Below are positions 1-64,000 of a stretch of 64,000 bases of DNA, piece by piece (within the stretch, counting starts at the first letter, position 1; each line of letters opens with the position of its first letter). The notes beneath the pieces were generated by a model that made no database searches, was not told the DNA's origin, and worked only from the letters and a program-made list of their open reading frames with translations. A program made the translations under genes and the position numbers. Where the stretch lies: contig CACAAX010000003.1 of assembly GCA_902530595.1 (NCBI GenBank), positions 1 to 64,000 on the forward strand, given 5' to 3'. Source of the DNA: an uncultured Alphaproteobacteria bacterium (lineage in GTDB: Bacteria > Pseudomonadota > Alphaproteobacteria > Rhodobacterales > Rhodobacteraceae).

Positions 1-625
1 AAAACAGATTTTGAAAGGAGATCACATAAATGAATTTAAGCTCTTAAAAAATCAAAATGTAACCTATGTAAGATTAAATATTTTCCCAGATGGAGGTGTA
101 GCGCGGCTTAGACTTTTTGGAGATCTTATTCCCTTTTCTCAGGATCTATCTAAAGACTTAGAATTATCTGCTCTAAAAAATGGAGGGAAAATCATTGGGT
201 ATAATAACGCACACTATGGCAATGTAAACGCTCTCCTGTCTGAAGGTAGAGGAACTACAATGGGTGACGGGTGGGAGACTCGGCGTAGGCGTGTCCCTGG
301 AAATGATTTTATAATCATTGAATTAGGAACACGTGGGCTGATTTCGAATGTAGAAATAGATACCTGTCACTTCAAGGGTAATTTTCCAGATAGAGCTTCA
401 ATTCAAACAATTGATTTAAAAAATGAAAAAGACAAAATAAAAGCATTTGAAGCTTCTAGTAACTGGGAATTTTTTTTAGATGAGAAAAAATGCAAACCAG
501 ACTTTATTCATAACTTTGGAAAAAATGATTTCTTACACGAAAATACGGTCTCCCACGTGAGATTAAACATCTATCCTGATGGGGGAGTTTCGAGATTTCG
601 AATTTTTGGTCAACCAGTAAGATAA
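1..625 (+). CDS. alc: Allantoicase, C-terminal part (5' cut by window edge)
   Basis: Allantoicase hydrolyses allantoate to ureidoglycolate and urea in purine ring catabolism. The frame is open to the left edge, so the TTG at position 11 is unlikely to be the start; roughly the last 60% of a ~340-residue enzyme is present. The family is built of two homologous beta-sandwich repeats. The conserved repeat ending 'RLNIFPDGGVARLRLFG' appears near the start of the visible part and again as 'RLNIYPDGGVSRFRIFG' at the C-terminus, with 'GRGTTMGDGWETRRRR' and 'DTCHFKGNFPD' between them. It is followed one base later by ureidoglycolate lyase, the next enzyme of the pathway, so the two are almost certainly co-transcribed. 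Family assignment is secure. Confidence 0.93.
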   Translation, partial: KQILKGDHINEFKLLKNQNVTYVRLNIFPDGGVARLRLFGDLIPFSQDLSKDLELSALKNGGKIIGYNNAHYGNVNALLSEGRGTTMGDGWETRRRRVPGNDFIIIELGTRGLISNVEIDTCHFKGNFPDRASIQTIDLKNEKDKIKAFEASSNWEFFLDEKKCKPDFIHNFGKNDFLHENTVSHVRLNIYPDGGVSRFRIFGQPVR

Positions 626-626
626 A

Positions 627-1142
627 ATGCATTTAAATTTAGAAAAGCTGACCATAAGCCAGAAATTATTCGAACCTTTTGGTGATGTAATTTCAAAAGG
701 GATGGAAAATAATAAATTTCTGATAAATCAGGGATATTGTGAGAGGTTTGATGAGGTAGCGACGGTACAAGTGCTGGACAAAAAAGCCAATCCAATCATT
801 TCAATATTTTCTGCTACTCCTAGAAAAAGACCGATAAAAATTGATTATCTGGAGATGCATCCTCTGGCATCTCAAGCATTTATGCCAATACAAAAAATAG
901 ATTGGCAAGTAGTCGTGGCAAATGATAATGACGGATCCCCAGATCTTTCTTCAATCAAGTATTTCGAAGTGCCAGGTAATGTAGGTATAAATTACAATCC
1001 AAAAGTTTGGCATTTTCCACTGCTCGTTAATACAGCTCAAGATTTTTTGGTTATCGATAGATCATCAGCATTGGATGCAGGCAAAGAAAATTTGAGAGAG
1101 TTTTTTTTTCAAAGCAATGGTAATGAGATCTACATAGAGTGA
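627..1142 (+). CDS. allA: Ureidoglycolate lyase
   Basis: Splits ureidoglycolate into glyoxylate and urea, the step after allantoicase. The 171-residue length is normal for AllA. Family signatures visible are 'EMHPLASQAFMPI' (about residues 72-84), a 'GVNYNPKVWHFPLL'-type segment near residue 125 and 'FLVIDR' near residue 145. It starts one base after the allantoicase stop. Its last 13 bases overlap the 3' end of the convergent xdhB gene, so the two transcripts overlap at their ends. With xanthine dehydrogenase next door the locus implies use of purines as nitrogen source. Confidence 0.93.
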   Translation: MHLNLEKLTISQKLFEPFGDVISKGMENNKFLINQGYCERFDEVATVQVLDKKANPIISIFSATPRKRPIKIDYLEMHPLASQAFMPIQKIDWQVVVANDNDGSPDLSSIKYFEVPGNVGINYNPKVWHFPLLVNTAQDFLVIDRSSALDAGKENLREFFFQSNGNEIYIE

Positions 1143-3457
1143 TCATTATGCACCGCAGCTAAAATTTTTGAAGGTGTTGCGGGAGCATTTAATAAATCTG
1201 CATTTGATGTTTCGCTAGCCATTGAGACGGCATTTTTCAAAGCCAAAAAGTGAGAAATGGATAGTAATAGAGGGGGCTCACCGACAGCTTTAGATCTAAA
1301 TATTGTCTTTTCTTCATTGGGAGTATTCTCTAATAGCTTAATATTAAATTCAGGTGGTACATCTCGGCTTCCAGGTATTTTATACGTTGAGGGGCCAAGA
1401 GTTAAAAGTTTGCCTTCTGTGTTAAAATATAGTTCTTCACAAGTTAGCCATCCTATACCCTGGATGAAACCTCCTTCTATCTGCCCTCTATCAATTAGGG
1501 GGTTGAGAGAGCTCCCACAGTCTTGAATGATGTCTGCCCTAAGTATTCGACTTTCTCCTGTATCAATATCTATAATTGCTTCCGATACTGCCGCTCCCCA
1601 CGTGAAATAAAAATAGGGGCTTCCCTTAAATTTTTCCTGATCCCATGAGATTTTTGGTGTTTTATAAAAGCCCGTTGATGAAAGAGATATTCTGCTTTCC
1701 CAGCAGGAAAATGCTAATTCCTTAAAAGTCATGCTCTTATTTCCGCTCAGTATCAGACCGTTCTTAAATTCAATAGAAGAGGGTGGCTTTTTAAAAACTT
1801 TGCTCGCGTGTTTAAGCATTCTTTGTTTGATAACAGTAGCTGCTTTCCACGCTGCCATACCATTAATATCGGAGCCAGACGATGCAGCTGTAGCTGAGGT
1901 GTTTGGGACCTCATCGGTATTCGTTCCAGCAATATGTACATAGTCTAAAGGAATGTTGAAACATTCTGAGACGACCTGAGCCACTTTGGTAAATAGGCCT
2001 TGTCCCATCTCTGTTCCGCCATGATTTAGTCTCACCGAACCATCTGTGTATACATGGACTAATGCTCCTGCTTGATTTAAGGATACCTTATTAAAAGATA
2101 TCCCAAACTTGGCAGGCATGAAGGCAATTCCTTTTCTGTAAGGCTGATTTTTATTAATTTGCGACGTGTTAAACCTTTCTACAAGAAGCTTTCTTTTTTC
2201 TAGACCTGCGAAAGTTTCCATCTCATTAATTATTTTTTCAATTTTAATATTTTTAACTATTTGCCCATAGGGTGTTTTAATTCCATTTTTAGTGGAATAA
2301 TAATTTTCACGTCTAAGTGCATCTAAATCGATTCCGAGAAATCGAGAAACTCTTTCAAGAATAGTCTCAATTGCAAGCATTCCTTGAGGGCCACCAAAGC
2401 CTCTAAACGCTGTGTTAGATACGGTGTTTGTTTTACATATGTAGCCTCGTGCGGTAATATCTTTAAAAGAGTAACAGTTATCTAAATGGGTCAATGCCCT
2501 CGACATTACAGGAGCTGACAGATCGCAGACATTACCTGCATTGCTAAGCAATGTGATATCTAATCCCTTAATCTTTCCTTTTTTATTAAAACCTACGGTG
2601 TATTTCACTTCAAAGTCATGACGTTTCCCGGATGATGCCATGTCATCTTTGCGATTAAGACGAAGCTTAACAGGCTTATCCAAAATGTATGCTCCTAGAG
2701 CTGCTATGGCGGCGTATATTGTTGACTGGCTTTCTTTACCTCCAAAGCCACCGCCAAGTCTCCTGACCTTACTAGAGATCTTGGCCGCTGGAATATTTAA
2801 AACGTTGGATACACCATGCTGGACTTCAGTTGGATGTTGTGTGCTTGACCAGATTGTGAACTCAGAGTTTTCATGTGGAATGGCAAGAGCAATATGTGTC
2901 TCCAAATAAAAGTGATCTTGACCACCCATAGAAAATGAACCCTTAAGCTTATGGCGTGCCTGCTTAATCTGTTCGTTTGCCTTACCTCTCTCAAAGTGAA
3001 TTGGTTTTAAAAAGAAGTTTTTTTTCTTGAATGCTAAATCCAAGTCTAATATCGGTGTTTTATCTTTTTTATAGACAATCTTCACTTCATTTACGGCTGC
3101 CCTTGCTCTCTCCATTGATGAAGCAACAATGAGCCCGATAGGTTGGCCTACATAAGTTACCTCTTTTTCTGCAAAGATTGGCTCATCTGCAAAAATAGGC
3201 GCTATATCATTCCTACCAGGTATGTCTTTTGCTGTAATAACTGTAATGCTTGGATCAAATTTTTTTGCTTTTTCGGTCTCAATAGAAGTTATCATACCAG
3301 ATGGTATTTCTGAAAGGATAAGAGCTCCATGCAAAGTATTTTCTGACAAAGGAATATCATCTATGTACTCGGCTCTTCCCGTAAGTTGTCTAAAAGACGA
3401 GTCTTGGTAGTACGATTTTCCAACTGAAATATTATTTTTGTTATCTAACGCCATCAA
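1130..3457 (-). CDS. xdhB: Xanthine dehydrogenase, molybdopterin-binding subunit
   Basis: Large subunit of the XdhAB molybdo-flavoenzyme that oxidises hypoxanthine and xanthine to urate in the cytoplasm. The 775 residues match the usual XdhB length. Seen in order: the N-terminal 'TGRAEYIDDIP' a/b hammerhead start, 'GGGFGGKES' (residues 235-243) of the molybdenum-cofactor domain, 'FRGFGGPQGM' near 350, 'GGTEMGQGL' near 480, and 'VGEPPLLLS', whose Glu727 is in the place of the catalytic base. The start ATG overlaps the xdhA stop by four bases (ATGA), showing translational coupling. No xdhC maturation gene lies in this window. Function is secure at the family level. Confidence 0.95.
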   Translation of the reverse strand: MMALDNKNNISVGKSYYQDSSFRQLTGRAEYIDDIPLSENTLHGALILSEIPSGMITSIETEKAKKFDPSITVITAKDIPGRNDIAPIFADEPIFAEKEVTYVGQPIGLIVASSMERARAAVNEVKIVYKKDKTPILDLDLAFKKKNFFLKPIHFERGKANEQIKQARHKLKGSFSMGGQDHFYLETHIALAIPHENSEFTIWSSTQHPTEVQHGVSNVLNIPAAKISSKVRRLGGGFGGKESQSTIYAAIAALGAYILDKPVKLRLNRKDDMASSGKRHDFEVKYTVGFNKKGKIKGLDITLLSNAGNVCDLSAPVMSRALTHLDNCYSFKDITARGYICKTNTVSNTAFRGFGGPQGMLAIETILERVSRFLGIDLDALRRENYYSTKNGIKTPYGQIVKNIKIEKIINEMETFAGLEKRKLLVERFNTSQINKNQPYRKGIAFMPAKFGISFNKVSLNQAGALVHVYTDGSVRLNHGGTEMGQGLFTKVAQVVSECFNIPLDYVHIAGTNTDEVPNTSATAASSGSDINGMAAWKAATVIKQRMLKHASKVFKKPPSSIEFKNGLILSGNKSMTFKELAFSCWESRISLSSTGFYKTPKISWDQEKFKGSPYFYFTWGAAVSEAIIDIDTGESRILRADIIQDCGSSLNPLIDRGQIEGGFIQGIGWLTCEELYFNTEGKLLTLGPSTYKIPGSRDVPPEFNIKLLENTPNEEKTIFRSKAVGEPPLLLSISHFLALKNAVSMASETSNADLLNAPATPSKILAAVHNDHSM

Positions 3458-4872
3458 ATACTCATTATCGAATGTTGTTGCTCACCACTTATGGCGGATC
3501 TTTGCATTTTTTTTATCAATCCAACCATTGCAGCCGATCGATATTTTGCTGTCCCTCTTAGATCGCTTATTGGAGAAATATCATGATTTAAAGCAGTTAT
3601 GAGAGAGTTTTGGTTAAAGCGTAGATTACTATCCTTTAATAACTTACTCGTTTTATCTAATAACAAAGGCGTGGGTCCTACGCCCCCTGCAGATAAAATA
3701 ATATTTTCTATAGTGTGGTTTTTATCCATCTTTAATTTGGCTGCCAGCGATAAAGTTGATATATCTTGATCATACCTTTTTGATAGCTTCCAAGAAAAAA
3801 TTGAATCTTCCTTTTTTGTTTTTGGTACCTTAACCTTGTATATAAGCTCATTGCGTTTTAGAGCATTTTTTCTATATCCCTTAAAAAAATCTTTAATCGG
3901 AATAGTTCTTTCTGCTTTTGGACCGAGTAGAGACAATTCAGCCTCCAATACGAAAAATAGGGGAGCTAGGTCACCAATAGGGCTCGATGTCCCAAGATTC
4001 CCTCCAACTGTTGCGGCTGTTCTAATCTGTGGAGAACCAAACCTAATAATTGTATCCAGAAAGGGGGAGAAGAATTCACGGCATAACTCTTCGAATTTAG
4101 ATAGTGTAACACAAGCGCCTATTTCAAATGATGAAGTCTTGGTCTTAATTTTAGACATTTCTTTTATATTATTCAGAAATAATATTTTCTGTTCTTTAAA
4201 ATCGGAGTCTTCCGCTTCAAGGTTCCAGTCTGTACCTCCAGACAAAACAGTATAATTCTTTTCGTTTGATATAAATTCAATTAGTTCTTTTTTAGAGTCT
4301 GGGTAAAAGTAATTTGTCTTTCCAAAAATTGCGGTCTTTAATTTTAAGCCTTTACTATTTATGGGCATTGGAAACTTTATTTTTTCTTTGAGAGATTGGA
4401 TCCCGCTCACTATTGGTCTATACCCTGTACAGCGACATAAGTTTCCAGATAGAGAGTCATGGATAACGCTCTCAGAAGGGCTTTTATGTTTTTCTTTTAA
4501 CGCAAGCGCTGCCATTACAAAGCCAGGTGTGCAAAACCCACATTGCGACGCCGCCTCGGAGTTTAGTGCTTGAATTAAAGGTTTAGCAGAGCTTAATTTG
4601 CTAGCACCTTCAATTGTTACTATATTTTTATCAATTATTTGTCCCACCTTTAAAATACAAGAGTTTACTGGTGCTAAGGATCCTTTTTCATCAAAAATTA
4701 ATACAGAGCATGCACCACAGTCTCCCTCTGAGCACCCCTCTTTTGTTCCAGTAAATTTACAATTATGCCTCAAAAAGTTTAGCAAGCTTATATTGCTGTC
4801 GATATTACGTGCGTAAACTTTCTCAAAATTTACATAAAAGCTTGGCTCTGATTGTTTATTTTTCTTTTCCAT
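3454..4872 (-). CDS. xdhA: Xanthine dehydrogenase, Fe-S/FAD subunit
   Basis: Small subunit of xanthine dehydrogenase; it passes electrons from the molybdenum site through two [2Fe-2S] clusters to FAD and NAD+. The N-terminal plant-type ferredoxin domain has Cys47, 52, 55 and 72. The helical domain carries the second cluster as 'CGFC' (111-114) and 'CRC' (146-148). The FAD-binding domain follows, with 'ATVGGNLGTSSPIGDLAP' near residue 290. Length (472) is normal. It is the first gene of the xdhAB operon; the 161-base gap to the divergent yajQ gene must hold both promoters. Confidence 0.95.
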   Translation of the reverse strand: MEKKNKQSEPSFYVNFEKVYARNIDSNISLLNFLRHNCKFTGTKEGCSEGDCGACSVLIFDEKGSLAPVNSCILKVGQIIDKNIVTIEGASKLSSAKPLIQALNSEAASQCGFCTPGFVMAALALKEKHKSPSESVIHDSLSGNLCRCTGYRPIVSGIQSLKEKIKFPMPINSKGLKLKTAIFGKTNYFYPDSKKELIEFISNEKNYTVLSGGTDWNLEAEDSDFKEQKILFLNNIKEMSKIKTKTSSFEIGACVTLSKFEELCREFFSPFLDTIIRFGSPQIRTAATVGGNLGTSSPIGDLAPLFFVLEAELSLLGPKAERTIPIKDFFKGYRKNALKRNELIYKVKVPKTKKEDSIFSWKLSKRYDQDISTLSLAAKLKMDKNHTIENIILSAGGVGPTPLLLDKTSKLLKDSNLRFNQNSLITALNHDISPISDLRGTAKYRSAAMVGLIKKMQRSAISGEQQHSIMSI

Positions 4873-5033
4873 TATTATTATCCAGATCTACTCGAAGTTT
4901 TTATCATACATCATTGTGAAACTTAAAAATATTGTAATTTTTTCTGAATCTAAATATGAGTTAAATTTAGGGTTTATTTATTGTAAAATAAAAACAAAGC
5001 AATTTATTTTATGGTCAAGGGAGTTTAGAGGAA

Positions 5034-5519
5034 ATGCCTAGTTTTGATATTGTCAGTAAATTGGATATGCAGGAAGTTGAGAATGCGATTTTTAATGCTA
5101 GTAAAGAGATCAACCAGCGATATGATTTTAAAGGTTCGAAGACCGATATTGAGAGAAATGAGAACTCGTTAATTGTAGAAACAGAAGATGACTTGAAAGC
5201 AAAGCAAGTTAACGAACTTTTAATAGGCCATTTTGTTAAAAGAGGTATAGACCCCAAAGCCCTCAAAGTTAAATCAACGGAAAGCGCTTCAGGTAATCGA
5301 GTAAGGCAAAACTATGATTTGCTGGAGGGGATTGAACAAGACACATCAAAAAAAATTATTTCTTCTGTCAAGCAGAGTAAGTTAAAAGTGCAGGTAAAAA
5401 TACAAGGTAATGAGCTTAGGGTTTCAGGGCAAAAGAAAGATAGTCTTCAGGAAGTCATTTCGTTAGCAAAAAAGCTCGATTTACCTCTTCCTTTACAATT
5501 TATAAATTTTAGAGATTAG
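5034..5519 (+). CDS. yajQ: YajQ-family nucleotide-binding protein
   Basis: YajQ proteins are small cytoplasmic proteins with two ferredoxin-like folds; some family members bind cyclic di-GMP, but the role here is not shown. The 161 residues cover the whole family profile: start 'MPSFDIVSKLDMQEVENA', the 'INQRYDFKGSKT' segment (about 27-38), and the C-terminal 'VQVKIQGNELRVSGQKKDSLQ'. A GGGAG-like ribosome site lies upstream of the ATG. The stop codon overlaps the 3' end of the convergent carboxypeptidase gene by four bases. Confidence 0.93.
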   Translation: MPSFDIVSKLDMQEVENAIFNASKEINQRYDFKGSKTDIERNENSLIVETEDDLKAKQVNELLIGHFVKRGIDPKALKVKSTESASGNRVRQNYDLLEGIEQDTSKKIISSVKQSKLKVQVKIQGNELRVSGQKKDSLQEVISLAKKLDLPLPLQFINFRD

Positions 5520-6988
5520 ACGTCGTATATATCAGAAAACTTTTCATCTAAATAATTCAAAAAGGGCTCAGGCGTAAAAGCCTTTCCTGTGGCTTTTTTG
5601 ATCAGGTCAGCAGGTTCGTATAGGCTTCCATACTGATGTATGTTCTCTGTTAACCAAGTGGTTGCTAATGACACGTCACCTTTCTCAAATTCGTCTGCAA
5701 GACCAGGAATATCTTTTTGCATCTTTTCAAATAAACAGCCTGCATTTAAGTTACCTAAAGTATAGGTTGGAAAATACCCAAATGCACCGATTGACCAATG
5801 AACGTCCTGGAGAATTCCATCAGAGGCTTTTTCAACGTCACGGTCAAAATATTCCTTGAATTTTGCATTCCAGGCCTCGGGCAAATCCAGAACTTCCAAA
5901 TTTTTTCCAATTACCTCTACTTCGAGCTCAAAGCGAAGCATAATATGTAGATTGTAGTGAACCTCGTCTGCTTCAGTCCTAATAAAACCGGTTTCAACCT
6001 TATTAACCAAACGGTAGAATTCTTCCTCATCTCTAATACCAAATTCTCCAAAATAGCTTTTCATTTTCTTAAACAGCCACCTAGTAAATTGCCTAGATCT
6101 TCCTATTTGGTTCTCAAATATCCTAGACTGACTTTCGTGAATGCCTAAAGATACGCCAGAACCGAGAGGCGAGTGTAAAAAGTCTGAAGACACGTTTTGT
6201 TCATAGCAAGCGTGCCCCACTTCGTGAATAGTACTGTATAAACAGTTAAATGGGTCCTTATTATCCACCCGGGTAGTAATTCGTACATCATCCCCACCAC
6301 CTGAACAAAAAGGATGCGCCACAATATCAATCCTTCCTCTATCAAAGTCGTAGAAGAATGTCTCTGCTATTTCATGGGCGAGTTTTAATTGTTTTTCAGT
6401 ATTGAAGTCACCTTCCAATACGGGTTTGGAAAGTTTTGCTTCACTTATTTTCTGCCGCAAATCTAAAAGTCTTGGCTTCATTTCTTCAAAAATACTGGAG
6501 GTCTCTTTTTTTGTCATTCCAAATTCGTAATCATTTATTAACCCATCGTATAAATCTCCGGTAGGAGATAGAAGGGATGCCTCTTCTCTCTTTAAATCGA
6601 TTACCTTCTTTAAGTGAGGTGAAAACTCAGAAAAATCGTTATTTTGTCTAGCTTTTTGCCAGGCCATTTGAGCTAAGGATGTGGTTGCAGCCAAATCCGA
6701 TGCGAGTTTGCTTGGTATAGCTTCTGCTCTGTCAAAGGCTCTCTTTATTAGTGTATAAGCTCTTTTTTGAAACGGTGTTTTAGGTTCGGCTTCTTCCAAT
6801 AACTTTTTGACTATCGGATTTTTCTTTCTATCGTGAATAACTTCCTCGAGTGCACCCATCTCCATCGCCCGAGAATTGCCACTCTTAGATGGCATCACTG
6901 TCTCCTGATCCCAGGCATTTCTACCAGCTACGGATTGAAGCAAACCGGTCGTTTTATTATAACTGATCAGCTGGTCTATAGCGTTCAT
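5516..6988 (-). CDS. Carboxypeptidase Taq, M32 metallopeptidase
   Basis: M32 carboxypeptidases are cytoplasmic zinc enzymes that remove C-terminal residues with broad specificity. The zinc site is seen as 'TIHEVGHACYEQ' (HExxH near residue 257) with the downstream glutamate in 'GIHESQSRIFENQIGRS' near residue 287. 'DVRITTRVD' just before the zinc helix is also typical. The 490-residue length is normal and the protein is intact. No related genes flank it, so its physiological role (general peptide recycling) is inferred from the family only. Confidence 0.93.
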   Translation of the reverse strand: MNAIDQLISYNKTTGLLQSVAGRNAWDQETVMPSKSGNSRAMEMGALEEVIHDRKKNPIVKKLLEEAEPKTPFQKRAYTLIKRAFDRAEAIPSKLASDLAATTSLAQMAWQKARQNNDFSEFSPHLKKVIDLKREEASLLSPTGDLYDGLINDYEFGMTKKETSSIFEEMKPRLLDLRQKISEAKLSKPVLEGDFNTEKQLKLAHEIAETFFYDFDRGRIDIVAHPFCSGGGDDVRITTRVDNKDPFNCLYSTIHEVGHACYEQNVSSDFLHSPLGSGVSLGIHESQSRIFENQIGRSRQFTRWLFKKMKSYFGEFGIRDEEEFYRLVNKVETGFIRTEADEVHYNLHIMLRFELEVEVIGKNLEVLDLPEAWNAKFKEYFDRDVEKASDGILQDVHWSIGAFGYFPTYTLGNLNAGCLFEKMQKDIPGLADEFEKGDVSLATTWLTENIHQYGSLYEPADLIKKATGKAFTPEPFLNYLDEKFSDIYDV

Positions 6989-7029
6989 AAAGCTCTCTAG
7001 TTTCTGATGAGATGGTTATTTTTAAAAAG

Positions 7030-7422
7030 CTAGCTGATCGACATTGCTGACCAATATAAATAGAGGATGCTCAATAAACTTGCAACCCAACCTGCAGATC
7101 TTAAGCCAATAATATTCAAACCATATGCAATCACATAAACGAGTCGAGCCCAAAAGAAAACTTGAATGGCTAGCGTAGTATTTGCACTACTTGTTTCGGT
7201 CATTGTAAGTGCTAGGATTGCTGGACCTATCATCGCGAGTGCTATCACACAATTTAGAATAGCGCGCTCTAATCGTCCGGTCATACCTGAAAAATTTACG
7301 CCTTCTCGACTACTAAACACGGGCATAATTCCAACGTTTGCCAAGCTGGTAAGCTGTTGTACAAGGGTAGTTGCTATGATTAGAAGTCCATATAGACAGA
7401 TATAGTTTAGTTCGACGCTCAT
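7030..7422 (-). CDS. MAPEG-family membrane protein
   Basis: MAPEG proteins are small four-helix membrane proteins, some of which conjugate glutathione. This one is 130 residues with hydrophobic segments at roughly 8-27, 55-75, 82-103 and 108-127, and the typical 'GRLERAILN' motif between the first two helices (about 49-57). It is a single gene, divergent from the FMN-binding protein. Several other glutathione-related proteins are encoded in the window. Substrate is unknown. Confidence 0.8.
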   Translation of the reverse strand: MSVELNYICLYGLLIIATTLVQQLTSLANVGIMPVFSSREGVNFSGMTGRLERAILNCVIALAMIGPAILALTMTETSSANTTLAIQVFFWARLVYVIAYGLNIIGLRSAGWVASLLSILYLYWSAMSIS

Positions 7423-7501
7423 TTTTCATACCTCTTGTTTTTTATGTTACTTAGTTAAAAATAGTTTATTATGAAACTGTTTCAACTACAAAAAATGCAC
7501 G

Positions 7502-8107
7502 ATGGATGAAATTCAATTAAGAAATCTTTATGGTCCTGCTACTGAGAAAGCATCTGCGAAGATAATGAAAAGCTTGGATCCACATAGTGTCAGTTTCATA
7601 AATGCATCAAATTTTTTGGTCATGGGGACTTTTGATGGTGTCGATATTGATCTCTCACCCAAGGGTGATCCAAAAGGTTTTGTTAAAGTTATATCTAATG
7701 ATCGCATCGAAATAGCTGACAGACCTGGAAATAATAGGATTGACGGGCTTCTAAATATTTCTAAAAACGCAACTGTATCCCTTATATTTTTCATTCCAAA
7801 GGTGACAGAAACACTTAGAGTTCAAGGGAAAGCCACGATATCAAACGACCCAAAAGTTCTCGAAAAACATAAATTAAAATCCAATTTGCCAAAGACAGTT
7901 ACAGTTATTAAACCAACAAAAGTATTTCTGCATTGTGGCAAAGCAATACTTCGATCAAGTCTATGGAAGCCTGAAAGCTGGCCTGATACAAGACCCATAC
8001 CCACGCTTTATGAAATGATTGAAGATCAGACAGGATTAAATTGTGAAATAAAAAAAGAAACTGATATTATAGAAATGTACGAACGTGAACTTTACGAAAA
8101 TAAATAA
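7502..8107 (+). CDS. Pyridoxamine 5'-phosphate oxidase-like FMN-binding protein
   Basis: The protein has the split-barrel FMN-binding fold of the PNPOx-like family (the MSMEG_1061/DR2398-type subgroup). Visible are an N-terminal helix, the 'GTFDGVDIDLSPKGDPKGFVKV' strand pair (about 42-63), 'IADRPGNNRIDGLLNI' (about 71-86) where the flavin phosphate is held in relatives, and 'FLHCGKAILRSSLW' near 145. Length 201 fits the subgroup. True PdxH function is unlikely; members are mostly uncharacterised flavin reductases or oxidases. Its stop shares bases with the start of a possible small ORF (TAATG). Confidence 0.8.
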   Translation: MDEIQLRNLYGPATEKASAKIMKSLDPHSVSFINASNFLVMGTFDGVDIDLSPKGDPKGFVKVISNDRIEIADRPGNNRIDGLLNISKNATVSLIFFIPKVTETLRVQGKATISNDPKVLEKHKLKSNLPKTVTVIKPTKVFLHCGKAILRSSLWKPESWPDTRPIPTLYEMIEDQTGLNCEIKKETDIIEMYERELYENK

Positions 8108-8265
8108 TGAATGCAACTTTTATGAATTATTTTATAAAAACAAAATGTGGACTAGAAAAGTACGATTTGCTCAAATCACGAAAAGGCGTCTACGCAAAAA
8201 TTAGATTTTATTGGTTCGTCCTCTTCGCATCAATAAGAGACTTAGGCCACAAAAAAAGGATTTAA
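8107..8265 (+). CDS. Possible small protein coupled to the FMN-binding gene
   Basis: A 52-residue frame starts with ATG overlapping the TAA of the preceding gene (TAATG), an arrangement that often marks translational coupling. The product is very basic (many Lys and Arg) with a short hydrophobic stretch 'FYWFVLFA' near residue 34. I recognise no family. It fills most of the 164-base gap before the convergent isomerase gene. It could be chance; the coupling geometry and absence of another explanation for the space are the only support. Confidence 0.3.
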   Translation: MNATFMNYFIKTKCGLEKYDLLKSRKGVYAKIRFYWFVLFASIRDLGHKKRI

Positions 8266-8271
8266 AAAAAC

Positions 8272-8910
8272 TTAAGTTAAAGCTGAGTAATCTCCCGTAA
8301 CCTTTGCACTAATAAGAGCTAATTTTTCACTTCCCCAAAATATTTCTTCTTCAAAGACAAAGGTTGGCACCCCAAATATTCCCATAGATAGTGCGGTATC
8401 CATTAAAGAGGTCACACAGTTTTGATTGTTGCTCTTCCAAGATATGAAATCAGTGCTATCAAGTTGAAATTTGTCGATTAAATTTAAAAGCACCTTTTCA
8501 TTTTCTATGTCCAGCTCTCTCTTCCAAAACAATTGAAAAGACTCGCGCAAAAAAGGCAACAAAGTTTTTTCCGATTTTTCTTTGACCCATAAATGAGCCA
8601 TAGAAAATAACGAGCTATCCCAAATTTTTTGAGTACCTAAAATTGTTTTTCCTTGTAGATTAGCCATCCTTCTGCAATCCATGTGGGAATATTTGACTCT
8701 GCGCCACTGATGTGCTGTTCTATTTGAAGAGATTATCGTCCCTTCGTTATTGACCGTCGCACTTCCTAAATAGTCAGCAATATCCAGAGTGTATGGCAAT
8801 AGATTCCACTGTAATCCCAGTTGATCAAACACTTTAATTGCAGGATCTAAAGCCAAGTAGGCGTAGGGACTTTTTATGTCGATGTAAAAGTCAATTGAAT
8901 TATCAGACAT
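8272..8910 (-). CDS. 2-hydroxychromene-2-carboxylate isomerase-like, DsbA fold
   Basis: Belongs to the DsbA-like thioredoxin-fold family of glutathione-dependent isomerases that includes HCCA isomerase of naphthalene breakdown. The start 'IDFYIDIKSPYAYLA' (residues 5-19) has the Ser in place of a CxxC motif, as in HCCA isomerases. 'GIFGVPTFVFEEEIFWGSEKL' near the C-terminus carries the conserved cis-proline (VPTF). Length 212 is normal. No aromatic degradation genes are near, so the true substrate is open; a general glutathione-dependent isomerase or transferase is the safer statement. Confidence 0.82.
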   Translation of the reverse strand: MSDNSIDFYIDIKSPYAYLALDPAIKVFDQLGLQWNLLPYTLDIADYLGSATVNNEGTIISSNRTAHQWRRVKYSHMDCRRMANLQGKTILGTQKIWDSSLFSMAHLWVKEKSEKTLLPFLRESFQLFWKRELDIENEKVLLNLIDKFQLDSTDFISWKSNNQNCVTSLMDTALSMGIFGVPTFVFEEEIFWGSEKLALISAKVTGDYSALT

Positions 8911-8974
8911 AAGTAACTCAACCTAAATGACTTTTTGGCGACACCATTTAGATTTATTAAAAGCTATAAACCGC

Positions 8975-9340
8975 TTAATCGGTCTTAGCGTATGTTTGTG
9001 CTGCGGTTGAGTTAAATTCGAACGCTACTACTTCTTCGTCACCTACTACCCAACCATTATGACCGGGTTCAATAACATAAACGTCACCAGGCCCAAAAAC
9101 CTGTTCTGTGCCGTCATTGTGTTTAGCAGCCATTTGACCGGAAATCACTGTTCCAACGTGTTTTGCTTGACAGCTTTCTCCTCCAACCATTGGTTTGACA
9201 CATGTTTCCCAACTCCAGCCTGGCTGAAGAACGAGCTTTGCAGCTGCTATTCCCCCTAGGTCACAAACAGATACCTTTGCTTTGTCAGGTGCTCTCACTT
9301 CATCTGGATTATCAAATGATTTTTTCATTACTGTACTCAT
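8975..9340 (-). CDS. Cupin-domain protein
   Basis: A 121-residue single cupin. The two cupin motifs are seen as 'GWSWETCVKP...CQAKHVGTVISGQMAAK' (about 41-74) and 'GPGDVYVIEPGHNGWVVGDEEVVAFEF' (about 82-108). The first motif has only part of the usual metal ligands. Relatives are described as generic small cupins, with no assigned reaction. It is a lone gene, divergent from the AlkB-type hydroxylase. Function unknown. Confidence 0.75.
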   Translation of the reverse strand: MSTVMKKSFDNPDEVRAPDKAKVSVCDLGGIAAAKLVLQPGWSWETCVKPMVGGESCQAKHVGTVISGQMAAKHNDGTEQVFGPGDVYVIEPGHNGWVVGDEEVVAFEFNSTAAQTYAKTD

Positions 9341-9456
9341 CTTTGCTCCGTTTTTAGTTCAAATGTAAAACTAATAGAAATTATTCTCAAATTGAAGTAT
9401 ACCTATTATCCTTGAAATTAACCAAATACTTTTTATTTCTAAAAGGGGAGAGATAG

Positions 9457-10563
9457 ATGAATAATACTGACACGGAAAATTTCACGAGCGAAATAACGCC
9501 GGCTTTTCAGTTCGGTCTCCCCTATATTTTTGCACCGTTAATGGTGATCTCGTGGATATTCGGGGGGTGGACAATACTCCTTGTGCCTATTTTTGGGTAC
9601 GTTGTGATTACATTTTTTGATGCTTTAATAGGAAAGAAGCTAATTAAGCCCACCGAGAGTAGTGGTGGATCGGAGGACCGTTATAAATATGTTCTTTATG
9701 GTTGGATTCCCGTACAGTTCTTTTTGATCTTTGGCAGTTTATTTACAATATTTATGTTTGACCATCTCAGCGGTACGGAAGCATTTTTTCTTATGCTAGT
9801 TCAAGGCATAATATCAGGAGCAGTTGGGATTGTATTTGCACATGAGCTTATGCATCAAAAAACAAGGATTGAGAGATTTTTATCAGATCTTTTAATGGGG
9901 ATGTCGTTGTATGGTCATTTTAGAACAGAACATGTTCTCGTCCATCATCGGCACGTTGGAACGCGCAAAGACGCGGTCACTGCAAGATATGGGGAAAACT
10001 TTTATAAATTTTTTATCCGTGTTATTCCCGAATGTTTTTTGTCTTCTTGGAACACAGAAAAAGAGCTATTGCAGAAGAAAAACTTGCCTTTCTGGGATTT
10101 TCAAAATCCTTTTTTTATTTATTTTGGGCTCATGCTTTTCTTCCTATTACTAGCTATCTTAATCGGTGGAATACTCGGCGCTGTATGTTTTTTTTTACAA
10201 GCTTTAGTTGCGGTACTACATTTGGAGGTCGTAAATTACATTGAGCATTACGGTCTTGTTAGACAAAAGTTAGACAATGGAAAGTTTGAGCCTACTCGCC
10301 CGCATCATAGCTGGAATGCTAACGACCACGCGAGTAATCTTCTGCTAATTAATCTTCAAAAGCACTCTGATCACCACTCAAGACCAAACAAGAAATATCA
10401 ACATCTCCAATCATATGACGCAGGCGACGCGCCTCAGTTACCTTTTGGCTATCCTTTGATGGTGCTTATGAGTTTAATCCCACAATTTTGGATGAAAGTT
10501 ATGAATCCAAAAGTCTTGGAGTGGAGAAAACGGTTTTATCCAGAAATACAGGAATGGTCATAG
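9457..10563 (+). CDS. alkB: AlkB-type alkane 1-monooxygenase
   Basis: Integral-membrane non-haem di-iron enzyme that hydroxylates the end carbon of alkanes using electrons from rubredoxin. All four histidine motifs are present: 'HELMHQ' (about 130), 'EHVLVHHRHVG' (about 159), 'NYIEHYGL' (about 258) and 'LQKHSDHHS' (about 304). Several membrane segments lie before, between and after them. The 368-residue length is in the family range. A purine-rich AAAGGGGAGAG site precedes the ATG. No rubredoxin, rubredoxin reductase or alcohol dehydrogenase lies adjacent, so partners must be elsewhere. Xylene-monooxygenase-like substrates cannot be excluded. Confidence 0.88.
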   Translation: MNNTDTENFTSEITPAFQFGLPYIFAPLMVISWIFGGWTILLVPIFGYVVITFFDALIGKKLIKPTESSGGSEDRYKYVLYGWIPVQFFLIFGSLFTIFMFDHLSGTEAFFLMLVQGIISGAVGIVFAHELMHQKTRIERFLSDLLMGMSLYGHFRTEHVLVHHRHVGTRKDAVTARYGENFYKFFIRVIPECFLSSWNTEKELLQKKNLPFWDFQNPFFIYFGLMLFFLLLAILIGGILGAVCFFLQALVAVLHLEVVNYIEHYGLVRQKLDNGKFEPTRPHHSWNANDHASNLLLINLQKHSDHHSRPNKKYQHLQSYDAGDAPQLPFGYPLMVLMSLIPQFWMKVMNPKVLEWRKRFYPEIQEWS

Positions 10564-10572
10564 AGCCTGTAA

Positions 10573-10896
10573 TCAGGTTCCTGGAGGAGAGTAGGCACTA
10601 GCAACACTCTTCGCTGTCTTGAGAGCGCTATCTATATCAATCTCGCTGAGCGTTACGAGATCTTTGATTGCACCGCTAGCATTAACGGCAATCGCCGCGC
10701 CTAAAGCAACATCTTCAGATGGAACTTCGAAGGTGACTACGATATCGTATTGACCACGAGTGAACATCATATCTGTAAGTGTTGCGCCTGCGCTAGTCAC
10801 AACAGCTTCCATTACTTTTCTTCTTTCAGCATAACTGCTTCCAATCATACCCTTCCATGCTGACTCATTATATTTTGCTAAGGCTATTACTTTCAT
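10573..10896 (-). CDS. GYD-domain protein
   Basis: A 107-residue member of the GYD family of small ferredoxin-like alpha/beta barrel proteins. The family signature is visible as 'RGQYDIVVTFEVPSEDVALG' (about 47-66), preceded by 'ERRKVMEAVVTSAGATLTDMMFT'. No biochemical role is established for the family. It ends nine bases from the convergent alkB gene. A good ribosome site (AGGAGA) precedes the ATG. Confidence 0.82.
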   Translation of the reverse strand: MKVIALAKYNESAWKGMIGSSYAERRKVMEAVVTSAGATLTDMMFTRGQYDIVVTFEVPSEDVALGAAIAVNASGAIKDLVTLSEIDIDSALKTAKSVASAYSPPGT

Positions 10897-10960
10897 TTTT
10901 ATCTCCTACATTATTTTCAGTTTTAATATACCACCTATAGATTAAAATCTTAATACTTAT

Positions 10961-11665
10961 TCACAGTTCCCAATTAATACAGGAAAGACCATTGCCATCT
11001 AAATATTCGTTTGTTTTTGAAAATGGTTTTGAATCAAAAAATCCATTTGCAGCTGAATATGGTGAAGGGTGAGCACTTTTTATAATTAGATTTGCATCTC
11101 CGTTTAAAAAGGTCCCTTTTTCCTGGGCCTTTTTTCCCCATAAAATATAAACCAAATTTCTTTTTTCTTCATTTAATAAAGAAAGTACTTTGTCAGTAAA
11201 GATTTCCCAGCCCTTACTCTGATGGGATGCTGGTTTACTCTTTTCAACGGTCAATACAGTATTTAACAGCAAAACACCTTCTTTCGCCCACTTTTCAAGG
11301 CTTCCTGACTTAGGTCGGGCTAAGCCGATATCTGATTTTAACTCTTTAAAGATATTTTCTAGAGATGGGGGCGGTTGAACACCATCTTTTACGGAGAAAC
11401 TTAGACCATGTGCTTGTCCCCTCCCATGGTAGGGGTCTTGCCCCAAAATTACGGCCTTTACCTTTTCAAATGGAGTAAAGTTAAACGCTGAAAAGATTTC
11501 TGATCCTATTGGAAAAATTTCCTTTCCCACCTTTTTTTCCGTCTTCAAGAAATCACTTAACTGTCGCATGTAAGGTTTTTTGAACTCATCAATCAGCCGC
11601 TTTCTCCAGCTTTCTTCAATTTTGATAATAGACAATTTATGTTCCTTGCTAAAACTGATATGCAA
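10961..11665 (-). CDS. ung: Uracil-DNA glycosylase, family 1
   Basis: Removes uracil from DNA, the first step of base excision repair after cytosine deamination. The catalytic 'GQDPYHGRGQAHGLSFSV' motif (about 73-90, Asp and His of the water-activating loop) and the minor-groove intercalation loop 'HPSPYSA' near residue 199 are both intact. 'LLLNTVLTVEKSKPASH' is the uracil-binding region. Length 234 is normal. The gene stands alone between convergent and divergent neighbours. Confidence 0.96.
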   Translation of the reverse strand: MHISFSKEHKLSIIKIEESWRKRLIDEFKKPYMRQLSDFLKTEKKVGKEIFPIGSEIFSAFNFTPFEKVKAVILGQDPYHGRGQAHGLSFSVKDGVQPPPSLENIFKELKSDIGLARPKSGSLEKWAKEGVLLLNTVLTVEKSKPASHQSKGWEIFTDKVLSLLNEEKRNLVYILWGKKAQEKGTFLNGDANLIIKSAHPSPYSAANGFFDSKPFSKTNEYLDGNGLSCINWEL

Positions 11666-11718
11666 TTATTAATGTAATAGTTTAGTATAAAAAAAGGTCA
11701 AAAGGATACCCTATTTTA

Positions 11719-12999
11719 ATGATTGAAAAAGAGCTTTCCGAGAGAATAAACATTGAAGTTGATAAACTTTTTGATGATCAAATAAGGTTCACTCAAAAGT
11801 TAACTAGATTTCCTTCTTTACGTGGCCAAGAGCATACAGCTCAAGATTTTCTCTTTGATAAATTGACAAAGCGGAATTATGTACTTGATAGGTGGACGGT
11901 GAATGTGGAAGACATTAAAGATCACCCAGGATTTTCACCAGTAAAGGTAGATTATTCAAATGCAATAAATATAGTTGCTACCCATAGGCCCAAAACAGAG
12001 ATAGGCAGATCTCTTATACTTAATGGCCATATTGATGTGGTTCCGGAGGGACCTTACGAAATGTGGTCACGCAACCCCTTTGACCCAGCAATTGAGGGCG
12101 ATTGGATGTATGGTAGGGGAGGGGCAGATATGAAAGCGGGCATTGTTGCAAACATATTTGCTATGGATGCCATAAGAAACTTAGGTTTCCAACCAGCTGC
12201 ACGTGTTCATATTCAGTCAGTAGTAGAGGAAGAATGCACAGGAAATGGTGCACTAGCATGTTTGGTTAGAGGATATAATGCCGAAGCTGCAATTATTCCA
12301 GAACCTGTAGATGATAAATTGGTTAGAGGAAATGTTGGTGTCCTTTGGTTTAAGGTAAGTGTAAAAGGTTTGCCGGTACATGTAAGAGAAGCGGGCTCTG
12401 GTCAAAATGCAATTGAAGCATGCTTTCCCATAATAAAAGCACTAAGAAAACTTGAGGAGGCGTGGAATGCAGAAAAGACAAATTTTAAATATTATAAAGA
12501 TACTGAACAACCCATAAATTTTAATGTTGGAAAAATAAAGGGAGGTGACTGGGCTTCCTCTGTCCCATCTTGGTGTGAGTTTGACTGTCGTATTGCAATT
12601 TTTCCTGATTGGGATCCAAAAGAGAAATCATTAGAAATAGAAAAATGTATTAGAGAAGCTTCACTGAATGATGTCTTTCTCTCAAATAATCCACCTCAAA
12701 TTGAGTGGAATGGATTTTTTGCTAAAGGATATGTTTTAGAAGAAGGTACGGACGCTGAGAAAGTATTAGGTGAAGCACATTTTCTTGCTTACGAAGGAGA
12801 TATGAAGAGCTTTATTAGTCCTGCATACCTAGACGCTAGGGTATTTATGGTATATGGGGATTGCCCCTGTCTAGTATATGGGCCATATTCAGAAAACATT
12901 CATGGTTTCGATGAAAGAGTAAGCTTGAGTTCCGTTAGGAAAATAACAAAGACAATAGCTTTATTCATAGCCGACTGGTGTAAACTGGAAAAGATTTAG
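11719..12999 (+). CDS. M20 metallopeptidase, ArgE/DapE family
   Basis: Zinc-dependent amidohydrolase of the ArgE/DapE/acetylornithine deacetylase type. First metal site: 'LNGHIDVVPEG' near residue 106, followed by 'GRGGADMKAG' near 137, which supplies the bridging aspartate; the catalytic Glu pair is in 'VVEEECTGNG' near 170. A dimerisation domain follows and a C-terminal histidine lies in 'ENIHGFDERV'. The 426 residues match the generic ArgE/DapE family annotated as deacylase. The context gives no lysine or arginine pathway genes, so the substrate (an N-acyl amino acid) is uncertain. Confidence 0.87.
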   Translation: MIEKELSERINIEVDKLFDDQIRFTQKLTRFPSLRGQEHTAQDFLFDKLTKRNYVLDRWTVNVEDIKDHPGFSPVKVDYSNAINIVATHRPKTEIGRSLILNGHIDVVPEGPYEMWSRNPFDPAIEGDWMYGRGGADMKAGIVANIFAMDAIRNLGFQPAARVHIQSVVEEECTGNGALACLVRGYNAEAAIIPEPVDDKLVRGNVGVLWFKVSVKGLPVHVREAGSGQNAIEACFPIIKALRKLEEAWNAEKTNFKYYKDTEQPINFNVGKIKGGDWASSVPSWCEFDCRIAIFPDWDPKEKSLEIEKCIREASLNDVFLSNNPPQIEWNGFFAKGYVLEEGTDAEKVLGEAHFLAYEGDMKSFISPAYLDARVFMVYGDCPCLVYGPYSENIHGFDERVSLSSVRKITKTIALFIADWCKLEKI

Positions 13000-13027
13000 T
13001 TTTAAAAAATCTTTAAACTCCTATCTA

Positions 13028-13726
13028 CTAATCTGGAATCATGCCCGTTGGTACCGCTTTACCTTTAATAATTAGCTTTGGCTCTTCTTTAATTCCAACT
13101 AGTTCGGGCCGGCTATTCAGATATTCGGATACGCCACTAAGATTTTCTATTGCATTAAAAAAGCTCACTATTTTGGGCCAATCATCGAAGATGGTGGGCT
13201 CAAGAACTCGAATCATTGATAATTGATGGTATACCCCGAAATCACAGTATGAAGGATTCTCTCCCAGAAAAAATGGGCCTCTTTTATCGCTTTCTAAATA
13301 TTTATTGAAATAAAATATCTTTGGCTCAAAACTGGATAAAATTGTTTTCTTGAGAGATTCATATTCCTCTCCGGTCTTAAAGTTTATTGTCGCGTTGAGG
13401 GGTTGGAATAGCTCTTGGCTCGACTCAAATATAGCGTCAGCTATTGCCCGGTCTTCCTCATTCGTAGGAAGGGTATTCGCTAATTTAGCTGTATATCGCA
13501 TTATTGAGCCACTTTGCCAAATTGTGGTTTGGTTATCTACAATAAGAACAGGTAGCTGACCAAACCCAATTTCTTTTTTCATTTCCGGCCAAGATTTCTC
13601 AAAATATTCCCACGCCATATAGTAGGTGTAGGGAACGTTGCCATAGCATAATTGCATTTGTATAGCTTCTGTAAACGCGCGCATTTTAAAATACACGAGA
13701 TCCAGTTTCGGGAAAGTTTTCTCCAT
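13028..13726 (-). CDS. Glutathione S-transferase, sigma-like
   Basis: Cytosolic GST with an N-terminal thioredoxin domain and a helical C-terminal domain. The glutathione-binding segments are seen as 'FGQLPVLIV' and 'QSGSIMRYTAK' (about 58-80), and the helical domain contains 'YCDFGVYHQLSMI' near residue 165. I chose the ATG at 13726 because a TTAGGAAA ribosome site lies about eight bases upstream and the protein then opens directly on the first beta strand 'LDLVYFKMR'; a frame extension to 13759 adds eleven unsupported residues. Substrate unknown. Confidence 0.85.
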   Translation of the reverse strand: MEKTFPKLDLVYFKMRAFTEAIQMQLCYGNVPYTYYMAWEYFEKSWPEMKKEIGFGQLPVLIVDNQTTIWQSGSIMRYTAKLANTLPTNEEDRAIADAIFESSQELFQPLNATINFKTGEEYESLKKTILSSFEPKIFYFNKYLESDKRGPFFLGENPSYCDFGVYHQLSMIRVLEPTIFDDWPKIVSFFNAIENLSGVSEYLNSRPELVGIKEEPKLIIKGKAVPTGMIPD

Positions 13727-13839
13727 GGTGTTTCCTAATTTTACGTACAACGCAAACAACGAATGAAGCTGTTGCGTTACTAATCAAGTTAATTTAATCA
13801 TTAGGACTATATCATAAATCATCTGAGGATTGGCCCTAT

Positions 13840-14253
13840 TTGTTAATAAAAATTATCTTTTCAGCTATTGAAGCGGTTCTTCTTTTTTTAGGAATATTTT
13901 CTCCATTTGCAAGGATGCAAGAATTCTGGATTTTTAAGGAGGAGTTTTCAATTCATAGTTTAATTATTGCTCTATTTGACCAACAAAATTTCTTGCTTGG
14001 TGGAACAATTTTGGTGTTTGGTGTTTTGATCCCTCTAATGAGGCTATTTACGAATTTCGTGCCAATTACTAGATTGAAAAATTTAAATTTGCATAAATTG
14101 GCTATGGTTGACATATTCCTAATAAGCTTTCTTCTCTTTTCCTCACAATTGTCCTATTTCTTTGAGGTCAGTCTACTAAAAGGGTTTTATTTTTTGTTTG
14201 CAGCATTGGTTTTAAGTTACATAAATCACTGGACTATGAAGAGCATGAAATAA
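13840..14253 (+). CDS. PqiA-like inner-membrane protein, single module
   Basis: A 137-residue protein with about four membrane segments. The block 'NLHKLAMVDIFLISFLLFSSQLSYFFEVSLLKGFYFLFAALVLSYI' resembles the 'W-S-M-x-D-V-F' and following helices of one PqiA (paraquat-inducible protein A) half, with His-Lys-Leu-Ala-Met-Val-Asp in place of the usual sequence. Canonical PqiA has two such modules and cytoplasmic zinc-binding Cys pairs; neither a second module nor Cys pairs are present here. The start is TTG with a GAGG site upstream; an internal start is possible. The stop overlaps the next start (TAATG). Assignment is tentative. Confidence 0.6.
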   Translation: MLIKIIFSAIEAVLLFLGIFSPFARMQEFWIFKEEFSIHSLIIALFDQQNFLLGGTILVFGVLIPLMRLFTNFVPITRLKNLNLHKLAMVDIFLISFLLFSSQLSYFFEVSLLKGFYFLFAALVLSYINHWTMKSMK

Positions 14254-14654
14254 TGTCAGAAAATGAATTACTTATTGAAAGAGAAAAATTACTTGGTCGA
14301 TTGGTAGAAATAAACTGGTATTTTATGGCAAAAAAATATTTAACAACCATTGCCAAAAGAAAAAAATTTTTAACGATTTTGGAGAAACAAATCACCCAAG
14401 AAGCAAATGCTTCAAATGTCATTTTTGTAGAAGAGGATGGAGATGTGTATATTTGCATGATATTCAGGGCTAAAAGTATCGTTAAAAGAGTGGTAATCGA
14501 TGTCTTGGATGAAAACCGAAAACCCATTCAGCCAAATTTGCAAGCAGGAAATGTCTACATTTATGGAGCTTCTGGAACTATTTTTCAACCAAAAGTCAAA
14601 AATGGTCATCTAGATATTATTGATAGTGAAAAATATGGTGATTTTGATGCTTAG
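14253..14654 (+). CDS. Hypothetical protein coupled to the PqiA-like gene
   Basis: I do not recognise this 133-residue protein. The first half is helical and highly charged (Lys/Glu-rich, about 1-45); the second half is predicted beta-rich ('ASNVIFVEEDGDVYICMIF', then 'VIDVLDENRKPI', 'NVYIYGASGTIF'). It has no signal peptide or membrane segment. Its ATG overlaps the stop of the upstream PqiA-like gene (TAATG), which suggests the two are translated together and may act together at the membrane. It ends 35 bases before the convergent lipid kinase gene. Confidence 0.65.
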   Translation: MSENELLIEREKLLGRLVEINWYFMAKKYLTTIAKRKKFLTILEKQITQEANASNVIFVEEDGDVYICMIFRAKSIVKRVVIDVLDENRKPIQPNLQAGNVYIYGASGTIFQPKVKNGHLDIIDSEKYGDFDA

Positions 14655-14689
14655 TATAATATTAATACTATCCTATTGAGATATTCACA

Positions 14690-15574
14690 TTAATGGGCGA
14701 TTTTTAGTGCCTTTTTACCTAAATGAATTGTTACAGGTAATTCCCCTAAGTATTCTCCATCTCCAGAGACAATCGAGCTCCACTTACCTGAGTTGAGACT
14801 TTCTATTTTTACGCTCCGCACGTGAGTATTTGTCACTGCATGATGGAATATATGCCTTCCAGAGAAGACCATAATTAATAATTTTACGGCTTGAAGTCGA
14901 CTAAGTTTGTTTGCAAACAATAAGTTCAATTTGTCTCGGAACTTTTTTGCATCGGGAGCAATATACATCCCACCGCCGGTATATTCTGAAGCAGCCCCTG
15001 CTAATATAAGGTTGTCCATCTCCATTTTTTGGGAATAAGTGGTAACAACATATTTATGTGATTTTAAGTTAATGAAGCTTATCAATGCAGCGGATGCATA
15101 TAATAGTGGCCCTTTAAGCACAGGAATCTGTGAAGCACGAAATGAAGCCTCACTTAATAGTCCAACCCCAGCATTCGTAAGCGAGATACGGTTATTATCC
15201 GAAAATACAACGTTTAAATATCTAACTGACTTAAAGTTGCGACCCCTTATTGCATCAATAGCCTTTTCCAGTGTGTCGATATCAAGAGATCTAGCAAAGT
15301 CATTGCCTCTTCCAAACGGAAGAAGGGCCATATTACAAGCGTAATCTATTGCTTTTTGGGCAATTATATTAATAAAGCCATCACCTCCACAGGCAACGAC
15401 TAAATATTTCTTCAACATAAACTCCTGAGCCTTTTTACCAGCATCTTCTAAGGACTGTGAAAAAATTATTTCTGGTTTGGTGCTTGGATGTATATTTTCA
15501 ATTACGCGGATTTTTTTTTTCTTAGATAGCTTTCCTGATATTGGATTCACTATGTAAACAATATTTTCTTTCAT
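14690..15574 (-). CDS. Diacylglycerol kinase-family lipid kinase
   Basis: Member of the DAGK catalytic (YegS/DgkB-like) family, which phosphorylates lipids with ATP. The nucleotide site is clear: 'NPISGKLSKKKK' (about 11-22), 'VVACGGDGFINIIAQ' (GGDG near 63-66) and 'LPFGRGNDFARSL' (about 83-95). The C-terminal half is the beta-sandwich domain, ending with 'VSGDGEYLGELPVTIHL'. Length 294 is normal. The lipid substrate (diacylglycerol, phosphatidylglycerol or sphingoid base) cannot be read from sequence. The gene is divergent from the transporter that follows. Confidence 0.88.
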   Translation of the reverse strand: MKENIVYIVNPISGKLSKKKKIRVIENIHPSTKPEIIFSQSLEDAGKKAQEFMLKKYLVVACGGDGFINIIAQKAIDYACNMALLPFGRGNDFARSLDIDTLEKAIDAIRGRNFKSVRYLNVVFSDNNRISLTNAGVGLLSEASFRASQIPVLKGPLLYASAALISFINLKSHKYVVTTYSQKMEMDNLILAGAASEYTGGGMYIAPDAKKFRDKLNLLFANKLSRLQAVKLLIMVFSGRHIFHHAVTNTHVRSVKIESLNSGKWSSIVSGDGEYLGELPVTIHLGKKALKIAH

Positions 15575-15701
15575 GGGTTCTCAGAAGTATAACTTTAACT
15601 GGTACAGTGTAGAGTTTAAAAAGAGCGATCGTAAACAACAAACAATTATACAAACCGCAATTTGTACTTTACTAGTAGTTAAACTAGCCACCAAAATTAT
15701 A

Positions 15702-16589
15702 ATGATTAAGTTACTTAATAAGCGATGGAATGGAATAGCAATTGTATTATTGTCGTCATTCTTTTTTGCCTTCGTTCCGACGTCGGCAAAAATTGCTTTG
15801 GATAGTGGCGTATCTCTAATGGTTTTGCTAATGTCTAGATGTCTAATAGGTTTGATAATTCTAGCTCCTTTGACATACGTTCTGCGGGAACCCATTTTTG
15901 TAGATAGAGGCAATATCCCTACTTTGATATTTGTCAGTATCATTTCAGTTTGCTTAATCGCATCGACCTACCACGCTATCGAGTACATTAGTATCGCTCT
16001 TGTTTTAATGATCATTTATCTATTTCCCATCGGGGTAGCACTAATTACAACTTTTAAAGGAGAGGAACATTTATCACGAACTCAATGGTTTAGTATCATA
16101 GGTGTTCTATTAGGTCTTAGCATCCTAATTTTAGATGAATCATCAGAGACGAGTTTCTACGGTATATTTATCAGTGTTATAGGCCTCTTATTATTTATCG
16201 CATTTATATACTTCACGGGGAAGTTAGTGAATGAGATAGGCTCTGTTACGATAAACTTACAGTTGAGTTTTTTCAGTGTGATTGTGTTAATAATATATAT
16301 CTTATTTGTACCTGTGGATCTTTCGTTTCCTACCAATAACTATGGTTGGCTAGGTATACTAGGTAATGGTATATTTTATGTATTAAGTTACGTTCTTTTT
16401 TTTATTGGCTCTAAGGCTATCGGTATCACAACCGCCTCTGTTTTAGCTTTAACAGAGCCTCTTTTTGCAACGATTATAGCACTTTTAATTCTTAGCCAGT
16501 ATTTGTCGTTACAGGAATTCTCTGGTTTTATTGTAACGCTATGTTTTCTGTCTTTATTCTTGATATTTGCACACAAAGAAGACGGATAA
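15702..16589 (+). CDS. DMT-superfamily (EamA) transporter
   Basis: A ten-helix inner-membrane exporter or importer of the drug/metabolite transporter superfamily, with two EamA repeats. The first helix is 'GIAIVLLSSFFFAFVPTSAKIA' and the second repeat ends with 'ALTEPLFATIIALLILSQYLSLQEF', a highly typical EamA segment. I place the start at the ATG 15702, just before the first helix; the frame stays open to 15573, but that extension overlaps the lipid kinase start and adds about 43 residues not expected in the family. Substrate unknown. The 3' end may overlap the start region of the COQ9-like gene. Confidence 0.85.
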   Translation: MIKLLNKRWNGIAIVLLSSFFFAFVPTSAKIALDSGVSLMVLLMSRCLIGLIILAPLTYVLREPIFVDRGNIPTLIFVSIISVCLIASTYHAIEYISIALVLMIIYLFPIGVALITTFKGEEHLSRTQWFSIIGVLLGLSILILDESSETSFYGIFISVIGLLLFIAFIYFTGKLVNEIGSVTINLQLSFFSVIVLIIYILFVPVDLSFPTNNYGWLGILGNGIFYVLSYVLFFIGSKAIGITTASVLALTEPLFATIIALLILSQYLSLQEFSGFIVTLCFLSLFLIFAHKEDG

Positions 16590-16668
16590 AAAATTATTTT
16601 TAATTCAGCCAGAGAGAATTAAGTTATATTGTAATCAACTACTAGAAATCCTAATTTACGCACACATT

Positions 16669-17313
16669 GTGGAAAATAGTCTTAAAAAAAATTTAATGAT
16701 GAAAATGCTCGACCAAGTTCCAAGCCTCGGGTGGACATGGAATGCTTTACATGAAGCCGCAAAAACTGCCGAAAAAGCAAAAAATTCCAATAAAAAAGAA
16801 CTACAGACTCTTTTTGACAATAAAATTTCAAATATCATCAGTACATTCAATGATAAATTAGATGAGGATATGTATCTAATATTTAATGCCGAAAACAATA
16901 AAGATCTGGGAACCACTGATACTGTAAAGACGCTTATTTTATCGAGGTTAAAAGCATCTGAAAATTACAAGAGTATCATCAAAACGTCCTTGTTTTTTAT
17001 GGCGCAGCCAAGAAATGCCTATGATGCATTTACCCAAGTAATGAAAACATCTAATAAAATTTGGGAAATAGCAGGCGACACATCAAGCGGGGGAACATTT
17101 TACTCAAAAAGACTTATTTTGTCCGGAGTATATTCTTCGACTATAGCGCACTGGCTTGCAAAGGAGAACCGAACTATTGGAGAGTCGGAGTTTTTTTTGG
17201 ACCGACGGCTTGATGACGTCAAAAATATTGGGAAAATTTCTAAACAGTCGGTTGAGGTATTTGAGAAAACTAAACGTGAGCTAGGATCAATTCTTACAAA
17301 AAAGAAGAGATGA
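16669..17313 (+). CDS. COQ9-family ubiquinone biosynthesis protein
   Basis: COQ9 is a TetR-fold lipid-binding protein that helps COQ7-type hydroxylation of ubiquinone precursors in alphaproteobacteria and mitochondria. The family end is well conserved here: 'WEIAGDTSSGGTFYSKRLILSGVYSSTIAHWL' matches the COQ9 pattern 'W..aGD.s.d..fYtKRa.L.gVy..T...wl', followed by 'FFLDRRLDDV'. The N-terminal 'MLDQVPSLGWTWNALHEAA' matches the family opening. I chose GTG 16669 because it gives the usual short lead before that motif; the frame is open back to a TTG at 16567, and ATG 16696 is another option. No clear ribosome site helps. The gene follows the DMT transporter. Confidence 0.8.
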   Translation: MENSLKKNLMMKMLDQVPSLGWTWNALHEAAKTAEKAKNSNKKELQTLFDNKISNIISTFNDKLDEDMYLIFNAENNKDLGTTDTVKTLILSRLKASENYKSIIKTSLFFMAQPRNAYDAFTQVMKTSNKIWEIAGDTSSGGTFYSKRLILSGVYSSTIAHWLAKENRTIGESEFFLDRRLDDVKNIGKISKQSVEVFEKTKRELGSILTKKKR

Positions 17314-17356
17314 GACCTAGTTCGCAACCAAAAAATTAAAGTCATGTAGAAAATAA

Positions 17357-18139
17357 ATGAGCGAAAAAATCAGAATATTCTCTTACCTACCAAATCCAAG
17401 GGTATGGAAGTCTCTAATCACTGGAAGACTTGGTCGTGTAAAAGTAAAGGTCTTAGGTGATAAACCAAAATTTTTAGAAAATTGGTTATGGGACTTTGAT
17501 GCCGAGAAGCTAAGTAATTTAGAACTCGATGACATAAAGCACTTTGAAAGACAGGGTAAAAGAGGTTTTAAGGGTAGTCTCTACAAAACGGATAGCTTTC
17601 TTGAAAAGCATCCATTTGGTACGGTGCCCGCTGGTTTCAATAACGATGGGTCAATAGGTATCTTTGAGTCGAATAGTATAATGCGCGCAGTGGCTCGTAG
17701 TTCAAATATTTCATCACTTTATGGAGATAATGATCCCTATTTACAATCCCGAATAGACAGTTTTCTTGATGCAAATCTCGTCTTTTCAAGAGAATTTCAG
17801 GTATATGTTTTGGAATTGAAGTCATTAAATGATCAGTTCTATAACAGAATGAAAGCAGCTTATTCATTCTATATGGCAGGTATAGAAAATGCTCTCTCGA
17901 CAGAAAAGTTCATCTCTGGGTCATATTTGACAATAGCTGATATCTCATTTGTATGTGATGTTGCTCAATTTTTAAGAGAAAGAGATCGAAAGTATGTCAT
18001 TAATGAGCAGGGATATGAGATTATATCAAAGAATTTTGAGTACGATTTTCCTAAATCATGTAAACACTTGTTGAAGTTATATAATACGGTAGCGTTTCAA
18101 GAATTCATGAAAGGCTATCTCGATGGGATACTTTATTGA
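17357..18139 (+). CDS. Glutathione S-transferase-like protein
   Basis: A 260-residue GST-fold protein. The N-terminal half has 'IRIFSYLPNPRVWKSLI' as a first strand and helix, 'FGTVPAGFNNDGSIGIFESNSIMRAVA' (about 92-118) as the glutathione-binding cis-Pro and ESxAI-like region, and the C-terminal helical part includes 'YLTIADISFVCDVAQFL'. This resembles the GST/EF1B-gamma-like group. It is 60-odd residues longer than a minimal GST because of an insertion after the first helix (about 28-80). Enzymatic function is not established. It converges on the MFS gene. Confidence 0.72.
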   Translation: MSEKIRIFSYLPNPRVWKSLITGRLGRVKVKVLGDKPKFLENWLWDFDAEKLSNLELDDIKHFERQGKRGFKGSLYKTDSFLEKHPFGTVPAGFNNDGSIGIFESNSIMRAVARSSNISSLYGDNDPYLQSRIDSFLDANLVFSREFQVYVLELKSLNDQFYNRMKAAYSFYMAGIENALSTEKFISGSYLTIADISFVCDVAQFLRERDRKYVINEQGYEIISKNFEYDFPKSCKHLLKLYNTVAFQEFMKGYLDGILY

Positions 18140-18150
18140 CAATTTTCGGA

Positions 18151-19377
18151 CTAAGTGGCCTCCGAATACACAAGCTTTTCTTTGATAGGAAGGTGAATAA
18201 GGGCTGCAAAAACTGCGAGTGCGGCATCCAGTAGCCAGACGGTAGTATAGTCACCAGTAATATTGAAAAAGAAACCTCCAAGATATGCGCCAAGAAAGCC
18301 ACCGACCTGATGCGAAAAGAGTGCGAAGCCAAAAAGAGTTGCCATGAATTGTGGGCCAAACATCTTTCCTACCAGTCCAGCAGTTGCCGGAATAACAGAA
18401 AAATAGGTTAATCCTAAGGCAATAGAAAAAAGCATAACAGATAATAGGTCCTTAGGAGAGATAAGAAAAAGGAGCACAATTATACATCGAGCAAAGTACG
18501 TGTAAGCTAGAAAAAGTCGCATACTTCTTTTTGATATATACCAACCAGCAAATATGCTACCGACAATATTGAAAAGGCCTATAAGTCCTAAGGACCATCC
18601 TGAGACGGTAGGTGAAAAACCGCACACCTGGATGACACCTGGCATGTGGGTAGCTATAAAGGCTACATGAAACCCGCAAACGAAGAAACCTGTTACCAAG
18701 TAGATATAGCTTGGCGTTTTAATGGCAATATTGAGGGTTTCGGACAAGGTTCTGTCAGCAATATTATTAAGCGCCTTTTCTTTAGTCCTAGACCTGAGTA
18801 CAACAGATATGGGCAATAACAGTAATAAAATTAGAGATAAAAAGTATATACAATAAACCCAACCAAAAGTTACAATTATAAATCCCGCAATTGGCGCTAA
18901 AATTAATTGCCCTAAGGATGAGCCAGCATTTATAAAACCAAAAGCCATTCCAACTTTTTCCTGTGGTATAAGCTTATTTACTGAGGCAAGCACTACAGGA
19001 AGGCCAGCAATTCCAAGTCCAATAGATGCAATTACTCCTAAGGATATTGACAATGTAAATGCTGTAGTTGAATAAGGAATTAGTAGAGTGCCGAAAAGAA
19101 TAAGCAAGATCCCGATTATTAAAGTTTTCCCAGAACCATATTTATCTGCAATCATTCCTCCAAAGGGTGATATTGCACCCATAAATAGTTGGCCAAGAGC
19201 GAAGGCAAAACTGATTTGTAGGTAATTTAATGTTTCAGATTGGTTGATACCATCAATTGCAAGGGGAAGCGTGTTACGACTGCCAAACACTGCAGCTACA
19301 ATACACGAAGCCGCTATAATTATTAGAAAATATTTTTGGTCTGTACTTTGCTCTTTTGAGATCCCGGATGATGACAT
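18151..19377 (-). CDS. MFS transporter
   Basis: Major facilitator superfamily permease with about 12 membrane helices over 408 residues. The loop 2-3 signature is present as 'GGMIADKYGSGKTL' (about 73-86), and 'GLGIAGLPVVLASVNKLIPQEKVGMAFGFINAGSSLGQ' resembles the NarK/oxalate-formate (OFA) type sub-group. The carrier could move organic anions, but the substrate cannot be told from sequence. It is a single gene, divergent from purF with about 140 bases between. Confidence 0.85.
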   Translation of the reverse strand: MSSSGISKEQSTDQKYFLIIIAASCIVAAVFGSRNTLPLAIDGINQSETLNYLQISFAFALGQLFMGAISPFGGMIADKYGSGKTLIIGILLILFGTLLIPYSTTAFTLSISLGVIASIGLGIAGLPVVLASVNKLIPQEKVGMAFGFINAGSSLGQLILAPIAGFIIVTFGWVYCIYFLSLILLLLLPISVVLRSRTKEKALNNIADRTLSETLNIAIKTPSYIYLVTGFFVCGFHVAFIATHMPGVIQVCGFSPTVSGWSLGLIGLFNIVGSIFAGWYISKRSMRLFLAYTYFARCIIVLLFLISPKDLLSVMLFSIALGLTYFSVIPATAGLVGKMFGPQFMATLFGFALFSHQVGGFLGAYLGGFFFNITGDYTTVWLLDAALAVFAALIHLPIKEKLVYSEAT

Positions 19378-19515
19378 GATGAAATCTTTCTTAAGTTCCC
19401 AATAAGGGCTAAAAAAATTGTTTTGTAAAGAGAAATTAATTATCGTTTCAATTTAAGTGATTTCTCTTTAGCGACGTTGTGGTATGTTTATATTATTACA
19501 ATAGATGGAGAATCT

Positions 19516-20973
19516 GTGTTGGATCAGCTTGATGATGACCGACCGAAAGATGAGTGTGGAGTCTTTGGAATTTATGGGCATGATGATGCTGCAGCTATAA
19601 CTACACTTGGATTACATGCGCTTCAGCATAGAGGCCAGGAATCAGCTGGCATTGTTACGTTTGATAAGAATCATTTTCACGCAGAAAGAAGGATTGGTTT
19701 AGTAAGCGAACATTTCACCAAACAGAGTATTATAGATAGGCTTTCTGGAAATACAGCAATCGGCCATGTTCGTTATTCAACGACTGGAGGAACTGTATTG
19801 AGAAATGTACAGCCACTCTTTGCTGACCTAACGGTTGGAGGGTTTGCAATAGCGCATAATGGGAACCTTACAAATGGGCTCACATTACGGCACGAATTAA
19901 AAAAAGAAGGAGCGATCTTTCAATCTACGTCAGATACAGAAACTATTCTTCAACTAGTAGCACGATCAAAAAAAGGTAATACAATTTCACGATTTATCCA
20001 TGCACTTTCTCAGATCGAAGGTGCCTACGCTTTAGTTGCATTAACAAACAAAAAATTAATCGGGGTAAGAGATCCGTTAGGGATTAGGCCGCTGGTGCTT
20101 GGTCAATTAGACGGAAACTATATACTGACCTCAGAAACCTGCGCTTTAGACATTATTGGCGCAAAGTTTATTAGAGAGGTAGAAAATGGTGAGATTGTGG
20201 TAATAACTGACAATACTATCGAGAGTATTAAACCCTTTCCACAAGCCAAACCAAGGCCATGCATTTTCGAGTATATTTATTTTTCAAGACCTGACAGTAT
20301 CGTAGGAGGATTAAGTGTATACCAATGTCGGAAAGCCTTTGGTAAAGAATTGGCCAAGGAGTCTTTTGTACAGGCTGATATGGTTATACCCGTTCCAGAC
20401 AGTGGGGTGCCGGCTGCAATAGGCTATGCAGAACAGTCCGAGATCCCTTTTGAAACCGGTATTATTAGAAACCACTATGTCGGCCGAACATTTATTGAAC
20501 CCCAGCAGTCTATAAGAGCATTCTCGGTCAAGCTAAAGCATAACGCTAATAAGATTTTAGTTGATGGGAAAAAGGTAATATTAGTTGATGACTCACTAGT
20601 TAGAGGTACTACTTCTATAAAAATTGTTAGAATGATGCGAGATGCGGGAGCCCACGAGGTACATATGCGTATAGCTGCACCGCCTATAAAGTATCCAGAT
20701 TATTACGGGATTGACACGCCTGTAAAAGAAAATTTACTAGCGGCAAATTATGATCTTAATGAAATAAGGGATATGTTAGACGTTGATAGTATAGCCTACT
20801 TATCGATTGATGGCCTATACCGTGCAATGGGTCATAAAGATGGAAGAGATCCCAAAAGCCCGAGTTACACGGATCACTGTTTTACGGGTGATTATCCAAC
20901 TACCCTAATGGATCAAAGTGGAGAAGAAAATATCAGACAACTATCACTACTTTTTGAAACTGAAAAAGAATAA
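19516..20973 (+). CDS. purF: Amidophosphoribosyltransferase
   Basis: Catalyses the first committed step of de novo purine synthesis: PRPP + glutamine to phosphoribosylamine. I place the start at GTG 19516, with a GGAG ribosome site about seven bases before it; this gives a short 13-residue propeptide before the nucleophile Cys14 of 'DECGVFGIYG', normal for alphaproteobacterial PurF. The glutamine-amidotransferase domain continues with 'HRGQESAGIV' and 'GHVRYST'. The PRPP-binding motif 'VILVDDSLVRGTTS' lies in the C-terminal half. Total length about 485 residues is normal. It is alone, not in a pur operon. Confidence 0.96.
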   Translation: MLDQLDDDRPKDECGVFGIYGHDDAAAITTLGLHALQHRGQESAGIVTFDKNHFHAERRIGLVSEHFTKQSIIDRLSGNTAIGHVRYSTTGGTVLRNVQPLFADLTVGGFAIAHNGNLTNGLTLRHELKKEGAIFQSTSDTETILQLVARSKKGNTISRFIHALSQIEGAYALVALTNKKLIGVRDPLGIRPLVLGQLDGNYILTSETCALDIIGAKFIREVENGEIVVITDNTIESIKPFPQAKPRPCIFEYIYFSRPDSIVGGLSVYQCRKAFGKELAKESFVQADMVIPVPDSGVPAAIGYAEQSEIPFETGIIRNHYVGRTFIEPQQSIRAFSVKLKHNANKILVDGKKVILVDDSLVRGTTSIKIVRMMRDAGAHEVHMRIAAPPIKYPDYYGIDTPVKENLLAANYDLNEIRDMLDVDSIAYLSIDGLYRAMGHKDGRDPKSPSYTDHCFTGDYPTTLMDQSGEENIRQLSLLFETEKE

Positions 20974-20981
20974 GTAAGTTT

Positions 20982-21620
20982 TTATCTTACGACTGTAAAG
21001 GTTGCATCATTTTCTAGACTACTATCTCTCACAAATCGAGTTGGACCTAACTTAGATACACAAAAATCGATAACTTTTGACGCATTTGCGTAATAAATAT
21101 TTTGTGACGAAATTTTACTTTTTGTTGATGTTTGTAAGTTAAAAATCATAGCAGTTTTTGTGTAAGACCAGCATTCAGATAGGCAACTAAATAGATACTG
21201 TTCCCATAATGAAACGTTTGTTGTTGTAGCTAGGTTATAAGTACCAGACATAGTAACAAAGTCCTTTTTTGATGATGGTTTACTATCGATTATGAATCTA
21301 AGATTCGCCTCCGAAAACTTACTACGACAATGTTTTATAAACTTTGGATTAATATCAAAGCCCTCATAGTTAAACTTATTTTTGTTTTGGTTCCTACTTA
21401 GATAATCAGCGAAGGAACCGTATCCACAACCAATATCAGCAATTTCCAAGATAATATGGTTTTTTGAAATTTTCTGAATTTCCTTGAGGATTAGATCAAA
21501 TCGTTTTTCTTGACGCGCTGTTGAAGCCCAAAAAACTCCTTTAGCTGTAGGCCCAAACTTTTCAAACCTTTTTGAGTATTGAGAATTAATTTCAGTTTCT
21601 AATAATGCCCTGCTTGTCAT
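20982..21620 (-). CDS. Class I SAM-dependent methyltransferase
   Basis: A 212-residue Rossmann-fold methyltransferase. SAM-binding motif I is 'LEIADIGCGYGSFADYL' (about 54-70) and motif II is 'NYEGFDINPKFIKHC'. The rest has few conserved residues; the acceptor could be a small molecule or a macromolecule. It starts as 'MTSRALLETEINSQYSKRFEKFGPTAKGVFW', with the 'GxxxxGVFWAS' phrase also seen in small-molecule methyltransferases of marine bacteria. It converges on purF with eight bases between. Confidence 0.75.
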   Translation of the reverse strand: MTSRALLETEINSQYSKRFEKFGPTAKGVFWASTARQEKRFDLILKEIQKISKNHIILEIADIGCGYGSFADYLSRNQNKNKFNYEGFDINPKFIKHCRSKFSEANLRFIIDSKPSSKKDFVTMSGTYNLATTTNVSLWEQYLFSCLSECWSYTKTAMIFNLQTSTKSKISSQNIYYANASKVIDFCVSKLGPTRFVRDSSLENDATFTVVR

Positions 21621-21732
21621 TTTTTAAAACAATCAAATTACAATTCACTTAATCATGTAGTATATTCAAGTCGCCTGAGGAAAACCCTCTGCTACTAATT
21701 TAAACATAAAGAGAAGAATAGGAATATTAAAG

Positions 21733-22731
21733 ATGGGCACGAGTATGATGAAAGCTATAACCTATAGTGAATTCGGTATATCGACTGATGTACTAAAATT
21801 AAAAGAACTACCGATTCCAAAAGCAGGTAAAGGTGAAGTACAAGTTTCTCTCCAATTCTCTGGTTCCAACCCATCAGATGCAAAATCAAGAGCAGGTAAT
21901 CGACCTGGAGTTACAAAACCACAGTTTGAGCAGATCATTCCAAACTCTGATGGCTCTGGGGTTATTACTGCTGTTGGAGAGGGCGTTCAGGAAAGTCGAA
22001 TTGGACAAAGAGTGTGGATTTGGAACGGTCAATGGCAACGACCAAATGGAACTGCAGCAGAGTATATTACGGTTCCAAGTACTCAAGCTGTCGAAATGCC
22101 CAAGGATATGTCTTTTGAAACAGGAGCATGTTTAGGAATTCCTGGGCTTACTGCATCTTATTGCACCTTAGGAGATGGGGAACTGAATGGAAAAACAGTA
22201 TTTGTATCGGGAGGAGCAGGAGCAGTAGGACATACGTGCATACAGTTGGCCAAATGGTCTGGTGCTAATGTAATCGCCTCCGGATCTGAAAATGGGTTCG
22301 AACACATTCGGGAAGCGGGTGCAGATCATCTATTTGATTATAGAGATCCCGATTTATCCAAAAAGATTTTAGATATATGTCCGTCAGGAGTTGACCGAGC
22401 AATAGAAGTGGAATTTGGGGAGAATGTTAACCTTTTACATAAGATCGTTAGAAAAAATGGCGAAATTTCTTTGTACGGAGGTGCTAAGAATATGAATCCA
22501 ACATTTCCTTTTGGACCCTACCTTTTCAAGGCTTTAAAGATTAATATTGCATTGATTTATATTTTGCCTAAGCAAGACAGAGATCTTGCCATACAAGCGC
22601 TGCATGATGCTCATTCAGACGGTGCTCTCAAGATGGCGGTTGGTGGTGTTTTTAACCTTGAGGAATGCGCCTTATCTCATGATGCGACTCTTACTCCAGG
22701 TAGGAAAGGTAGTGTTCTTCTTAAGATTTAA
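21733..22731 (+). CDS. Quinone oxidoreductase-like medium-chain dehydrogenase
   Basis: A zinc-free NADPH-dependent member of the MDR family (quinone oxidoreductase/zeta-crystallin type). The N-terminal GroES-like domain is followed by the Rossmann domain with 'GKTVFVSGGAGAVGHTCIQLAKW' (about 153-175), the nucleotide-binding loop. No zinc-ligand Cys/His set is apparent. Length 332 is normal. Start at ATG 21733 with AGGAAT upstream; ATG 21748 in the same frame is equally possible. The physiological substrate is unknown; enals and quinones are typical for relatives. A strong inverted repeat lies 3' of the gene. Confidence 0.87.
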   Translation: MGTSMMKAITYSEFGISTDVLKLKELPIPKAGKGEVQVSLQFSGSNPSDAKSRAGNRPGVTKPQFEQIIPNSDGSGVITAVGEGVQESRIGQRVWIWNGQWQRPNGTAAEYITVPSTQAVEMPKDMSFETGACLGIPGLTASYCTLGDGELNGKTVFVSGGAGAVGHTCIQLAKWSGANVIASGSENGFEHIREAGADHLFDYRDPDLSKKILDICPSGVDRAIEVEFGENVNLLHKIVRKNGEISLYGGAKNMNPTFPFGPYLFKALKINIALIYILPKQDRDLAIQALHDAHSDGALKMAVGGVFNLEECALSHDATLTPGRKGSVLLKI

Positions 22732-22774
22732 TGGATTTCTAGCTATTGAGCTTTGATCTATATCTAAATATTGT

Positions 22775-22801
22775 TTCTGGGGACAAAAAGTGTCCCCAGA
22801 A
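22775..22801. terminator. Perfect hairpin between convergent genes, probable terminator
   Basis: Stem of 11 base pairs, TTCTGGGGACA then AAAAG loop then TGTCCCCAGAA, located between the stops of the quinone oxidoreductase gene (22731) and the convergent barrel protein gene (22813). The stem is GC-rich compared with its surroundings. A run of T is poor on both sides, so it is a bidirectional terminator or a 3'-end stabilising hairpin. Confidence 0.6.
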
Positions 22802-22812
22802 GGTATAAAAGT

Positions 22813-23433
22813 TTACATTATATTTAAAACTCGTGACATTTTGAGAGTACCTAGCTCATTTGCTTTCGTAACAAGATTCTGAAAATCCTGATTTTCAACC
22901 ATAGCATCCAGCGCGCTGCCCATATGATCTATTGAAGTAAATCTATATGTAATACCTATCATTTCGTGATCTGCTGCAATCACAGGCATTACTACTCCAA
23001 TTGAAACATCTACTTTCTTGAAAAGAGCCTCCAATTCTGGTGCCATGGCTAGCATATCTTTTACTTTACCTCTCTGCACATGATATCCTCTGTTAATTAA
23101 TATCGCCGCTGGTTTAGCGGGTGGATCACCATAGACAGACCTATATAAATCTGGTCCCATTATATCGCCAGCAGGATTCACTGCTCTTTCCATAAATAGT
23201 TTCGCTAATTCAGGATCTGCTGAGTACTTTTGAAATGAAGTGGTAGCTTCTGAAAAACTATTGTACATGTTTATCATTAGATAATTTCCTGCTCCAGCTC
23301 CCCCTCCAATTTTAAAAATACGTGACGCTGCTCCATGTCTTGCCATCACACCAGAAGCTCTTCGCAAACGCTCTTCCATGAGTGTTTCTTTTCCGGCTGA
23401 CGGTGACATTTCTCTCACTGATATTACTTTCAT
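22813..23433 (-). CDS. Tandem dimeric alpha/beta barrel protein
   Basis: A 206-residue protein made of two ferredoxin-like halves. The first half holds 'GVMARHGAASRIFKIGGGAGAGNYLMINMYNSFSEATTSF' (about 28-67), the second 'DVSIGVVMPVIAADHEMIGITYRFTSIDHMGSALDAM' (about 140-176); both show the beta-helix-beta layout of NIPSNAP/DUF6854-like proteins. No catalytic residues can be assigned. It is a lone gene with a strong GGAGGGA ribosome site. Function unknown. Confidence 0.6.
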   Translation of the reverse strand: MKVISVREMSPSAGKETLMEERLRRASGVMARHGAASRIFKIGGGAGAGNYLMINMYNSFSEATTSFQKYSADPELAKLFMERAVNPAGDIMGPDLYRSVYGDPPAKPAAILINRGYHVQRGKVKDMLAMAPELEALFKKVDVSIGVVMPVIAADHEMIGITYRFTSIDHMGSALDAMVENQDFQNLVTKANELGTLKMSRVLNIM

Positions 23434-23562
23434 AAGTCCCTCCTTTGGTTAAGTTCAAATTGTGTACTATATTATCATTTGTTTGTGACAAATATATAAA
23501 AACTTTCTTGCACTAAAAAATTAATGATAGGGTAGTTTGATCTGGTTAGAAAAGTTTTATGC

Positions 23563-24081
23563 ATGAAAAAAACCCTCATTATATATTCCACTACAGATGG
23601 GCAAACAAAAAGAATATGTGACCGAATTATAGAGTTTTCTAAGAGAAAATCGGAAATAACTTTATGTGAAATAGAAAATGCTTCTGAGATTGATTTGACT
23701 CAATATAGAAAAGTAGTGATTGGAGCTAGCATTAGATATGGAAAACATAATCCGCTAGTGTATGAGTTTGTTAAAGTAAATAGAGATGAGTTAGAAAAAA
23801 AATCTACTGCTTTTTTCACAGTGAATGTTGTTGCGAGAAAAATGGAAAAAAACCAACCGGATACTAATCCCTATATGAAGAAATTCTTAGAGTTATCAGG
23901 GTGGCAACCGGATAAATTAGCTGTTTTTGCAGGAAGGATTGACTATCCTAGTTACCGGTTTTTAGACCGCCTAATCATTAGATTTATCATGCTCATAACA
24001 AAGGGTCCGACCGATACAAGCCAGACGTATGAGTTCACTGACTGGAACAAAGTTGCAAAGTTTGCAAAGGAAGTTTTATAA
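23563..24081 (+). CDS. hemG: Protoporphyrinogen IX dehydrogenase, flavodoxin type
   Basis: HemG oxidises protoporphyrinogen IX to protoporphyrin IX in haem synthesis, using FMN and passing electrons to quinone. The sequence follows Escherichia coli HemG throughout: 'LIIYSTTDGQTKRI' (FMN phosphate loop, 5-18), 'VVIGASIRYGKHNPLVYEFV' (about 50-69), 'AFFTVNVVARKMEKNQPDTNPY' (about 86-107), 'IDYPSYRFLDRLIIRFIMLIT' with the characteristic basic insertion, and 'FTDWNKVAKFA' at the end. Length 172 is close to the 181 of E. coli. The 'ARK' and the long insert separate it from ordinary flavodoxins. Most alphaproteobacteria use HemJ instead, which makes this unusual. Confidence 0.9.
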   Translation: MKKTLIIYSTTDGQTKRICDRIIEFSKRKSEITLCEIENASEIDLTQYRKVVIGASIRYGKHNPLVYEFVKVNRDELEKKSTAFFTVNVVARKMEKNQPDTNPYMKKFLELSGWQPDKLAVFAGRIDYPSYRFLDRLIIRFIMLITKGPTDTSQTYEFTDWNKVAKFAKEVL

Positions 24082-24090
24082 ATTTAAAAC

Positions 24091-24116
24091 TGGGAGAGGG
24101 CAGTTACCCCCTCCCA
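24091..24116. terminator. Bidirectional terminator between hemG and the hsp20 gene
   Basis: A 10-base stem TGGGAGAGGG / CCCCCTCCCA with one mismatch and a six-base loop lies in the 42-base gap between the two convergent stop codons. It is followed by TTAATTTTATTT on the plus strand and preceded by A-rich sequence that gives T on the minus strand, so it can terminate in both directions. Confidence 0.75.
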
Positions 24117-24123
24117 ATTAATT

Positions 24124-24573
24124 TTATTTAATTTTTATAAGGCGAGGCTTCTTTTCTTCTGGAACTACTCTCTCTAATTCTATTGAGAGCATTCCGTCTT
24201 TCAAAGCCCCGTCTTTAACGACTATATCGTCGGCTAAAGTGAATTTCCGAGTAAAATTTCTGGAAGCAATACCTCGGTAAACTTTATTATCGCTTTCTTC
24301 AACTGTTTTGATTGATTTGATTGTCAAAACGCCATCTGCTAATTCAACGTCTATATCAGATTTGTTGTAGCCGGCTAACGCCATTTCTATTGTATATTTA
24401 TAATCATCGTGCTGTACGATGTTATAATGGGGAAATCCCACATTAGTATCACTTTGATGTGCTGCGTAGTCCCAAAGGCGATCGAACGTCTTATCAAAAC
24501 CAACGGCAAAGGGTGAAAATGTATTAGTGTCGAATGCCTGTAAGGCACTTCTTAGTGTGCTTAAACTATTCAT
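24124..24573 (-). CDS. ibpA: Small heat-shock protein, Hsp20/IbpA type
   Basis: ATP-independent chaperone that holds unfolding proteins. The N-terminus 'FSPFAVGFDKTFDRLWDYAA' (about 20-39) matches the IbpA/HspA class-A proteins of Proteobacteria. The alpha-crystallin domain follows (about 50-135), with 'MALAGYNKSDIDVELADGVLTIK', 'YRGIASRNFTRKFTLADDIVV' and the 'GALKDGMLSIELERVVPEE' end. The C-terminal IxI-type anchor is 'LIKIK'. Length 149 is typical. The 5' leader has the features of a ROSE RNA thermometer (separate entry). Confidence 0.93.
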   Translation of the reverse strand: MNSLSTLRSALQAFDTNTFSPFAVGFDKTFDRLWDYAAHQSDTNVGFPHYNIVQHDDYKYTIEMALAGYNKSDIDVELADGVLTIKSIKTVEESDNKVYRGIASRNFTRKFTLADDIVVKDGALKDGMLSIELERVVPEEKKPRLIKIK

Positions 24574-24645
24574 TATTATCTCCTTTATTAAGCAAGATTT
24601 ATGTGAGTAGACCCTATAAGGCGTCTACATCATATAGATGGGTAC
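24574..24645 (-). promoter_or_regulatory. ROSE-like RNA thermometer in the hsp20 leader
   Basis: On the minus strand the ribosome site AGGAGA (24579-24584) is preceded by TTGCT (24591-24595) with a short TAATAA loop between. ROSE elements of alpha- and gammaproteobacterial small heat-shock genes use exactly a U-U/C-G-C-U strand to pair with AGGA, opening at high temperature. Further 5' is a second hairpin with arms GTAGAC and GTCTAC (24607-24628). Both the sequence and the position before an IbpA-type gene fit; folding energy was not calculated. Confidence 0.62.
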
Positions 24646-24688
24646 TGAAAAAAAAATTACAAGATGTATGCTTGTAAAAAGTGTGTTT

Positions 24689-26488
24689 TTATTTTTCCGT
24701 TAGCCCATAAGGTTTGAGGGCAGATATTAACTCGTTAAGATATGTTTTATCACGCGCAGTAATATATTCTTTATGAATTATTTCACCTGTTTTACCCTTT
24801 CCGTCGATGCCTTTATGTAGCTCGAACATTTTTTTTGCTTTCTTCTTACTTCCCTTCAACTCATACAGATAAGCAAGCTGCAAATATAATGTTTGGTCAA
24901 CCCCACTCCAATTATGCTTTTCATTTAATTTCGTAAGAGCGAAGCTCTCAGATTTCTCATATTGTTTATTTTCAATTAAAGCGTGATTGTACATATAATA
25001 TATCCATGCCGCATGGTGGGGATTCGACAACATTATTTTTTCATAGTTTTCAATTGCTTCTTCTAACCTGCCACAGGAGTGAATAACTAGATTTGCCATA
25101 CCTAAATCTGAATGATCTTTTGAAGCTTGTAATAGAGAAGGTATCCTTCCACAGGCTTCATCATACTTTTTTAAAAATAATTCAATTAAGCCTCCTAGAG
25201 CTTTAGGTGTTGTCCATTCGGGAAACTCATCAATAGCATTCAATGCAATGGTATAGGCTTTCTCCATATCCTTTTTTGGGTTGTCAGAGGTCCTCATTGT
25301 AACTTTTCTCCAATTAACCCAAGCCATCATAAAATTTAATCGCCGGTTTCCGGGATCTAGCTCAATAGCTTTTCTCCAAAGCTTTTCAGCTTTTTGACTT
25401 CCCTCCACAGTTTTAAGGCCAAAAGCAGACCAAGCGTTAAGATAATTTCTATACGCTTCTGGGTTTGTAAAATAGTTTACATCGGATAGCTGTGAACCCC
25501 GTGTTTTAACGCTGAGTTGTTCCAGAATTGCTAAACTTATCTTTTCTTGAACAGGGAAAAGCTGTTTTAATTCTCCAAAATCAAAAATCTTTGACCATAC
25601 AACCTCACTTTTCTTAAGATCAGTCATTTGCAAAGTGACACGAAAGGCTCCCTCGGTACCCTGAACATCTCCTCTCAAAAGATATTGAACCCCATAGTTC
25701 TGTGAGATTTCTTCGTCAGTGTAATTTTTTTCTTGAACATATTTTCCAGTGCTGGAAGAGGATACTAATATTGAGTCATTAATGGATAATGTGGATATTA
25801 TATTGCTTGTTACCCCAAAACCGATGAAGTCATTATCAGAATTGCCTGTTTGATTTTCAAAAGGTATTACCAAAATTGAGGGTTTATCAATTGGCATTGT
25901 TTGGGTTTTGCTTACTGGTGTTGTATCTGATTGGAGATAAAAAATAATTCCAATAATTACAACTGCGAATACGGAGGCTACGATCCCTAAATTGCGTAGT
26001 ACCGGCTTTGAAGATGTTCTCAGAACTCGCTTCTGTGATTTACTCAAAAGAATATCATAGGCATGAAATTCATTTTCTTTAACTTTTTGTAAACCAAGAT
26101 CATTGAAGGATAAATCTACTTTTCCTTTAACCAAATCAAAAATTGACTTGGAAATTGTTACTCCTGAGGGTTGAGCCAAGGCCTCTAGTCTCGCTGCAAT
26201 ATTAACACCGTCTCCAAGAAGATTTCGCTTCTCTTTTATTACGTCGCCCATATGTATTCCGACACGAAATTGTAGCTTAATCGGAAGATCATTCTGAGAG
26301 TAAAATTCATAAAGTCGTTCTTGAAATTCAGATGCGCATTCAACAGCAGATACGGCGCTAGGAAATTCGGCAAAGAAAGAGTCTCCGCCAGAATTAAAAA
26401 GCCGGCCTTCATATTTTTTGAACAGATCTTTAAGAATATTTTCGCACGCTCGCAGAGTTTTTACAGACTCATCCTCATTTTTTTCCAT
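24689..26488 (-). CDS. Class III nucleotidyl cyclase with TPR C-terminus (start uncertain)
   Basis: Signal-transduction cyclase of the type widespread in alphaproteobacteria: cytoplasmic cyclase domain (1-145), one membrane helix ('GIVASVFAVVIIGIIFYL', about 168-185), a FlgO/TolB-N-like domain (about 205-330, 'SILVIPFENQTGNSDNDF') and TPR repeats (about 345-590). Second metal Asp36 lies in 'SGGDSFFAEF' and 'GDGVNIAARLE' is the transition-state region. The first ATG leaves out the strand with the first metal Asp. That strand ('IAVIFATDVVGYSK') is encoded in frame upstream to about 26545, but no ATG, GTG or TTG precedes it before a stop at 26594-26596. See finding. Substrate ATP or GTP not settled. 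Confidence 0.82.
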   Translation of the reverse strand: MEKNEDESVKTLRACENILKDLFKKYEGRLFNSGGDSFFAEFPSAVSAVECASEFQERLYEFYSQNDLPIKLQFRVGIHMGDVIKEKRNLLGDGVNIAARLEALAQPSGVTISKSIFDLVKGKVDLSFNDLGLQKVKENEFHAYDILLSKSQKRVLRTSSKPVLRNLGIVASVFAVVIIGIIFYLQSDTTPVSKTQTMPIDKPSILVIPFENQTGNSDNDFIGFGVTSNIISTLSINDSILVSSSSTGKYVQEKNYTDEEISQNYGVQYLLRGDVQGTEGAFRVTLQMTDLKKSEVVWSKIFDFGELKQLFPVQEKISLAILEQLSVKTRGSQLSDVNYFTNPEAYRNYLNAWSAFGLKTVEGSQKAEKLWRKAIELDPGNRRLNFMMAWVNWRKVTMRTSDNPKKDMEKAYTIALNAIDEFPEWTTPKALGGLIELFLKKYDEACGRIPSLLQASKDHSDLGMANLVIHSCGRLEEAIENYEKIMLSNPHHAAWIYYMYNHALIENKQYEKSESFALTKLNEKHNWSGVDQTLYLQLAYLYELKGSKKKAKKMFELHKGIDGKGKTGEIIHKEYITARDKTYLNELISALKPYGLTEK

Positions 26489-26688
26489 ATGCTTGCTATA
26501 GCCAACAACGTCAGTTGCAAAAATAACTGCTATTTTTCTATTTATGGTGTTAATGGTTCTGCTCTCATAGAAGTTTATATAAAGAACTACAAATCAAATA
26601 TATCGCAAATGGGTAATTTGTGTATAGTAAATTTGTCTGATAAGCGGTTCTAAGTAGCGAAATTATTAACAAAAATGGAGTGGGCGCA

Positions 26689-28770
26689 TTGATTGCTGTA
26701 ATAAGCTATTTTGATAGTAATCCAGAGCCTTTTAATTGTGAGAGCGTTGTAGCAGAAAAGACTGCAACGTCTCGTGATGGTTTTTATTTTGTGCCTTTAA
26801 ATAAAGATGAGGTGCCCTTGGGAAGTCAAATAATTTTAAAAGAAGAACCAATAGAAGGGCTGAAGAAATATTTGTCGAATAGAAACTTTCAGGGTATTGG
26901 ACCAAAGAATGCCGATACCATAGCGCAGAATATTGGAATGAAAGTTATCAAGTATTTACACGAGCGCAATGTAACCGTCCTTGAAGAAAAAACATCAAAG
27001 AAACTTTCCGAAGCTTTGTTAGGAGGGTGGGATCTAGATTATGAAAACTCAGGGTTTGAAATATTATTTTCACAAATTGGCTTTTCATATACGCAAAAGA
27101 AATTTGTTAAAGAAGAGTTTGGGGATAAGTTCTTTGCTGAAATACATCAAGATCCATATATGTTGCTTCAAAGAATTCCTAGACTCAGCTTCGATAAGAT
27201 AGAGAGTATTATTTCCATTTTTGGAATTGAAGTTTCTTTAGATCAAAAAATAGTTGCTGCTACGAGACATGCACTGATGCAAAGTGAAGCCGAACGTGGC
27301 AATACCTGTGGGCCTTTAGAGAGGGTTTTACTGAGAACTCAAGAAATAACAAAAAATGACATTGAAACAATTCAAACGGCTATTAACAGCCATGAGCATT
27401 TATTTAATAATTTTAAAGTGCAAGATAAAAATTTTTTAGAAACCATAGAAGCATGTGAACGAGACAATGATATTGCTCAACAGATCTGTTTGATAAAAGA
27501 TAATTTCAAACCAATAAAGGGCAAGCAGTTTTCGGCTAACAAAAATGCCACCAATCCTTTATCAGAAGAACAAGTGCAAGCAATCCAAAATTCATTAGAA
27601 GCAGGAGTTTCGATTATTACTGGTGGCCCAGGAACAGGTAAAACAAGAATTATAGAAGGCCTCGCTCAAGTTTTAGTCAACGGCTTTAGAAAGACAATTC
27701 GTATCTGTGCTCCGACGGGACGAGCGGCAAAACGAATAGCAGAAAATCAAGCATTAAAAAAATTTCAACCATCGACAATTCACATGCTAAAAGCGATGAT
27801 AGATTCATCAGCTAAGGATATTGAGTTTGATACTTTGATTGTGGATGAATCCTCCATGATCGATATAAATTTATTCAATGATTTGGTCAAAATGCTACCT
27901 TTAGGGTCACAACTTATTTTAATTGGAGACGTTGACCAACTACCTCCTGTCGGTGCAGGGCAACCATTTTTAGATTTAATAAGATCAAAAAAAATTGTTG
28001 TTAGCAGATTATCAAAGCAATTTCGACAAGGCAGTGATAGCGTGATCCCAAAAGTAGCTAGAGCAATAAATAAAGGCGAGTTAATAGAATTCTCTTCAGA
28101 TTTTTCTAGCTCAGGCTTTTCATTTGTAGAAGTTGACAAGGGTCAAGTCGTTGAAAAAATTATTGAAGTAGTTGATTTTTTTACCGGGAATAAAAACGGC
28201 AGTATAGATTTTGACAAAACACAAATTCTTTCCCCAATGCGCCGTTATTCTAGTGGTCTTATAAATTTAAATTCAATTATGCAAAAAAAATATAACCCTA
28301 ATGGTGAAAAGGTTTTTTCAAAAATGGAGGGTGAAAAAGAAATACAATTTTGTGCAGGGGATAAGGTGATATGTACACAAAATGATTATGATATTGATGT
28401 TAGAAATGGCGATATTGGTTACGTTGTAAATAAAGTTGGAAAAAATATTAGAGTGGAGTTTGATGGAGAAATGAAACTCTTTCATAACAATAAAATAGAT
28501 TATTTAGATTTAGCGTATGCTATAACGGTTCATAAGAGTCAAGGCTCTGAATACCCAAACGTTGTGATGCCAATAGTGGATGATCATCGCATAATGCTTA
28601 CAAGGAAATTGATATATACGGCAATCACAAGAGGGAAGCAAAATGTCTGCTTAATTGGGAGCAAAAGAGTATTACGAGAAGCACTTAAAAAAGTTTTTTT
28701 AAATTTACGGTATTCTAATCTCAATCAAAAAATTGAAAAAGCTAACATAAATTTATTTCACCAAAATTAG
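26689..28770 (+). CDS. recD2: RecD2-like DNA helicase
   Basis: Superfamily 1B 5'-3' DNA helicase of the RecBC-independent RecD2 type. The N-terminal part holds an OB-like segment and helix-hairpin-helix units ('FQGIGPKNADTIAQNIG', about 67-83 here). Walker A is 'GGPGTGKT' (about 312-319), Walker B 'LIVDESSMID', motif III 'LILIGDVDQLPPVGAGQPF', and the last motif 'AYAITVHKSQGSEYPNVVMPI' followed by 'TAITRGKQNV'. Start: GGAG at 26675-26678 is well spaced for TTG 26689, poorly for GTG 26680. About 693 residues, a little shorter than average. The gene is divergent from the cyclase. Confidence 0.9.
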   Translation: MIAVISYFDSNPEPFNCESVVAEKTATSRDGFYFVPLNKDEVPLGSQIILKEEPIEGLKKYLSNRNFQGIGPKNADTIAQNIGMKVIKYLHERNVTVLEEKTSKKLSEALLGGWDLDYENSGFEILFSQIGFSYTQKKFVKEEFGDKFFAEIHQDPYMLLQRIPRLSFDKIESIISIFGIEVSLDQKIVAATRHALMQSEAERGNTCGPLERVLLRTQEITKNDIETIQTAINSHEHLFNNFKVQDKNFLETIEACERDNDIAQQICLIKDNFKPIKGKQFSANKNATNPLSEEQVQAIQNSLEAGVSIITGGPGTGKTRIIEGLAQVLVNGFRKTIRICAPTGRAAKRIAENQALKKFQPSTIHMLKAMIDSSAKDIEFDTLIVDESSMIDINLFNDLVKMLPLGSQLILIGDVDQLPPVGAGQPFLDLIRSKKIVVSRLSKQFRQGSDSVIPKVARAINKGELIEFSSDFSSSGFSFVEVDKGQVVEKIIEVVDFFTGNKNGSIDFDKTQILSPMRRYSSGLINLNSIMQKKYNPNGEKVFSKMEGEKEIQFCAGDKVICTQNDYDIDVRNGDIGYVVNKVGKNIRVEFDGEMKLFHNNKIDYLDLAYAITVHKSQGSEYPNVVMPIVDDHRIMLTRKLIYTAITRGKQNVCLIGSKRVLREALKKVFLNLRYSNLNQKIEKANINLFHQN

Positions 28771-28808
28771 TTTAGTAAGATACATATTTTACACAAAGGA
28801 AAAATTTT

Positions 28809-29846
28809 ATGATCATCAAAGCACCCATAAAATTAATTGGTAACAACGGATCACCCTACACACGAAAGATGGTTGCCTTATTAAGGTATAAGCATATCCC
28901 GTATAAAATTATCTGGGGAGAGCCAGACGAATATTTAGACCGGAACAATATCGAAAAACCTAAGCCAGTTTTACACCCAACATTCTTATTTGAAAATTCT
29001 GAAAAGAAAATTACGGCAGTTACTGACTCAACCCCTATTATTAGAAAGCTAGAGAGCAAATTCACGAGCCGCAGCACTATTCCCTCAAACCCAGTCTTGA
29101 GATTTTTAAACTATTTGCTTGAAGATTATGGTGATGAGTGGGGAACGAAATTTATGTTTCATTACCGATGGCATGATGACAAGGATATTGACAATGCAGG
29201 GACGTTGTTACCCCTTTATGCAAACTCCACTCTTACAAACGAGGAACTTAGTTATAAAAAAGAAAAAATAGCACAGCGCCAACTTGGAAGGGTTTGGGTT
29301 GTAGGATCGAACAAAAAAACAGCGCCTCTTATAGACCAATGTTTCAAAAAAATTATAAGCATTTTAGAGGATCATTTCATTAACTTCCCCTTTTTGCTTG
29401 GATCCCGTCCATCTTCTGCAGATTTTGCTTTCTTTGGACAATTAAGCCAATTGGTAGGATTTGATCCTACACCTCGTTCTATAATAGAGAAAAACTCAAT
29501 GCGCACTATGGCTTGGGTAGGAAAAACAGAGGACCTTTCTGGATTAGAACCCGATAGCGAAGATTGGATCAGTGATTCAAAGCTTCCTGAAACTGTTAAA
29601 AATATCTTTCGTGAAGTTGGAAAGACATATGTCCCAACTATGCTAAAGAACGAAGAAGCTTTTAATAGTGGTGAAGAAAAATGGAGTGCAGAAATTTTAG
29701 GTCGTGAGTGGGAACAAAGAACATTTCCCTATCAAGTAAAATGTTTAAAATGGATTCGTGAAGAGTTCAGAAGTCTTGGTGACAAACATCAAACAAAAGT
29801 ACTTAACTTACTCAAAGATACAGACTGTGAAAGGATCTTGAATTAA
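28809..29846 (+). CDS. Long glutathione S-transferase family protein
   Basis: 345 residues with a thioredoxin-like GST N-terminus, 'IKLIGNNGSPYTRKMVALLRYKHIPY' (about 7-32), where Ser15-Pro16-Tyr17 occupies the usual SPY/F active-site place, then 'TDSTPIIRKLESKF' as the glutathione-contact region. The helical part has 'RPSSADFAFFGQLSQLVG' (about 200-217). About 100 extra C-terminal residues beyond a normal GST follow a group of long GST-like proteins common in marine alphaproteobacteria. Substrate unknown. It has a clean AAGGAA ribosome site. Confidence 0.8.
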   Translation: MIIKAPIKLIGNNGSPYTRKMVALLRYKHIPYKIIWGEPDEYLDRNNIEKPKPVLHPTFLFENSEKKITAVTDSTPIIRKLESKFTSRSTIPSNPVLRFLNYLLEDYGDEWGTKFMFHYRWHDDKDIDNAGTLLPLYANSTLTNEELSYKKEKIAQRQLGRVWVVGSNKKTAPLIDQCFKKIISILEDHFINFPFLLGSRPSSADFAFFGQLSQLVGFDPTPRSIIEKNSMRTMAWVGKTEDLSGLEPDSEDWISDSKLPETVKNIFREVGKTYVPTMLKNEEAFNSGEEKWSAEILGREWEQRTFPYQVKCLKWIREEFRSLGDKHQTKVLNLLKDTDCERILN

Positions 29847-29869
29847 ATAAATGCCCTTATTTTGTAAAG

Positions 29870-30703
29870 TCATTTATCTGGCCTTAGATTCAAGATTATT
29901 TTCTTTGTGGTAGGTATTATCTTCTCATATACGTGAGAAAGAATTTCAATCCTATCAAAAATAGTTGGGTTATTTAATAAGTATTCCCTCAGATTTTCTC
30001 CAAAAACCTGTCTTAATTGTGTTCCTATATTAATTTTGCAAATGGCAGTATTTTTTGCTAACCAATGAAGTTGGGTGGTCTTTATACCGGACCCGCCATG
30101 AATAACGAGTGGGCACTTTACAAATTTTTCAATTTGAGAGACTAGTTTGGTATCGACTTCTGTTGCCTTCTCCTGTTCGAGATGAGTGTTTCCAACAGAA
30201 ATTGCTAAAGCATCTACCTGCGTAGCTGCATAAAATTTTTGTGCAAGTTTCGGTTCAGTAAACTTAGATTTTATCCCTTGATCGTAACCAACAACTCCCA
30301 GCTCTGCCTCTACAGATGCTCCATAATTTTTTGCAAGCTCCACGGCTTTGCATGTCATATCAATATTTTCGTTAAGTTCCATGTTTGACCCATCAAACAT
30401 AATTGATGAAAAGCCATTATCTAGAGCTCTTTCGCACTCTTTTAAATTAGTAGAGTGGTCCAATAGAGTTACGATATTAATTGATGCATCTTCTGCAAGT
30501 TTTTTTAACGTCGGCCCCATTATTTCTATAGGAGTGTTTTCGCGGCAATTTGGTCCAACTTGCAAGATAATTGGGCAGTTAATTTCTTCTGCTGCCTTTA
30601 CATAATATTTTGCATCTTCCCATCCCAGTATAACTAAACCTGCAAGTGCGTACCTCTTGCTTCTAGCAACATGAAGCTCTTGGCTAAGTGTAGATAAGGT
30701 CAT
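29870..30703 (-). CDS. Class II ketose-bisphosphate aldolase, IolJ-like
   Basis: Zn-dependent class II aldolase (FbaA/GatY/IolJ family). Zinc ligands and catalytic residues are in 'IVTLLDHSTNL' (about 78-88), 'SSIMFDGSNMELNENI' (about 99-114), 'SVEAELGVVGYDQG' (about 130-143) and 'PLVIHGGSGIKTTQL' (about 196-210). Length 277 matches. The start overlaps the preceding iolB-like stop by four bases. Its place at the end of the inositol operon makes 2-deoxy-5-keto-gluconate-6-phosphate cleavage (to malonate semialdehyde and DHAP) the best guess, although the operon also encodes a DUF2090 aldolase-like domain. Fructose-bisphosphate or tagatose-bisphosphate cleavage remains possible. Confidence 0.87.
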   Translation of the reverse strand: MTLSTLSQELHVARSKRYALAGLVILGWEDAKYYVKAAEEINCPIILQVGPNCRENTPIEIMGPTLKKLAEDASINIVTLLDHSTNLKECERALDNGFSSIMFDGSNMELNENIDMTCKAVELAKNYGASVEAELGVVGYDQGIKSKFTEPKLAQKFYAATQVDALAISVGNTHLEQEKATEVDTKLVSQIEKFVKCPLVIHGGSGIKTTQLHWLAKNTAICKINIGTQLRQVFGENLREYLLNNPTIFDRIEILSHVYEKIIPTTKKIILNLRPDK

Positions 30704-31539
30704 TTAAATTTGGCTATCATATCTTTAATGCCAGGTATAGTTTCGACTTGCCAGCTATATTCAGGTTGAAAATATTGAACTAAAGATCTCTGAGATTTAC
30801 CGGCTAAAATTGTGAAATAGTACATCTGATAACCTGGAGCGACCACACAAGGATGATACCCCTTATCAATTACAAAAGTTGATCCATCCACTATATGATG
30901 CGCATCTCCAACCTTTTTATTTTCTCCTTGCAATAATTGAAGAGCAAATCCTTCCTTAGGATCGAATCTAAAGTTGTAGACTTCATCATGGTGTGTTTCA
31001 CCATCTCTATCAGTATCGTGTTTGTGGGGTGGAAACCCTGACCATCCACCTTTACCGACAGTAAAAAGCTCAGAAACTAATAGGCGACCAACTTTTCCAT
31101 TTTGTTTTTGTCCTAAGATATGTTTAATTTTTCTATGAGTTTTGGTGTCGTCAGACCCATATTGAACTACATCCACGTCTTCTCCCATAATATAGAATGG
31201 CCGTAATTGCTCTGAATACTTGGCTCCTGCAATAAAAATTTCCGCTTGGTCACAGGCACATTTTATTTTTGCGGTTAAACCCGTTGGCACATATACCCCC
31301 TCAGGCTCTCCGTCCCAAACGTTATTCATCCGATTACCTATTAAACGTTCGTCCAAAGAATAGACATTCACAATAATACTCCCTGTCACAGGGACAATGC
31401 AGCTCTCATACTCTTTTAATTCGTATACAAATTCTTCATCTCTATTTAAAGTAACCCTATTGAAAAAAGCGTATGGAACTTTTGCATCGTTTATATCAAT
31501 TATGGGTCTATTATCATTGTCATGGGGCGGTATGTGCAA
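30700..31539 (-). CDS. Second 5-deoxy-glucuronate isomerase-like protein (IolB paralogue)
   Basis: IolB-family bicupin, 279 residues. The metal-binding motif appears as 'GFPPHKHDTDRDGETHHDEVYNF' (about 168-190) and the distal ligands in 'VIDKGYHPCVVAPGYQMYYFTILAG' (about 225-249). It differs clearly from the canonical IolB at 33452 in the N-terminal half and has an extra C-terminal stretch ending 'VETIPGIKDMIAKFK'. It sits between the second PfkB kinase (9 bases upstream) and the aldolase (4-base overlap). It may act on a different inositol isomer product or another deoxy-uronate; that is inference. Confidence 0.85.
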   Translation of the reverse strand: MHIPPHDNDNRPIIDINDAKVPYAFFNRVTLNRDEEFVYELKEYESCIVPVTGSIIVNVYSLDERLIGNRMNNVWDGEPEGVYVPTGLTAKIKCACDQAEIFIAGAKYSEQLRPFYIMGEDVDVVQYGSDDTKTHRKIKHILGQKQNGKVGRLLVSELFTVGKGGWSGFPPHKHDTDRDGETHHDEVYNFRFDPKEGFALQLLQGENKKVGDAHHIVDGSTFVIDKGYHPCVVAPGYQMYYFTILAGKSQRSLVQYFQPEYSWQVETIPGIKDMIAKFK

Positions 31540-31548
31540 TTTATACTC

Positions 31549-32520
31549 CTAATGTGTCTCGATAAATTCAATTAGCTGGTTAAGATTGGGCATTGCCGAT
31601 GCGCATCCTTCTTTCGAAACGACAATAGCTGCAGACGCGTTACCTCTTTTTATAGCTGATTCTAAACTTAATCCATTTGAGAGTGAGTAAAGAATTGTAC
31701 CTAAGAACGCATCACCAGCTCCGTATGGTTTCTTTGCTTTCACTTTAAACACGGTATATGACTCCGTTTCACCATCTAAAATAATGTCACAACCATCAGC
31801 TCCTTTTTTGAATAACACTATTTGGTTTGGATTAAAATTAGCACTGACCTTTCGTAAATCCGTTTGTTCAAACATTATTTCAAACTCTTCTCTATTGCCA
31901 ACACACATATCAGCTATTTTTGCAACTCCTCGAAGTTCAGCGGATGCCAATGATATTGAAGTCCAAGCATTTGCTCTGTAATCAACGTCGAATATAACTG
32001 GGCATTTTGCATTTTTTGATTTTTCGATAAGTAGGTTTATTGTCGATCTCGATGGTTCATCCGAAAGCGCAGTTCCAGTGATCACAATGCCGGCATAATT
32101 CTCTAGATTTAAGTTATCAATATTTTGTTTATCTATCAAAAGATCAGCGGCATTATTACGATAGATAACGACCTTTGGCTCTTCTCTTATCTCTGCTATT
32201 GCAAGTGATGTACGAGCATTATTATTTTGAGACTTGGTTACTAGTGAAGTATCTACTTTATGCTCTTCTAATTTTTTCCAAACAAAATCACCAATTTCAT
32301 CGTCTGAGACCACAGTTATAATTTGAGAACGACCTCCGAGTTTGGAAATAGAAACAGCAATGTTTGCAGCAGATCCCCCCAAATCAGAGATAAATGTACC
32401 GGCTTCACTCGTTTGTTTATTGGCTGGTTTAGGGTAAAGGTCCATTCCAGCTCTTCCTACAATTACAAATTTACCCTTTGCCATTCGTTGTTTTAATTTT
32501 ATGGGTAATTCGATGGTCAT
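31549..32520 (-). CDS. PfkB-family sugar kinase, second IolC-like kinase
   Basis: Ribokinase-family kinase of 323 residues. 'IVGRAGMDLYP' (about 20-30) is the N-terminal phrase typical of 5-dehydro-2-deoxygluconokinases, 'DLGGSAANIAVSISKLGG' (about 47-64) is PfkB signature 1, and 'KKPYGAGDAFLGTILY' (about 264-279) holds the anion hole and catalytic Asp of signature 2. It lacks the C-terminal DUF2090 domain seen on the other kinase of the operon. Spacing is 5 bases from iolE and 9 from the second isomerase gene. It most likely phosphorylates 2-deoxy-5-keto-gluconate or a close analogue. Confidence 0.85.
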   Translation of the reverse strand: MTIELPIKLKQRMAKGKFVIVGRAGMDLYPKPANKQTSEAGTFISDLGGSAANIAVSISKLGGRSQIITVVSDDEIGDFVWKKLEEHKVDTSLVTKSQNNNARTSLAIAEIREEPKVVIYRNNAADLLIDKQNIDNLNLENYAGIVITGTALSDEPSRSTINLLIEKSKNAKCPVIFDVDYRANAWTSISLASAELRGVAKIADMCVGNREEFEIMFEQTDLRKVSANFNPNQIVLFKKGADGCDIILDGETESYTVFKVKAKKPYGAGDAFLGTILYSLSNGLSLESAIKRGNASAAIVVSKEGCASAMPNLNQLIEFIETH

Positions 32521-32525
32521 TAAAC

Positions 32526-33425
32526 TTAGGCAACTATCTTAAAATCATATTCTTCTAAGCAGGAAACTAAGGTATTGAAACCCTTTTTTGCGTACTCAAA
32601 TGGATTGGCTTTCAGAGGATCTTGCTCTGCTTCAATCACTATCCAACCTTTGTATCTAATATCTTTAAGCCGTTTGATAAATTTTCGATAATCAATGCAA
32701 CCATCTCCTGGCACTGTAAACACGCCATCCAATACACAGTCTAAAAAGCTATCTTTACTTTTATCCACATTCTTGAAAACGTCCTTTCTAATATCTTTTG
32801 TATGAATATGATTTATTCTATCCCCATAATTAGAAATAATTTTATCATAATCACCGTCGGCAAATAGAAGATGTCCTGTGTCTAGAAGAAGACCAACTGA
32901 GTCTCTAGTGCTATTCATTAATTGCTCGATCTCATTTTGTGTCTCTACGGCTGTACCCATATGGTGATGAAAGGTCAATGGTACGCCTTTGTCTAAGCAA
33001 TAATCGGCTAGATCACCTAAATCTTGGCCGTATTGCTTAATATCAAATTCGGATAATCTCGGCCTCGAATTCAGGGGTTTATTCTTTTTGTTTTGAACTG
33101 TATTGAACGTTTCACCATAAACTAAAACGCTCGCACCAACTTCGGCAAATAAATTTAAAGTTTCATCTAGTTTAATTTTTTCGTCTTTTAGATTGTTATT
33201 TAGCATTGTGCCAGAATACCAACCGGAAATAAGCTTTAATTCATGCTCTTCTAAAACTTCTTTAAGGCTAGAAGGGGTCTTTGGAAATTTTCCACCCAGC
33301 TCAGTACCTGAAAATCCAGCCAATCGTGTTTCTTTTAAGCATGTTTCTAAACTCGTATCACCTCCAAGTTCAGGTAAATCATCATTAGTCCATGAGATTG
33401 GTGACATACCAAGCTTTACCTCCAT
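32526..33425 (-). CDS. iolE: Myo-inosose-2 dehydratase
   Basis: IolE removes water from 2-keto-myo-inositol (inosose) to give the trihydroxycyclohexanedione substrate of IolD. It has the AP-endonuclease-like TIM barrel: 'LGMSPISWTNDDLPELGGDT' at the start, 'TLNLFAEVGASVLVYGETF', 'LTFHHHMGTAVETQNEIE' (about 150-167), 'LLLDTGHLLFADGD' and 'VIEAEQDPLKANP' near the end. These are close to known IolE enzymes. I chose the ATG at 33425; a TTG two codons upstream is also in frame. About 300 residues, normal. Confidence 0.94.
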   Translation of the reverse strand: MEVKLGMSPISWTNDDLPELGGDTSLETCLKETRLAGFSGTELGGKFPKTPSSLKEVLEEHELKLISGWYSGTMLNNNLKDEKIKLDETLNLFAEVGASVLVYGETFNTVQNKKNKPLNSRPRLSEFDIKQYGQDLGDLADYCLDKGVPLTFHHHMGTAVETQNEIEQLMNSTRDSVGLLLDTGHLLFADGDYDKIISNYGDRINHIHTKDIRKDVFKNVDKSKDSFLDCVLDGVFTVPGDGCIDYRKFIKRLKDIRYKGWIVIEAEQDPLKANPFEYAKKGFNTLVSCLEEYDFKIVA

Positions 33426-33451
33426 ATACAACTCACTTTCTTTAAAACAAT

Positions 33452-34252
33452 CTATTTATTCACTATCCAATCATGATTTGGATCGTTTTTAAACTTCCAA
33501 ACTCTCTTGGGACCTGCCATTACATTTAAATAATAACTTTTATACCCATGTGGGACACCAACTGGATGATAGCCAGCCGGAACTAGTACGACACTTTTAT
33601 CAGAGGGCGACATGGATTCATTAATACTCAAATCGTCCGTGTATACGCGTTGGGTTACGTATCCTTGCGAAGGATCTATTCTATGATAGTACGTTTCTTC
33701 AAGATAGGACTCTGTTGGTAAATTGTCCTGATCATGTTTGTGAGGCGGATAGGAGGACCAGTTTCCTGATGGAGTAATAACCTCAACTACTAATAAGCTA
33801 TCAGCTGGCTCAGTTTCTGGAAGTATGTTGCAAACATATCTAGTGTTGGAACCTTCCCCCCTTTTTTCTTTTTCCATTTTCTCTGGTATAATTACGCGAA
33901 ATTCCTGATCCTGAGTTAAGCCGGGTGCGGTGCAATAAGCAAACTCACAATCTGTAAGTGTATTTATTTCAAAGCTTTGATTGGCTGGACAGTAAAACGC
34001 AAAAGGTGCCTCGTTATCAAAAACTGAACTTCTGCCTTTAAAGTTCCCAACTTCTTCTCCATTTAAAAAAAAGTTTATTTCTCCACTTAATAACACAACG
34101 CAGACCTCTCGTGAGTCACCATTTCTAGAGAACTTATTACCTTTAAAAGCTTTATAAACCTCTAATCCAACATATTTCCAGCCAGCACTCGAAGGAGTGA
34201 TGTTATGTAATCTCATAGATTTCAAATCTGGATTAATTAGGAGCTTGCTCAC
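33452..34252 (-). CDS. iolB: 5-deoxy-glucuronate isomerase
   Basis: Isomerises 5-deoxy-glucuronate to 2-deoxy-5-keto-gluconate in inositol breakdown. Canonical IolB features: 'ITPSSAGWKYVGLEVY' (about 18-33), metal-binding 'SSYPPHKHDQDNLPTESYLEETYYHR' (about 166-191) and 'LVPAGYHPVGVPHGYKSYYLNVMAGP'. Length 266 is typical. The start is GTG, which shares its first base with the last base of the iolD stop (TAGTG), so it is translated by coupling. This is the first of two IolB-type proteins in one operon. Confidence 0.95.
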   Translation of the reverse strand: MSKLLINPDLKSMRLHNITPSSAGWKYVGLEVYKAFKGNKFSRNGDSREVCVVLLSGEINFFLNGEEVGNFKGRSSVFDNEAPFAFYCPANQSFEINTLTDCEFAYCTAPGLTQDQEFRVIIPEKMEKEKRGEGSNTRYVCNILPETEPADSLLVVEVITPSGNWSSYPPHKHDQDNLPTESYLEETYYHRIDPSQGYVTQRVYTDDLSINESMSPSDKSVVLVPAGYHPVGVPHGYKSYYLNVMAGPKRVWKFKNDPNHDWIVNK

Positions 34253-36099
34253 TATTTGGATCCTTTGTCTTGTATTGCTCTAGCCACTAAATACTTCTTT
34301 GAAAGATCTGACTTGCTATTATCGATGAAGGTTTCTGGAATCGCCACATCCCACCAAGCACCTCCTTCCTCAGTACTTATATTTGGATCTGTATCTATCA
34401 CTATAACATTAACGCCCTTTTTTGAAATTGCGCTTTTAACCTCTCTCTCCAATTCAGTTATGTCGGAAACATGGGTGGCTTCAGCTCCCATAGATTTTGC
34501 ATGAGAAACGTAATCAATTTCTATCTGATTCTCGAATTTAGAGTCTGAAAACAGGTTGTTAAACTCAGTCCCCCCAGAAGCTTTTTGTAAGCGATTAATA
34601 CAACCATAACCTCTATTATTTGTAAGGATGAGAGTCATTGAAACGCCCATCATTGCGGCGGTAGCGAGTTCCGAATTCATCATTAGGTAAGAGCCATCGC
34701 CTGCAAAAATTACATTTGGTCTATTAGGTGCAGCGAGATTTACTCCAATACCAGCTGAAACCTCATATCCCATACAAGAATACCCATATTCCATATGATA
34801 CGTATCTTGATCTAAAACTCTCCAGAGTTTATGTAGTTCTCCCGGCATTGACCCTGCTGCGCCTATTACGACTGTGTTTTCTGGCACACTTCGGTTTACT
34901 GCTCCGATTACTTGACTATCGGCAGGTAGACTATTCATTAAACTAGTAGAAGTTACTTTGTCTACGTCTTTTGTCCAATTTGACTTTGCTTGGGAATAAT
35001 GCGCGATATAGTCTGCACTAACCTTATAATTTATGCTTAGCTCTCTCAGCAATTGGAGTGTCTCCTTAGCATCCCCCAGAACAGGTATGGACTTGTGTTT
35101 AGTTAGATCATGTGCCTGAACATTTATGGAATATACCGGAGCTTTTATTAGTCCGTTGGAGCCTGTAGTAAAATCTTGCAAGCGACTTCCTACGGAAATA
35201 ACGAGATCTGCACCTGATATAATTGCATTGGCTGAACTAGAACCTGTCACTCCGATAGATCCAAGGTTCTGCTCATCTTTTTCTAACAAGACTGATTTTC
35301 CAGCTTGTGTTGCCACTAGTGGTATTTTAGTTAAATCTAAAAATTTCTTTAGTTCGTTTTGCGCATCGCTATATTTTACTCCTCCACCAGCGATTACTAC
35401 AGGTTTTTTTGACTTTTTTAGTGAGTTAGCCAACCTCTCTATCTCTCTTCGGTCTGGTTGAATTCTTCTGACATTCCAGTGAACAATTTCAAAAAAAGAT
35501 TCTGGATAATTATAGGCTTCGGCTTGGACATCTTGACAAAACGCAAGAGTAACAGGGCCAGCCATAGCTGGGTCAGTAAGAATAGACATGGCTTTTGGTA
35601 ACGCATTGAGTAATTGTTCGGGCCTAGTTATTCGATCAAAATATCTGCTGACCGGTCTGAAGCAATCATTGGCAGATACAGTTCCGTCTTCAAAATCTTC
35701 AACCTGTTGAAGTACTGGGTCAGGGCGTCTGTCAGCAAAGATATCACCTGGTAGTAAAAGAATTGGTAGCCTATTAACGTGAGCTAATGCCGCTGCTGTT
35801 ACTAGGTTGGTTGCTCCAGGACCAATAGATGATGTGACGGCCATAAACCTTCTCCTTCGCATCTCTTTTGTATATGCTAATGCCGCATGGGCCATGCCTT
35901 GCTCGTTATGCCCTCTATAAGTCGGAAGTTCGGATTTATGCTTTTCTAAAGCCTCACCTATGCCAGCAACGTTACCGTGACCAAATATTCCCCACACACC
36001 TTTGAAAGCCATTTCAAACGATCCATCAAATTGTTCAATCTTCTGGGCAATCATCCACTTTACCAGAGCCTGCGCTGCAGTTAATTTAACTGTTTTCAT
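34252..36099 (-). CDS. iolD: 3D-(3,5/4)-trihydroxycyclohexane-1,2-dione hydrolase
   Basis: Thiamine-diphosphate enzyme that opens the cyclohexanedione ring to 5-deoxy-glucuronate. N-terminal 'LTAAQALVKWMIAQKIE' and 'GVWGIFGHGNVAGIGEAL', with the activating Glu in 'TYRGHNEQGMAHAALAY' near residue 62 of the chosen form. The ThDP motif is 'FAGDGSYLMMNSELATAAMM...NNRGYG' (about 465-495). I place the start at ATG 36099, which has GAGGA about ten bases before it; the in-frame codon at 36120 would overlap the upstream gene. About 615 residues, normal. Confidence 0.95.
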   Translation of the reverse strand: MKTVKLTAAQALVKWMIAQKIEQFDGSFEMAFKGVWGIFGHGNVAGIGEALEKHKSELPTYRGHNEQGMAHAALAYTKEMRRRRFMAVTSSIGPGATNLVTAAALAHVNRLPILLLPGDIFADRRPDPVLQQVEDFEDGTVSANDCFRPVSRYFDRITRPEQLLNALPKAMSILTDPAMAGPVTLAFCQDVQAEAYNYPESFFEIVHWNVRRIQPDRREIERLANSLKKSKKPVVIAGGGVKYSDAQNELKKFLDLTKIPLVATQAGKSVLLEKDEQNLGSIGVTGSSSANAIISGADLVISVGSRLQDFTTGSNGLIKAPVYSINVQAHDLTKHKSIPVLGDAKETLQLLRELSINYKVSADYIAHYSQAKSNWTKDVDKVTSTSLMNSLPADSQVIGAVNRSVPENTVVIGAAGSMPGELHKLWRVLDQDTYHMEYGYSCMGYEVSAGIGVNLAAPNRPNVIFAGDGSYLMMNSELATAAMMGVSMTLILTNNRGYGCINRLQKASGGTEFNNLFSDSKFENQIEIDYVSHAKSMGAEATHVSDITELEREVKSAISKKGVNVIVIDTDPNISTEEGGAWWDVAIPETFIDNSKSDLSKKYLVARAIQDKGSK

Positions 36100-36101
36100 T
36101 T

Positions 36102-38009
36102 TTAATTTTTCCTCTTCCATAACTTGATAAGCTTAGTAAATTTATTAAACATCTCATCCTTTGCTTGTTGATTAGTTATTTTATTTCCAAACCACTTTCT
36201 GGCTGTTTCAAAAAATATCGACCGTCCCACTGCAAACCCCTTTACGTGTTTATAATTTTTACATAGATCAAAAACTGAAGCCAATTTATCTGAGGGCGCA
36301 TCCATGCCCAAAACGATTATTCCTTGGGCATATGGATCAAACTGCTGTATAATATTATTGGCTTTTGACCAAAACTCGACATTTTCAATAGGCTCTAGTT
36401 TCCACCAATCGGGATAAATATTATCTTCATACAATTTCTGCATAAGAGATAGGATCTGCTCAGGAGAGCAAGCTTTGTCATTTCTTTTTGTAATAATCTC
36501 CAATAATAGTTCATGGTTAGTAAGCCTACATGCTTGCGCTAATTGACTTAAAAGTTTTACTTGATGTTCATAGATGTCTTTTGGATCATCATTTCTTAAG
36601 GGTGCCAAGACTTTCACACAATGATTAACTGGCCAGTTTGCCAGTCGTGATCCTATATCAGGCTCCTCAGTTAATTCTAAAGGAAATACACCTGCCTTTT
36701 CAATTGGTCTACCAATCCATATGTCATGATCAGACGCGGCATGCAAAGAGCTTTCTGCATATTCTTCATCTAAAAGGATACCTACATTTTCATGCTCAGT
36801 TTTTTGCGCCTCCAAGCAGGCCTCTAATGCCATTGATTTGAAAACAGCGATATCCTCTTTTTGTTTTTCATTTTCCTCTGCTAGCTTTTTAAATTGCACT
36901 CTGTGATCTATTGCCAAAGTAAAAAGGTTATCAAAACTCTTTCTTCGATTTGTACTCCAATGCAGTTGTTCAAGAAATGTATCTTGTCTTAAAGAAAAGT
37001 GCTGGCTACCATTTTTGAGGTAGTGTTCTAACTCTATTTTAGATGGATAAGCTGGTGCACATCCATGTCGAGAGACTGCTAAAGCACCACATGCATTGGC
37101 ATACTTCGCGCATAATTCCAACGACTGATCATTTAACCAACCATATAAAAAACCTGCCATAAAGCCATCACCAGCACCCAGGACATTAAATATCTCAATT
37201 TTATTAACTTTTACAGAAATACCTGAATCCCAGTTAATTATAGCATCGGGGAAAACGGTGCACCCCATGGCGCCCCTTTTACAGACTATTATAGCTTGCG
37301 TTAGTTCACGACAGATTCGAAGGGCCTTTAATGTGTCTTGAGTTCCTCCAGCTATATGCCATTCTTCTTCCGTTCCTACAATAAGATCACAGTGGCTTAT
37401 GATTTTTTGAACATGACTTGTTACGACCTTACTTTCTTCGAACCTGCTCTCACCATCACCATGACCGCCTAGGGACCAGAGGTTCGGACGATAATCAATA
37501 TCACACCCGACAAGCACATTATTATTTTTTGCATAGTTAATTGCTTGGAACGAAGCTTCTGATACTTGCTTCGAGCTAAAGTGGGTACCGGTTACAACAA
37601 CACATTTTGCGCGTTTAATAAAATCTGGATCAATTTCATTCTTTGTGAGGCCCATATCAGCACAATTCTCACGGTAAAATAATAGAGGGAATTGTTCCTT
37701 ATCGCGAATTCCTAAAATAGCGAGAGCGGACAAACGTTTCTTATCAATAATAATTCCCTCTGTGTTTACACCCTCTCTAGTTAATTGCTCAGTAATAAAT
37801 CGCCCGAAATGCTCATCACCTACTCTTGTAATGACTGCAGATCTCAAACCTAATCTTGACGCTCCGATGCTAATGTTAGTAGGACTTCCCCCAATGTATT
37901 TTTGGAACGACGTCATGTCTTCCAGTCGTCCTCCAACTTGCCCTCCATATAAATCTACTGAAGATCGTCCAATTGTTATTACATCAAGATCATTTTTTTG
38001 ATTAACCAT
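36102..38009 (-). CDS. iolC: 5-dehydro-2-deoxygluconokinase fused to a DUF2090 domain
   Basis: Two-domain protein of 635 residues. Residues about 8-330 are a PfkB kinase: 'VITIGRSSVDLYGGQVGGRLEDM', 'YIGGSPTNISIGASRLG' and 'NVLGAGDGFMAGFLYGW' (catalytic Asp). Residues about 345-630 are a DUF2090 domain: 'FTLAIDHRVQFKKL', 'VGILLDEEYAESSLHAA', 'WKLEPIENVEFW', 'GIIVLGMDAPSDKL', a TIM-barrel related to LacD-type aldolases. In known fusions the kinase makes the 6-phosphate of 2-deoxy-5-keto-gluconate and the DUF2090 part is thought to cleave it. It is the first enzyme gene after the transporter. Confidence 0.93.
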   Translation of the reverse strand: MVNQKNDLDVITIGRSSVDLYGGQVGGRLEDMTSFQKYIGGSPTNISIGASRLGLRSAVITRVGDEHFGRFITEQLTREGVNTEGIIIDKKRLSALAILGIRDKEQFPLLFYRENCADMGLTKNEIDPDFIKRAKCVVVTGTHFSSKQVSEASFQAINYAKNNNVLVGCDIDYRPNLWSLGGHGDGESRFEESKVVTSHVQKIISHCDLIVGTEEEWHIAGGTQDTLKALRICRELTQAIIVCKRGAMGCTVFPDAIINWDSGISVKVNKIEIFNVLGAGDGFMAGFLYGWLNDQSLELCAKYANACGALAVSRHGCAPAYPSKIELEHYLKNGSQHFSLRQDTFLEQLHWSTNRRKSFDNLFTLAIDHRVQFKKLAEENEKQKEDIAVFKSMALEACLEAQKTEHENVGILLDEEYAESSLHAASDHDIWIGRPIEKAGVFPLELTEEPDIGSRLANWPVNHCVKVLAPLRNDDPKDIYEHQVKLLSQLAQACRLTNHELLLEIITKRNDKACSPEQILSLMQKLYEDNIYPDWWKLEPIENVEFWSKANNIIQQFDPYAQGIIVLGMDAPSDKLASVFDLCKNYKHVKGFAVGRSIFFETARKWFGNKITNQQAKDEMFNKFTKLIKLWKRKN

Positions 38010-38060
38010 TTTACTTTTAAGCCTTTCAAAAAGCTGATGTTTTCTCCATTTAAATCACTG

Positions 38061-38825
38061 CTATCTTCCGGAGAATTCTGTTTCAAGTTTCTCTAACTCT
38101 GCACCACCTGCCATCAAGGGTCTAAGGTTATTCATATCAATTTCGTCTCTTGATCCCTCGGCCAAAACTTTTCCTCTGTTCAGAAAAGCAAAACGATCTC
38201 CCAAAAGCTTAGCATGCATATCATTATGGGTTATGAATATTATGGCTATGTCACCTAACTCTTTTACTTTTTTTATAGTTCTTAAAACTTCTAACTGCTG
38301 TTTTTGTCCGAGGGCCGAAGTTGGCTCATCCAGAATAAGAATATTGGCTCCAAAATAAATAGCTCTAGCGATCGCTAGTGTCTGTCTTTGACCGCCTGAC
38401 ATAGTTCCTATCGGTTGTGTTGGGTCCGCTACATCAATACCCAGTTTCGCCATTTCCTTTTTTGTGATGGTATTCATCAGAGGCATATTTAAAAATAAGC
38501 CTTTGGTAATCTCTCTACCTAGAAAGAAATTTCTAGTCACACTCATCAAAGGTTGTAACGCCAAGTCCTGATAAACTGTACCGATACCAGCAGACACAGC
38601 CTGTCTTGGTGACTTAAAATTCACTGGCTCACCGCTCAGCAGTATTTCGCCCTCACTAGGCATGTGGACCCCAGATAACAGTTTTATTAGTGTTGATTTA
38701 CCTGCACCATTATCACCCAATAAAGCCGTTATCTCACCCTTAAAAACCTTAAATGATATATCCTTCAGCGCTATTATGTTACCAAAAAACTTCGATACAC
38801 CCCTAAATTCAATTGATGGGATCAT
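38061..38825 (-). CDS. Sugar (probably inositol) ABC transporter ATPase, single domain
   Basis: 254-residue ATPase of the FrcA/carbohydrate CUT2 type. Walker A is 'GDNGAGKSTLIKLLSG' (about 37-52), signature 'MSGGQRQTLAIARAI' (about 143-157) and Walker B 'ILILDEPTSALGQ' (about 163-175). It has one nucleotide-binding domain, unlike the 500-residue RbsA/XylG type used by the second transporter of this window; it should work as a homodimer. It lies eight bases after the permease stop and 51 bases before iolC, so it belongs to the same transcript. Confidence 0.9.
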   Translation of the reverse strand: MIPSIEFRGVSKFFGNIIALKDISFKVFKGEITALLGDNGAGKSTLIKLLSGVHMPSEGEILLSGEPVNFKSPRQAVSAGIGTVYQDLALQPLMSVTRNFFLGREITKGLFLNMPLMNTITKKEMAKLGIDVADPTQPIGTMSGGQRQTLAIARAIYFGANILILDEPTSALGQKQQLEVLRTIKKVKELGDIAIIFITHNDMHAKLLGDRFAFLNRGKVLAEGSRDEIDMNNLRPLMAGGAELEKLETEFSGR

Positions 38826-38832
38826 AGTCTCT

Positions 38833-39891
38833 TTAGCCTTTCACTATCCTGTCTCTCAAAAATTGGTTTAAAAGAGCAGATCCTAAAATTAGCATTCCTA
38901 GCATCACCCTAAAAAGGTTATTGTCGATAAAAGGTACAAAGTTTATTCCTCGGCTTGCGATTGCAAAAATTAATGCCCCAAGAACTGCTCCAACGACAGA
39001 GCCGTAACCGCCGGTTAATGCACAGCCGCCAATAACCGCCGCTGCAATTGCATGTAGTTCACGAAAATCTCCTGCTTTGGGATCTGATGCACCAGATGTC
39101 ATTACGGTTAAAATACCTAAGAGACAGGCAAGAGAGGTCGAGATCATAAATAAGCTAATTTTCACCCTTGCTACTGGAACACCAACAGCTCTTGCAGCCA
39201 CTGGGTCACCTCCAGACGCATAGATCCAATTTCCATATGGTGTTCGATTGGTAATGAAAGCAACTATGAATACAAGAATGATAAAGTAATAAACTTCGGC
39301 ATCGAAGGGAACCCCAAAAGCCTTGTCGAATGCGAAAATGTTATCAATCAGTGTAGGATCCTCTCCACCTCCTGGGGGTGGTTTTAGATTTGCCTTCACA
39401 GATAATCTAGATTGATTGAAAAACGTTTGGCTAAGAAAAACTGCGAACCCTCTACTAGCAAACCAAAATGCCAGAGTTACGATAAAGCTGGGAAGTCCCG
39501 TTCTAACAACAATTACTCCAATGATAAATCCTAAAAAAGCCAGCTCTATAAAGGTTAAAATGATCGCCAACTCAATAGGCACTCCAAATAAAAGAAAAAT
39601 GGCAAAGCTATGTCCAGCTAAAGCAATATTTGCTCCCATGCTGAGATCAAACTCTCCTGCTATCATCAAAAGAGAGGCACCGATAGCTAAGATGCCCACA
39701 AACGCTGCTAGCTCAACCCATGCCTGGATTCCAATTGGATTTAGCCACATTGCTCCAAAGGTGCCACTGATTGAGGTAAGCGTCATAAAAGTAATGACAA
39801 TTATTATTAAACCAAAAACAGACCCTAACTCTGGTCTAGATATAGATCTTCTGATTAATCCGATATCTCGTATGCGTTCATCAGATGCCAT
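38833..39891 (-). CDS. Sugar (probably inositol) ABC transporter permease
   Basis: RbsC-family (CUT2) permease, 352 residues, with about nine to ten membrane helices. 'IGASLLMIAGEFDLSMGANIALAG' (about 71-94) is the family's conserved helix pair and 'AAAVIGGCALTGGYGSVVGAVLGALIF' (about 285-311) contains the coupling-loop phrase. A periplasmic loop rich in Pro-Gly ('KPPPGGGEDPTLIDN') lies at about 170-185. A GGGGGA ribosome site precedes the ATG. Inositol is inferred as cargo from the catabolic genes that follow in the same operon. Confidence 0.9.
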   Translation of the reverse strand: MASDERIRDIGLIRRSISRPELGSVFGLIIIVITFMTLTSISGTFGAMWLNPIGIQAWVELAAFVGILAIGASLLMIAGEFDLSMGANIALAGHSFAIFLLFGVPIELAIILTFIELAFLGFIIGVIVVRTGLPSFIVTLAFWFASRGFAVFLSQTFFNQSRLSVKANLKPPPGGGEDPTLIDNIFAFDKAFGVPFDAEVYYFIILVFIVAFITNRTPYGNWIYASGGDPVAARAVGVPVARVKISLFMISTSLACLLGILTVMTSGASDPKAGDFRELHAIAAAVIGGCALTGGYGSVVGAVLGALIFAIASRGINFVPFIDNNLFRVMLGMLILGSALLNQFLRDRIVKG

Positions 39892-39909
39892 TTGTCCCCC
39901 TAAAATAAA

Positions 39910-39936
39910 TCTGGCAAATCGCTATGATTTGCCAGA
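39910..39936 (-). terminator. Hairpin between binding-protein and permease genes
   Basis: Perfect 11-base stem TCTGGCAAATC / GATTTGCCAGA with a GCTAT loop, located just after the stop of the binding-protein gene and before the permease ribosome site. On the minus strand it is followed by TTATTTTA. Such hairpins in ABC operons stop or protect part of the transcripts so that more binding protein than permease is made. A similar hairpin is found at the same place in the second transporter operon. Confidence 0.7.
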
Positions 39937-39964
39937 CCTTATAAATAAGAAAGAGGTATACTTC

Positions 39965-40891
39965 TTATCTTTCTTTTCCTGCTAGTTTCTTCACTAATTC
40001 AACATTTCCCTTTGTCACAAAACCTGGACCTGAGTTAATTGAATTACCTGGAAGAGTACCATTTCTATGATTTAGATGTAGTACTACCACTGGTACATAG
40101 CCTTGCAAAAATTGCTGCTGGTCGATGGCGTAGTTAACTGTACCGTCAATTATTCCATCCACAATTGCTGGTCCGAGGTCAAAACAACCTAAAACGACTT
40201 TTCCAGCTTTACCCATTTCCTTAAGAGCAGCTATAGTTGGATCACAACCAGTAGGACCAACGGCCATTATAGCTCCTGTATCTGGATTGGAAGACATATG
40301 TGCGATAACGGTGTTTTTGATATCATCGAAATCTGATGAAACCTCAACCATATTTAGCTTCTCACCCATACCGTCAGCAAAACCTTGGCATCTATCTTTA
40401 AGAGCTGTATTCATTGGCTCGTGGTTAAAGCAAACGGAGTTCTTTCCACCCAACCCTTTGCTTTTTTCGCCGCCACCTAGACCAGCTTCATATTCAGGTT
40501 GTCCAACGTGCATTACAGCACCTAAGCTTTTTGAAACGCCGGCTCCAGAATTCATTGATATAACTGGAATTCCTGCTGCAACAGCTGCCTTAATTGGTCC
40601 ACCTAAAATATCTGGTGCAGGTATTGACACGACAATACCATCTGGCTTCTGAGCAATAGCAGCTTCAATCAAAGATGCCATTTCGTTTAAGTCTCCAGTT
40701 GGTGGGTTTCTGTATTGAACATCTGCACCGGTGTCTGCCTTTGCAGCCTCAACTCCATTTCTAACAACTCCCCAAAAGGCGTCTGTATCAGATCCGTGAG
40801 TTACCACGATTATGTTTGCTTTATGATCTGCACCAAAAGAAACACCAGTTGATAGAACTAGCGCTATCAATGTAACTAATAATTTTTTCAT
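39965..40891 (-). CDS. Sugar (probably inositol) ABC transporter binding protein
   Basis: Periplasmic binding protein of the Peripla_BP_4 (ribose/inositol) family, 308 residues with a 20-residue signal peptide ('LLVTLIALVLSTGVSFGA'). After cleavage it starts on 'ANIIVVTHGSDTDAFWGVV', followed by 'EAAIAQKPDGIVVSIPAPD' and 'GIPVISMNSGAG', typical of the fold. It heads the 11 kb operon that runs on through iolC, iolD, iolB, iolE to the aldolase gene. A GGAGGAAAA ribosome site lies before the ATG. Confidence 0.92.
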   Translation of the reverse strand: MKKLLVTLIALVLSTGVSFGADHKANIIVVTHGSDTDAFWGVVRNGVEAAKADTGADVQYRNPPTGDLNEMASLIEAAIAQKPDGIVVSIPAPDILGGPIKAAVAAGIPVISMNSGAGVSKSLGAVMHVGQPEYEAGLGGGEKSKGLGGKNSVCFNHEPMNTALKDRCQGFADGMGEKLNMVEVSSDFDDIKNTVIAHMSSNPDTGAIMAVGPTGCDPTIAALKEMGKAGKVVLGCFDLGPAIVDGIIDGTVNYAIDQQQFLQGYVPVVVLHLNHRNGTLPGNSINSGPGFVTKGNVELVKKLAGKER

Positions 40892-41098
40892 GAATAATTT
40901 TCCTCCATTTATATTTAAAAAGACAAGAATCTTGGAGAATCCAGTCCCTTGAACAGTTAAATATTAAATTAACGCAAAATCAATATCAAAAGTGGTGCTT
41001 ATAAAAGAAATGTAATAAAATTTTGACACAAGATTGGAAACAAATGTTTTTGGAGCGCACTAAAAAATAATTATTAGTCATTTGCTTAGGAGAGTCAT
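40892..41098. promoter_or_regulatory. Divergent control region of the inositol locus
   Basis: This 207-base AT-rich gap separates the binding-protein gene (minus) from the dehydrogenase gene (plus) and must contain both promoters. A TTGACA is seen at 41023-41028 on the plus strand, but no good -10 follows at 16-18 bases. A small inverted repeat AAACA-AA-TGTTT lies at about 41039-41050 and could be part of an operator. AGGAGAG before 41099 is a strong ribosome site. No regulator gene is encoded nearby. Confidence 0.4.
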
Positions 41099-42223
41099 AT
41101 GAAAGGTATTGGTGTAGGAGTTATCGGTACGGGGTTTATGGGGAAAGCCCATTCAGTTGCCTACAGTGGATCTGCTTCAGTTTTTGGAACAGGATTGAGG
41201 CCAAGACTAGAGATAGTTTGTGACTTGAGCCCCAAGAGAGCCAGCCAAAGAGCAACAGACCTTGGCTTTTCACGGTATACAAGTAGCTGGCAAGACGTCG
41301 TTAACGATCCAGAAGTAAAACTAGTTTCTGTTTGCACACCGAACGACACGCATGCCGAGATTGCGATTGCAGCTTTAAAGTTGGGAAAAAGTGTGTGGTG
41401 TGAAAAACCTATGTCTAGTAATCTCCCCGATAGCAAGAAAATGCTTGCAGCATCTAAGAAGAGCAAAGGGAAAACAATTATTGGTTACAACTATACAAAA
41501 AATCCAGCAGTATTACATGCACGAGAGTTAATAGAAACTGGTGTCATTGGCGATGTTGCCGGTTTTTTCTGTCGTTATGATGTTGATAATGAGGCCGATA
41601 AAAAAAGACCATGGTCGTGGCGTATGTCGAGAAAAGCGTCTGGTACTGGTGCAAATGGAGATATATTGAGTCACGTTATAAGCGTGGCGCACTTTTTAGT
41701 TGGATCGACAATATCTAAAGTAGTAGGGGATATAAATATTGTACACCTAAAAAGAAAGGATCCAACTAATAGAAAACAAACTAAGACCGTTGATAACGAT
41801 GACATGATCTCTGCTCTTATTCATTTCCAAAATGGGGTACATGGGCATATCGGTGCCAGTCGCGTTACTTGGGGTAAAAAATGTGGACTTACATGGGAGG
41901 TACATGGAACCGAGGGCACCATAATATTTGATCAGGAAAGACTAAACGAGATCAAACTATTTACACGACAAAAAAAGAAAAGCACCGATGGCTTTAGAAC
42001 AATTTTAACGGGTCCTGATCATCCTTTTTATAAATCCTTTCTGCCTAATGGAGGTCACAGTTTAGGATTTATGGATGTCAAGATGTGTGAACTACAGATG
42101 CTCCTGTTCGCAATAGAGCACGATACTGAGACTTGGCCCAATTTTGAATCAGGATATGAAGTAGAAAAAGTAATGGACGCTGTAGATAGATCAGCACTTA
42201 GTGGAAAGTGGATTAAGATTTAG
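41099..42223 (+). CDS. Gfo/Idh/MocA-family NAD(P)-dependent dehydrogenase
   Basis: 374-residue sugar dehydrogenase. The N-terminal Rossmann loop is 'VGVIGTGFMGKAHSVAY' (about 6-22), 'WCEKPMSSNLPDSKKML' carries the conserved EKP lysine (about 100-116), and the C-terminal domain has 'GDILSHVISVAHFLVG' with the conserved Asp/His pair. It is divergent from the inositol operon and convergent with iolG (6 bases apart). It probably oxidises an inositol isomer or a keto-inositol (for example a scyllo-type dehydrogenase), which is inference from place only. Confidence 0.87.
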   Translation: MKGIGVGVIGTGFMGKAHSVAYSGSASVFGTGLRPRLEIVCDLSPKRASQRATDLGFSRYTSSWQDVVNDPEVKLVSVCTPNDTHAEIAIAALKLGKSVWCEKPMSSNLPDSKKMLAASKKSKGKTIIGYNYTKNPAVLHARELIETGVIGDVAGFFCRYDVDNEADKKRPWSWRMSRKASGTGANGDILSHVISVAHFLVGSTISKVVGDINIVHLKRKDPTNRKQTKTVDNDDMISALIHFQNGVHGHIGASRVTWGKKCGLTWEVHGTEGTIIFDQERLNEIKLFTRQKKKSTDGFRTILTGPDHPFYKSFLPNGGHSLGFMDVKMCELQMLLFAIEHDTETWPNFESGYEVEKVMDAVDRSALSGKWIKI

Positions 42224-42229
42224 TTAACA

Positions 42230-43225
42230 TCAGCTCAAATAAACTGTTCTACCTGTTTTAGCAGATTTAAGAGCATTTTCGGCTAAGTACAGTGCGTAAT
42301 AACCATTATAACTGTCAGGTTTAGGCATTGACCGTTTTTTTATACAGTCAACAAAGTAGTCGATTTGATTTTTGTAAGCGTCTATGTACCTTGTCATAAA
42401 AAAGTGGTGCAACCTATCTTTAGTTGTTCCAGCTTCCTTTGCTAGTTCTATCTCCGAGAGAGTGGGATTGTTAACTTTTAAACTTCCTTTCGACCCATGA
42501 ACCTCGACTCTTTGATCATAACCATATGTCGCCCTTCGTGAGTTAATTATTGAAATCTGCTTTCCAGAAATGGTTCTCATTAAAATAGTGGCAGTATCGT
42601 AATCACCGGCTTGCTCAATTTTTTTGCTTACAAAATTGGATCCTAAAGCGGTGATAGAATGTATTTTCTCATCAGCTAAGAAGACAGCCATATCGAGATC
42701 ATGGATAGCCATATCTTTAAATATACCACCAGATTGTTTAATATATTCAATTGTTGGCGGATTTGGGTCTCTTGATGTTATGGTGATTTGCTCAATAACC
42801 CCAATCTCTTTTTTGGTTAAATGTGCTTTCAATTTTGCGAAATGAGGGTCAAATCTTCTATTAAACCCGAGCATTACTTGAGATTTGGATTCGCTAACTA
42901 ATTGAACAAGTTTCTTAACTTTTCTTAAATTTAGATCAAGAGGTTTTTCGCAGAACACAGCTTTTTTAGTATAAAGAAATCTTTTTATAAGATCGACATG
43001 TGTATCAGTGGGAGTGCAGATAAGAATACCCTTAATTTGATCATTATTAGTAATGTCATCAAGTGACATTTGTTGACACGAATACCTTTTTTGAAGTCTA
43101 TTAATTTCATTATTTATTGGATCGTGTATAGCAGCAAGCTCAGCGTTGGAGTTTGCTTGAATTGTATCAGCGTGAACTTTACCAATTCTGCCCATTCCTA
43201 AAATTGCAAATTTTATTCGCATCAT
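42230..43225 (-). CDS. iolG: Inositol 2-dehydrogenase
   Basis: Oxidises myo-inositol to 2-keto-myo-inositol with NAD+, the first step of the pathway. Beyond the general Gfo/Idh/MocA features ('FAILGMGRIGKVHADTI', 'CEKPLDLNLRKV') it has the IolG-specific phrases 'LGFNRRFDPHFAKLK' (about 120-134), 'SRDPNPPTIEYIKQSGGIFKDMAIHDLDMA' (about 151-180) and 'SRRATYGYDQRVEVHG'. Length 331 is normal. It follows the PhyH-type gene by 15 bases on the minus strand, so it may be read with the second transporter operon rather than with the iol operon. Confidence 0.93.
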   Translation of the reverse strand: MMRIKFAILGMGRIGKVHADTIQANSNAELAAIHDPINNEINRLQKRYSCQQMSLDDITNNDQIKGILICTPTDTHVDLIKRFLYTKKAVFCEKPLDLNLRKVKKLVQLVSESKSQVMLGFNRRFDPHFAKLKAHLTKKEIGVIEQITITSRDPNPPTIEYIKQSGGIFKDMAIHDLDMAVFLADEKIHSITALGSNFVSKKIEQAGDYDTATILMRTISGKQISIINSRRATYGYDQRVEVHGSKGSLKVNNPTLSEIELAKEAGTTKDRLHHFFMTRYIDAYKNQIDYFVDCIKKRSMPKPDSYNGYYALYLAENALKSAKTGRTVYLS

Positions 43226-43240
43226 ATTATCAAAATCTCT

Positions 43241-44425
43241 TTACGAAGATTGTCGAATATCAAGTAAATTCAATTCTTCAAAGACAAAAGTTGGTTCTTT
43301 TTCAGCTTTTAATGACTCAATGATAATCATAGCTTGGGTTTTTGGCGCCATTCCGTCTATGGGAGGATCCAGATCTAAATTCGTTGGAAATGAATAGCCC
43401 TCCGAACTTGCCCCCACAACATTTTCGATTAGCCTGAAAGGCATCTTTTTTTTCATAACTAATTCTAATAACCAAGGGTATAGTGTCTTAGCCATAGTTT
43501 TCCTATCAATGGTTTCCATTGCTCTTCCAAATGCTGATGATATTTGGAGTAGATTGGCCATTCTTTTTACTGATTTAGTTTTATTATTTCCTGCTCCATG
43601 CATAACAGCAGGATTAAAGAACACAGCATCTCCCTTTGTCATTTCAATCTGAACAGCATTTTTATCGAAGAATTTTTGATACTTCTCATTAGAAAAGTCA
43701 ATATAGCCCCTTCTATATAATTGGGAGTACGGTAGTAAGAGCGTAGGCCCACTTTCAATACTCATGTCGCAGTGCGCAATTGCGCCTTGAAGTGTAAGGT
43801 AAGGTGACATTGCATGTACATGTAGAGGCCAACTGGCAGATTGTTCACCTGACATAAATCCTAAGTGATAGTCTCTATGAGCATTTTGAGCTTTTCCACC
43901 AGGATTCACTCTATTGACTTGTGCCGTTACTTGGTAATTGGGGCCAAGCCAAGCTTCTGAAGCTAACGCGATGGCTTCTGAGCAATAGTAATCTATAAAG
44001 TTTTGTGGGTCCTTCATACAGTGCTTTTGGAGTGAATTCCATATTCTATCGTTCGCTCCTGGTTTAGCAAAGTGATCGCCTACATTCCCATTTAATTTTT
44101 CAGAGTTTATTATTTCTTCAAAATTAGTCGTTGCTATGTCGACCACAGAAGTATTTTCAATAGCATTTGAAATCGCAATTATTCCCGCACCGCTTTCGAA
44201 TACGCTAGACCACTCAATCAGTAATTCCTGTTTTCTCTCAAATAAATTTGCACAGTCTCTGACTAACTGCCCAGAATAAATTGGAATATTATTCTTAATT
44301 TCTATAGCAAGCGGCGCATCAGCTTTTGTTGTTTCTCGGTTAACAATTTTTTCAAAAGTTTGAAAATTCTCATGTTCCTCATTGTAGGGAATTTTTTTTT
44401 CTAAATCAGTAATTCCATCTTTCAT
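43241..44425 (-). CDS. Phytanoyl-CoA dioxygenase (PhyH)-family protein
   Basis: Fe(II)/2-oxoglutarate oxygenase of 394 residues. The iron triad is visible as His-Arg-Asp in 'AQNAHRDYHLGFMSGEQ' (about 178-194) and the distal His in 'VFFNPAVMHGAGNN' (about 267-280), followed by an arginine in 'KRMANLLQISSAFGR' that can bind 2-oxoglutarate. The family hydroxylates many small molecules, so the substrate is open. It lies 119 bases after the CoA transferase and directly before iolG, in the same direction as the second ABC transporter. Confidence 0.85.
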   Translation of the reverse strand: MKDGITDLEKKIPYNEEHENFQTFEKIVNRETTKADAPLAIEIKNNIPIYSGQLVRDCANLFERKQELLIEWSSVFESGAGIIAISNAIENTSVVDIATTNFEEIINSEKLNGNVGDHFAKPGANDRIWNSLQKHCMKDPQNFIDYYCSEAIALASEAWLGPNYQVTAQVNRVNPGGKAQNAHRDYHLGFMSGEQSASWPLHVHAMSPYLTLQGAIAHCDMSIESGPTLLLPYSQLYRRGYIDFSNEKYQKFFDKNAVQIEMTKGDAVFFNPAVMHGAGNNKTKSVKRMANLLQISSAFGRAMETIDRKTMAKTLYPWLLELVMKKKMPFRLIENVVGASSEGYSFPTNLDLDPPIDGMAPKTQAMIIIESLKAEKEPTFVFEELNLLDIRQSS

Positions 44426-44544
44426 GTCTTAATCTCCAAGTCCTAATGTATCCAATTTTAATCTTTTTTTTGAGAACGAAAACTAAATTTTTAATCAGAT
44501 AGGAAGATTAATAATTCTCAAAACATTAACCAGCTAAGCCGTTG

Positions 44545-45774
44545 TCAAATCGCTCCGGAGTCCCTAAGTGCCTCTATTTGTTCATTATTCAATTCAAGCA
44601 TTTCTTTTAAAATAGCTATATTATCTTCTCCAAGCTTTGGTGCTCTTCTAATTTCGGTTTCGGCCATATTCGAAAGCTTTATTGGATTGCCAAAGACTTT
44701 AACAACCTCGTTTAGTACAGGCATATCAAGAATCATTTTGCGGTCTATTAATTGAGGATCAGAAACAACTTCACCAATTCCCTTGATTGGACTTAACGGA
44801 ACTTTATCGGCAAGCATAGTTTCAAGCTCGGCCTTAGTGTATCTGGAAAACCAGCCATTAATAAGAGGCTTTATGCGTCTGTCATACACTTCCTTATTGA
44901 AACGTTTGTGCATTGTATCAATTTCAGGATCTGACGCCAAATCATCACAATTAAAAACTTTGAGCGTTTCTCGCCACTGTTTATCATTATATCCCCCAAA
45001 AAATACGAACCCATCCTTACAGGAAAATTGTTCATATGGTCGGACAAAAGCGTGATTATTTCCCGTAGGGGTGGCCTCTACACCATCGACAGAATAACGA
45101 AGAAGCGCGCTTTCGGTTAAGCATAGAGTGGAGTCAACCTGAGCTACATCAACTAATTGCCCTATTCCTGTTTTTTCTGCCTCTCTAAGCGCCACAACAG
45201 TCCCTATTGTACCGAAAAAACAGGCTGCCAAATCTCCAATGATAGTGCCCACCCTTACCGGCGGCCTGTCAGGATAACCATTCATAGACCAAAGACCACT
45301 TTCAGCCTGTCCAGTATTATCAAAACTTGGTCTTGACGATTTTGGTCCCGTCTGACCAAAACCACTTATTGAAGTGTATACCAGTGCGGGGTTTTCTTTT
45401 TTAAGATCTTCGTATCCCAAACCGAGGCCATTCATTGCTCCGGGTCGAAAATTCTCAATCAAAATATCTGCCTTTTTTACCAATTGCTTTAAGATTTTTT
45501 TACCTTCTGCAGTTTTTAGATCGAGGGTCATGCCTAACTTATTTCTATTATACTGGGCAAAGAAGGCACTTTCCTTATCCGACTTTGTAAAAGGTGGGAA
45601 GTTTCTTGTATAATCAGGGTCTCCAGGATTTTCAATTTTTATAACTGTAGCTCCTAAATCTGCAAGAATCATCGCACTGTAGGGGCCAGCGACTACTCGG
45701 GTTATATCGAGTACGACCACACCCTCGAGAGGTAGATGCTTATTTTGAGGTTTCTTTTTTTCAGTTGAAGTCAT
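44545..45774 (-). CDS. CaiB/BaiF-type (family III) CoA transferase
   Basis: 409-residue family III CoA transferase. Typical start 'LPLEGVVVLDITRVVAGPYSAMILADLGATVIKIENPGDPD' with 'ARNKLGMTLDLK'-like 'NRNKLGMTLDLKTAEGK' and 'ADILIENFRPGAMNGLGLGYEDL' (Glu and Asn near 105; the Asp-nucleophile region is 'IIGDLAACFFG' about 193-203). It moves CoA between acids such as succinate, oxalate or glutarate. It is 29 bases after the ABC ATPase gene and probably in the same operon, suggesting that the transported compound is broken down through a CoA ester. Confidence 0.88.
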   Translation of the reverse strand: MTSTEKKKPQNKHLPLEGVVVLDITRVVAGPYSAMILADLGATVIKIENPGDPDYTRNFPPFTKSDKESAFFAQYNRNKLGMTLDLKTAEGKKILKQLVKKADILIENFRPGAMNGLGLGYEDLKKENPALVYTSISGFGQTGPKSSRPSFDNTGQAESGLWSMNGYPDRPPVRVGTIIGDLAACFFGTIGTVVALREAEKTGIGQLVDVAQVDSTLCLTESALLRYSVDGVEATPTGNNHAFVRPYEQFSCKDGFVFFGGYNDKQWRETLKVFNCDDLASDPEIDTMHKRFNKEVYDRRIKPLINGWFSRYTKAELETMLADKVPLSPIKGIGEVVSDPQLIDRKMILDMPVLNEVVKVFGNPIKLSNMAETEIRRAPKLGEDNIAILKEMLELNNEQIEALRDSGAI

Positions 45775-45803
45775 TAATAAAAACCCAAAGATATTTCAAA
45801 ATT

Positions 45804-47306
45804 TTAATGTACCGCTGCATAAATAATTTTTTCTTCAGACGCATCTTCTATTTCAAACTCTTCAACAATTTGGCCAAGTCTAGCAACTAAAATTCTATCT
45901 GAAATCGACATAACTTCTGGTAGGTATGAGGAAACAACGATAACAGTAATTCCTTCATCAGCTAAAGACTTTATGAAGTCATGTATCTCCTTGATGGCCC
46001 CTACATCAACCCCGCGAGTTGGTTCATCAAAAATTACAACCTTAGGTTTTTGAACTAATCCTTTTGCAATCACTACTTTTTGTTGGTTGCCCCCTGACAA
46101 TTCAACCACAGGTGAATTGATATCTTTTGTTTTAATGTTTAGTCGCTCTATCCAGTGGTCTGCCAGACTCTTAGCTTCAGACAAGCTTACAGTATTCCAA
46201 AGCTTATCTTCCGCTACCATTTTGCCTAATTGTATGTTTTGACTTATACCAAAGTTTTCAAAAAAACCTTCACTTTTTCTGTCTTCAGTTACATATATGA
46301 TACCATCATTAACTGCTGTTCTTGGAACAAGATATCTAACATACTTACCATCTAGAAGTATATTCCCGCCATGAAAGATGTTTCTTTTATATACTCCAGA
46401 TACTACCTTCATCATTTCGGTTCGCCCTGAACCAACTAAGCCAAAGACACCAGTAATTTGACCTGAGTAGGCTGAAAAAGTCGAGTTTTTAACCATCGAT
46501 CCCATAGATAAATTTTCAACCTCAAGTGTTTTCTTTCCTCTTTTACGTGGCTTTTTAGTTGTAGTTTTTTTTGAGGCATAGGCCGAGTCTGTTAAATCTC
46601 TACCTATCATTGCCTTAACAATTCTTTCTCTATTAAATTTCCTTGCTGTGTCTGTCTCTATAAGTTCACCGTCACGTAAAACTGTTATTCTGTCGGAATG
46701 TTCCAAAGCTTCCTCTAACGCATGTGAAATAAAAACTATAGACACTCCCTCTTTTTTTAGCCTCTGCATTAAACCAAAAAAATGGTGCTTCTCTTCTGGT
46801 GTCAAGGTAGCCGTTGGCTCATCAAAAATAATTACTTTAGCATTGTGGTGAACCGCTCTTGCGATTTCGACCATCTGTTTCTGCGCTGCGCCTAATTGTG
46901 ATACTAATAGGTTTGGGTCAACGTTGAAATTTAGCGACTGCAGAAATCTACTTGCTTTGATGTTTAATTTTGCCAAGCTGTTAAAAAAGTTTTCTGCGCC
47001 TAAATAAATATTCTGAGAAACGGTCATGTTTGGTACTAGGCTATTTTCTTGAAACACCATTACAACACCATTTTTTAACGCCTCCGAGGGAGTTAGAAAT
47101 GTTGTTTCTTTTCCTTCATAGATGAATGATCCAGAAGATAGCTGGTAAACTCCGGCCGCTACCTTTGTCATAGTCGATTTGCCAGCCCCATTTTCTCCAA
47201 GAAGAGAATGTATCTCACCTTTAAGAAGAGTGAAGTTGACATTTTTTATTGCCTTTACCCCATGAAACTCTTTTGTTCCATCAATGATTTGAAAAATGTC
47301 CGTCAC
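45804..47306 (-). CDS. Sugar ABC transporter ATPase, two-domain (RbsA-like)
   Basis: 500-residue tandem ATPase of the CUT2 type. First domain: Walker A 'GENGAGKSTMTKVAAG' (about 37-52), 'LGAAQKQMVEIARAVHH' in place of the LSGGQ signature, and 'VIIFDEPTATLTPEE'. Second domain: degenerate Walker A 'GLVGSGRTEMMKVVSG' (about 285-300), intact 'LSGGNQQKVVIAKGLV' signature and 'VVIFDEPTRGVDVGA'. This asymmetry is usual for RbsA/MglA/XylG. It follows the free propeller gene with no gap and precedes the CoA transferase. Confidence 0.92.
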   Translation of the reverse strand: MTDIFQIIDGTKEFHGVKAIKNVNFTLLKGEIHSLLGENGAGKSTMTKVAAGVYQLSSGSFIYEGKETTFLTPSEALKNGVVMVFQENSLVPNMTVSQNIYLGAENFFNSLAKLNIKASRFLQSLNFNVDPNLLVSQLGAAQKQMVEIARAVHHNAKVIIFDEPTATLTPEEKHHFFGLMQRLKKEGVSIVFISHALEEALEHSDRITVLRDGELIETDTARKFNRERIVKAMIGRDLTDSAYASKKTTTKKPRKRGKKTLEVENLSMGSMVKNSTFSAYSGQITGVFGLVGSGRTEMMKVVSGVYKRNIFHGGNILLDGKYVRYLVPRTAVNDGIIYVTEDRKSEGFFENFGISQNIQLGKMVAEDKLWNTVSLSEAKSLADHWIERLNIKTKDINSPVVELSGGNQQKVVIAKGLVQKPKVVIFDEPTRGVDVGAIKEIHDFIKSLADEGITVIVVSSYLPEVMSISDRILVARLGQIVEEFEIEDASEEKIIYAAVH

Positions 47307-48392
47307 TTATTTCCATCCTCCTAATTTTCCATCCCCTCTTGATGTCACCAATATGTTCTGCTGCTCATCGACAACGACACTGGTAGTACCATGAAAATTT
47401 CCGTTAGTACGACTGTGGTAGCTTGCAAGTGGTATTAGATCTTTATCAAATCGTACTACCAACCCATATGAAAATGCTGGAGCCCAAGGCTTGAGATAAC
47501 CCATTGTTTTTATTCCCGATTGTTGAAGAGGTTCCCTAATATGCTTTCCACTTCTGTAGGTGGGAGAGACCCAAAGACTTGGATCAATTTCTGCCATCAT
47601 TCGACTCTTGTATTCTTCCTCAGTTAAGATGAATTCAACCAACTGATTTCTAGGAGCAAAAAAGCAAACTAGAAGCTCTTGATTTTTGGTATTGAAGAAG
47701 CTCTTGCCGGGATAAGCAGGAAGCTTGTTTATTTCTTTGTCAATTTTTGTTGCTACAGAAAAGTCATTATCAAGTTGATGAAAAGTAATACGGTGCTCCC
47801 ACGACTCTGAAATGCAAAAAGTTGAGTCCCCTGTAAATGTAAGACCTGTCGGCCAAGCAAGCTCAGTCAAAATTACCTTTGAAACGGACCCATCTAATTG
47901 ATTTGCTGAAACTGTTCCACTGGACCCGTTCGATAGTAGGTCATGTTGCCACTGGGTTGCTGAAAAATTTTTTGATCCTGTGGTGTAAACGAGAGTATCC
48001 TGTTGGAAGCACATAGAAGTTACACACTTCTCTTTGAATGTGAATACCTCTTTAAGTGTTTTAGAATTTAAAATAACAACTTTTTCATCTGCAAGAGCCA
48101 CAGCAATCTTAGAACCAGCTGAGTTAAGAGCCATTGCTGTAATATAGCCAGAAAACGATTTAATCTTTTTTGGCTTTTTCATTGACGTCATTGAAAAAAG
48201 AGATGATTTTCCAGAAAATAAAATTTTCGATCGATTTATTACTAGGTTATCAATATCCTCTTCTTTATGTATTACCTTTACGTTATCTAAAAACTCGTTT
48301 GGTTTCAGAGCTCCGTCCATAACAGGCACGAATATGCTATGCTTCCCCCTGCCAAAAAAATAATCTATACGATCTTTTACAAAATTTAACAC
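47307..48392 (-). CDS. Free beta-propeller protein beside the transporter
   Basis: About 361 residues with repeated beta-strand units ('GYITAMALNSAGSKIAVALADEKVVILNSKT', 'ELAWPTGLTFTGDSTFCISESWEHRITFHQL', 'TSVVVDEQQNILVTSRGDGKL'), which read as a strictosidine-synthase/SMP-30-like or YVTN propeller. The SMP-30 metal residues are not clearly kept. No signal peptide is visible, so it should be cytoplasmic. The frame is open to 48485 but that would overlap the upstream gene by 92 bases; GTG 48392, just after the upstream stop and with GGGGTGG before it, is the better start (GTG 48404 is an alternative). It pairs with the propeller fused to the permease. Confidence 0.75.
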   Translation of the reverse strand: MLNFVKDRIDYFFGRGKHSIFVPVMDGALKPNEFLDNVKVIHKEEDIDNLVINRSKILFSGKSSLFSMTSMKKPKKIKSFSGYITAMALNSAGSKIAVALADEKVVILNSKTLKEVFTFKEKCVTSMCFQQDTLVYTTGSKNFSATQWQHDLLSNGSSGTVSANQLDGSVSKVILTELAWPTGLTFTGDSTFCISESWEHRITFHQLDNDFSVATKIDKEINKLPAYPGKSFFNTKNQELLVCFFAPRNQLVEFILTEEEYKSRMMAEIDPSLWVSPTYRSGKHIREPLQQSGIKTMGYLKPWAPAFSYGLVVRFDKDLIPLASYHSRTNGNFHGTTSVVVDEQQNILVTSRGDGKLGGWK

Positions 48393-48393
48393 T

Positions 48394-50517
48394 TTATTTG
48401 CCACCCCAATAATCTTGAAACCCACTCCAGTTTTTATTAGCGTCAGGTATTTTGTATTTGCCAATTCTATTATTCTGTATTCCACCTAAATAAAGATGGC
48501 CTTTATGCTCTTTCATGGACGTTACCATTGGATGATTTCTTGCTTTTAGATCCCAAAGTGATTCTAATACTTCTCCGTGCTCTGTAATCTTTATAACGCA
48601 ACCGGTATTTATATTAGGAAACAACCAGTTGGATGTATTAATACGCCTTGACATTCTCTTCCTAAAGTCGGGAAGGGTAAGCGCTAAATCTAATGCGGGC
48701 CCTCTCATCCCAACTAGGGCAAGCCAATAATTACCATCTGAGGCTCGATTAATATTATCGGGATAGCCTGGAATATTATCCATAATAACCTCGGTAGTTC
48801 CTTTTTTAGGCCCTTCAAACCAATATCTGCTCACTTTCATTCCAAAGGTTTCGGCAAATAAAATTGATTGACAGTCTTTGGTGACGCAGACACCGTTAGC
48901 AAACTTTAGGTTGCGAATGATGGTTTTTGTCTTATTTGTTTTTGGGTCATAACAAATAATACGACCGTTTCCTCTGCTCTCCACACAGTCCATCGGCCAA
49001 TCTTTTAGACGATACCTAATTGTTGCCTCTGAGAAAAATATTCTTCCATCTGGAGCTATATCTAAGTCATCTGCCAGACTAAGCCTCCTATCATCAATTA
49101 CCGATGTGAGACTTCGATTGGTTTCATCGGTAATCTTGGATACTTTTCTGTCTTGCGAAATTGAAATGACACCCATATCAGGGATACATGCTACAAGATT
49201 GTAATCTTTGTCCCATGCTAGCCCTAAAGGGTGGCCACCAACATGTGCAAAAACCTCCATTTTCTCGTGGTTTTTTCCATAAAATCGAACTATGTCGCCA
49301 TGTCTACTACCCGCATATAAATTATCATCATCATCTAATATCACGTCCTCGGGTCCCTCAACCTTACCAAGTCCTATAACACTAACATCTTTCAATTTGT
49401 CATTTACTGCATATGCTGAGTCACTTTTCGCTTCAATGGAAGCTGGGGCAGGCAATTTAAAGTAAGTGGGAGAAACATAAACTTTATTCAATAATCGAAA
49501 GCGATTCTTTACCCATCGAACATCTATCAATATTGTAAGTAATAAGATGATCCCAAATATTAATTGAATAGCGCCACCTTGAATTCCGAACTGTAACAAT
49601 CCATTTAATAGTAACAATACAATTAGTGATCCAAAAATAGCCTTTGGGACTGAGCCTCGTCCCCCTCCTAAACTTACGCCACCTAAAACAGCTGCTGTAA
49701 GTATTGTAAGTTCTAATCCTTTACCGGTTTCTGCTCCAGTGCTTGCCATTCGAGCTGCATACATAAAGCCAGCAGCAGAACATAAAATACCGCACGTAAC
49801 GTAGGAAAAAAATATTGTCTGCTTTACTTTAATGCCGGCATTATAGGCGGATCGTCGCGAACCACCGACAGCTGTTAAATGCCAACCAGGCTTCATTCGG
49901 CTTATTAGCAAGTGACCTACTATAAAAACAATCGCCGTAGCAACCAAAACAAAAGGTATACCATATGTATCTCCATCCCCAATATATTCCCACAACTCAG
50001 AGTCTGGAAAAACCGAAGAAATATCCAAGGCATATTCAAGTAGAAGAAGATCAACGATAGATCTGTAAATTATAAGCGTGACAAGTGTTGTTAGGAATGC
50101 GCGCATTCCAATTATGCCAATGAAAAACCCATTAACTGCACCACAAGCGGCACCCGCACCCATCGTAATTAATAAAGTGAGAATGGGATCTAAACTTAAA
50201 ACATGTACACAGTAAAGAGCTACCAAGTTAGCTATAGCAAATATTGATCCAACTGAGAGGTCTAAGCCGCCGCCCATCATCACAATAGTCATCCCAAGTA
50301 CAATTAAGCCTAGTTCAGCATATTGTCTGCCATATTCCGTGAGATTATAACCAGTGTAGAACCCTGGTAAAATAAAGAGAAGGCCAACCCCAACAAAAAG
50401 AAGTGTCAAAAATGGTATAGCATTATCTGCCCAACGTTTGGCGAGTATTTCTCCAAATACATGATCAGGGAAAATATTATATCTCGCAGTCAAAAACCTT
50501 TGTCGTAAAGTACTCAT
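48394..50517 (-). CDS. ABC permease fused to an SMP-30/strictosidine-synthase-like propeller
   Basis: 707-residue fusion. Residues about 30-340 are an RbsC-type permease ('IVMMGGGLDLSVGSIFAIANLVA' about 79-101, 'AVLGGVSLGGGRGSVPKAIFG' about 276-296). A basic segment 'RWVKNRFRLLNKVY' closes the last helix and by the positive-inside rule puts the rest in the cytoplasm. Residues about 385-690 form a propeller with possible SMP-30 metal ligands Glu390 (GPED), Asn541 (ANGV) and Asp587 (GYPDN); 'GYPDNINRASDGNYWLALVG' is close to the plant and animal strictosidine-synthase-like/APMAP proteins. There is one uninterrupted frame. The substrate is probably a sugar or lactone, by inference. Confidence 0.9.
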   Translation of the reverse strand: MSTLRQRFLTARYNIFPDHVFGEILAKRWADNAIPFLTLLFVGVGLLFILPGFYTGYNLTEYGRQYAELGLIVLGMTIVMMGGGLDLSVGSIFAIANLVALYCVHVLSLDPILTLLITMGAGAACGAVNGFFIGIIGMRAFLTTLVTLIIYRSIVDLLLLEYALDISSVFPDSELWEYIGDGDTYGIPFVLVATAIVFIVGHLLISRMKPGWHLTAVGGSRRSAYNAGIKVKQTIFFSYVTCGILCSAAGFMYAARMASTGAETGKGLELTILTAAVLGGVSLGGGRGSVPKAIFGSLIVLLLLNGLLQFGIQGGAIQLIFGIILLLTILIDVRWVKNRFRLLNKVYVSPTYFKLPAPASIEAKSDSAYAVNDKLKDVSVIGLGKVEGPEDVILDDDDNLYAGSRHGDIVRFYGKNHEKMEVFAHVGGHPLGLAWDKDYNLVACIPDMGVISISQDRKVSKITDETNRSLTSVIDDRRLSLADDLDIAPDGRIFFSEATIRYRLKDWPMDCVESRGNGRIICYDPKTNKTKTIIRNLKFANGVCVTKDCQSILFAETFGMKVSRYWFEGPKKGTTEVIMDNIPGYPDNINRASDGNYWLALVGMRGPALDLALTLPDFRKRMSRRINTSNWLFPNINTGCVIKITEHGEVLESLWDLKARNHPMVTSMKEHKGHLYLGGIQNNRIGKYKIPDANKNWSGFQDYWGGK

Positions 50518-50539
50518 GGTTACCTATCTAAAAGTGTAG

Positions 50540-50568
50540 TTCTCGAGCCAAATGTTTTGGCTCGAGAA
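50540..50568 (-). terminator. Hairpin between binding-protein and permease-propeller genes
   Basis: Perfect 13-base stem TTCTCGAGCCAAA / TTTGGCTCGAGAA with a three-base loop, 13 bases beyond the stop of the binding-protein gene. It is probably an mRNA-stabilising or partly terminating hairpin that raises binding-protein level over the downstream genes. The same position in the inositol transporter operon has an unrelated hairpin of similar size. On the minus strand only a short ACTTTTAG follows. Confidence 0.7.
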
Positions 50569-50580
50569 AATATTTAAGCA

Positions 50581-51606
50581 TTAATTGGAAGCCAAACTCT
50601 CCACTGTCCAACATGCGCCCGACCCCATGTAAGAAGCCATATTATCCTTGGTCAGTGTCTGGAGTTGGGTGAATAAAGATACCTTTCCAGCTTTTCCTGG
50701 TTTGTTTCCAGACTGAAGCAAGCTCTTTACAACATTCGACAAATCTCTAGCTTGTCCGGGAACATCATAGCTTACAAAAACATCGAAGATATCGTTCTTC
50801 AAGTTATCGCAGCCAGTTTTTCCTCCACCACCAGAAGTTGCAAGAAATACCTTTTCATGCATTCCGGCTTCCTTCACTGCTGCACCAGTTCCAATATCCA
50901 TTCCATCCCAAAATCCTACAATTCCACATAGGTCTGGATGTTGTTGAAGTGTTGTTTCCGTAATTGCGCGTGCTTTTGTGGAGTCCCAGTCAGCTGCTTG
51001 GTTTGACACAACTTTAATATTTGGGTTTTTTTCGAGTATATTTGAAACACCTCTAAGTTGGTAAGCGCTTGCAGCGGCTGTTAACACTCCCTGTACAATA
51101 GCGATTTTTTGTGAAGTACCAGCACCACATTGATCGATAACTTTCTGAGTCACTAATTCCCCAATTTCAATCCAGTCGGCACCAACAAAAGCATCAGTTG
51201 GGAAGGCGGATTTCATATTAACCTGGACGACGTGTATTCCAGCCTTCTCAGCTTTTCTGAGGAGTTTTGCATATGTTTGAACATCTGGGTTGTGTACAAC
51301 AATTGCATCTGGCTTCTCTGAAATTAATGAAGAAATAGCTTTTGAACCTGCATCAGCGCTCCAGTTGGGGTCTCTTAAAATCATCTCCACGCCCAAAGGC
51401 TCAAGAGCCTTCTTCATACCTGCATACCAACCTTCTGTTAAATCAAAGCCCATAGCTAGTGGTACGAAAGCTACTTTTTTTCCTTCTAGAGCAGAATAGT
51501 ATTTATCTCTTGCGGGGTCTGCAATGCCCATCTTTTCTGCCTGAGCATTTAGAGGTAGCAACATCGCTACCACTGCAATGATCAGTTTTAAAGCTTTAAA
51601 TTTCAT
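50581..51606 (-). CDS. Sugar-type ABC transporter binding protein
   Basis: 341-residue periplasmic binding protein of the Peripla_BP_4 family with a signal peptide ('LIIAVVAMLLPLNAQA', cut near residue 23). 'GKKVAFVPLAMGFDLTEGWYAGMKKAL' starts the mature fold, followed by 'EKPDAIVVHNPDVQTYAKLL' and 'GIVGFWDGMDIGTGAAVKEAG'. The paired Cys in 'TGCDNL' and 'GACWTVE' near the end could form a disulfide in the periplasm. It lies between the first permease and the permease-propeller fusion. Substrate unknown. Confidence 0.9.
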   Translation of the reverse strand: MKFKALKLIIAVVAMLLPLNAQAEKMGIADPARDKYYSALEGKKVAFVPLAMGFDLTEGWYAGMKKALEPLGVEMILRDPNWSADAGSKAISSLISEKPDAIVVHNPDVQTYAKLLRKAEKAGIHVVQVNMKSAFPTDAFVGADWIEIGELVTQKVIDQCGAGTSQKIAIVQGVLTAAASAYQLRGVSNILEKNPNIKVVSNQAADWDSTKARAITETTLQQHPDLCGIVGFWDGMDIGTGAAVKEAGMHEKVFLATSGGGGKTGCDNLKNDIFDVFVSYDVPGQARDLSNVVKSLLQSGNKPGKAGKVSLFTQLQTLTKDNMASYMGSGACWTVESLASN

Positions 51607-51640
51607 ATTTTCCTCCTTTGTTTAAAACTTTTTTCTATTC

Positions 51641-52627
51641 TTAAATATCACCTTGTTGGGTCGTTTGTTCGTCTCTTGGATTTAATAGTGTATCGGTCAT
51701 TATAGCTAAAAGTAGAATTATTCCCTTAATCAAGTTTTGAACGATAAAAGATATATCCATAATTACCATTCCGTTAAGTAGTGTTCCAATTAAAAGAGTT
51801 CCTAAGATAACATTATGCATTCCACCCTTTCCACCCGAAAGTCCGATGCCGCCCACTACAACAACCAAGAGCACATCGTAAATCATTGAGCCTGCTACCA
51901 TTCTTGTGTTAATTGAACTTATAGCGCCCGCTGTAAGCAACCCTGCAAAATACGCCACTGTGCCTGCTAAGATAAAAATCATTACAAGTATTGGTCTAAC
52001 GGGAACTCCTGCTGTTCTTGCAGCAAGTCCACTATCACCGATTGAATAAACGAATTTACCGAAAGTTGTTTTAGTGAGAAGAAGGTGCATTATGATTGCC
52101 AACATTAGGAAACAAATTATGGGCATAGGTACTCCAAATAATTGACCTCTTCCCAAATATTCCAACCAAGCAGCGTCTTCTGGTAAATAGTTCAGTTCAT
52201 CTCTTATGAAGAGCGTTCTTCCAAGACCATAAATCACGCCAGCCATAGCCAATGTTACAAATACTGAAGCCATATCCCAATAAGCAACCAAAATACCAGT
52301 CATCGCACATAAAATCGCTGTAAAGATAAAACCAAGTATTACAGCATATATAAATGGTAGATCGATCGAGGGTAAAACGTCTGCTGAACTTAAGACGGAT
52401 GCTAAGGCTGTGCCTACAGCGAGCGTTGCAATTAATGAAAGGTCTATTCCTTTAGAAATTACTACTACAGCCATTGCTATGCTGAGTATCCCTAAAATCG
52501 ATACACTTCTCATTAAGGTTAAAAGATTCCCAGTAGAAAAAAACTTATCTAGAAACACTGAAAATCCAGCAAAGATAACAACGGTGACGATCAAAATGAT
52601 CAATTCTTGGTTACGTAACTTAAACAA
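51641..52627 (-). CDS. Sugar-type ABC transporter permease
   Basis: 328-residue RbsC-family permease with about ten membrane helices, first gene of the second transporter operon. 'ILSIAMAVVVISKGIDLSLIATLAVGTA' (about 48-75) is the conserved helix pair and 'LLVVVVGGIGLSGGKGGMHNVILGTLLIG' (about 253-281) the coupling-loop region. It is followed by the binding-protein gene 34 bases later. Since the operon also has a second permease (the fusion), the channel is probably a heterodimer of the two. Confidence 0.9.
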   Translation of the reverse strand: MFKLRNQELIILIVTVVIFAGFSVFLDKFFSTGNLLTLMRSVSILGILSIAMAVVVISKGIDLSLIATLAVGTALASVLSSADVLPSIDLPFIYAVILGFIFTAILCAMTGILVAYWDMASVFVTLAMAGVIYGLGRTLFIRDELNYLPEDAAWLEYLGRGQLFGVPMPIICFLMLAIIMHLLLTKTTFGKFVYSIGDSGLAARTAGVPVRPILVMIFILAGTVAYFAGLLTAGAISSINTRMVAGSMIYDVLLVVVVGGIGLSGGKGGMHNVILGTLLIGTLLNGMVIMDISFIVQNLIKGIILLLAIMTDTLLNPRDEQTTQQGDI

Positions 52628-52812
52628 ATGCGTTTTCCGATATTAGGTTTCCATCTGTCTTAGCGTAACACGTGGTTAACCCTTGTAAAGCCCATAAGTT
52701 TTAATATTAAACTTTAATTGGGCCACTTTGTATGGTAGCGCCAAGATTTGAAAACGTGAGTAGTAGGCCTTTAAGTCAAACTAGATTTCTCATCAATAAC
52801 CTAAGATAATCT

Positions 52813-53232
52813 CTAAGAATATATTTTGTCACTCAATCCATAGATTAGAACTGCGTTCAATATTGTGAAACCAGCCGGAGCGATATATCCTTCAGCCGTA
52901 TATTTAACGCCATCCATTTTAGCAGCTTCAGAAAATTTTACGGTCACATAACCAAAGTATGTAAAAATCAAACTTTGTAAAAAACCAAAGACAAAGATCG
53001 GCCATGTTCCCTGAGGTCCATTTTCCCGAAATAATATATATACAGAAACAAGAACTAGGGCAGCTATTAAAGAGCCTGCCAGCCTAAGGAATAATATTGC
53101 GGAGTGGTGTATACCATATTGGTCGCAAAACTTTTCTGATGTAAACAGCGCCTGGTATGCGTAATATGCTCCCCCTAATAAGTTGATAATAAAAAGAATT
53201 AAGAATATTGGTCCATTGAATGCATCTATCAT
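52813..53232 (-). CDS. Hypothetical four-helix membrane protein
   Basis: 139 residues with four hydrophobic segments: about 6-26, 42-64, 72-92 and 112-132. Loops are short and rather polar ('SEKFCDQYGIHHS', 'KFSEAAKMDGVKYTAEG'). I do not recognise a family. The start is set at ATG 53232 because a GGAGGA ribosome site lies six bases before it; the reading frame itself is open to a TTG at 53244 that coincides with this site. It lies between the transporter operon and the divergent DUF2000 gene and has its own promoter region. Confidence 0.65.
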   Translation of the reverse strand: MIDAFNGPIFLILFIINLLGGAYYAYQALFTSEKFCDQYGIHHSAILFLRLAGSLIAALVLVSVYILFRENGPQGTWPIFVFGFLQSLIFTYFGYVTVKFSEAAKMDGVKYTAEGYIAPAGFTILNAVLIYGLSDKIYS

Positions 53233-53390
53233 TTTTTCCTCCAAATTTACTGATGAGAGCGTAACATGATTAGTTCAAAAATGCTACGACAGTAGCAAAA
53301 GATTGAGCCTAGAATGCGTAAAAATTAATTCTATTAACTTTAAAATAAAATATACTTCGATTAAAATCATTCGATTACTAGATATAAACA

Positions 53391-53843
53391 ATGAGCCTAA
53401 CGGGCTTAATCAAATTTACAGTGGAGCAACCAAAAGTGTTTGATACAAAAATAGCTATAGTACTTCTATCATCTCTTAAGACTTGGCAAAAACTCAATGT
53501 GACGTCATTCTTGACAAGCGGCATCATCGGTCAGACGAGCTCTTTGATTGGTGAAAAGTATATTGATAAATCAAACTATGAATATCTTGCATTGAATATA
53601 CAACCAGTGGTTGTTTTGGAAGCTGATTTATTAGTTTTAAAAAAAATCCATAACAGAATATTGGGACGATCTCTTAGCTGTTCCATCTATATAGAGGACA
53701 TGTTTTCGACAGGGCATGATGAGGCTAATCGGAGTACGGTTAAAAATTATTCTAGTGAGGATCTACCGGTAGTGGGCCTAGCTCTTAGAGAAGAGAAAAA
53801 AATAGTCGACAAAGTTACAAAGGGTGCGAAGCTTCATTCGTAA
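53391..53843 (+). CDS. DUF2000-family protein
   Basis: 150-residue protein of the DUF2000 family, which has a fold related to peptidyl-tRNA hydrolase 2 but no known role. The family phrases are present: 'KIAIVLLSSLKTWQKLNVTSFLTSGIIG' (about 21-48), 'QPVVVLEADLLVLKKIHNRIL' (about 71-91), 'IYIEDMFSTGHDEANRSTV' and 'LPVVGLALREEKKIVDKVTKGAKLH' to the end. Start not certain within the first 12 residues. Single gene. Confidence 0.8.
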   Translation: MSLTGLIKFTVEQPKVFDTKIAIVLLSSLKTWQKLNVTSFLTSGIIGQTSSLIGEKYIDKSNYEYLALNIQPVVVLEADLLVLKKIHNRILGRSLSCSIYIEDMFSTGHDEANRSTVKNYSSEDLPVVGLALREEKKIVDKVTKGAKLHS

Positions 53844-53923
53844 TGGGCTGAGGATAATTTAAATAATCGCATTAAACGGTAAATTGAACAAATACCAGTC
53901 AGATGTTTTAAAGGAAAAAATTT

Positions 53924-54124
53924 ATGCAGTGGGAATATTATGTAAAGGACTTCAAGTTTGATGAAAGTCAAATAGAGGATGGGTTTCCAAATAAATTGGA
54001 GCATGATGATTTGGCTCATCTAGGAAATGCTGGGTGGGAATTAATAAATATTGTTTCCTATCGATCAAGCGACAATGAACTCTGTTTAAGGTATTACTAC
54101 AAAAAAGCTAAAATGACGAATTAA
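53924..54124 (+). CDS. Small DUF4177-like protein
   Basis: 66-residue protein beginning 'MQWEYYVKDFKFDE' and containing 'LAHLGNAGWELINIVSYRS...YYYKKAK', the pattern W-E-Y...L...G..GWEL..v......YfKr of the DUF4177 group of small beta-sheet proteins. AAGGAAA lies before the ATG. No function is known. It is 80 bases after the DUF2000 gene in the same direction. Confidence 0.72.
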   Translation: MQWEYYVKDFKFDESQIEDGFPNKLEHDDLAHLGNAGWELINIVSYRSSDNELCLRYYYKKAKMTN

Positions 54125-54447
54125 ATAACGAAATGAAGGAATAGTTGTAATTAGCGTCTATAATTTTTCTTCATTAGACGCAATATTTCTAACGGCACAG
54201 TCCACCATCTTTTTCACAAAAATTTTATCCTTGTCAAAGCAAAATAGAACCCTATCTGAGATTTATGATCTTATTTGTAACAACTCTGCTCACAATCACG
54301 CTTGCTCTAGACTATGGATTAAGAAACCAAAAAAATCCAGGGTGCGTGAGAATTAATAAAAAAAGAAGTCAAATTAAGACAAAAAAATAACTTTTTTTAT
54401 GGGGTGGGCTACTCACTACTCATAAAAAAGCGATCTTAGGGGATATC
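54125..54447. other. Mostly non-coding stretch with one doubtful small frame
   Basis: AT-rich stretch between two small genes. It has one 41-codon plus-strand frame, 54265-54390, whose product opens with a hydrophobic stretch ('MILFVTTLLTITLALDYG') and ends very basic; no good ribosome site precedes it, so I rate it as doubtful. A TTAGGGGA ribosome site at its end serves the next gene. No hairpin or RNA gene was recognised. Confidence 0.4.
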
Positions 54448-54660
54448 ATGGACGACAAAGACGTAAAAGAAGCGGCTTTAAAACAGGCGCAGGAGGCTTA
54501 TGGAATGTTTTTAAGTTTCATGAAGTGGGTTGCCTATATTTTTATTGTTCTGGTAATCATTTTAGCTTTCTTCAATTTTTTCGATGATCCAACAGGTAGC
54601 AAACATTTACCGGAAGAGATTTCTGACCAATATGATCCCAGCGGATTATCCAAGAAATAA
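54448..54660 (+). CDS. Small single-helix membrane protein, cytochrome oxidase subunit IV-like
   Basis: 70 residues: a soluble charged start, then one membrane helix 'MKWVAYIFIVLVIILAFFNFF' (about 25-45) and an acidic tail. The 'AYGMFLSFMKWVAYIFIVLVIILAFF' layout resembles the short aa3-type cytochrome c oxidase subunit IV of alphaproteobacteria ('Y..F....KW......il..f'), but the tail is longer than usual and no oxidase genes are near. Assignment is a guess; expression is plausible given the AGGGGA site before the ATG. Confidence 0.55.
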   Translation: MDDKDVKEAALKQAQEAYGMFLSFMKWVAYIFIVLVIILAFFNFFDDPTGSKHLPEEISDQYDPSGLSKK

Positions 54661-54822
54661 TATCTCATCCTCGTCCGTGCTGATCTAGATAGCGGTGCGA
54701 GTGAAAAATTGAAAATTATTTTTTTACAAAATTCCTGATGAAAATTCGCCTAAATAGGCTTTATTAACTGTTATACAATTAGTGAACTTTTTCTTTTCTT
54801 GGCAAAAAACTATATTAGAGAA

Positions 54823-55224
54823 ATGGTAAGGCTGTTTCAAATATTCACGCTGATTTTCCTTTTGGTCTCGTGCGATGTTGGAGCCTCTCCCCAGGTATTA
54901 AATGTTGCTTCCACATCTTCTGATCACGGTACACTTGTACTTGGCCGTTCCACTGGAATACCGGGCATGTTTGGCCGTTTTACAGTTATTTTGAATGGTA
55001 AAGTCTTGGGGATGCTAGGAGAAAATCAGATTATCAAGAAAAGGTTAATCCAAGGTCGATACACGCTAACTATCAGGGACGATGTGGAATATCGTAAATT
55101 TCTGGGAACGAATATAAGATTTTCAATTAATTCCGGTCAGGTTAAGTATTTAATAGTTAATTCGGAAAAAAAAGCATTTGATTCGCGATACAGAATTGTT
55201 GTCAAAAAGGTAAAAAGAGATTAG
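54823..55224 (+). CDS. Predicted lipoprotein upstream of the iron-sulfur cyclase
   Basis: A 133-residue protein with a lipoprotein signal peptide: 'MVRLFQIFTLIFLLVSC' with lipobox Leu14-Val-Ser-Cys17. The mature part is beta-rich ('TLVLGRSTGIPGMFGRFTVILNGKVLGMLGENQ', 'LIQGRYTLTIRDD') and resembles small PEGA/DUF2846-like carrier-bound domains, but I cannot assign a family. The start ATG 54823 is chosen because it opens the signal peptide; the frame is open to TTG 54799. It ends 24 bases before the iron-sulfur cyclase gene, so the two are likely co-transcribed and may be functionally linked. Confidence 0.72.
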   Translation: MVRLFQIFTLIFLLVSCDVGASPQVLNVASTSSDHGTLVLGRSTGIPGMFGRFTVILNGKVLGMLGENQIIKKRLIQGRYTLTIRDDVEYRKFLGTNIRFSINSGQVKYLIVNSEKKAFDSRYRIVVKKVKRD

Positions 55225-55248
55225 GCAGGATCTAAGGATTGATAAATT

Positions 55249-57048
55249 ATGAAATTTAAACCTATACCTCATGACGTCGAGAAAGATAAAAGCTACTTCT
55301 GGTGTAGCTGTGGAAGAAGTAAAAACCAGCCTTTTTGTGATGGCAGTCATGCGGGCAGTGAATTCGCACCCTTAAATTATGTAGCGGAAAAAACAGAGAC
55401 GAAATATTTCTGCACATGTAAAAAAACACAAAAAAAACCTTTCTGTGATGGCAGCCACAATAAATTAGATACAATCCTCGAGGATGCAAAAATCGTGGAA
55501 TTTGAACCTATACCTCATGACGTCGAGAAAGATAAAAGCTACTTCTGGTGTAGCTGTGGAAGAAGTAAAAACCAGCCTTTTTGTGATGGCAGTCATGCGG
55601 GCAGTGAATTCACACCCTTAAAATATGTAGCGGAAAAAACAGAGACGAAATATTTCTGCACATGTAAAATGACAAAAAACAGACCTCTCTGTGATGGAAG
55701 TCATAATAAACAAGAAAAAAGTTATAATGATGGAGATCTCTTTTCAGCAATGGTACAACCTGACAACAAAAAAATAGAGGTAGGTGTAAATGAAACAATA
55801 CTCACAGCATCAATAAGAAACAATATATCTCACTTAAGTGCTTGCGGAGGTACTGGAAAATGCTCGACTTGCAGAGTTGAAATTACAGAAGGATTAGAAA
55901 ATTGTTCTCCCAGGTCAGATGCTGAGAGAAAGCTATCGGATAAGCTTTCCTTTCCGGAAAATATAAGACTTGCCTGCCAAACCACAATAAGTGGACCTGT
56001 TTCGTACAGAAGACTTCTGCTTGACAAGAGGGATTTGAGTAATTCAAATAAATTGTCCGATACGAAACTAGAGTCCGTCGGTACTATAAGAAATCTGACG
56101 GTGATGTTTGTCGATATTAAGGGTTTTACCCCTTTTTCTGAGGCGCTTGCTGCTTATGATGTGATATTCATTTTAAATAGATACATCTCTATAATGCGCG
56201 AAATCATCATTAAAAATGGTGGGGAGATAAATAATTATATTGGTGATGCTATTCTGGCTATCTTTGGTCTCAAAGACTCAAGACAACAGACACTTAGAGC
56301 AGCAAATACAGCGTTAGAAATGCTACAAGCTATGGACGAGTTTAAGGATTATCTGTCTCAAGCTTACGGTAGAGATTTTGATATACGAATAGGTGTTCAT
56401 TATGGTGAAGCCATTCTAGGTTCTGTTGGTTTTGGTGAAGACAAAAAATTTACCATAATTGGAGACACTGTAAATATCGCCAGTAGAATTGAAGCTATAA
56501 ATAAAGAGGCGGGAACACGTTTTCTTATTTCCGATGTTGCTTATGAAAGAATTAAAGATGCTGTTGATGTAAGAAATTTTGTGAGATTAAAATTAAGGGG
56601 ATCTAGTAACTTAATCACCCTGCATGAGGTTAGCGGTCTAAATAAAGATAAGCTAATAGATCACTCTGATATTAAAATAAAAGAGATTGATGGCAATACT
56701 TGGATAAGGACTTTGCCAATTAGCGAGCTCGATGTCGGAGAAAAGAAAAAGTTTGAATATGATGGAAAAGAATTTCTTCTTATAAATCAGGAAGGCATCT
56801 TTGCTATTGAGAATATATGTCCCCATATGAATTTACCATTGGACATAGGTCAGATAACAGATGAAGGCACTATCTTATGCCCATACCATAATAGTGAGTT
56901 TTGTTTTAGATCAGGTGAAGTCAGAAAATGGGTTGGATTACAACCTAAAGAAGTAGAAAAAGATTGTGAGCCACTTAGGGTTATTCCCACACAGGAAGCA
57001 GATAGCTATATCTGGATACAGAAACCTTTAAAGACGGTCACGATATGA
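55249..57048 (+). CDS. Multi-iron-sulfur nucleotidyl cyclase: 4x CDGSH + ferredoxin + class III cyclase + Rieske
   Basis: 599-residue fusion. CDGSH domains (Cys-x-Cys...Cys-Asp-Gly-Ser-His) at 19-34, 55-70, 101-116 and 137-152, each able to hold a [2Fe-2S] cluster by three Cys and one His. A plant-type ferredoxin domain follows (about 168-255; Cys199, 205, 208, 243). The class III cyclase domain (about 280-460) keeps metal Asp289 ('FVDIKGFTPF') and Asp333 ('YIGDAILAIFG') and 'IGDTVNIASRIE' with Asn409 and Arg413. The C-terminal Rieske domain (about 478-590) has Cys524/His526 and Cys544/His547. No membrane segment. Up to six clusters in one chain. Ferredoxin-cyclase and Rieske modules are each known; I know of no described protein with this full set. 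Likely redox or iron-sulfur status sensor making cAMP; inference. Confidence 0.92.
   Translation: MKFKPIPHDVEKDKSYFWCSCGRSKNQPFCDGSHAGSEFAPLNYVAEKTETKYFCTCKKTQKKPFCDGSHNKLDTILEDAKIVEFEPIPHDVEKDKSYFWCSCGRSKNQPFCDGSHAGSEFTPLKYVAEKTETKYFCTCKMTKNRPLCDGSHNKQEKSYNDGDLFSAMVQPDNKKIEVGVNETILTASIRNNISHLSACGGTGKCSTCRVEITEGLENCSPRSDAERKLSDKLSFPENIRLACQTTISGPVSYRRLLLDKRDLSNSNKLSDTKLESVGTIRNLTVMFVDIKGFTPFSEALAAYDVIFILNRYISIMREIIIKNGGEINNYIGDAILAIFGLKDSRQQTLRAANTALEMLQAMDEFKDYLSQAYGRDFDIRIGVHYGEAILGSVGFGEDKKFTIIGDTVNIASRIEAINKEAGTRFLISDVAYERIKDAVDVRNFVRLKLRGSSNLITLHEVSGLNKDKLIDHSDIKIKEIDGNTWIRTLPISELDVGEKKKFEYDGKEFLLINQEGIFAIENICPHMNLPLDIGQITDEGTILCPYHNSEFCFRSGEVRKWVGLQPKEVEKDCEPLRVIPTQEADSYIWIQKPLKTVTI
55261..55423 (+). 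repeat. Internal 163-base direct repeat, copy 1
   Basis: The stretch coding for the first CDGSH domain and the start of the second is repeated 246 bases downstream (55507-55669) with only two base differences that I can see. The repeat unit is 82 codons long in total. It is inside the coding region and in frame, so it is a recent tandem duplication or one kept alike by gene conversion, not a mobile element. Confidence 0.93.
55507..55669 (+). repeat. Internal 163-base direct repeat, copy 2
   Basis: Second copy of the repeat described at 55261-55423. The differences change an Ala to Thr and an Asn to Lys after the first CDGSH motif. After the repeat end the two copies diverge quickly (Lys-Lys-Thr-Gln against Lys-Met-Thr-Lys), although both keep the next CDGSH motif. 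Confidence 0.93.
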
Positions 57049-57893
57049 AACAAAAAATTATCAACGTAGAACAATCCGAATACTGGAACGAAAAATCCGG
57101 GCCTAAGTGGGTCAAAAATGAGGATGCACTAAATGAGCGATTATCAATACTAACTGACGAACTTTTTTCGAGAGTGAAAATAAAGGGATCGGATAAGGTT
57201 TTAGATATCGGGTGCGGAGGTGGTGATACAACTTTTCGAGTATCAAAATTATTGGCCGATGCTGGACATGTTGTTGGAGCGGATATTTCGAACACCTTGC
57301 TTAATCATGCAAAAAGTAAATTTTCAGATATCGATACAATGACATTTGTGCATTGTGATGCTCAGAATTTTTCTTTTAATGAAAATTACTTTGATAAAGT
57401 TATATCTCGATTTGGTGTAATGTTTTTCGAAAGTCCCTTAGAAGCCTTCAAAAATATTTATGGTTCTTTGAAGACAAGTGGTTCTCTAAATTTTGTGTGT
57501 TGGACAAATATGATGGAGAATGAGTTTATTATTGAAGGTATGGATATTATCACTAAATATACTCAGAAAGTTCTTCCAGAGGTAACAAATGATCCAGGTC
57601 CCTTTGCATTCAGTGAGCCTGAATATATTAACGAAGTCTTAGAATCGGCTGGGTTCAAAAATATAAATGTTGATAAGGTATATACTTCTATCTCAACGAA
57701 AGATAGCGCGGAGCAAGATGCTGAACTGCTCATGGGGATCGGTCCAAGAGCAAGAATCTTATCAGAAGAAAATTTATCAAGCGAACAAATATCAATGATA
57801 AAAAATGAAATCATTGATCTATGTAAAAAACGAAAAATTGGCAAAGAAATTACGTATAAGGCATGTCTCAATTACGTATCGGCGAATAAATAA
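57045..57893 (+). CDS. SAM-dependent methyltransferase coupled to the iron-sulfur cyclase
   Basis: 282-residue class I methyltransferase. SAM-binding motif I is 'KVLDIGCGGGDTTFRVSKLL' (about 47-66), 'VVGADISNTLLNHAKSKF' gives the acidic motif II, and 'DKVISRFGVMFFESP' motif III. It resembles the UbiE/methyltransferase 11-type proteins. The ATG overlaps the stop of the cyclase gene by four bases (ATGA), so it is translated from the same message. Acceptor unknown. Confidence 0.85.
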   Translation: MKQKIINVEQSEYWNEKSGPKWVKNEDALNERLSILTDELFSRVKIKGSDKVLDIGCGGGDTTFRVSKLLADAGHVVGADISNTLLNHAKSKFSDIDTMTFVHCDAQNFSFNENYFDKVISRFGVMFFESPLEAFKNIYGSLKTSGSLNFVCWTNMMENEFIIEGMDIITKYTQKVLPEVTNDPGPFAFSEPEYINEVLESAGFKNINVDKVYTSISTKDSAEQDAELLMGIGPRARILSEENLSSEQISMIKNEIIDLCKKRKIGKEITYKACLNYVSANK

Positions 57894-57944
57894 GTCAGTT
57901 GAATTTTGATATCATTTTTGAGTTTCAATCTAAAAAATAATCGT

Positions 57945-59261
57945 CTATTTTTTCTTTCTGGCGTGATCTGAAATAAATAGTTCAGCTCCATCAGTCTCCG
58001 CGATCCTAAAAAGCCGGAGCATATTATTTTTCTGCATTTCTTTAAGCCAAGAATAAAGCAAATTTGATCCCAAGCCCTTATTCTTGAAAATCGTTACTAC
58101 TAGCCCTTGCTCAAGGCTCGAAGTGATTAAATCTGCGTTTGATTTAACTTTTAAGACAGCTTCAGCCAGTAGGTCTATAAGTTCCAATCCTGTAGGAGAA
58201 GCTTCAGAAGACTGGGCTATATATCCTGATTTAGCCGTAGGGTGATCAACCCCACGTAGCAGTGGAATTTCAGCGTCATAAATATTTGCTAATAGTCCAG
58301 GAAATGCCACGATAGTATTTATTTCACAATCAACCATCATATCTCTAACACTTTTTTCGTCTGTTGGAAGGCTAGAATAATGAAGATATGATTTTATAAA
58401 GTCTCTTCTATATGCAAATTTCGTAAATCTTGACCCTAGCCACATCATGTATGGCAATCCAAAATCCATTACTGCCGCTCCAACTTGAACCAGATCATAG
58501 TCTATTACTGTAAGCTCTTTGGACTCAGGATTGTATAATATGTTATCTGGCTTGAAATCATTGTGAACGACCACCTGTCGTCTTGCGGCTTCCGAAACAG
58601 GGGAAAAGGCCTCACACTGTATTACTTTTTCATAAACTCCAGTTTTTACACCAAGGTCATAGATTCTTTTTGCAATTCTCGGATCTGGGTTGCCTACTCC
58701 AAGTACCGGCATTTTTGTATCAATCCCGGACCATGGCAGACACCAAAATGGGGCGTAGGCTGGAACCGAATGTAATGCTGAAGACAAAAATTTATCTCCA
58801 TCTAAAAATTCAGCTCTCAATTGATCATACCAGTTAGTTGGTGCTGAGTGCAATTTTGCTAAAACTTCAGCTATTTTATCGGGTGGCGCTAACTCTTCAT
58901 TAAAATGAAAGAAATCCTTCATTACAGAAATTCCAGCTGAGCGTTCAATATGAAAGTCAGTTCCTTTTAATATAACTGGGGGAGCAAGTTTTTGATGTCG
59001 AAGAACATCGGTAGCGAGCGACACTCTCTTTTGCGTTATTGGCTGTGAACTCATAATACCTTTAGAACTGCTAACTTTGACTATGCACTTTGGAACCTTG
59101 TGAAGGGAACAGACATACGTTTTAGCACCGCTATTTCCAGAAACATCTTTAACATCAATGTTTTTTTTTGCTGTAGCATTTGACCCAATTGCCTTTAACG
59201 CCAACTCTTCAATTTCATCCAATGATGCATCTTCAAGTTTTAATTGTAGAAGCTCCGCCAT
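57945..59261 (-). CDS. Aminoglycoside phosphotransferase (APH)-like kinase
   Basis: 438-residue protein of the APH/choline kinase-like fold. The catalytic loop is 'VVHNDFKPDNILYN' (about 235-248; Asp and Asn of HxDxxxxN), and 'TVIDYDLVQVGAAVMDFGLPYM' holds the metal-binding Asp in the IDxx motif. The N-terminal lobe has 'CIVKVSS', giving the ATP-contact lysine. The length is above the 300-residue norm of the family, with about 100 extra C-terminal residues. A resistance function is not implied; a metabolite kinase is more likely. Confidence 0.8.
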   Translation of the reverse strand: MAELLQLKLEDASLDEIEELALKAIGSNATAKKNIDVKDVSGNSGAKTYVCSLHKVPKCIVKVSSSKGIMSSQPITQKRVSLATDVLRHQKLAPPVILKGTDFHIERSAGISVMKDFFHFNEELAPPDKIAEVLAKLHSAPTNWYDQLRAEFLDGDKFLSSALHSVPAYAPFWCLPWSGIDTKMPVLGVGNPDPRIAKRIYDLGVKTGVYEKVIQCEAFSPVSEAARRQVVVHNDFKPDNILYNPESKELTVIDYDLVQVGAAVMDFGLPYMMWLGSRFTKFAYRRDFIKSYLHYSSLPTDEKSVRDMMVDCEINTIVAFPGLLANIYDAEIPLLRGVDHPTAKSGYIAQSSEASPTGLELIDLLAEAVLKVKSNADLITSSLEQGLVVTIFKNKGLGSNLLYSWLKEMQKNNMLRLFRIAETDGAELFISDHARKKK

Positions 59262-59395
59262 TTTAGCTAGCCTAGCAAGTTATTTTAAATTTCTGATTCC
59301 TTATTATGGAATGATTGGCTGATAGATCAATATCTTAAAAATCTTTCTACCTAGTCTCCTCAAACTATATTTTTCAGAAAGCTAGGTTTGCCTAT

Positions 59396-60565
59396 TTAGC
59401 TTTTTACTAATCTGTCTTCAACCACCTTGGCTAATACTGAAGCTCCAATGGGAAGAATGCTCGTATCGAGAGTGAAGTGAGGGCTATGGAGAGGTGCCTT
59501 CCCAGAATGGCTTATAAAGCAATATGCTCCTTTTACATGCCGTAGCATATCGGCAAAATCTTCGGAGCCAGTAGCAGGTAGCTGATTTCTATCAATATTT
59601 TTTTCTCCAACAATTTTTTCAGCAGCATCCATATAATAATCCGTTATTTCATCGTCGTTAACTAAAACATCAAAAAGCTTTTTGATGTTCAGATGGATTT
59701 TTACATCGTTACTTAATTCTAATCCCTTGCATATATTTTTGAAACGATGTTCAACCATTGCATACACTTCGTCGGAAAAATATCTAATAGTTCCAGCGAT
59801 AGCACAATTACTAGGTATTACGTTGAATGCAGATCCTGCATGAATTTTTGTTACTGATAGCACTAATGTTTCTAAAGGAGGAACATTTCGGCTTAAAATG
59901 CTTTGAAGTTGGGTAATAAGCTCATGTGCAACAATTATTGGATCTTTTGATTGATGAGGCATCGCTGCGTGACTGCCTATCCCATCAATACTAATATCAA
60001 ATATGGCTGCGCCCGCCATAGCTTTACCTTTACAAATACCTATCTCTCCGTTTTTTCCGTTGGGGTTGTTATGAATGCCATAAATTTCATCACATGGAAA
60101 TTTTTTGAATAATCCATCATCGAGCATTTTTGTTGCACCACCCATACCTTCTTCTGCTGGTTGGAATATTAAAATTGCTGTTCCACTGAAATTTCTGGTT
60201 TTTGCCAAATACTTTGCCGCGCCTAGAAGCATGGTTGTGTGTGCATCATGACCACATGCGTGCATTTTTCCATCGACCTTTGATGCAAAGGGAAGACCAG
60301 TATCTTCCTTAATGGGAAGAGCATCCATATCAGCTCTTAAGCCAATTCTCCTATTTCCTCCACCATTTTTGCCTTTAATAATACCCACTACTCCGGTTTT
60401 CCCGATTTCCGTATGTATTTCATCTACTCCATATTCCTTTAATTTCTCTTGTACGATTTTTGACGTACGCTCTTCCTCGAAACCGAGCTCTGGATGGGAA
60501 TGCAGATCTTTGTATATTTCTTCCAAGTTTTTAGAATTTTTATTAATTTCCGGTAAAATATTCAT
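59396..60565 (-). CDS. M20 amidohydrolase, hippurate hydrolase/AmaA type
   Basis: 389-residue M20D amidohydrolase, which hydrolyses N-acyl or N-carbamoyl amino acids. 'LHSHPELGFEEERTS' (about 21-35), metal-site 'GLRADMDALPIKEDTGLPF', 'HACGHDAHTTMLLGAAKYL' (about 103-121), 'PAEEGMGGATKML' (catalytic Glu) and the C-terminal 'GSEDFADML' are all present. The start at 60565 follows an AAAGGATAACAC ribosome site; the frame is open to 60589. Divergent to the amidase, with which it may form a functional set (amide and N-acyl amino acid use). Confidence 0.9.
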   Translation of the reverse strand: MNILPEINKNSKNLEEIYKDLHSHPELGFEEERTSKIVQEKLKEYGVDEIHTEIGKTGVVGIIKGKNGGGNRRIGLRADMDALPIKEDTGLPFASKVDGKMHACGHDAHTTMLLGAAKYLAKTRNFSGTAILIFQPAEEGMGGATKMLDDGLFKKFPCDEIYGIHNNPNGKNGEIGICKGKAMAGAAIFDISIDGIGSHAAMPHQSKDPIIVAHELITQLQSILSRNVPPLETLVLSVTKIHAGSAFNVIPSNCAIAGTIRYFSDEVYAMVEHRFKNICKGLELSNDVKIHLNIKKLFDVLVNDDEITDYYMDAAEKIVGEKNIDRNQLPATGSEDFADMLRHVKGAYCFISHSGKAPLHSPHFTLDTSILPIGASVLAKVVEDRLVKS

Positions 60566-60589
60566 ATGTGTTATCCTTTCCATCCACAA

Positions 60590-61175
60590 ACTTTTTTCTT
60601 AAAAGCAACTAAGTCAAAGAATCGCTTACGCGTATCTATGGTACTTCGAATCAATGATTGATGTTGATTATTGAAGCATAATTTTTTATCTCAGAGAATT
60701 TTATTTTTCTGCAGTAACAGGTCTTAAAAATTATTTGTACTAACGTGATTTCTTTTCTTTCGATATTTTTACGACTAGTATTAAAAATACTATAATCGCA
60801 ACATTTTTAGTAGATATTGAGTGACAACTTCCATTTCTCTTGAAACTCTTTTATAGGTGCATTTACCCATATGCTTAAGCGGGCTAAAAAAACGGCATTA
60901 TTTACTATTAATATCACAAAGTACTAGTGTTGCATTTAGAATATAAGATCGACTAAACCACTTTTAATAATCCTCTGGTATTGAGATAAGTTATAACACA
61001 AATATATGGGATTACTTTTCTTCATCCCATTTTTGACGTTAGGTAAAAGTTGTAAGCTACAATGTACTGGAATACACTATTTTTGAGTTTTTGATTCTTA
61101 AACTCAGAAGTTTTCGTGAAACCATGATTGGCTCAAAACACATTATCCATTTAGGGGAGTTTAGCTTCTTAATCT
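60590..61175. other. 586-base non-coding stretch between divergent hydrolase genes
   Basis: AT-rich, with stop codons frequent in the frames I read and no coding candidate. A TATAAT lies at 60791-60796 with TTTACG 17 bases upstream (60768-60773), a weak promoter candidate on the plus strand about 380 bases before the amidase. A 7-base inverted repeat (TGAGTTT / AAACTCA, 61084-61106) could be an operator. GGGGAG stands at about 61154-61159, too far from the amidase ATG to be an ordinary ribosome site. No RNA gene recognised. Confidence 0.5.
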
Positions 61176-62873
61176 ATGCAGAAGAAGGATGGGAATTTGA
61201 AAGAGAAACAGAATGACGAAATAGGAGAGAGACTTGTAATTTCCGACATTGAGAGTGCTGAAAAAATCTTAGGAGTAAAGTACTCAAAAAGTGAACGAGC
61301 TCAAATGTTAAATAATCTGGAAGGCCAAATATTATCCGCAAAGTCGCGTAGACAAAATAATTTGGATAATTCAGTGCAAATGGCATCAAAATTTGATCCA
61401 AGACTCCCTGGTTTTTCGATGCCTGCTAAGACAGGTTATGAAGGGTCTGATTTAGCCTTTAAACTTCCCAAAAGAGAAGAAGACATTGCGTTTGCAACTG
61501 TAGGGCAACAGGCCTACCTAATAAAAAATGGTTTAATTACAAGCAGGAAGCTAACTGAAATCTATTTGAAGAGGATAAAAAAGTTTCAATCCAAGCTTCA
61601 ATGTTTTGCAATAGTTTCTGATGAGCAAGCTTTAGGACAAGCCGATGCAATGGACTCACTTTCCAAGTCTGGGATCAATCTCGGTCCACTTCACGGAATT
61701 CCTTACGGGTTAAAGGATTTATTTGATACTAAGGGTTTGATAACCGGCTGGGGAGCTGAACCTTATCGAAACAGAGTGCCAAGTAGTGATGCTACTATAG
61801 TAAAAAAGTTGCGAGCAGCTGGGGCTGTGATGTTAGGGAAAACTACTGTGGGAGCCCTTGCATATAATGATATTTGGTATGGGGGGCAAACGCGAAACCC
61901 GTGGAATATCAATGAAGGAAGTAGTGGATCAAGTGCTGGCTCAGCGTCCGCCACGGCAGCAGGATTATGCAGCTTTGCAATTGGAACAGAGACTTTAGGG
62001 TCTATTACATCACCAAGTCATCGATGCGGCACAACTGGTCTGAGACCGACCTTTGGAAGAGTTAGTAGAAGTGGCGCAATGGCTCTCTGTTGGTCTCTTG
62101 ATAAAGTTGGTCCGATCTGTCGAAGCGTAGAGGACACTGGGTTGGTGCTATCAGTTATTAATGGATATGATCGAGACGATAGGGGCAGCATAGATGCGGC
62201 ATTTCACTTTAGTGCAAACGATAGTATTAAGGGCCTTAAACTTGGTTACATACCAGAGGCGTTTCAAAAGGGCGCTTCAAAAATTGACAAGGAAGCCTTA
62301 AAAGCTGCAAAAAGTTTAGGTATGAAAGTGGTAAAGGTAGAGTTAGAAGACCTTCCATATATGTCTCTCATAAATATACTTTACGCAGAGGCCGCTGCAG
62401 CCTTTGAACATCTTACGTTATCCGGAGATGACGATACTTTGACTTGGCAAGATGATGGAGCTTGGCCCAATACCTTCAGAAAGGCAAGGTTTCTTTCAGC
62501 TGTAGATCATGTTCAGTTGGATAGATTGCGTTATTTAACTATGAAATCACTAGACAAAGTTTTTAGTGAAGTAGACGTACTTGTGGGTCCCTTCGATAAT
62601 GGACCAGGGCCGCTATTGGTAGCAACAAATTTTACAGGCCACCCTTGTCTCCACATAAGAGCAGGGTTTGAGGACCTTTCTTCCAGAGGAGAAGCCTCGC
62701 TCAGCAATGGAAAATTAAGCACGGGAGAGGCAGGTCAGGGAAAACAATTTAGGGTGCCACATGGAGTGTCCTTGTGGGGAAAACTTTTTGAAGAGGGAAA
62801 GATTTTAAACGTTGGCATGGCGTTGGAAGCGAAATTAAACGTTTGGGAAAATCGCCCACCCTTATTTCTTTAG
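61176..62873 (+). CDS. Amidase-signature enzyme
   Basis: 565-residue amidase-signature hydrolase. The Ser-cisSer-Lys triad is seen as Lys in 'GIPYGLKDLFDTKG' (about 174-187), and the Gly-Ser-rich motif 'NEGSSGSSAGSASATAAG' (about 246-263, with the nucleophile Ser in 'GSITSPSHRCGTTGLRPTFG' and the cis-Ser in the motif). It has an N-terminal extension of about 100 residues before the core ('LTEIYLKRIKKFQSKLQCFAIV'). It might be a secondary or peptide amidase, or a GatA-like hydrolase; true GatA would be in a gatCAB set, not seen. It is followed by a peptide-type ABC binding protein, so imported amides are a natural substrate guess. Confidence 0.87.
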   Translation: MQKKDGNLKEKQNDEIGERLVISDIESAEKILGVKYSKSERAQMLNNLEGQILSAKSRRQNNLDNSVQMASKFDPRLPGFSMPAKTGYEGSDLAFKLPKREEDIAFATVGQQAYLIKNGLITSRKLTEIYLKRIKKFQSKLQCFAIVSDEQALGQADAMDSLSKSGINLGPLHGIPYGLKDLFDTKGLITGWGAEPYRNRVPSSDATIVKKLRAAGAVMLGKTTVGALAYNDIWYGGQTRNPWNINEGSSGSSAGSASATAAGLCSFAIGTETLGSITSPSHRCGTTGLRPTFGRVSRSGAMALCWSLDKVGPICRSVEDTGLVLSVINGYDRDDRGSIDAAFHFSANDSIKGLKLGYIPEAFQKGASKIDKEALKAAKSLGMKVVKVELEDLPYMSLINILYAEAAAAFEHLTLSGDDDTLTWQDDGAWPNTFRKARFLSAVDHVQLDRLRYLTMKSLDKVFSEVDVLVGPFDNGPGPLLVATNFTGHPCLHIRAGFEDLSSRGEASLSNGKLSTGEAGQGKQFRVPHGVSLWGKLFEEGKILNVGMALEAKLNVWENRPPLFL

Positions 62874-62943
62874 AAGGGTGAGATTACAAATTTGAGCAGA
62901 AAGACAATAAAAAATAGAAAATAATTTTAAGAAAGGAAAAAAA

Positions 62944-64000
62944 ATGAAACGAAATACAATGCTAACTATGGTTTTTACCTTGGTCGGATTTATGGTTTCC
63001 TATATACCATCAGTTTCGGCAGAAACCTGTCCGGTAAAAGGGGGAACACTTGTTTGGGGACATTCTGAAACTACTCAAAATCTCTATATCCATCAAACCG
63101 GTACAATTTCAACATTAAGAATATTACAAAATATTCATGATGGGTTGGTTACAGCAGATAAAGATTTGAATATCATTCCTGAGCTAGCAGAGAGTTACGA
63201 GGTCAGTTCCGACGGTTTAACTTATACCTTTAATCTTCGCGAGGGTGTAAAATTTCATGATGGCTCAGATTTGACTTCTGCAGACGTAAAATATAGCTTT
63301 GAAACGTTGATGGACCCGGACACGGGGGCAGTTAATAAACCAGTATTCAATAGCGTCGGATCGATTGATACTCCTGATGATTACACAGTAATAATTAAAA
63401 TGGATCAAATCAATATGCCATTCTTAGGTAGGCTTGCCGGTTTGGGAGCTGGAGCTATAATTCCTGAAGGCTCTGCAAGCATTCAGGGAGAGACACCAAT
63501 TGGAGCCGGCCCATTGAAGTTTGTCAGGCGTGAAATGGGGAATGAAGTTGAGCTAGAAAGGTTTAATGACTACTGGGATGGACCAGCATGTATAGATCGC
63601 TTAATTGCAAAAGAGGTAACTGAGCCGACCGTCAGGCTTACTGGTTTGAGAACTGGTGAGATGGACTTAATAAATGATATTCCTGCCGACAGGATTGAAG
63701 AGATTAAGAACGATAAAAATCTTAAGGTTTTAAGCTGGTCACATGGCGTTTTCGATTTTGTAAATTTAAATTACAAGCATGAACCATTCCAAGATGAACG
63801 TGTAAGATTGGCAATAGACTATATGATTGATAAAGAGATGCTTTTGCAAGGCGCCCTGTGGGGACAAGGTAAGATTGCTGCATCTCCTGGTTTCGTAAGT
63901 AGCGCATCATATAATAAAAATCTTAACCAAAGGCCACAAGATATAGCCAAGGCTAAAGCACTGTTGGCAGAGGCTGGCTATGGACCAGGAGATCTAAAGG
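62944..64000 (+). CDS. Peptide/nickel-type ABC transporter binding protein, 3' cut by window edge
   Basis: First 352 codons of a family 5 extracellular solute-binding protein (DppA/OppA-like, normally about 500-540). The N-terminal signal peptide is 'LTMVFTLVGFMVSYIPSVSA' (cleavage near residue 26). Family phrases include 'NIIPELAESYEVSSDGLTYTFNLREGVKFHDGS' and 'GAGPLKFVRREMGNEVELERFNDYWDG', and 'AIDYMIDKEMLL' follows. GAAAGGAAA stands before the ATG. It lies 70 bases after the amidase and is probably followed by permease and ATPase genes outside the window; cargo could be peptides, opines or amides. Confidence 0.92.
   Translation, partial: MKRNTMLTMVFTLVGFMVSYIPSVSAETCPVKGGTLVWGHSETTQNLYIHQTGTISTLRILQNIHDGLVTADKDLNIIPELAESYEVSSDGLTYTFNLREGVKFHDGSDLTSADVKYSFETLMDPDTGAVNKPVFNSVGSIDTPDDYTVIIKMDQINMPFLGRLAGLGAGAIIPEGSASIQGETPIGAGPLKFVRREMGNEVELERFNDYWDGPACIDRLIAKEVTEPTVRLTGLRTGEMDLINDIPADRIEEIKNDKNLKVLSWSHGVFDFVNLNYKHEPFQDERVRLAIDYMIDKEMLLQGALWGQGKIAASPGFVSSASYNKNLNQRPQDIAKAKALLAEAGYGPGDLK

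Follow-up and report, generated by a model that had tools for sequence, protein, structure and literature searches.

One gene in the window (the whole 64,000-nucleotide stretch of DNA that was analysed) encodes a protein in which CDGSH modules, a ferredoxin (Fer2) domain, a class III nucleotide cyclase domain and a Rieske domain stand on a single chain. We favour, with moderate confidence, the reading that this is a soluble class III cyclase governed by the redox or iron-sulfur status of its own centres; redox or iron-sulfur state in the cell would then probably be converted directly into a cyclic-nucleotide signal. More tentatively, the protein may represent a new family in which NEET (CDGSH), ferredoxin and Rieske parts would act together as a relay, for electrons or for clusters, within the molecule and so gate a cytoplasmic class III cyclase, with a sensitivity tuned by the number of CDGSH modules.

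Domain content of the protein

The gene is a single ATG-to-TGA open reading frame of 599 amino acids without an internal stop, and no break of the frame appeared on re-reading. All four kinds of domain exceed the curated Pfam cut-offs, which bears out the earlier note in placing them, with ligands of three different types as read from the sequence, on one chain. The features are as follows.

55249..57048, + strand: whole gene, two type-6 CDGSH modules, Fer2, class III cyclase and Rieske (open reading frame, translation, Pfam)
55235..55474, + strand: copy 1 of a 240-nt in-gene direct repeat (repeat search)
55481..55720, + strand: copy 2 of the repeat, 91% identical to copy 1, at a spacing of 246 nt or 82 codons (repeat search)
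55249..55464, + strand: CDGSH module 1, residues 1-72, with predicted 3Cys-1His sites C19/C21/C30/H34 and C55/C57/C66/H70 (Pfam zf-CDGSH, motif scan, alignment of human CISD3, 6avj, to residues 5-69)
55495..55710, + strand: CDGSH module 2, residues 83-154, with predicted sites C101/C103/C112/H116 and C137/C139/C148/H152 (Pfam, motif scan, alignment of 3tbn to residues 79-153)
55753..55989, + strand: Fer2 [2Fe-2S] ferredoxin domain, residues 169-247, with cysteines C199/C205/C208/C243 and a further conserved C219 (Pfam, residue tables)
55990..56085, + strand: linker from Fer2 to cyclase (position of the cyclase transducer element, alignment)
56086..56607, + strand: class III cyclase catalytic domain, residues 280-453, with D289, D333, N409 and R413 and purine-specifying positions N329 and T402 (Pfam, alignments to 3r5g, 2w01 and 1wc1, residue tables)
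56701..56931, + strand: Rieske [2Fe-2S] domain, residues 485-561, with predicted ligands C524/H526 and C544/H547 (Pfam, motif scan)

The Pfam matches comprise four zf-CDGSH stretches (5.2e-35), Guanylate_cyc PF00211 over residues 280-453 (profile positions 6-174 of 183, 1.6e-25), Rieske over residues 485-561 (1.2e-14, 54.4 bits against a cut-off of 20.3) and Fer2 over residues 169-247 (4.8e-10, 39.7 bits against a cut-off of 21); a Rieske_2 match that extends to residue 590 lies under its cut-off. In the motif scan, C199, C205, C208 and C243 match the Fer2 pattern C-X5-C-X2-C-Xn-C, and C524-X-H526 with C544-X2-H547 matches the Rieske pattern C-X-H ... C-X2-H. The linker is RRLLLDKRDL-like in the alignment, a signature of the soluble Fer2-cyclases, and from its position it would have a transducer role. 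Because a crude hydropathy scan found no hydrophobic segment in the window protein, it is probably cytoplasmic, as had been proposed.

Seventeen related sequences, the window included, form the full family and come from three genera and two families; 15 have all four kinds of domain and the other two are truncated by contig ends. The CDGSH and Rieske ligands are kept, wherever they are covered, in all 16 rows of the motif scan, whose identity to the window protein is 58-99%, and no loss of ligands was found in close homologues at the positions covered. The four Fer2 cysteines and four catalytic residues are invariant in 37 aligned relatives, and over the same positions a 54-row table has one deviating cell, an X arising from N bases that leaves one Fer2 cysteine unreadable in one full-family row. 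The residues D289, D333, N409 and R413 are kept in 17/17 full-family rows and in 54/54 rows overall. The Rieske-bearing sequences run through Pfam were the window, L081, L088, L106, L111 and L110 (L118), while in L112-L117 the domain was recognised by motif and alignment.

Iron-sulfur centres and their possible readout

The earlier note had counted four CDGSH domains and, with the other centres, six possible [2Fe-2S] sites. Four motifs are indeed present, but they start at residues 19 and 55 and at residues 101 and 137, in each case 36 residues apart as in MmCISD (ligand numbering in PMC3174974), which agrees with the type-6 CISD pattern of two C-X-C-X2-[ST]-X3-P-X-C-D-G-X-H motifs some 20 residues apart. 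The four motifs are therefore grouped as two predicted type-6 modules, arising from the 240-nt direct repeat. The CDGSH part is doubled in eight of the 13 readable copies in the genus and is a single module in five (one of the 13, L047, is placed in the genus by tree position only). By this comparison the second module is a labile extra outside a predicted conserved core of two CDGSH motifs, Fer2, cyclase and Rieske; the count of six sites stands for the copies with doubled CDGSH, but the conserved set amounts to four predicted sites. The number of CDGSH motifs varies from two to four and the DNA tree needs at least four changes, three by the starred branches alone, from which loss or exchange of modules is also likely. 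A single origin of the doubling is rejected for L044, in which the duplicated unit and its junction are unlike those of the window clade.

MmCISD (PDB 3tbn) and human CISD3 (6avj) have the same tandem CDGSH arrangement and 36-residue register as the window protein (phmmer, 2.9e-23 and 5e-16 respectively), but are small stand-alone proteins, whereas the CDGSH part of the window protein is fused to a cyclase. The CISD fusions named in PMC3174974 are type 5, with a glutamate synthase FMN domain, and type 7, with DUF1271, and not one with a cyclase; membership of either type is rejected here, as Pfam gave no glutamate synthase or DUF1271 match. Combinations of CDGSH with Rieske_2 or Fer4_19 (PMC5859297) are similar in joining CDGSH to another iron-sulfur domain, although the words cyclase and ferredoxin are absent from the main text of that paper.

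The Fer2-cyclase core (residues 171-451) is 36% identical to a protein of Sinorhizobium meliloti annotated as CyaC (CP090106.1), in which Fer2 likewise lies directly ahead of the class III cyclase. CyaC is redox-regulated, responds to quinones and is depicted as bearing a [2Fe-2S] cluster (PMC10463352). It differs from the window protein in its 6TM dihaem membrane anchor, in having neither CDGSH nor Rieske, in a Lys at the purine position and in lacking C219, and the window protein and the CyaC clade fall on opposite sides of a 100/100 branch. Membership of the 6TM dihaem type is rejected, the crude scan finding four hydrophobic segments in the CyaC row against 0 in the window protein. The window protein is best read as a soluble cousin of CyaC in which CDGSH and Rieske centres would replace the membrane haem anchor. 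The redox response of CyaC is attributed to its haems (PMC10463352). The window protein is without an anchor for such haems, an observation that counts against gating by iron-sulfur centres.

Class III cyclases dimerise through the catalytic domain. We propose that the window protein would do the same, with two active sites each built from D289 and D333 of one subunit and N409 and R413 of the other. Fer2 would be the proximal switch, its redox state moving the short conserved linker and thereby opening or closing the cyclase dimer. At opposite ends of the chain, the CDGSH module of type 6 and the Rieske domain would either let electrons in or act as labile sensors, and the Fer2 centre would in this way be informed of the redox state of the cytosol, of iron-sulfur supply or of a reactive small molecule. 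Proteins that bind cNMP would read the product, for which cAMP is the most likely candidate. We infer that the sites hold clusters, and likewise the path of the electrons, the gating, the product and the physiological signal.

The type-6 protein CISD3 has two [2Fe-2S] clusters that give one signal at -31 mV, it loses the clusters with chelators and is then unstructured, and in its reduced form it binds NO with cluster disassembly; in cells, hydrogen peroxide is reported to be without effect on it, which counts against a redox-gated reading (PMC10937110). An alternative, which we regard as unlikely, draws on the losses to chelators and NO and holds that CDGSH cluster loss, at low iron or iron-sulfur supply or high NO, sets the output instead of electron transfer, with the CDGSH copy number tuning sensitivity. 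The variation in that number, the repeated changes on the tree and the distinct junction in L044 would suit such a sensor. However, the centres of Rieske and Fer2 domains, which as a rule carry electrons and are stable, match a pure sensor of this kind poorly, and there are Fer2-cyclase and Fer2-cyclase-Rieske relatives without CDGSH.

On the more tentative relay reading, a nucleotide second-messenger system would receive its sensory input from a NEET module. The function of NEET (CDGSH) proteins is still debated, and with a NEET module and a signalling enzyme on one chain the redox or cluster state of the former could be probed via the cyclic nucleotide. The role of CISD3 itself is called largely unknown (PMC10937110). 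Our reading further suggests that, in some uncultured marine Alphaproteobacteria, cyclic nucleotides carry information on the redox or iron-sulfur state of the cytosol, in addition to the quinone-responsive CyaC type at the membrane. As for candidate readers of the signal, PF00027 cNMP-binding domains occur in 22/22 genomes of the genus and also in 10/14 control genomes; such proteins are common and not specific to the presence of the gene.

The catalytic domain and its product

Class III homology spans the whole catalytic domain (E 1.4e-25 for 3r5g and 1.1e-21 for 1wc1, which we take to be Pseudomonas CyaB and Spirulina CyaC respectively), and the intact active site of D289, D333, N409 and R413 described in the earlier note was found again. 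Both structures share the catalytic domain and a Thr at the position of T402, but have Lys at the purine position where the window protein has Asn. The purine-specifying Lys (adenylyl) or Glu (guanylyl) is absent from the full family, N329 being Asn in 17/17 rows compared with Lys in 13/13 membrane-type rows. The earlier note had not recorded this substitution. As read from these alignments, N329 limits a claim of adenylyl cyclase and leaves class III membership untouched, and in place of Lys it may lower or alter activity or substrate. With Asn in all 17 rows cAMP is therefore likely but not assured as the product. The proposal that cluster state is converted to cAMP is to be taken as a hypothesis.

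The loss of the Lys, together with the position of the gene between guaB and guaA in genus g231 (names assigned by eye), would be in keeping with a guanylyl or unselective nucleotide cyclase instead of an adenylyl cyclase, which we consider rather improbable. In Ma1120 a Lys-to-Glu change lowers adenylyl and raises guanylyl activity, but kcat/Km is still higher for ATP than for GTP in this variant and in Lys-to-Glu/Asp-to-Thr (PMC4215837). Moreover, Asn differs from the guanylyl-type Glu, and the gua gene order may be coincidence. T402 is presumably the adenylyl-type partner residue of class IIIb, and we take Rv1900c to be an adenylyl cyclase with Asn at the purine position.

It is very unlikely that the protein transfers electrons and uses an inactive cyclase domain as a platform for dimerisation or nucleotide binding. 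The missing Lys would agree with this, as would four or more cluster sites, which exceed the needs of a simple switch, but the metal aspartates and the transition-state Asn and Arg are kept in 17/17 rows and the cyclase has the lowest dN/dS of any part in the pairs window-L041 (0.014) and window-L039 (0.022), although it is not the most constrained part in L047-L049 and equals Fer2 in L081-L084.

Distribution and origin of the architecture

There is a negligible chance that an assembly or annotation artefact joined separate genes, as the 240-nt in-gene repeat and the draft state of the genome (62% complete) might suggest, since the frame has no stop and a chance or assembly join is excluded by the same architecture in 16 relatives from other assemblies (13 from one search plus L081, L084 and L110). 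Strong synonymous bias is shown across the gene family, NG86 dN/dS over the shared part being 0.036-0.088 in the four of eight pairs with usable dS (dS was undefined in three of the others and 1.99 in the fourth, and these were not used). The gene is accessory within the genus, being present in 13/22 draft genomes and in 0/2 of those at least 90% complete; absences are weak evidence, because only the best 3, 4 or 6 candidates per genome were scored in the homologue searches and many genomes are drafts.

In the tree, several rows of which are flagged as long branches, a stepwise assembly is shown by the apparent succession of soluble Fer2-cyclase, Fer2-cyclase-Rieske and, with CDGSH added, the present architecture. 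Ten Fer2-cyclase-Rieske proteins were found, in Rhizobium etli 8C-3, R. gallicum R602 and eight other genomes. They resemble the window protein in being soluble single chains of its clade (100/98) with C219 in 10/10, and differ in having no CDGSH motif; position 329 is Lys in five, Asn in three and Leu in two. The Rieske domains of the CDGSH-free L106, L109 and L088 are 26-27% identical to that of the window protein. A single gain of the Rieske domain is not proven: the gene of G102 (L053) has none although it falls within the Rieske-bearing clade, and a tblastn search around it gave no convincing Rieske remnant (best E 0.48). By domain content the relatives form a nested natural series of Fer2-cyclase, the same with Rieske, with one CDGSH module and with two, which is a ready-made set for finding the contribution of each centre.

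Among the titles and abstract openings listed by the literature searches, there was no cyclase with CDGSH or Rieske. To that extent the literature fits the earlier view that the complete set is undescribed, but subsets are known, namely Fer2-cyclase-Rieske in sequenced Rhizobium and CDGSH with Rieske in PMC5859297.

Operon context is rejected as a guide to function: the neighbours differ among clades with no common partner, and gene context therefore does not name the signal. Within the window clade, a methyltransferase gene follows in eight of the 10 copies with a readable downstream side (the window, L038, L040-L042, L045, L046 and L048). The neighbour is an enoyl-CoA-hydratase-like gene in L039 and L050 and an SDR-like gene in L044 and L049, and in g231 the neighbours are guaB and guaA, all labelled by eye.

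A single frame and its conservation

The open reading frame at 55249–57048 on the forward strand runs from ATG to TGA without an internal stop, encodes 599 residues and has AAGGA, a possible ribosome-binding site, upstream of its ATG. Pfam-A places zf-CDGSH (four stretches), Fer2 (169–247), Guanylate_cyc (280–453) and Rieske (485–561) on it, all above curated cut-offs. The frame and these matches bear out the single unbroken protein with four kinds of domain described in an earlier note on this DNA, and the cluster ligands and four catalytic residues named there lie at the positions quoted. That observation is confirmed and strengthened, and its interpretation, as a cytoplasmic sensor turning cluster state into cAMP, is partly supported.

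Thirteen further copies (L038–L050) come from a scan of genome contigs; twelve bear AG- isolate names and the other is titled TMED198. Of these 13 loci, 12 look like the same genomes as in our genus search. Within the genus the gene is accessory: 13 of 22 genomes (58 to 91% complete, the window's included) carry it, and both genomes with a completeness of 90% or more lack it. It is also carried by G1036, which belongs to the window's family but to a different genus (one of five hits among 295 genomes; this copy contains N bases), and by two of ten genomes, G294 and G424, of genus g231 in another family. An assembly artefact is rejected, since the gene is found again in the 13 contig-scan loci and in G1036, G294 and G424. 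In a class-wide sample 113 of 385 genomes match at 1e-30, with the CDGSH-to-Rieske span seen only in the hits of the window's genome and G294, and in a phylum-wide sample 15 of 398 match at 1e-55, the full set only in the window's, although absence from these two samples is weak evidence because few candidates were scored per genome. By motif and alignment, all four kinds of domain are present in 15 of the 17 full-family rows, the window included, and contig ends cut the other two, L043 before Rieske and L048 after CDGSH.

The Fer2 cysteines C199, C205, C208 and C243 and the catalytic residues D289, D333, N409 and R413 are invariant across 37 aligned relatives, and in a 54-row table the sole departure at these eight positions is an X at 205 in L110, the G1036 copy, where N bases occur. 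The earlier note had named loss of cluster ligands in close homologues as evidence against its reading; we find the CDGSH and Rieske ligands retained in all 16 rows of the motif scan wherever covered, including L039, in which one motif reads CDGNH with its ligands intact. Four pairs give a usable dS (window–L041, window–L039, L047–L049 and L081–L084), and their NG86 dN/dS across the shared part is 0.036–0.088; the other four pairs are saturated or nearly so.

CDGSH modules and stepwise assembly

The four CDGSH motifs fall into two pairs, starting at 19/55 and 101/137, with 36 residues within each pair. This is the register of MmCISD, a type-6 (tandem-CDGSH) protein of solved structure, whose ligands are C25/C27/C36/H40 and C61/C63/C72/H76 (PMC3174974), and residues 79–153 match the MmCISD chain 3tbn at 2.9e-23. 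Thus the four motifs reported earlier are present, but they are grouped as two type-6 modules rather than standing as four domains. The source of the two modules is an in-gene direct repeat of 240 nt, spaced 246 nt and 91% identical. Four motifs occur in eight and two in five of 13 readable copies, which include L047, assigned to the genus by its place in the tree only; the g231 copies (L081, L084) and that of G1036 have two each. On a DNA tree with the CDGSH part left out, the motif number changes at least four times (three on starred branches alone). The doubling junction is common to the seven doubled window-clade copies, and that of L044 differs, with a longer unit taking in the start of Fer2. 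From these repeated changes and differing junctions we conclude that CDGSH copy number is labile and that the conserved core has two motifs.

In a tree built on the Fer2-cyclase part with 47 of the 54 rows, membrane-type cyclases, so labelled for their 3–6 hydrophobic segments in a crude scan, are split from soluble ones at 100/100, with a Sinorhizobium meliloti protein annotated CyaC on the membrane side. With the root on the membrane type, plain Fer2-cyclases diverge first on the soluble side; the next clade (100/98) holds Fer2-cyclase-Rieske proteins, a G102 protein without Rieske and the CDGSH family, itself one clade (100/99). Sister to that family (99/93), on a long branch, is G938, a Fer2-cyclase-Rieske protein with N329 and a short Rieske loop. 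The tree shows, as the probable order of assembly, a soluble Fer2-cyclase that gained Rieske and then CDGSH. Fer2-cyclase-Rieske proteins are found in ten places: plasmids of Rhizobium etli 8C-3 and R. gallicum, and eight other genomes. Of 72,556 plasmid records 54 match the window protein, none with at least 80% query coverage among the matches listed (best 20 of 54). All 27 full and Fer2-cyclase-Rieske rows have a fifth Fer2 cysteine, C219, which also occurs in 9/14 plain soluble rows and in 0/13 membrane-type rows. Some 410 nt past the G102 soluble Fer2-cyclase (L082, 7508–9815) comes an integrase-like gene, and after it a transposase-like one (labels by eye).

Combinations of CDGSH with Rieske_2, with Fer4_19 and with glutamate synthase domains have already been published (PMC5859297, PMC3174974), and CyaC is a known redox-controlled Fer2-cyclase (PMC10463352). 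The possible novelty of the combination stands, as our literature search returned no cyclase with CDGSH or with Rieske in titles and abstract openings among the matches listed. We regard the window protein as a known type of output enzyme under a new architecture of inputs.

Cyclase product and proposed working

At position 329, phmmer aligns the window protein with Lys of 3r5g and 1wc1 and with Glu of 2w01. The position holds Asn in the window protein, as in all 17 full-family rows and the sister protein of G938 (L111), and Lys in 13/13 membrane-type rows; the 10 Fer2-cyclase-Rieske rows have Lys (5), Asn (3) or Leu (2), and the 14 soluble Fer2-cyclases Asp (8), Lys (5) or Asn (1). All 17 full-family rows have Thr at the partner position, 402, a residue that we take to be a mark of class IIIb adenylyl cyclases. 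Mycobacterial Rv1900c has Asn at the 329 position and makes cAMP. In Ma1120, Lys-to-Glu at the equivalent site lowers adenylyl and raises guanylyl activity, with ATP still the better substrate by kcat/Km (PMC4215837). N329 considered with T402, Rv1900c and the behaviour of Ma1120 makes cAMP, the product named earlier, likely, although with Asn at 329 throughout the full family it is not assured. Separately, an unusual residue pair is seen in soluble Fer2-cyclases of about 310 aa from family f188, elsewhere in the phylum (L087, L089–L093, L099): the purine position holds Asp, and its partner is mostly Ala.

Class III cyclases are active as dimers with active sites shared between subunits. With no hydrophobic segment found by a crude scan, the window protein should be cytosolic. 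Between Fer2 and the cyclase, the soluble group has a linker with an RRLLLDKRDL-like signature and the membrane group a linker with a different signature, which fits a transducer role. We propose that Fer2 may be the proximal switch of the cyclase, and that CDGSH and Rieske would feed, or sense for, Fer2. In CyaC, which is depicted with a [2Fe-2S] cluster, the haems mediate a response to quinone redox state (PMC10463352). For type-6 CISD3 a single signal at −31 mV is reported; chelators strip it of its clusters, its reduced form binds NO, and in cells hydrogen peroxide is described as without effect (PMC10937110). Redox state, iron supply and NO could each be an input. Domains that bind cNMP occur in 22/22 genus genomes and 10/14 control genomes, so the cells have a possible reader for the signal, though not a specific one. 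In G1036 the full-architecture gene has, about 2.5 kb away, a gene for a 180-aa protein with such a domain (L118, 1766–2308, reverse strand).

Gene neighbourhood

Neighbours vary by clade, with no common partner among the compared loci. Two genes follow in the window:

57045–57893, methyltransferase gene (Pfam Methyltransf_25), whose start overlaps the cyclase stop codon (ATGA)
57945–59261, reverse strand, phosphotransferase of 438 aa, APH/choline-kinase-like, downstream in eight window-clade copies

The methyltransferase is downstream in 8 of 10 readable window-clade copies, overlapping by 4 nt in the window, L038 and L042 and starting 14 nt past the stop in the other five. In genus g231 the gene lies between guaB and guaA (L081, 7741–12287, and L084; names by eye), with guaB 3 nt before it and guaA 26 nt after it in L081. 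At L044, L047 and L049 a membrane-type Fer2-cyclase lies upstream, about 1 kb from the full-architecture gene, at about 2.3–4.0 kb, placing two redox-type cyclases near one another.
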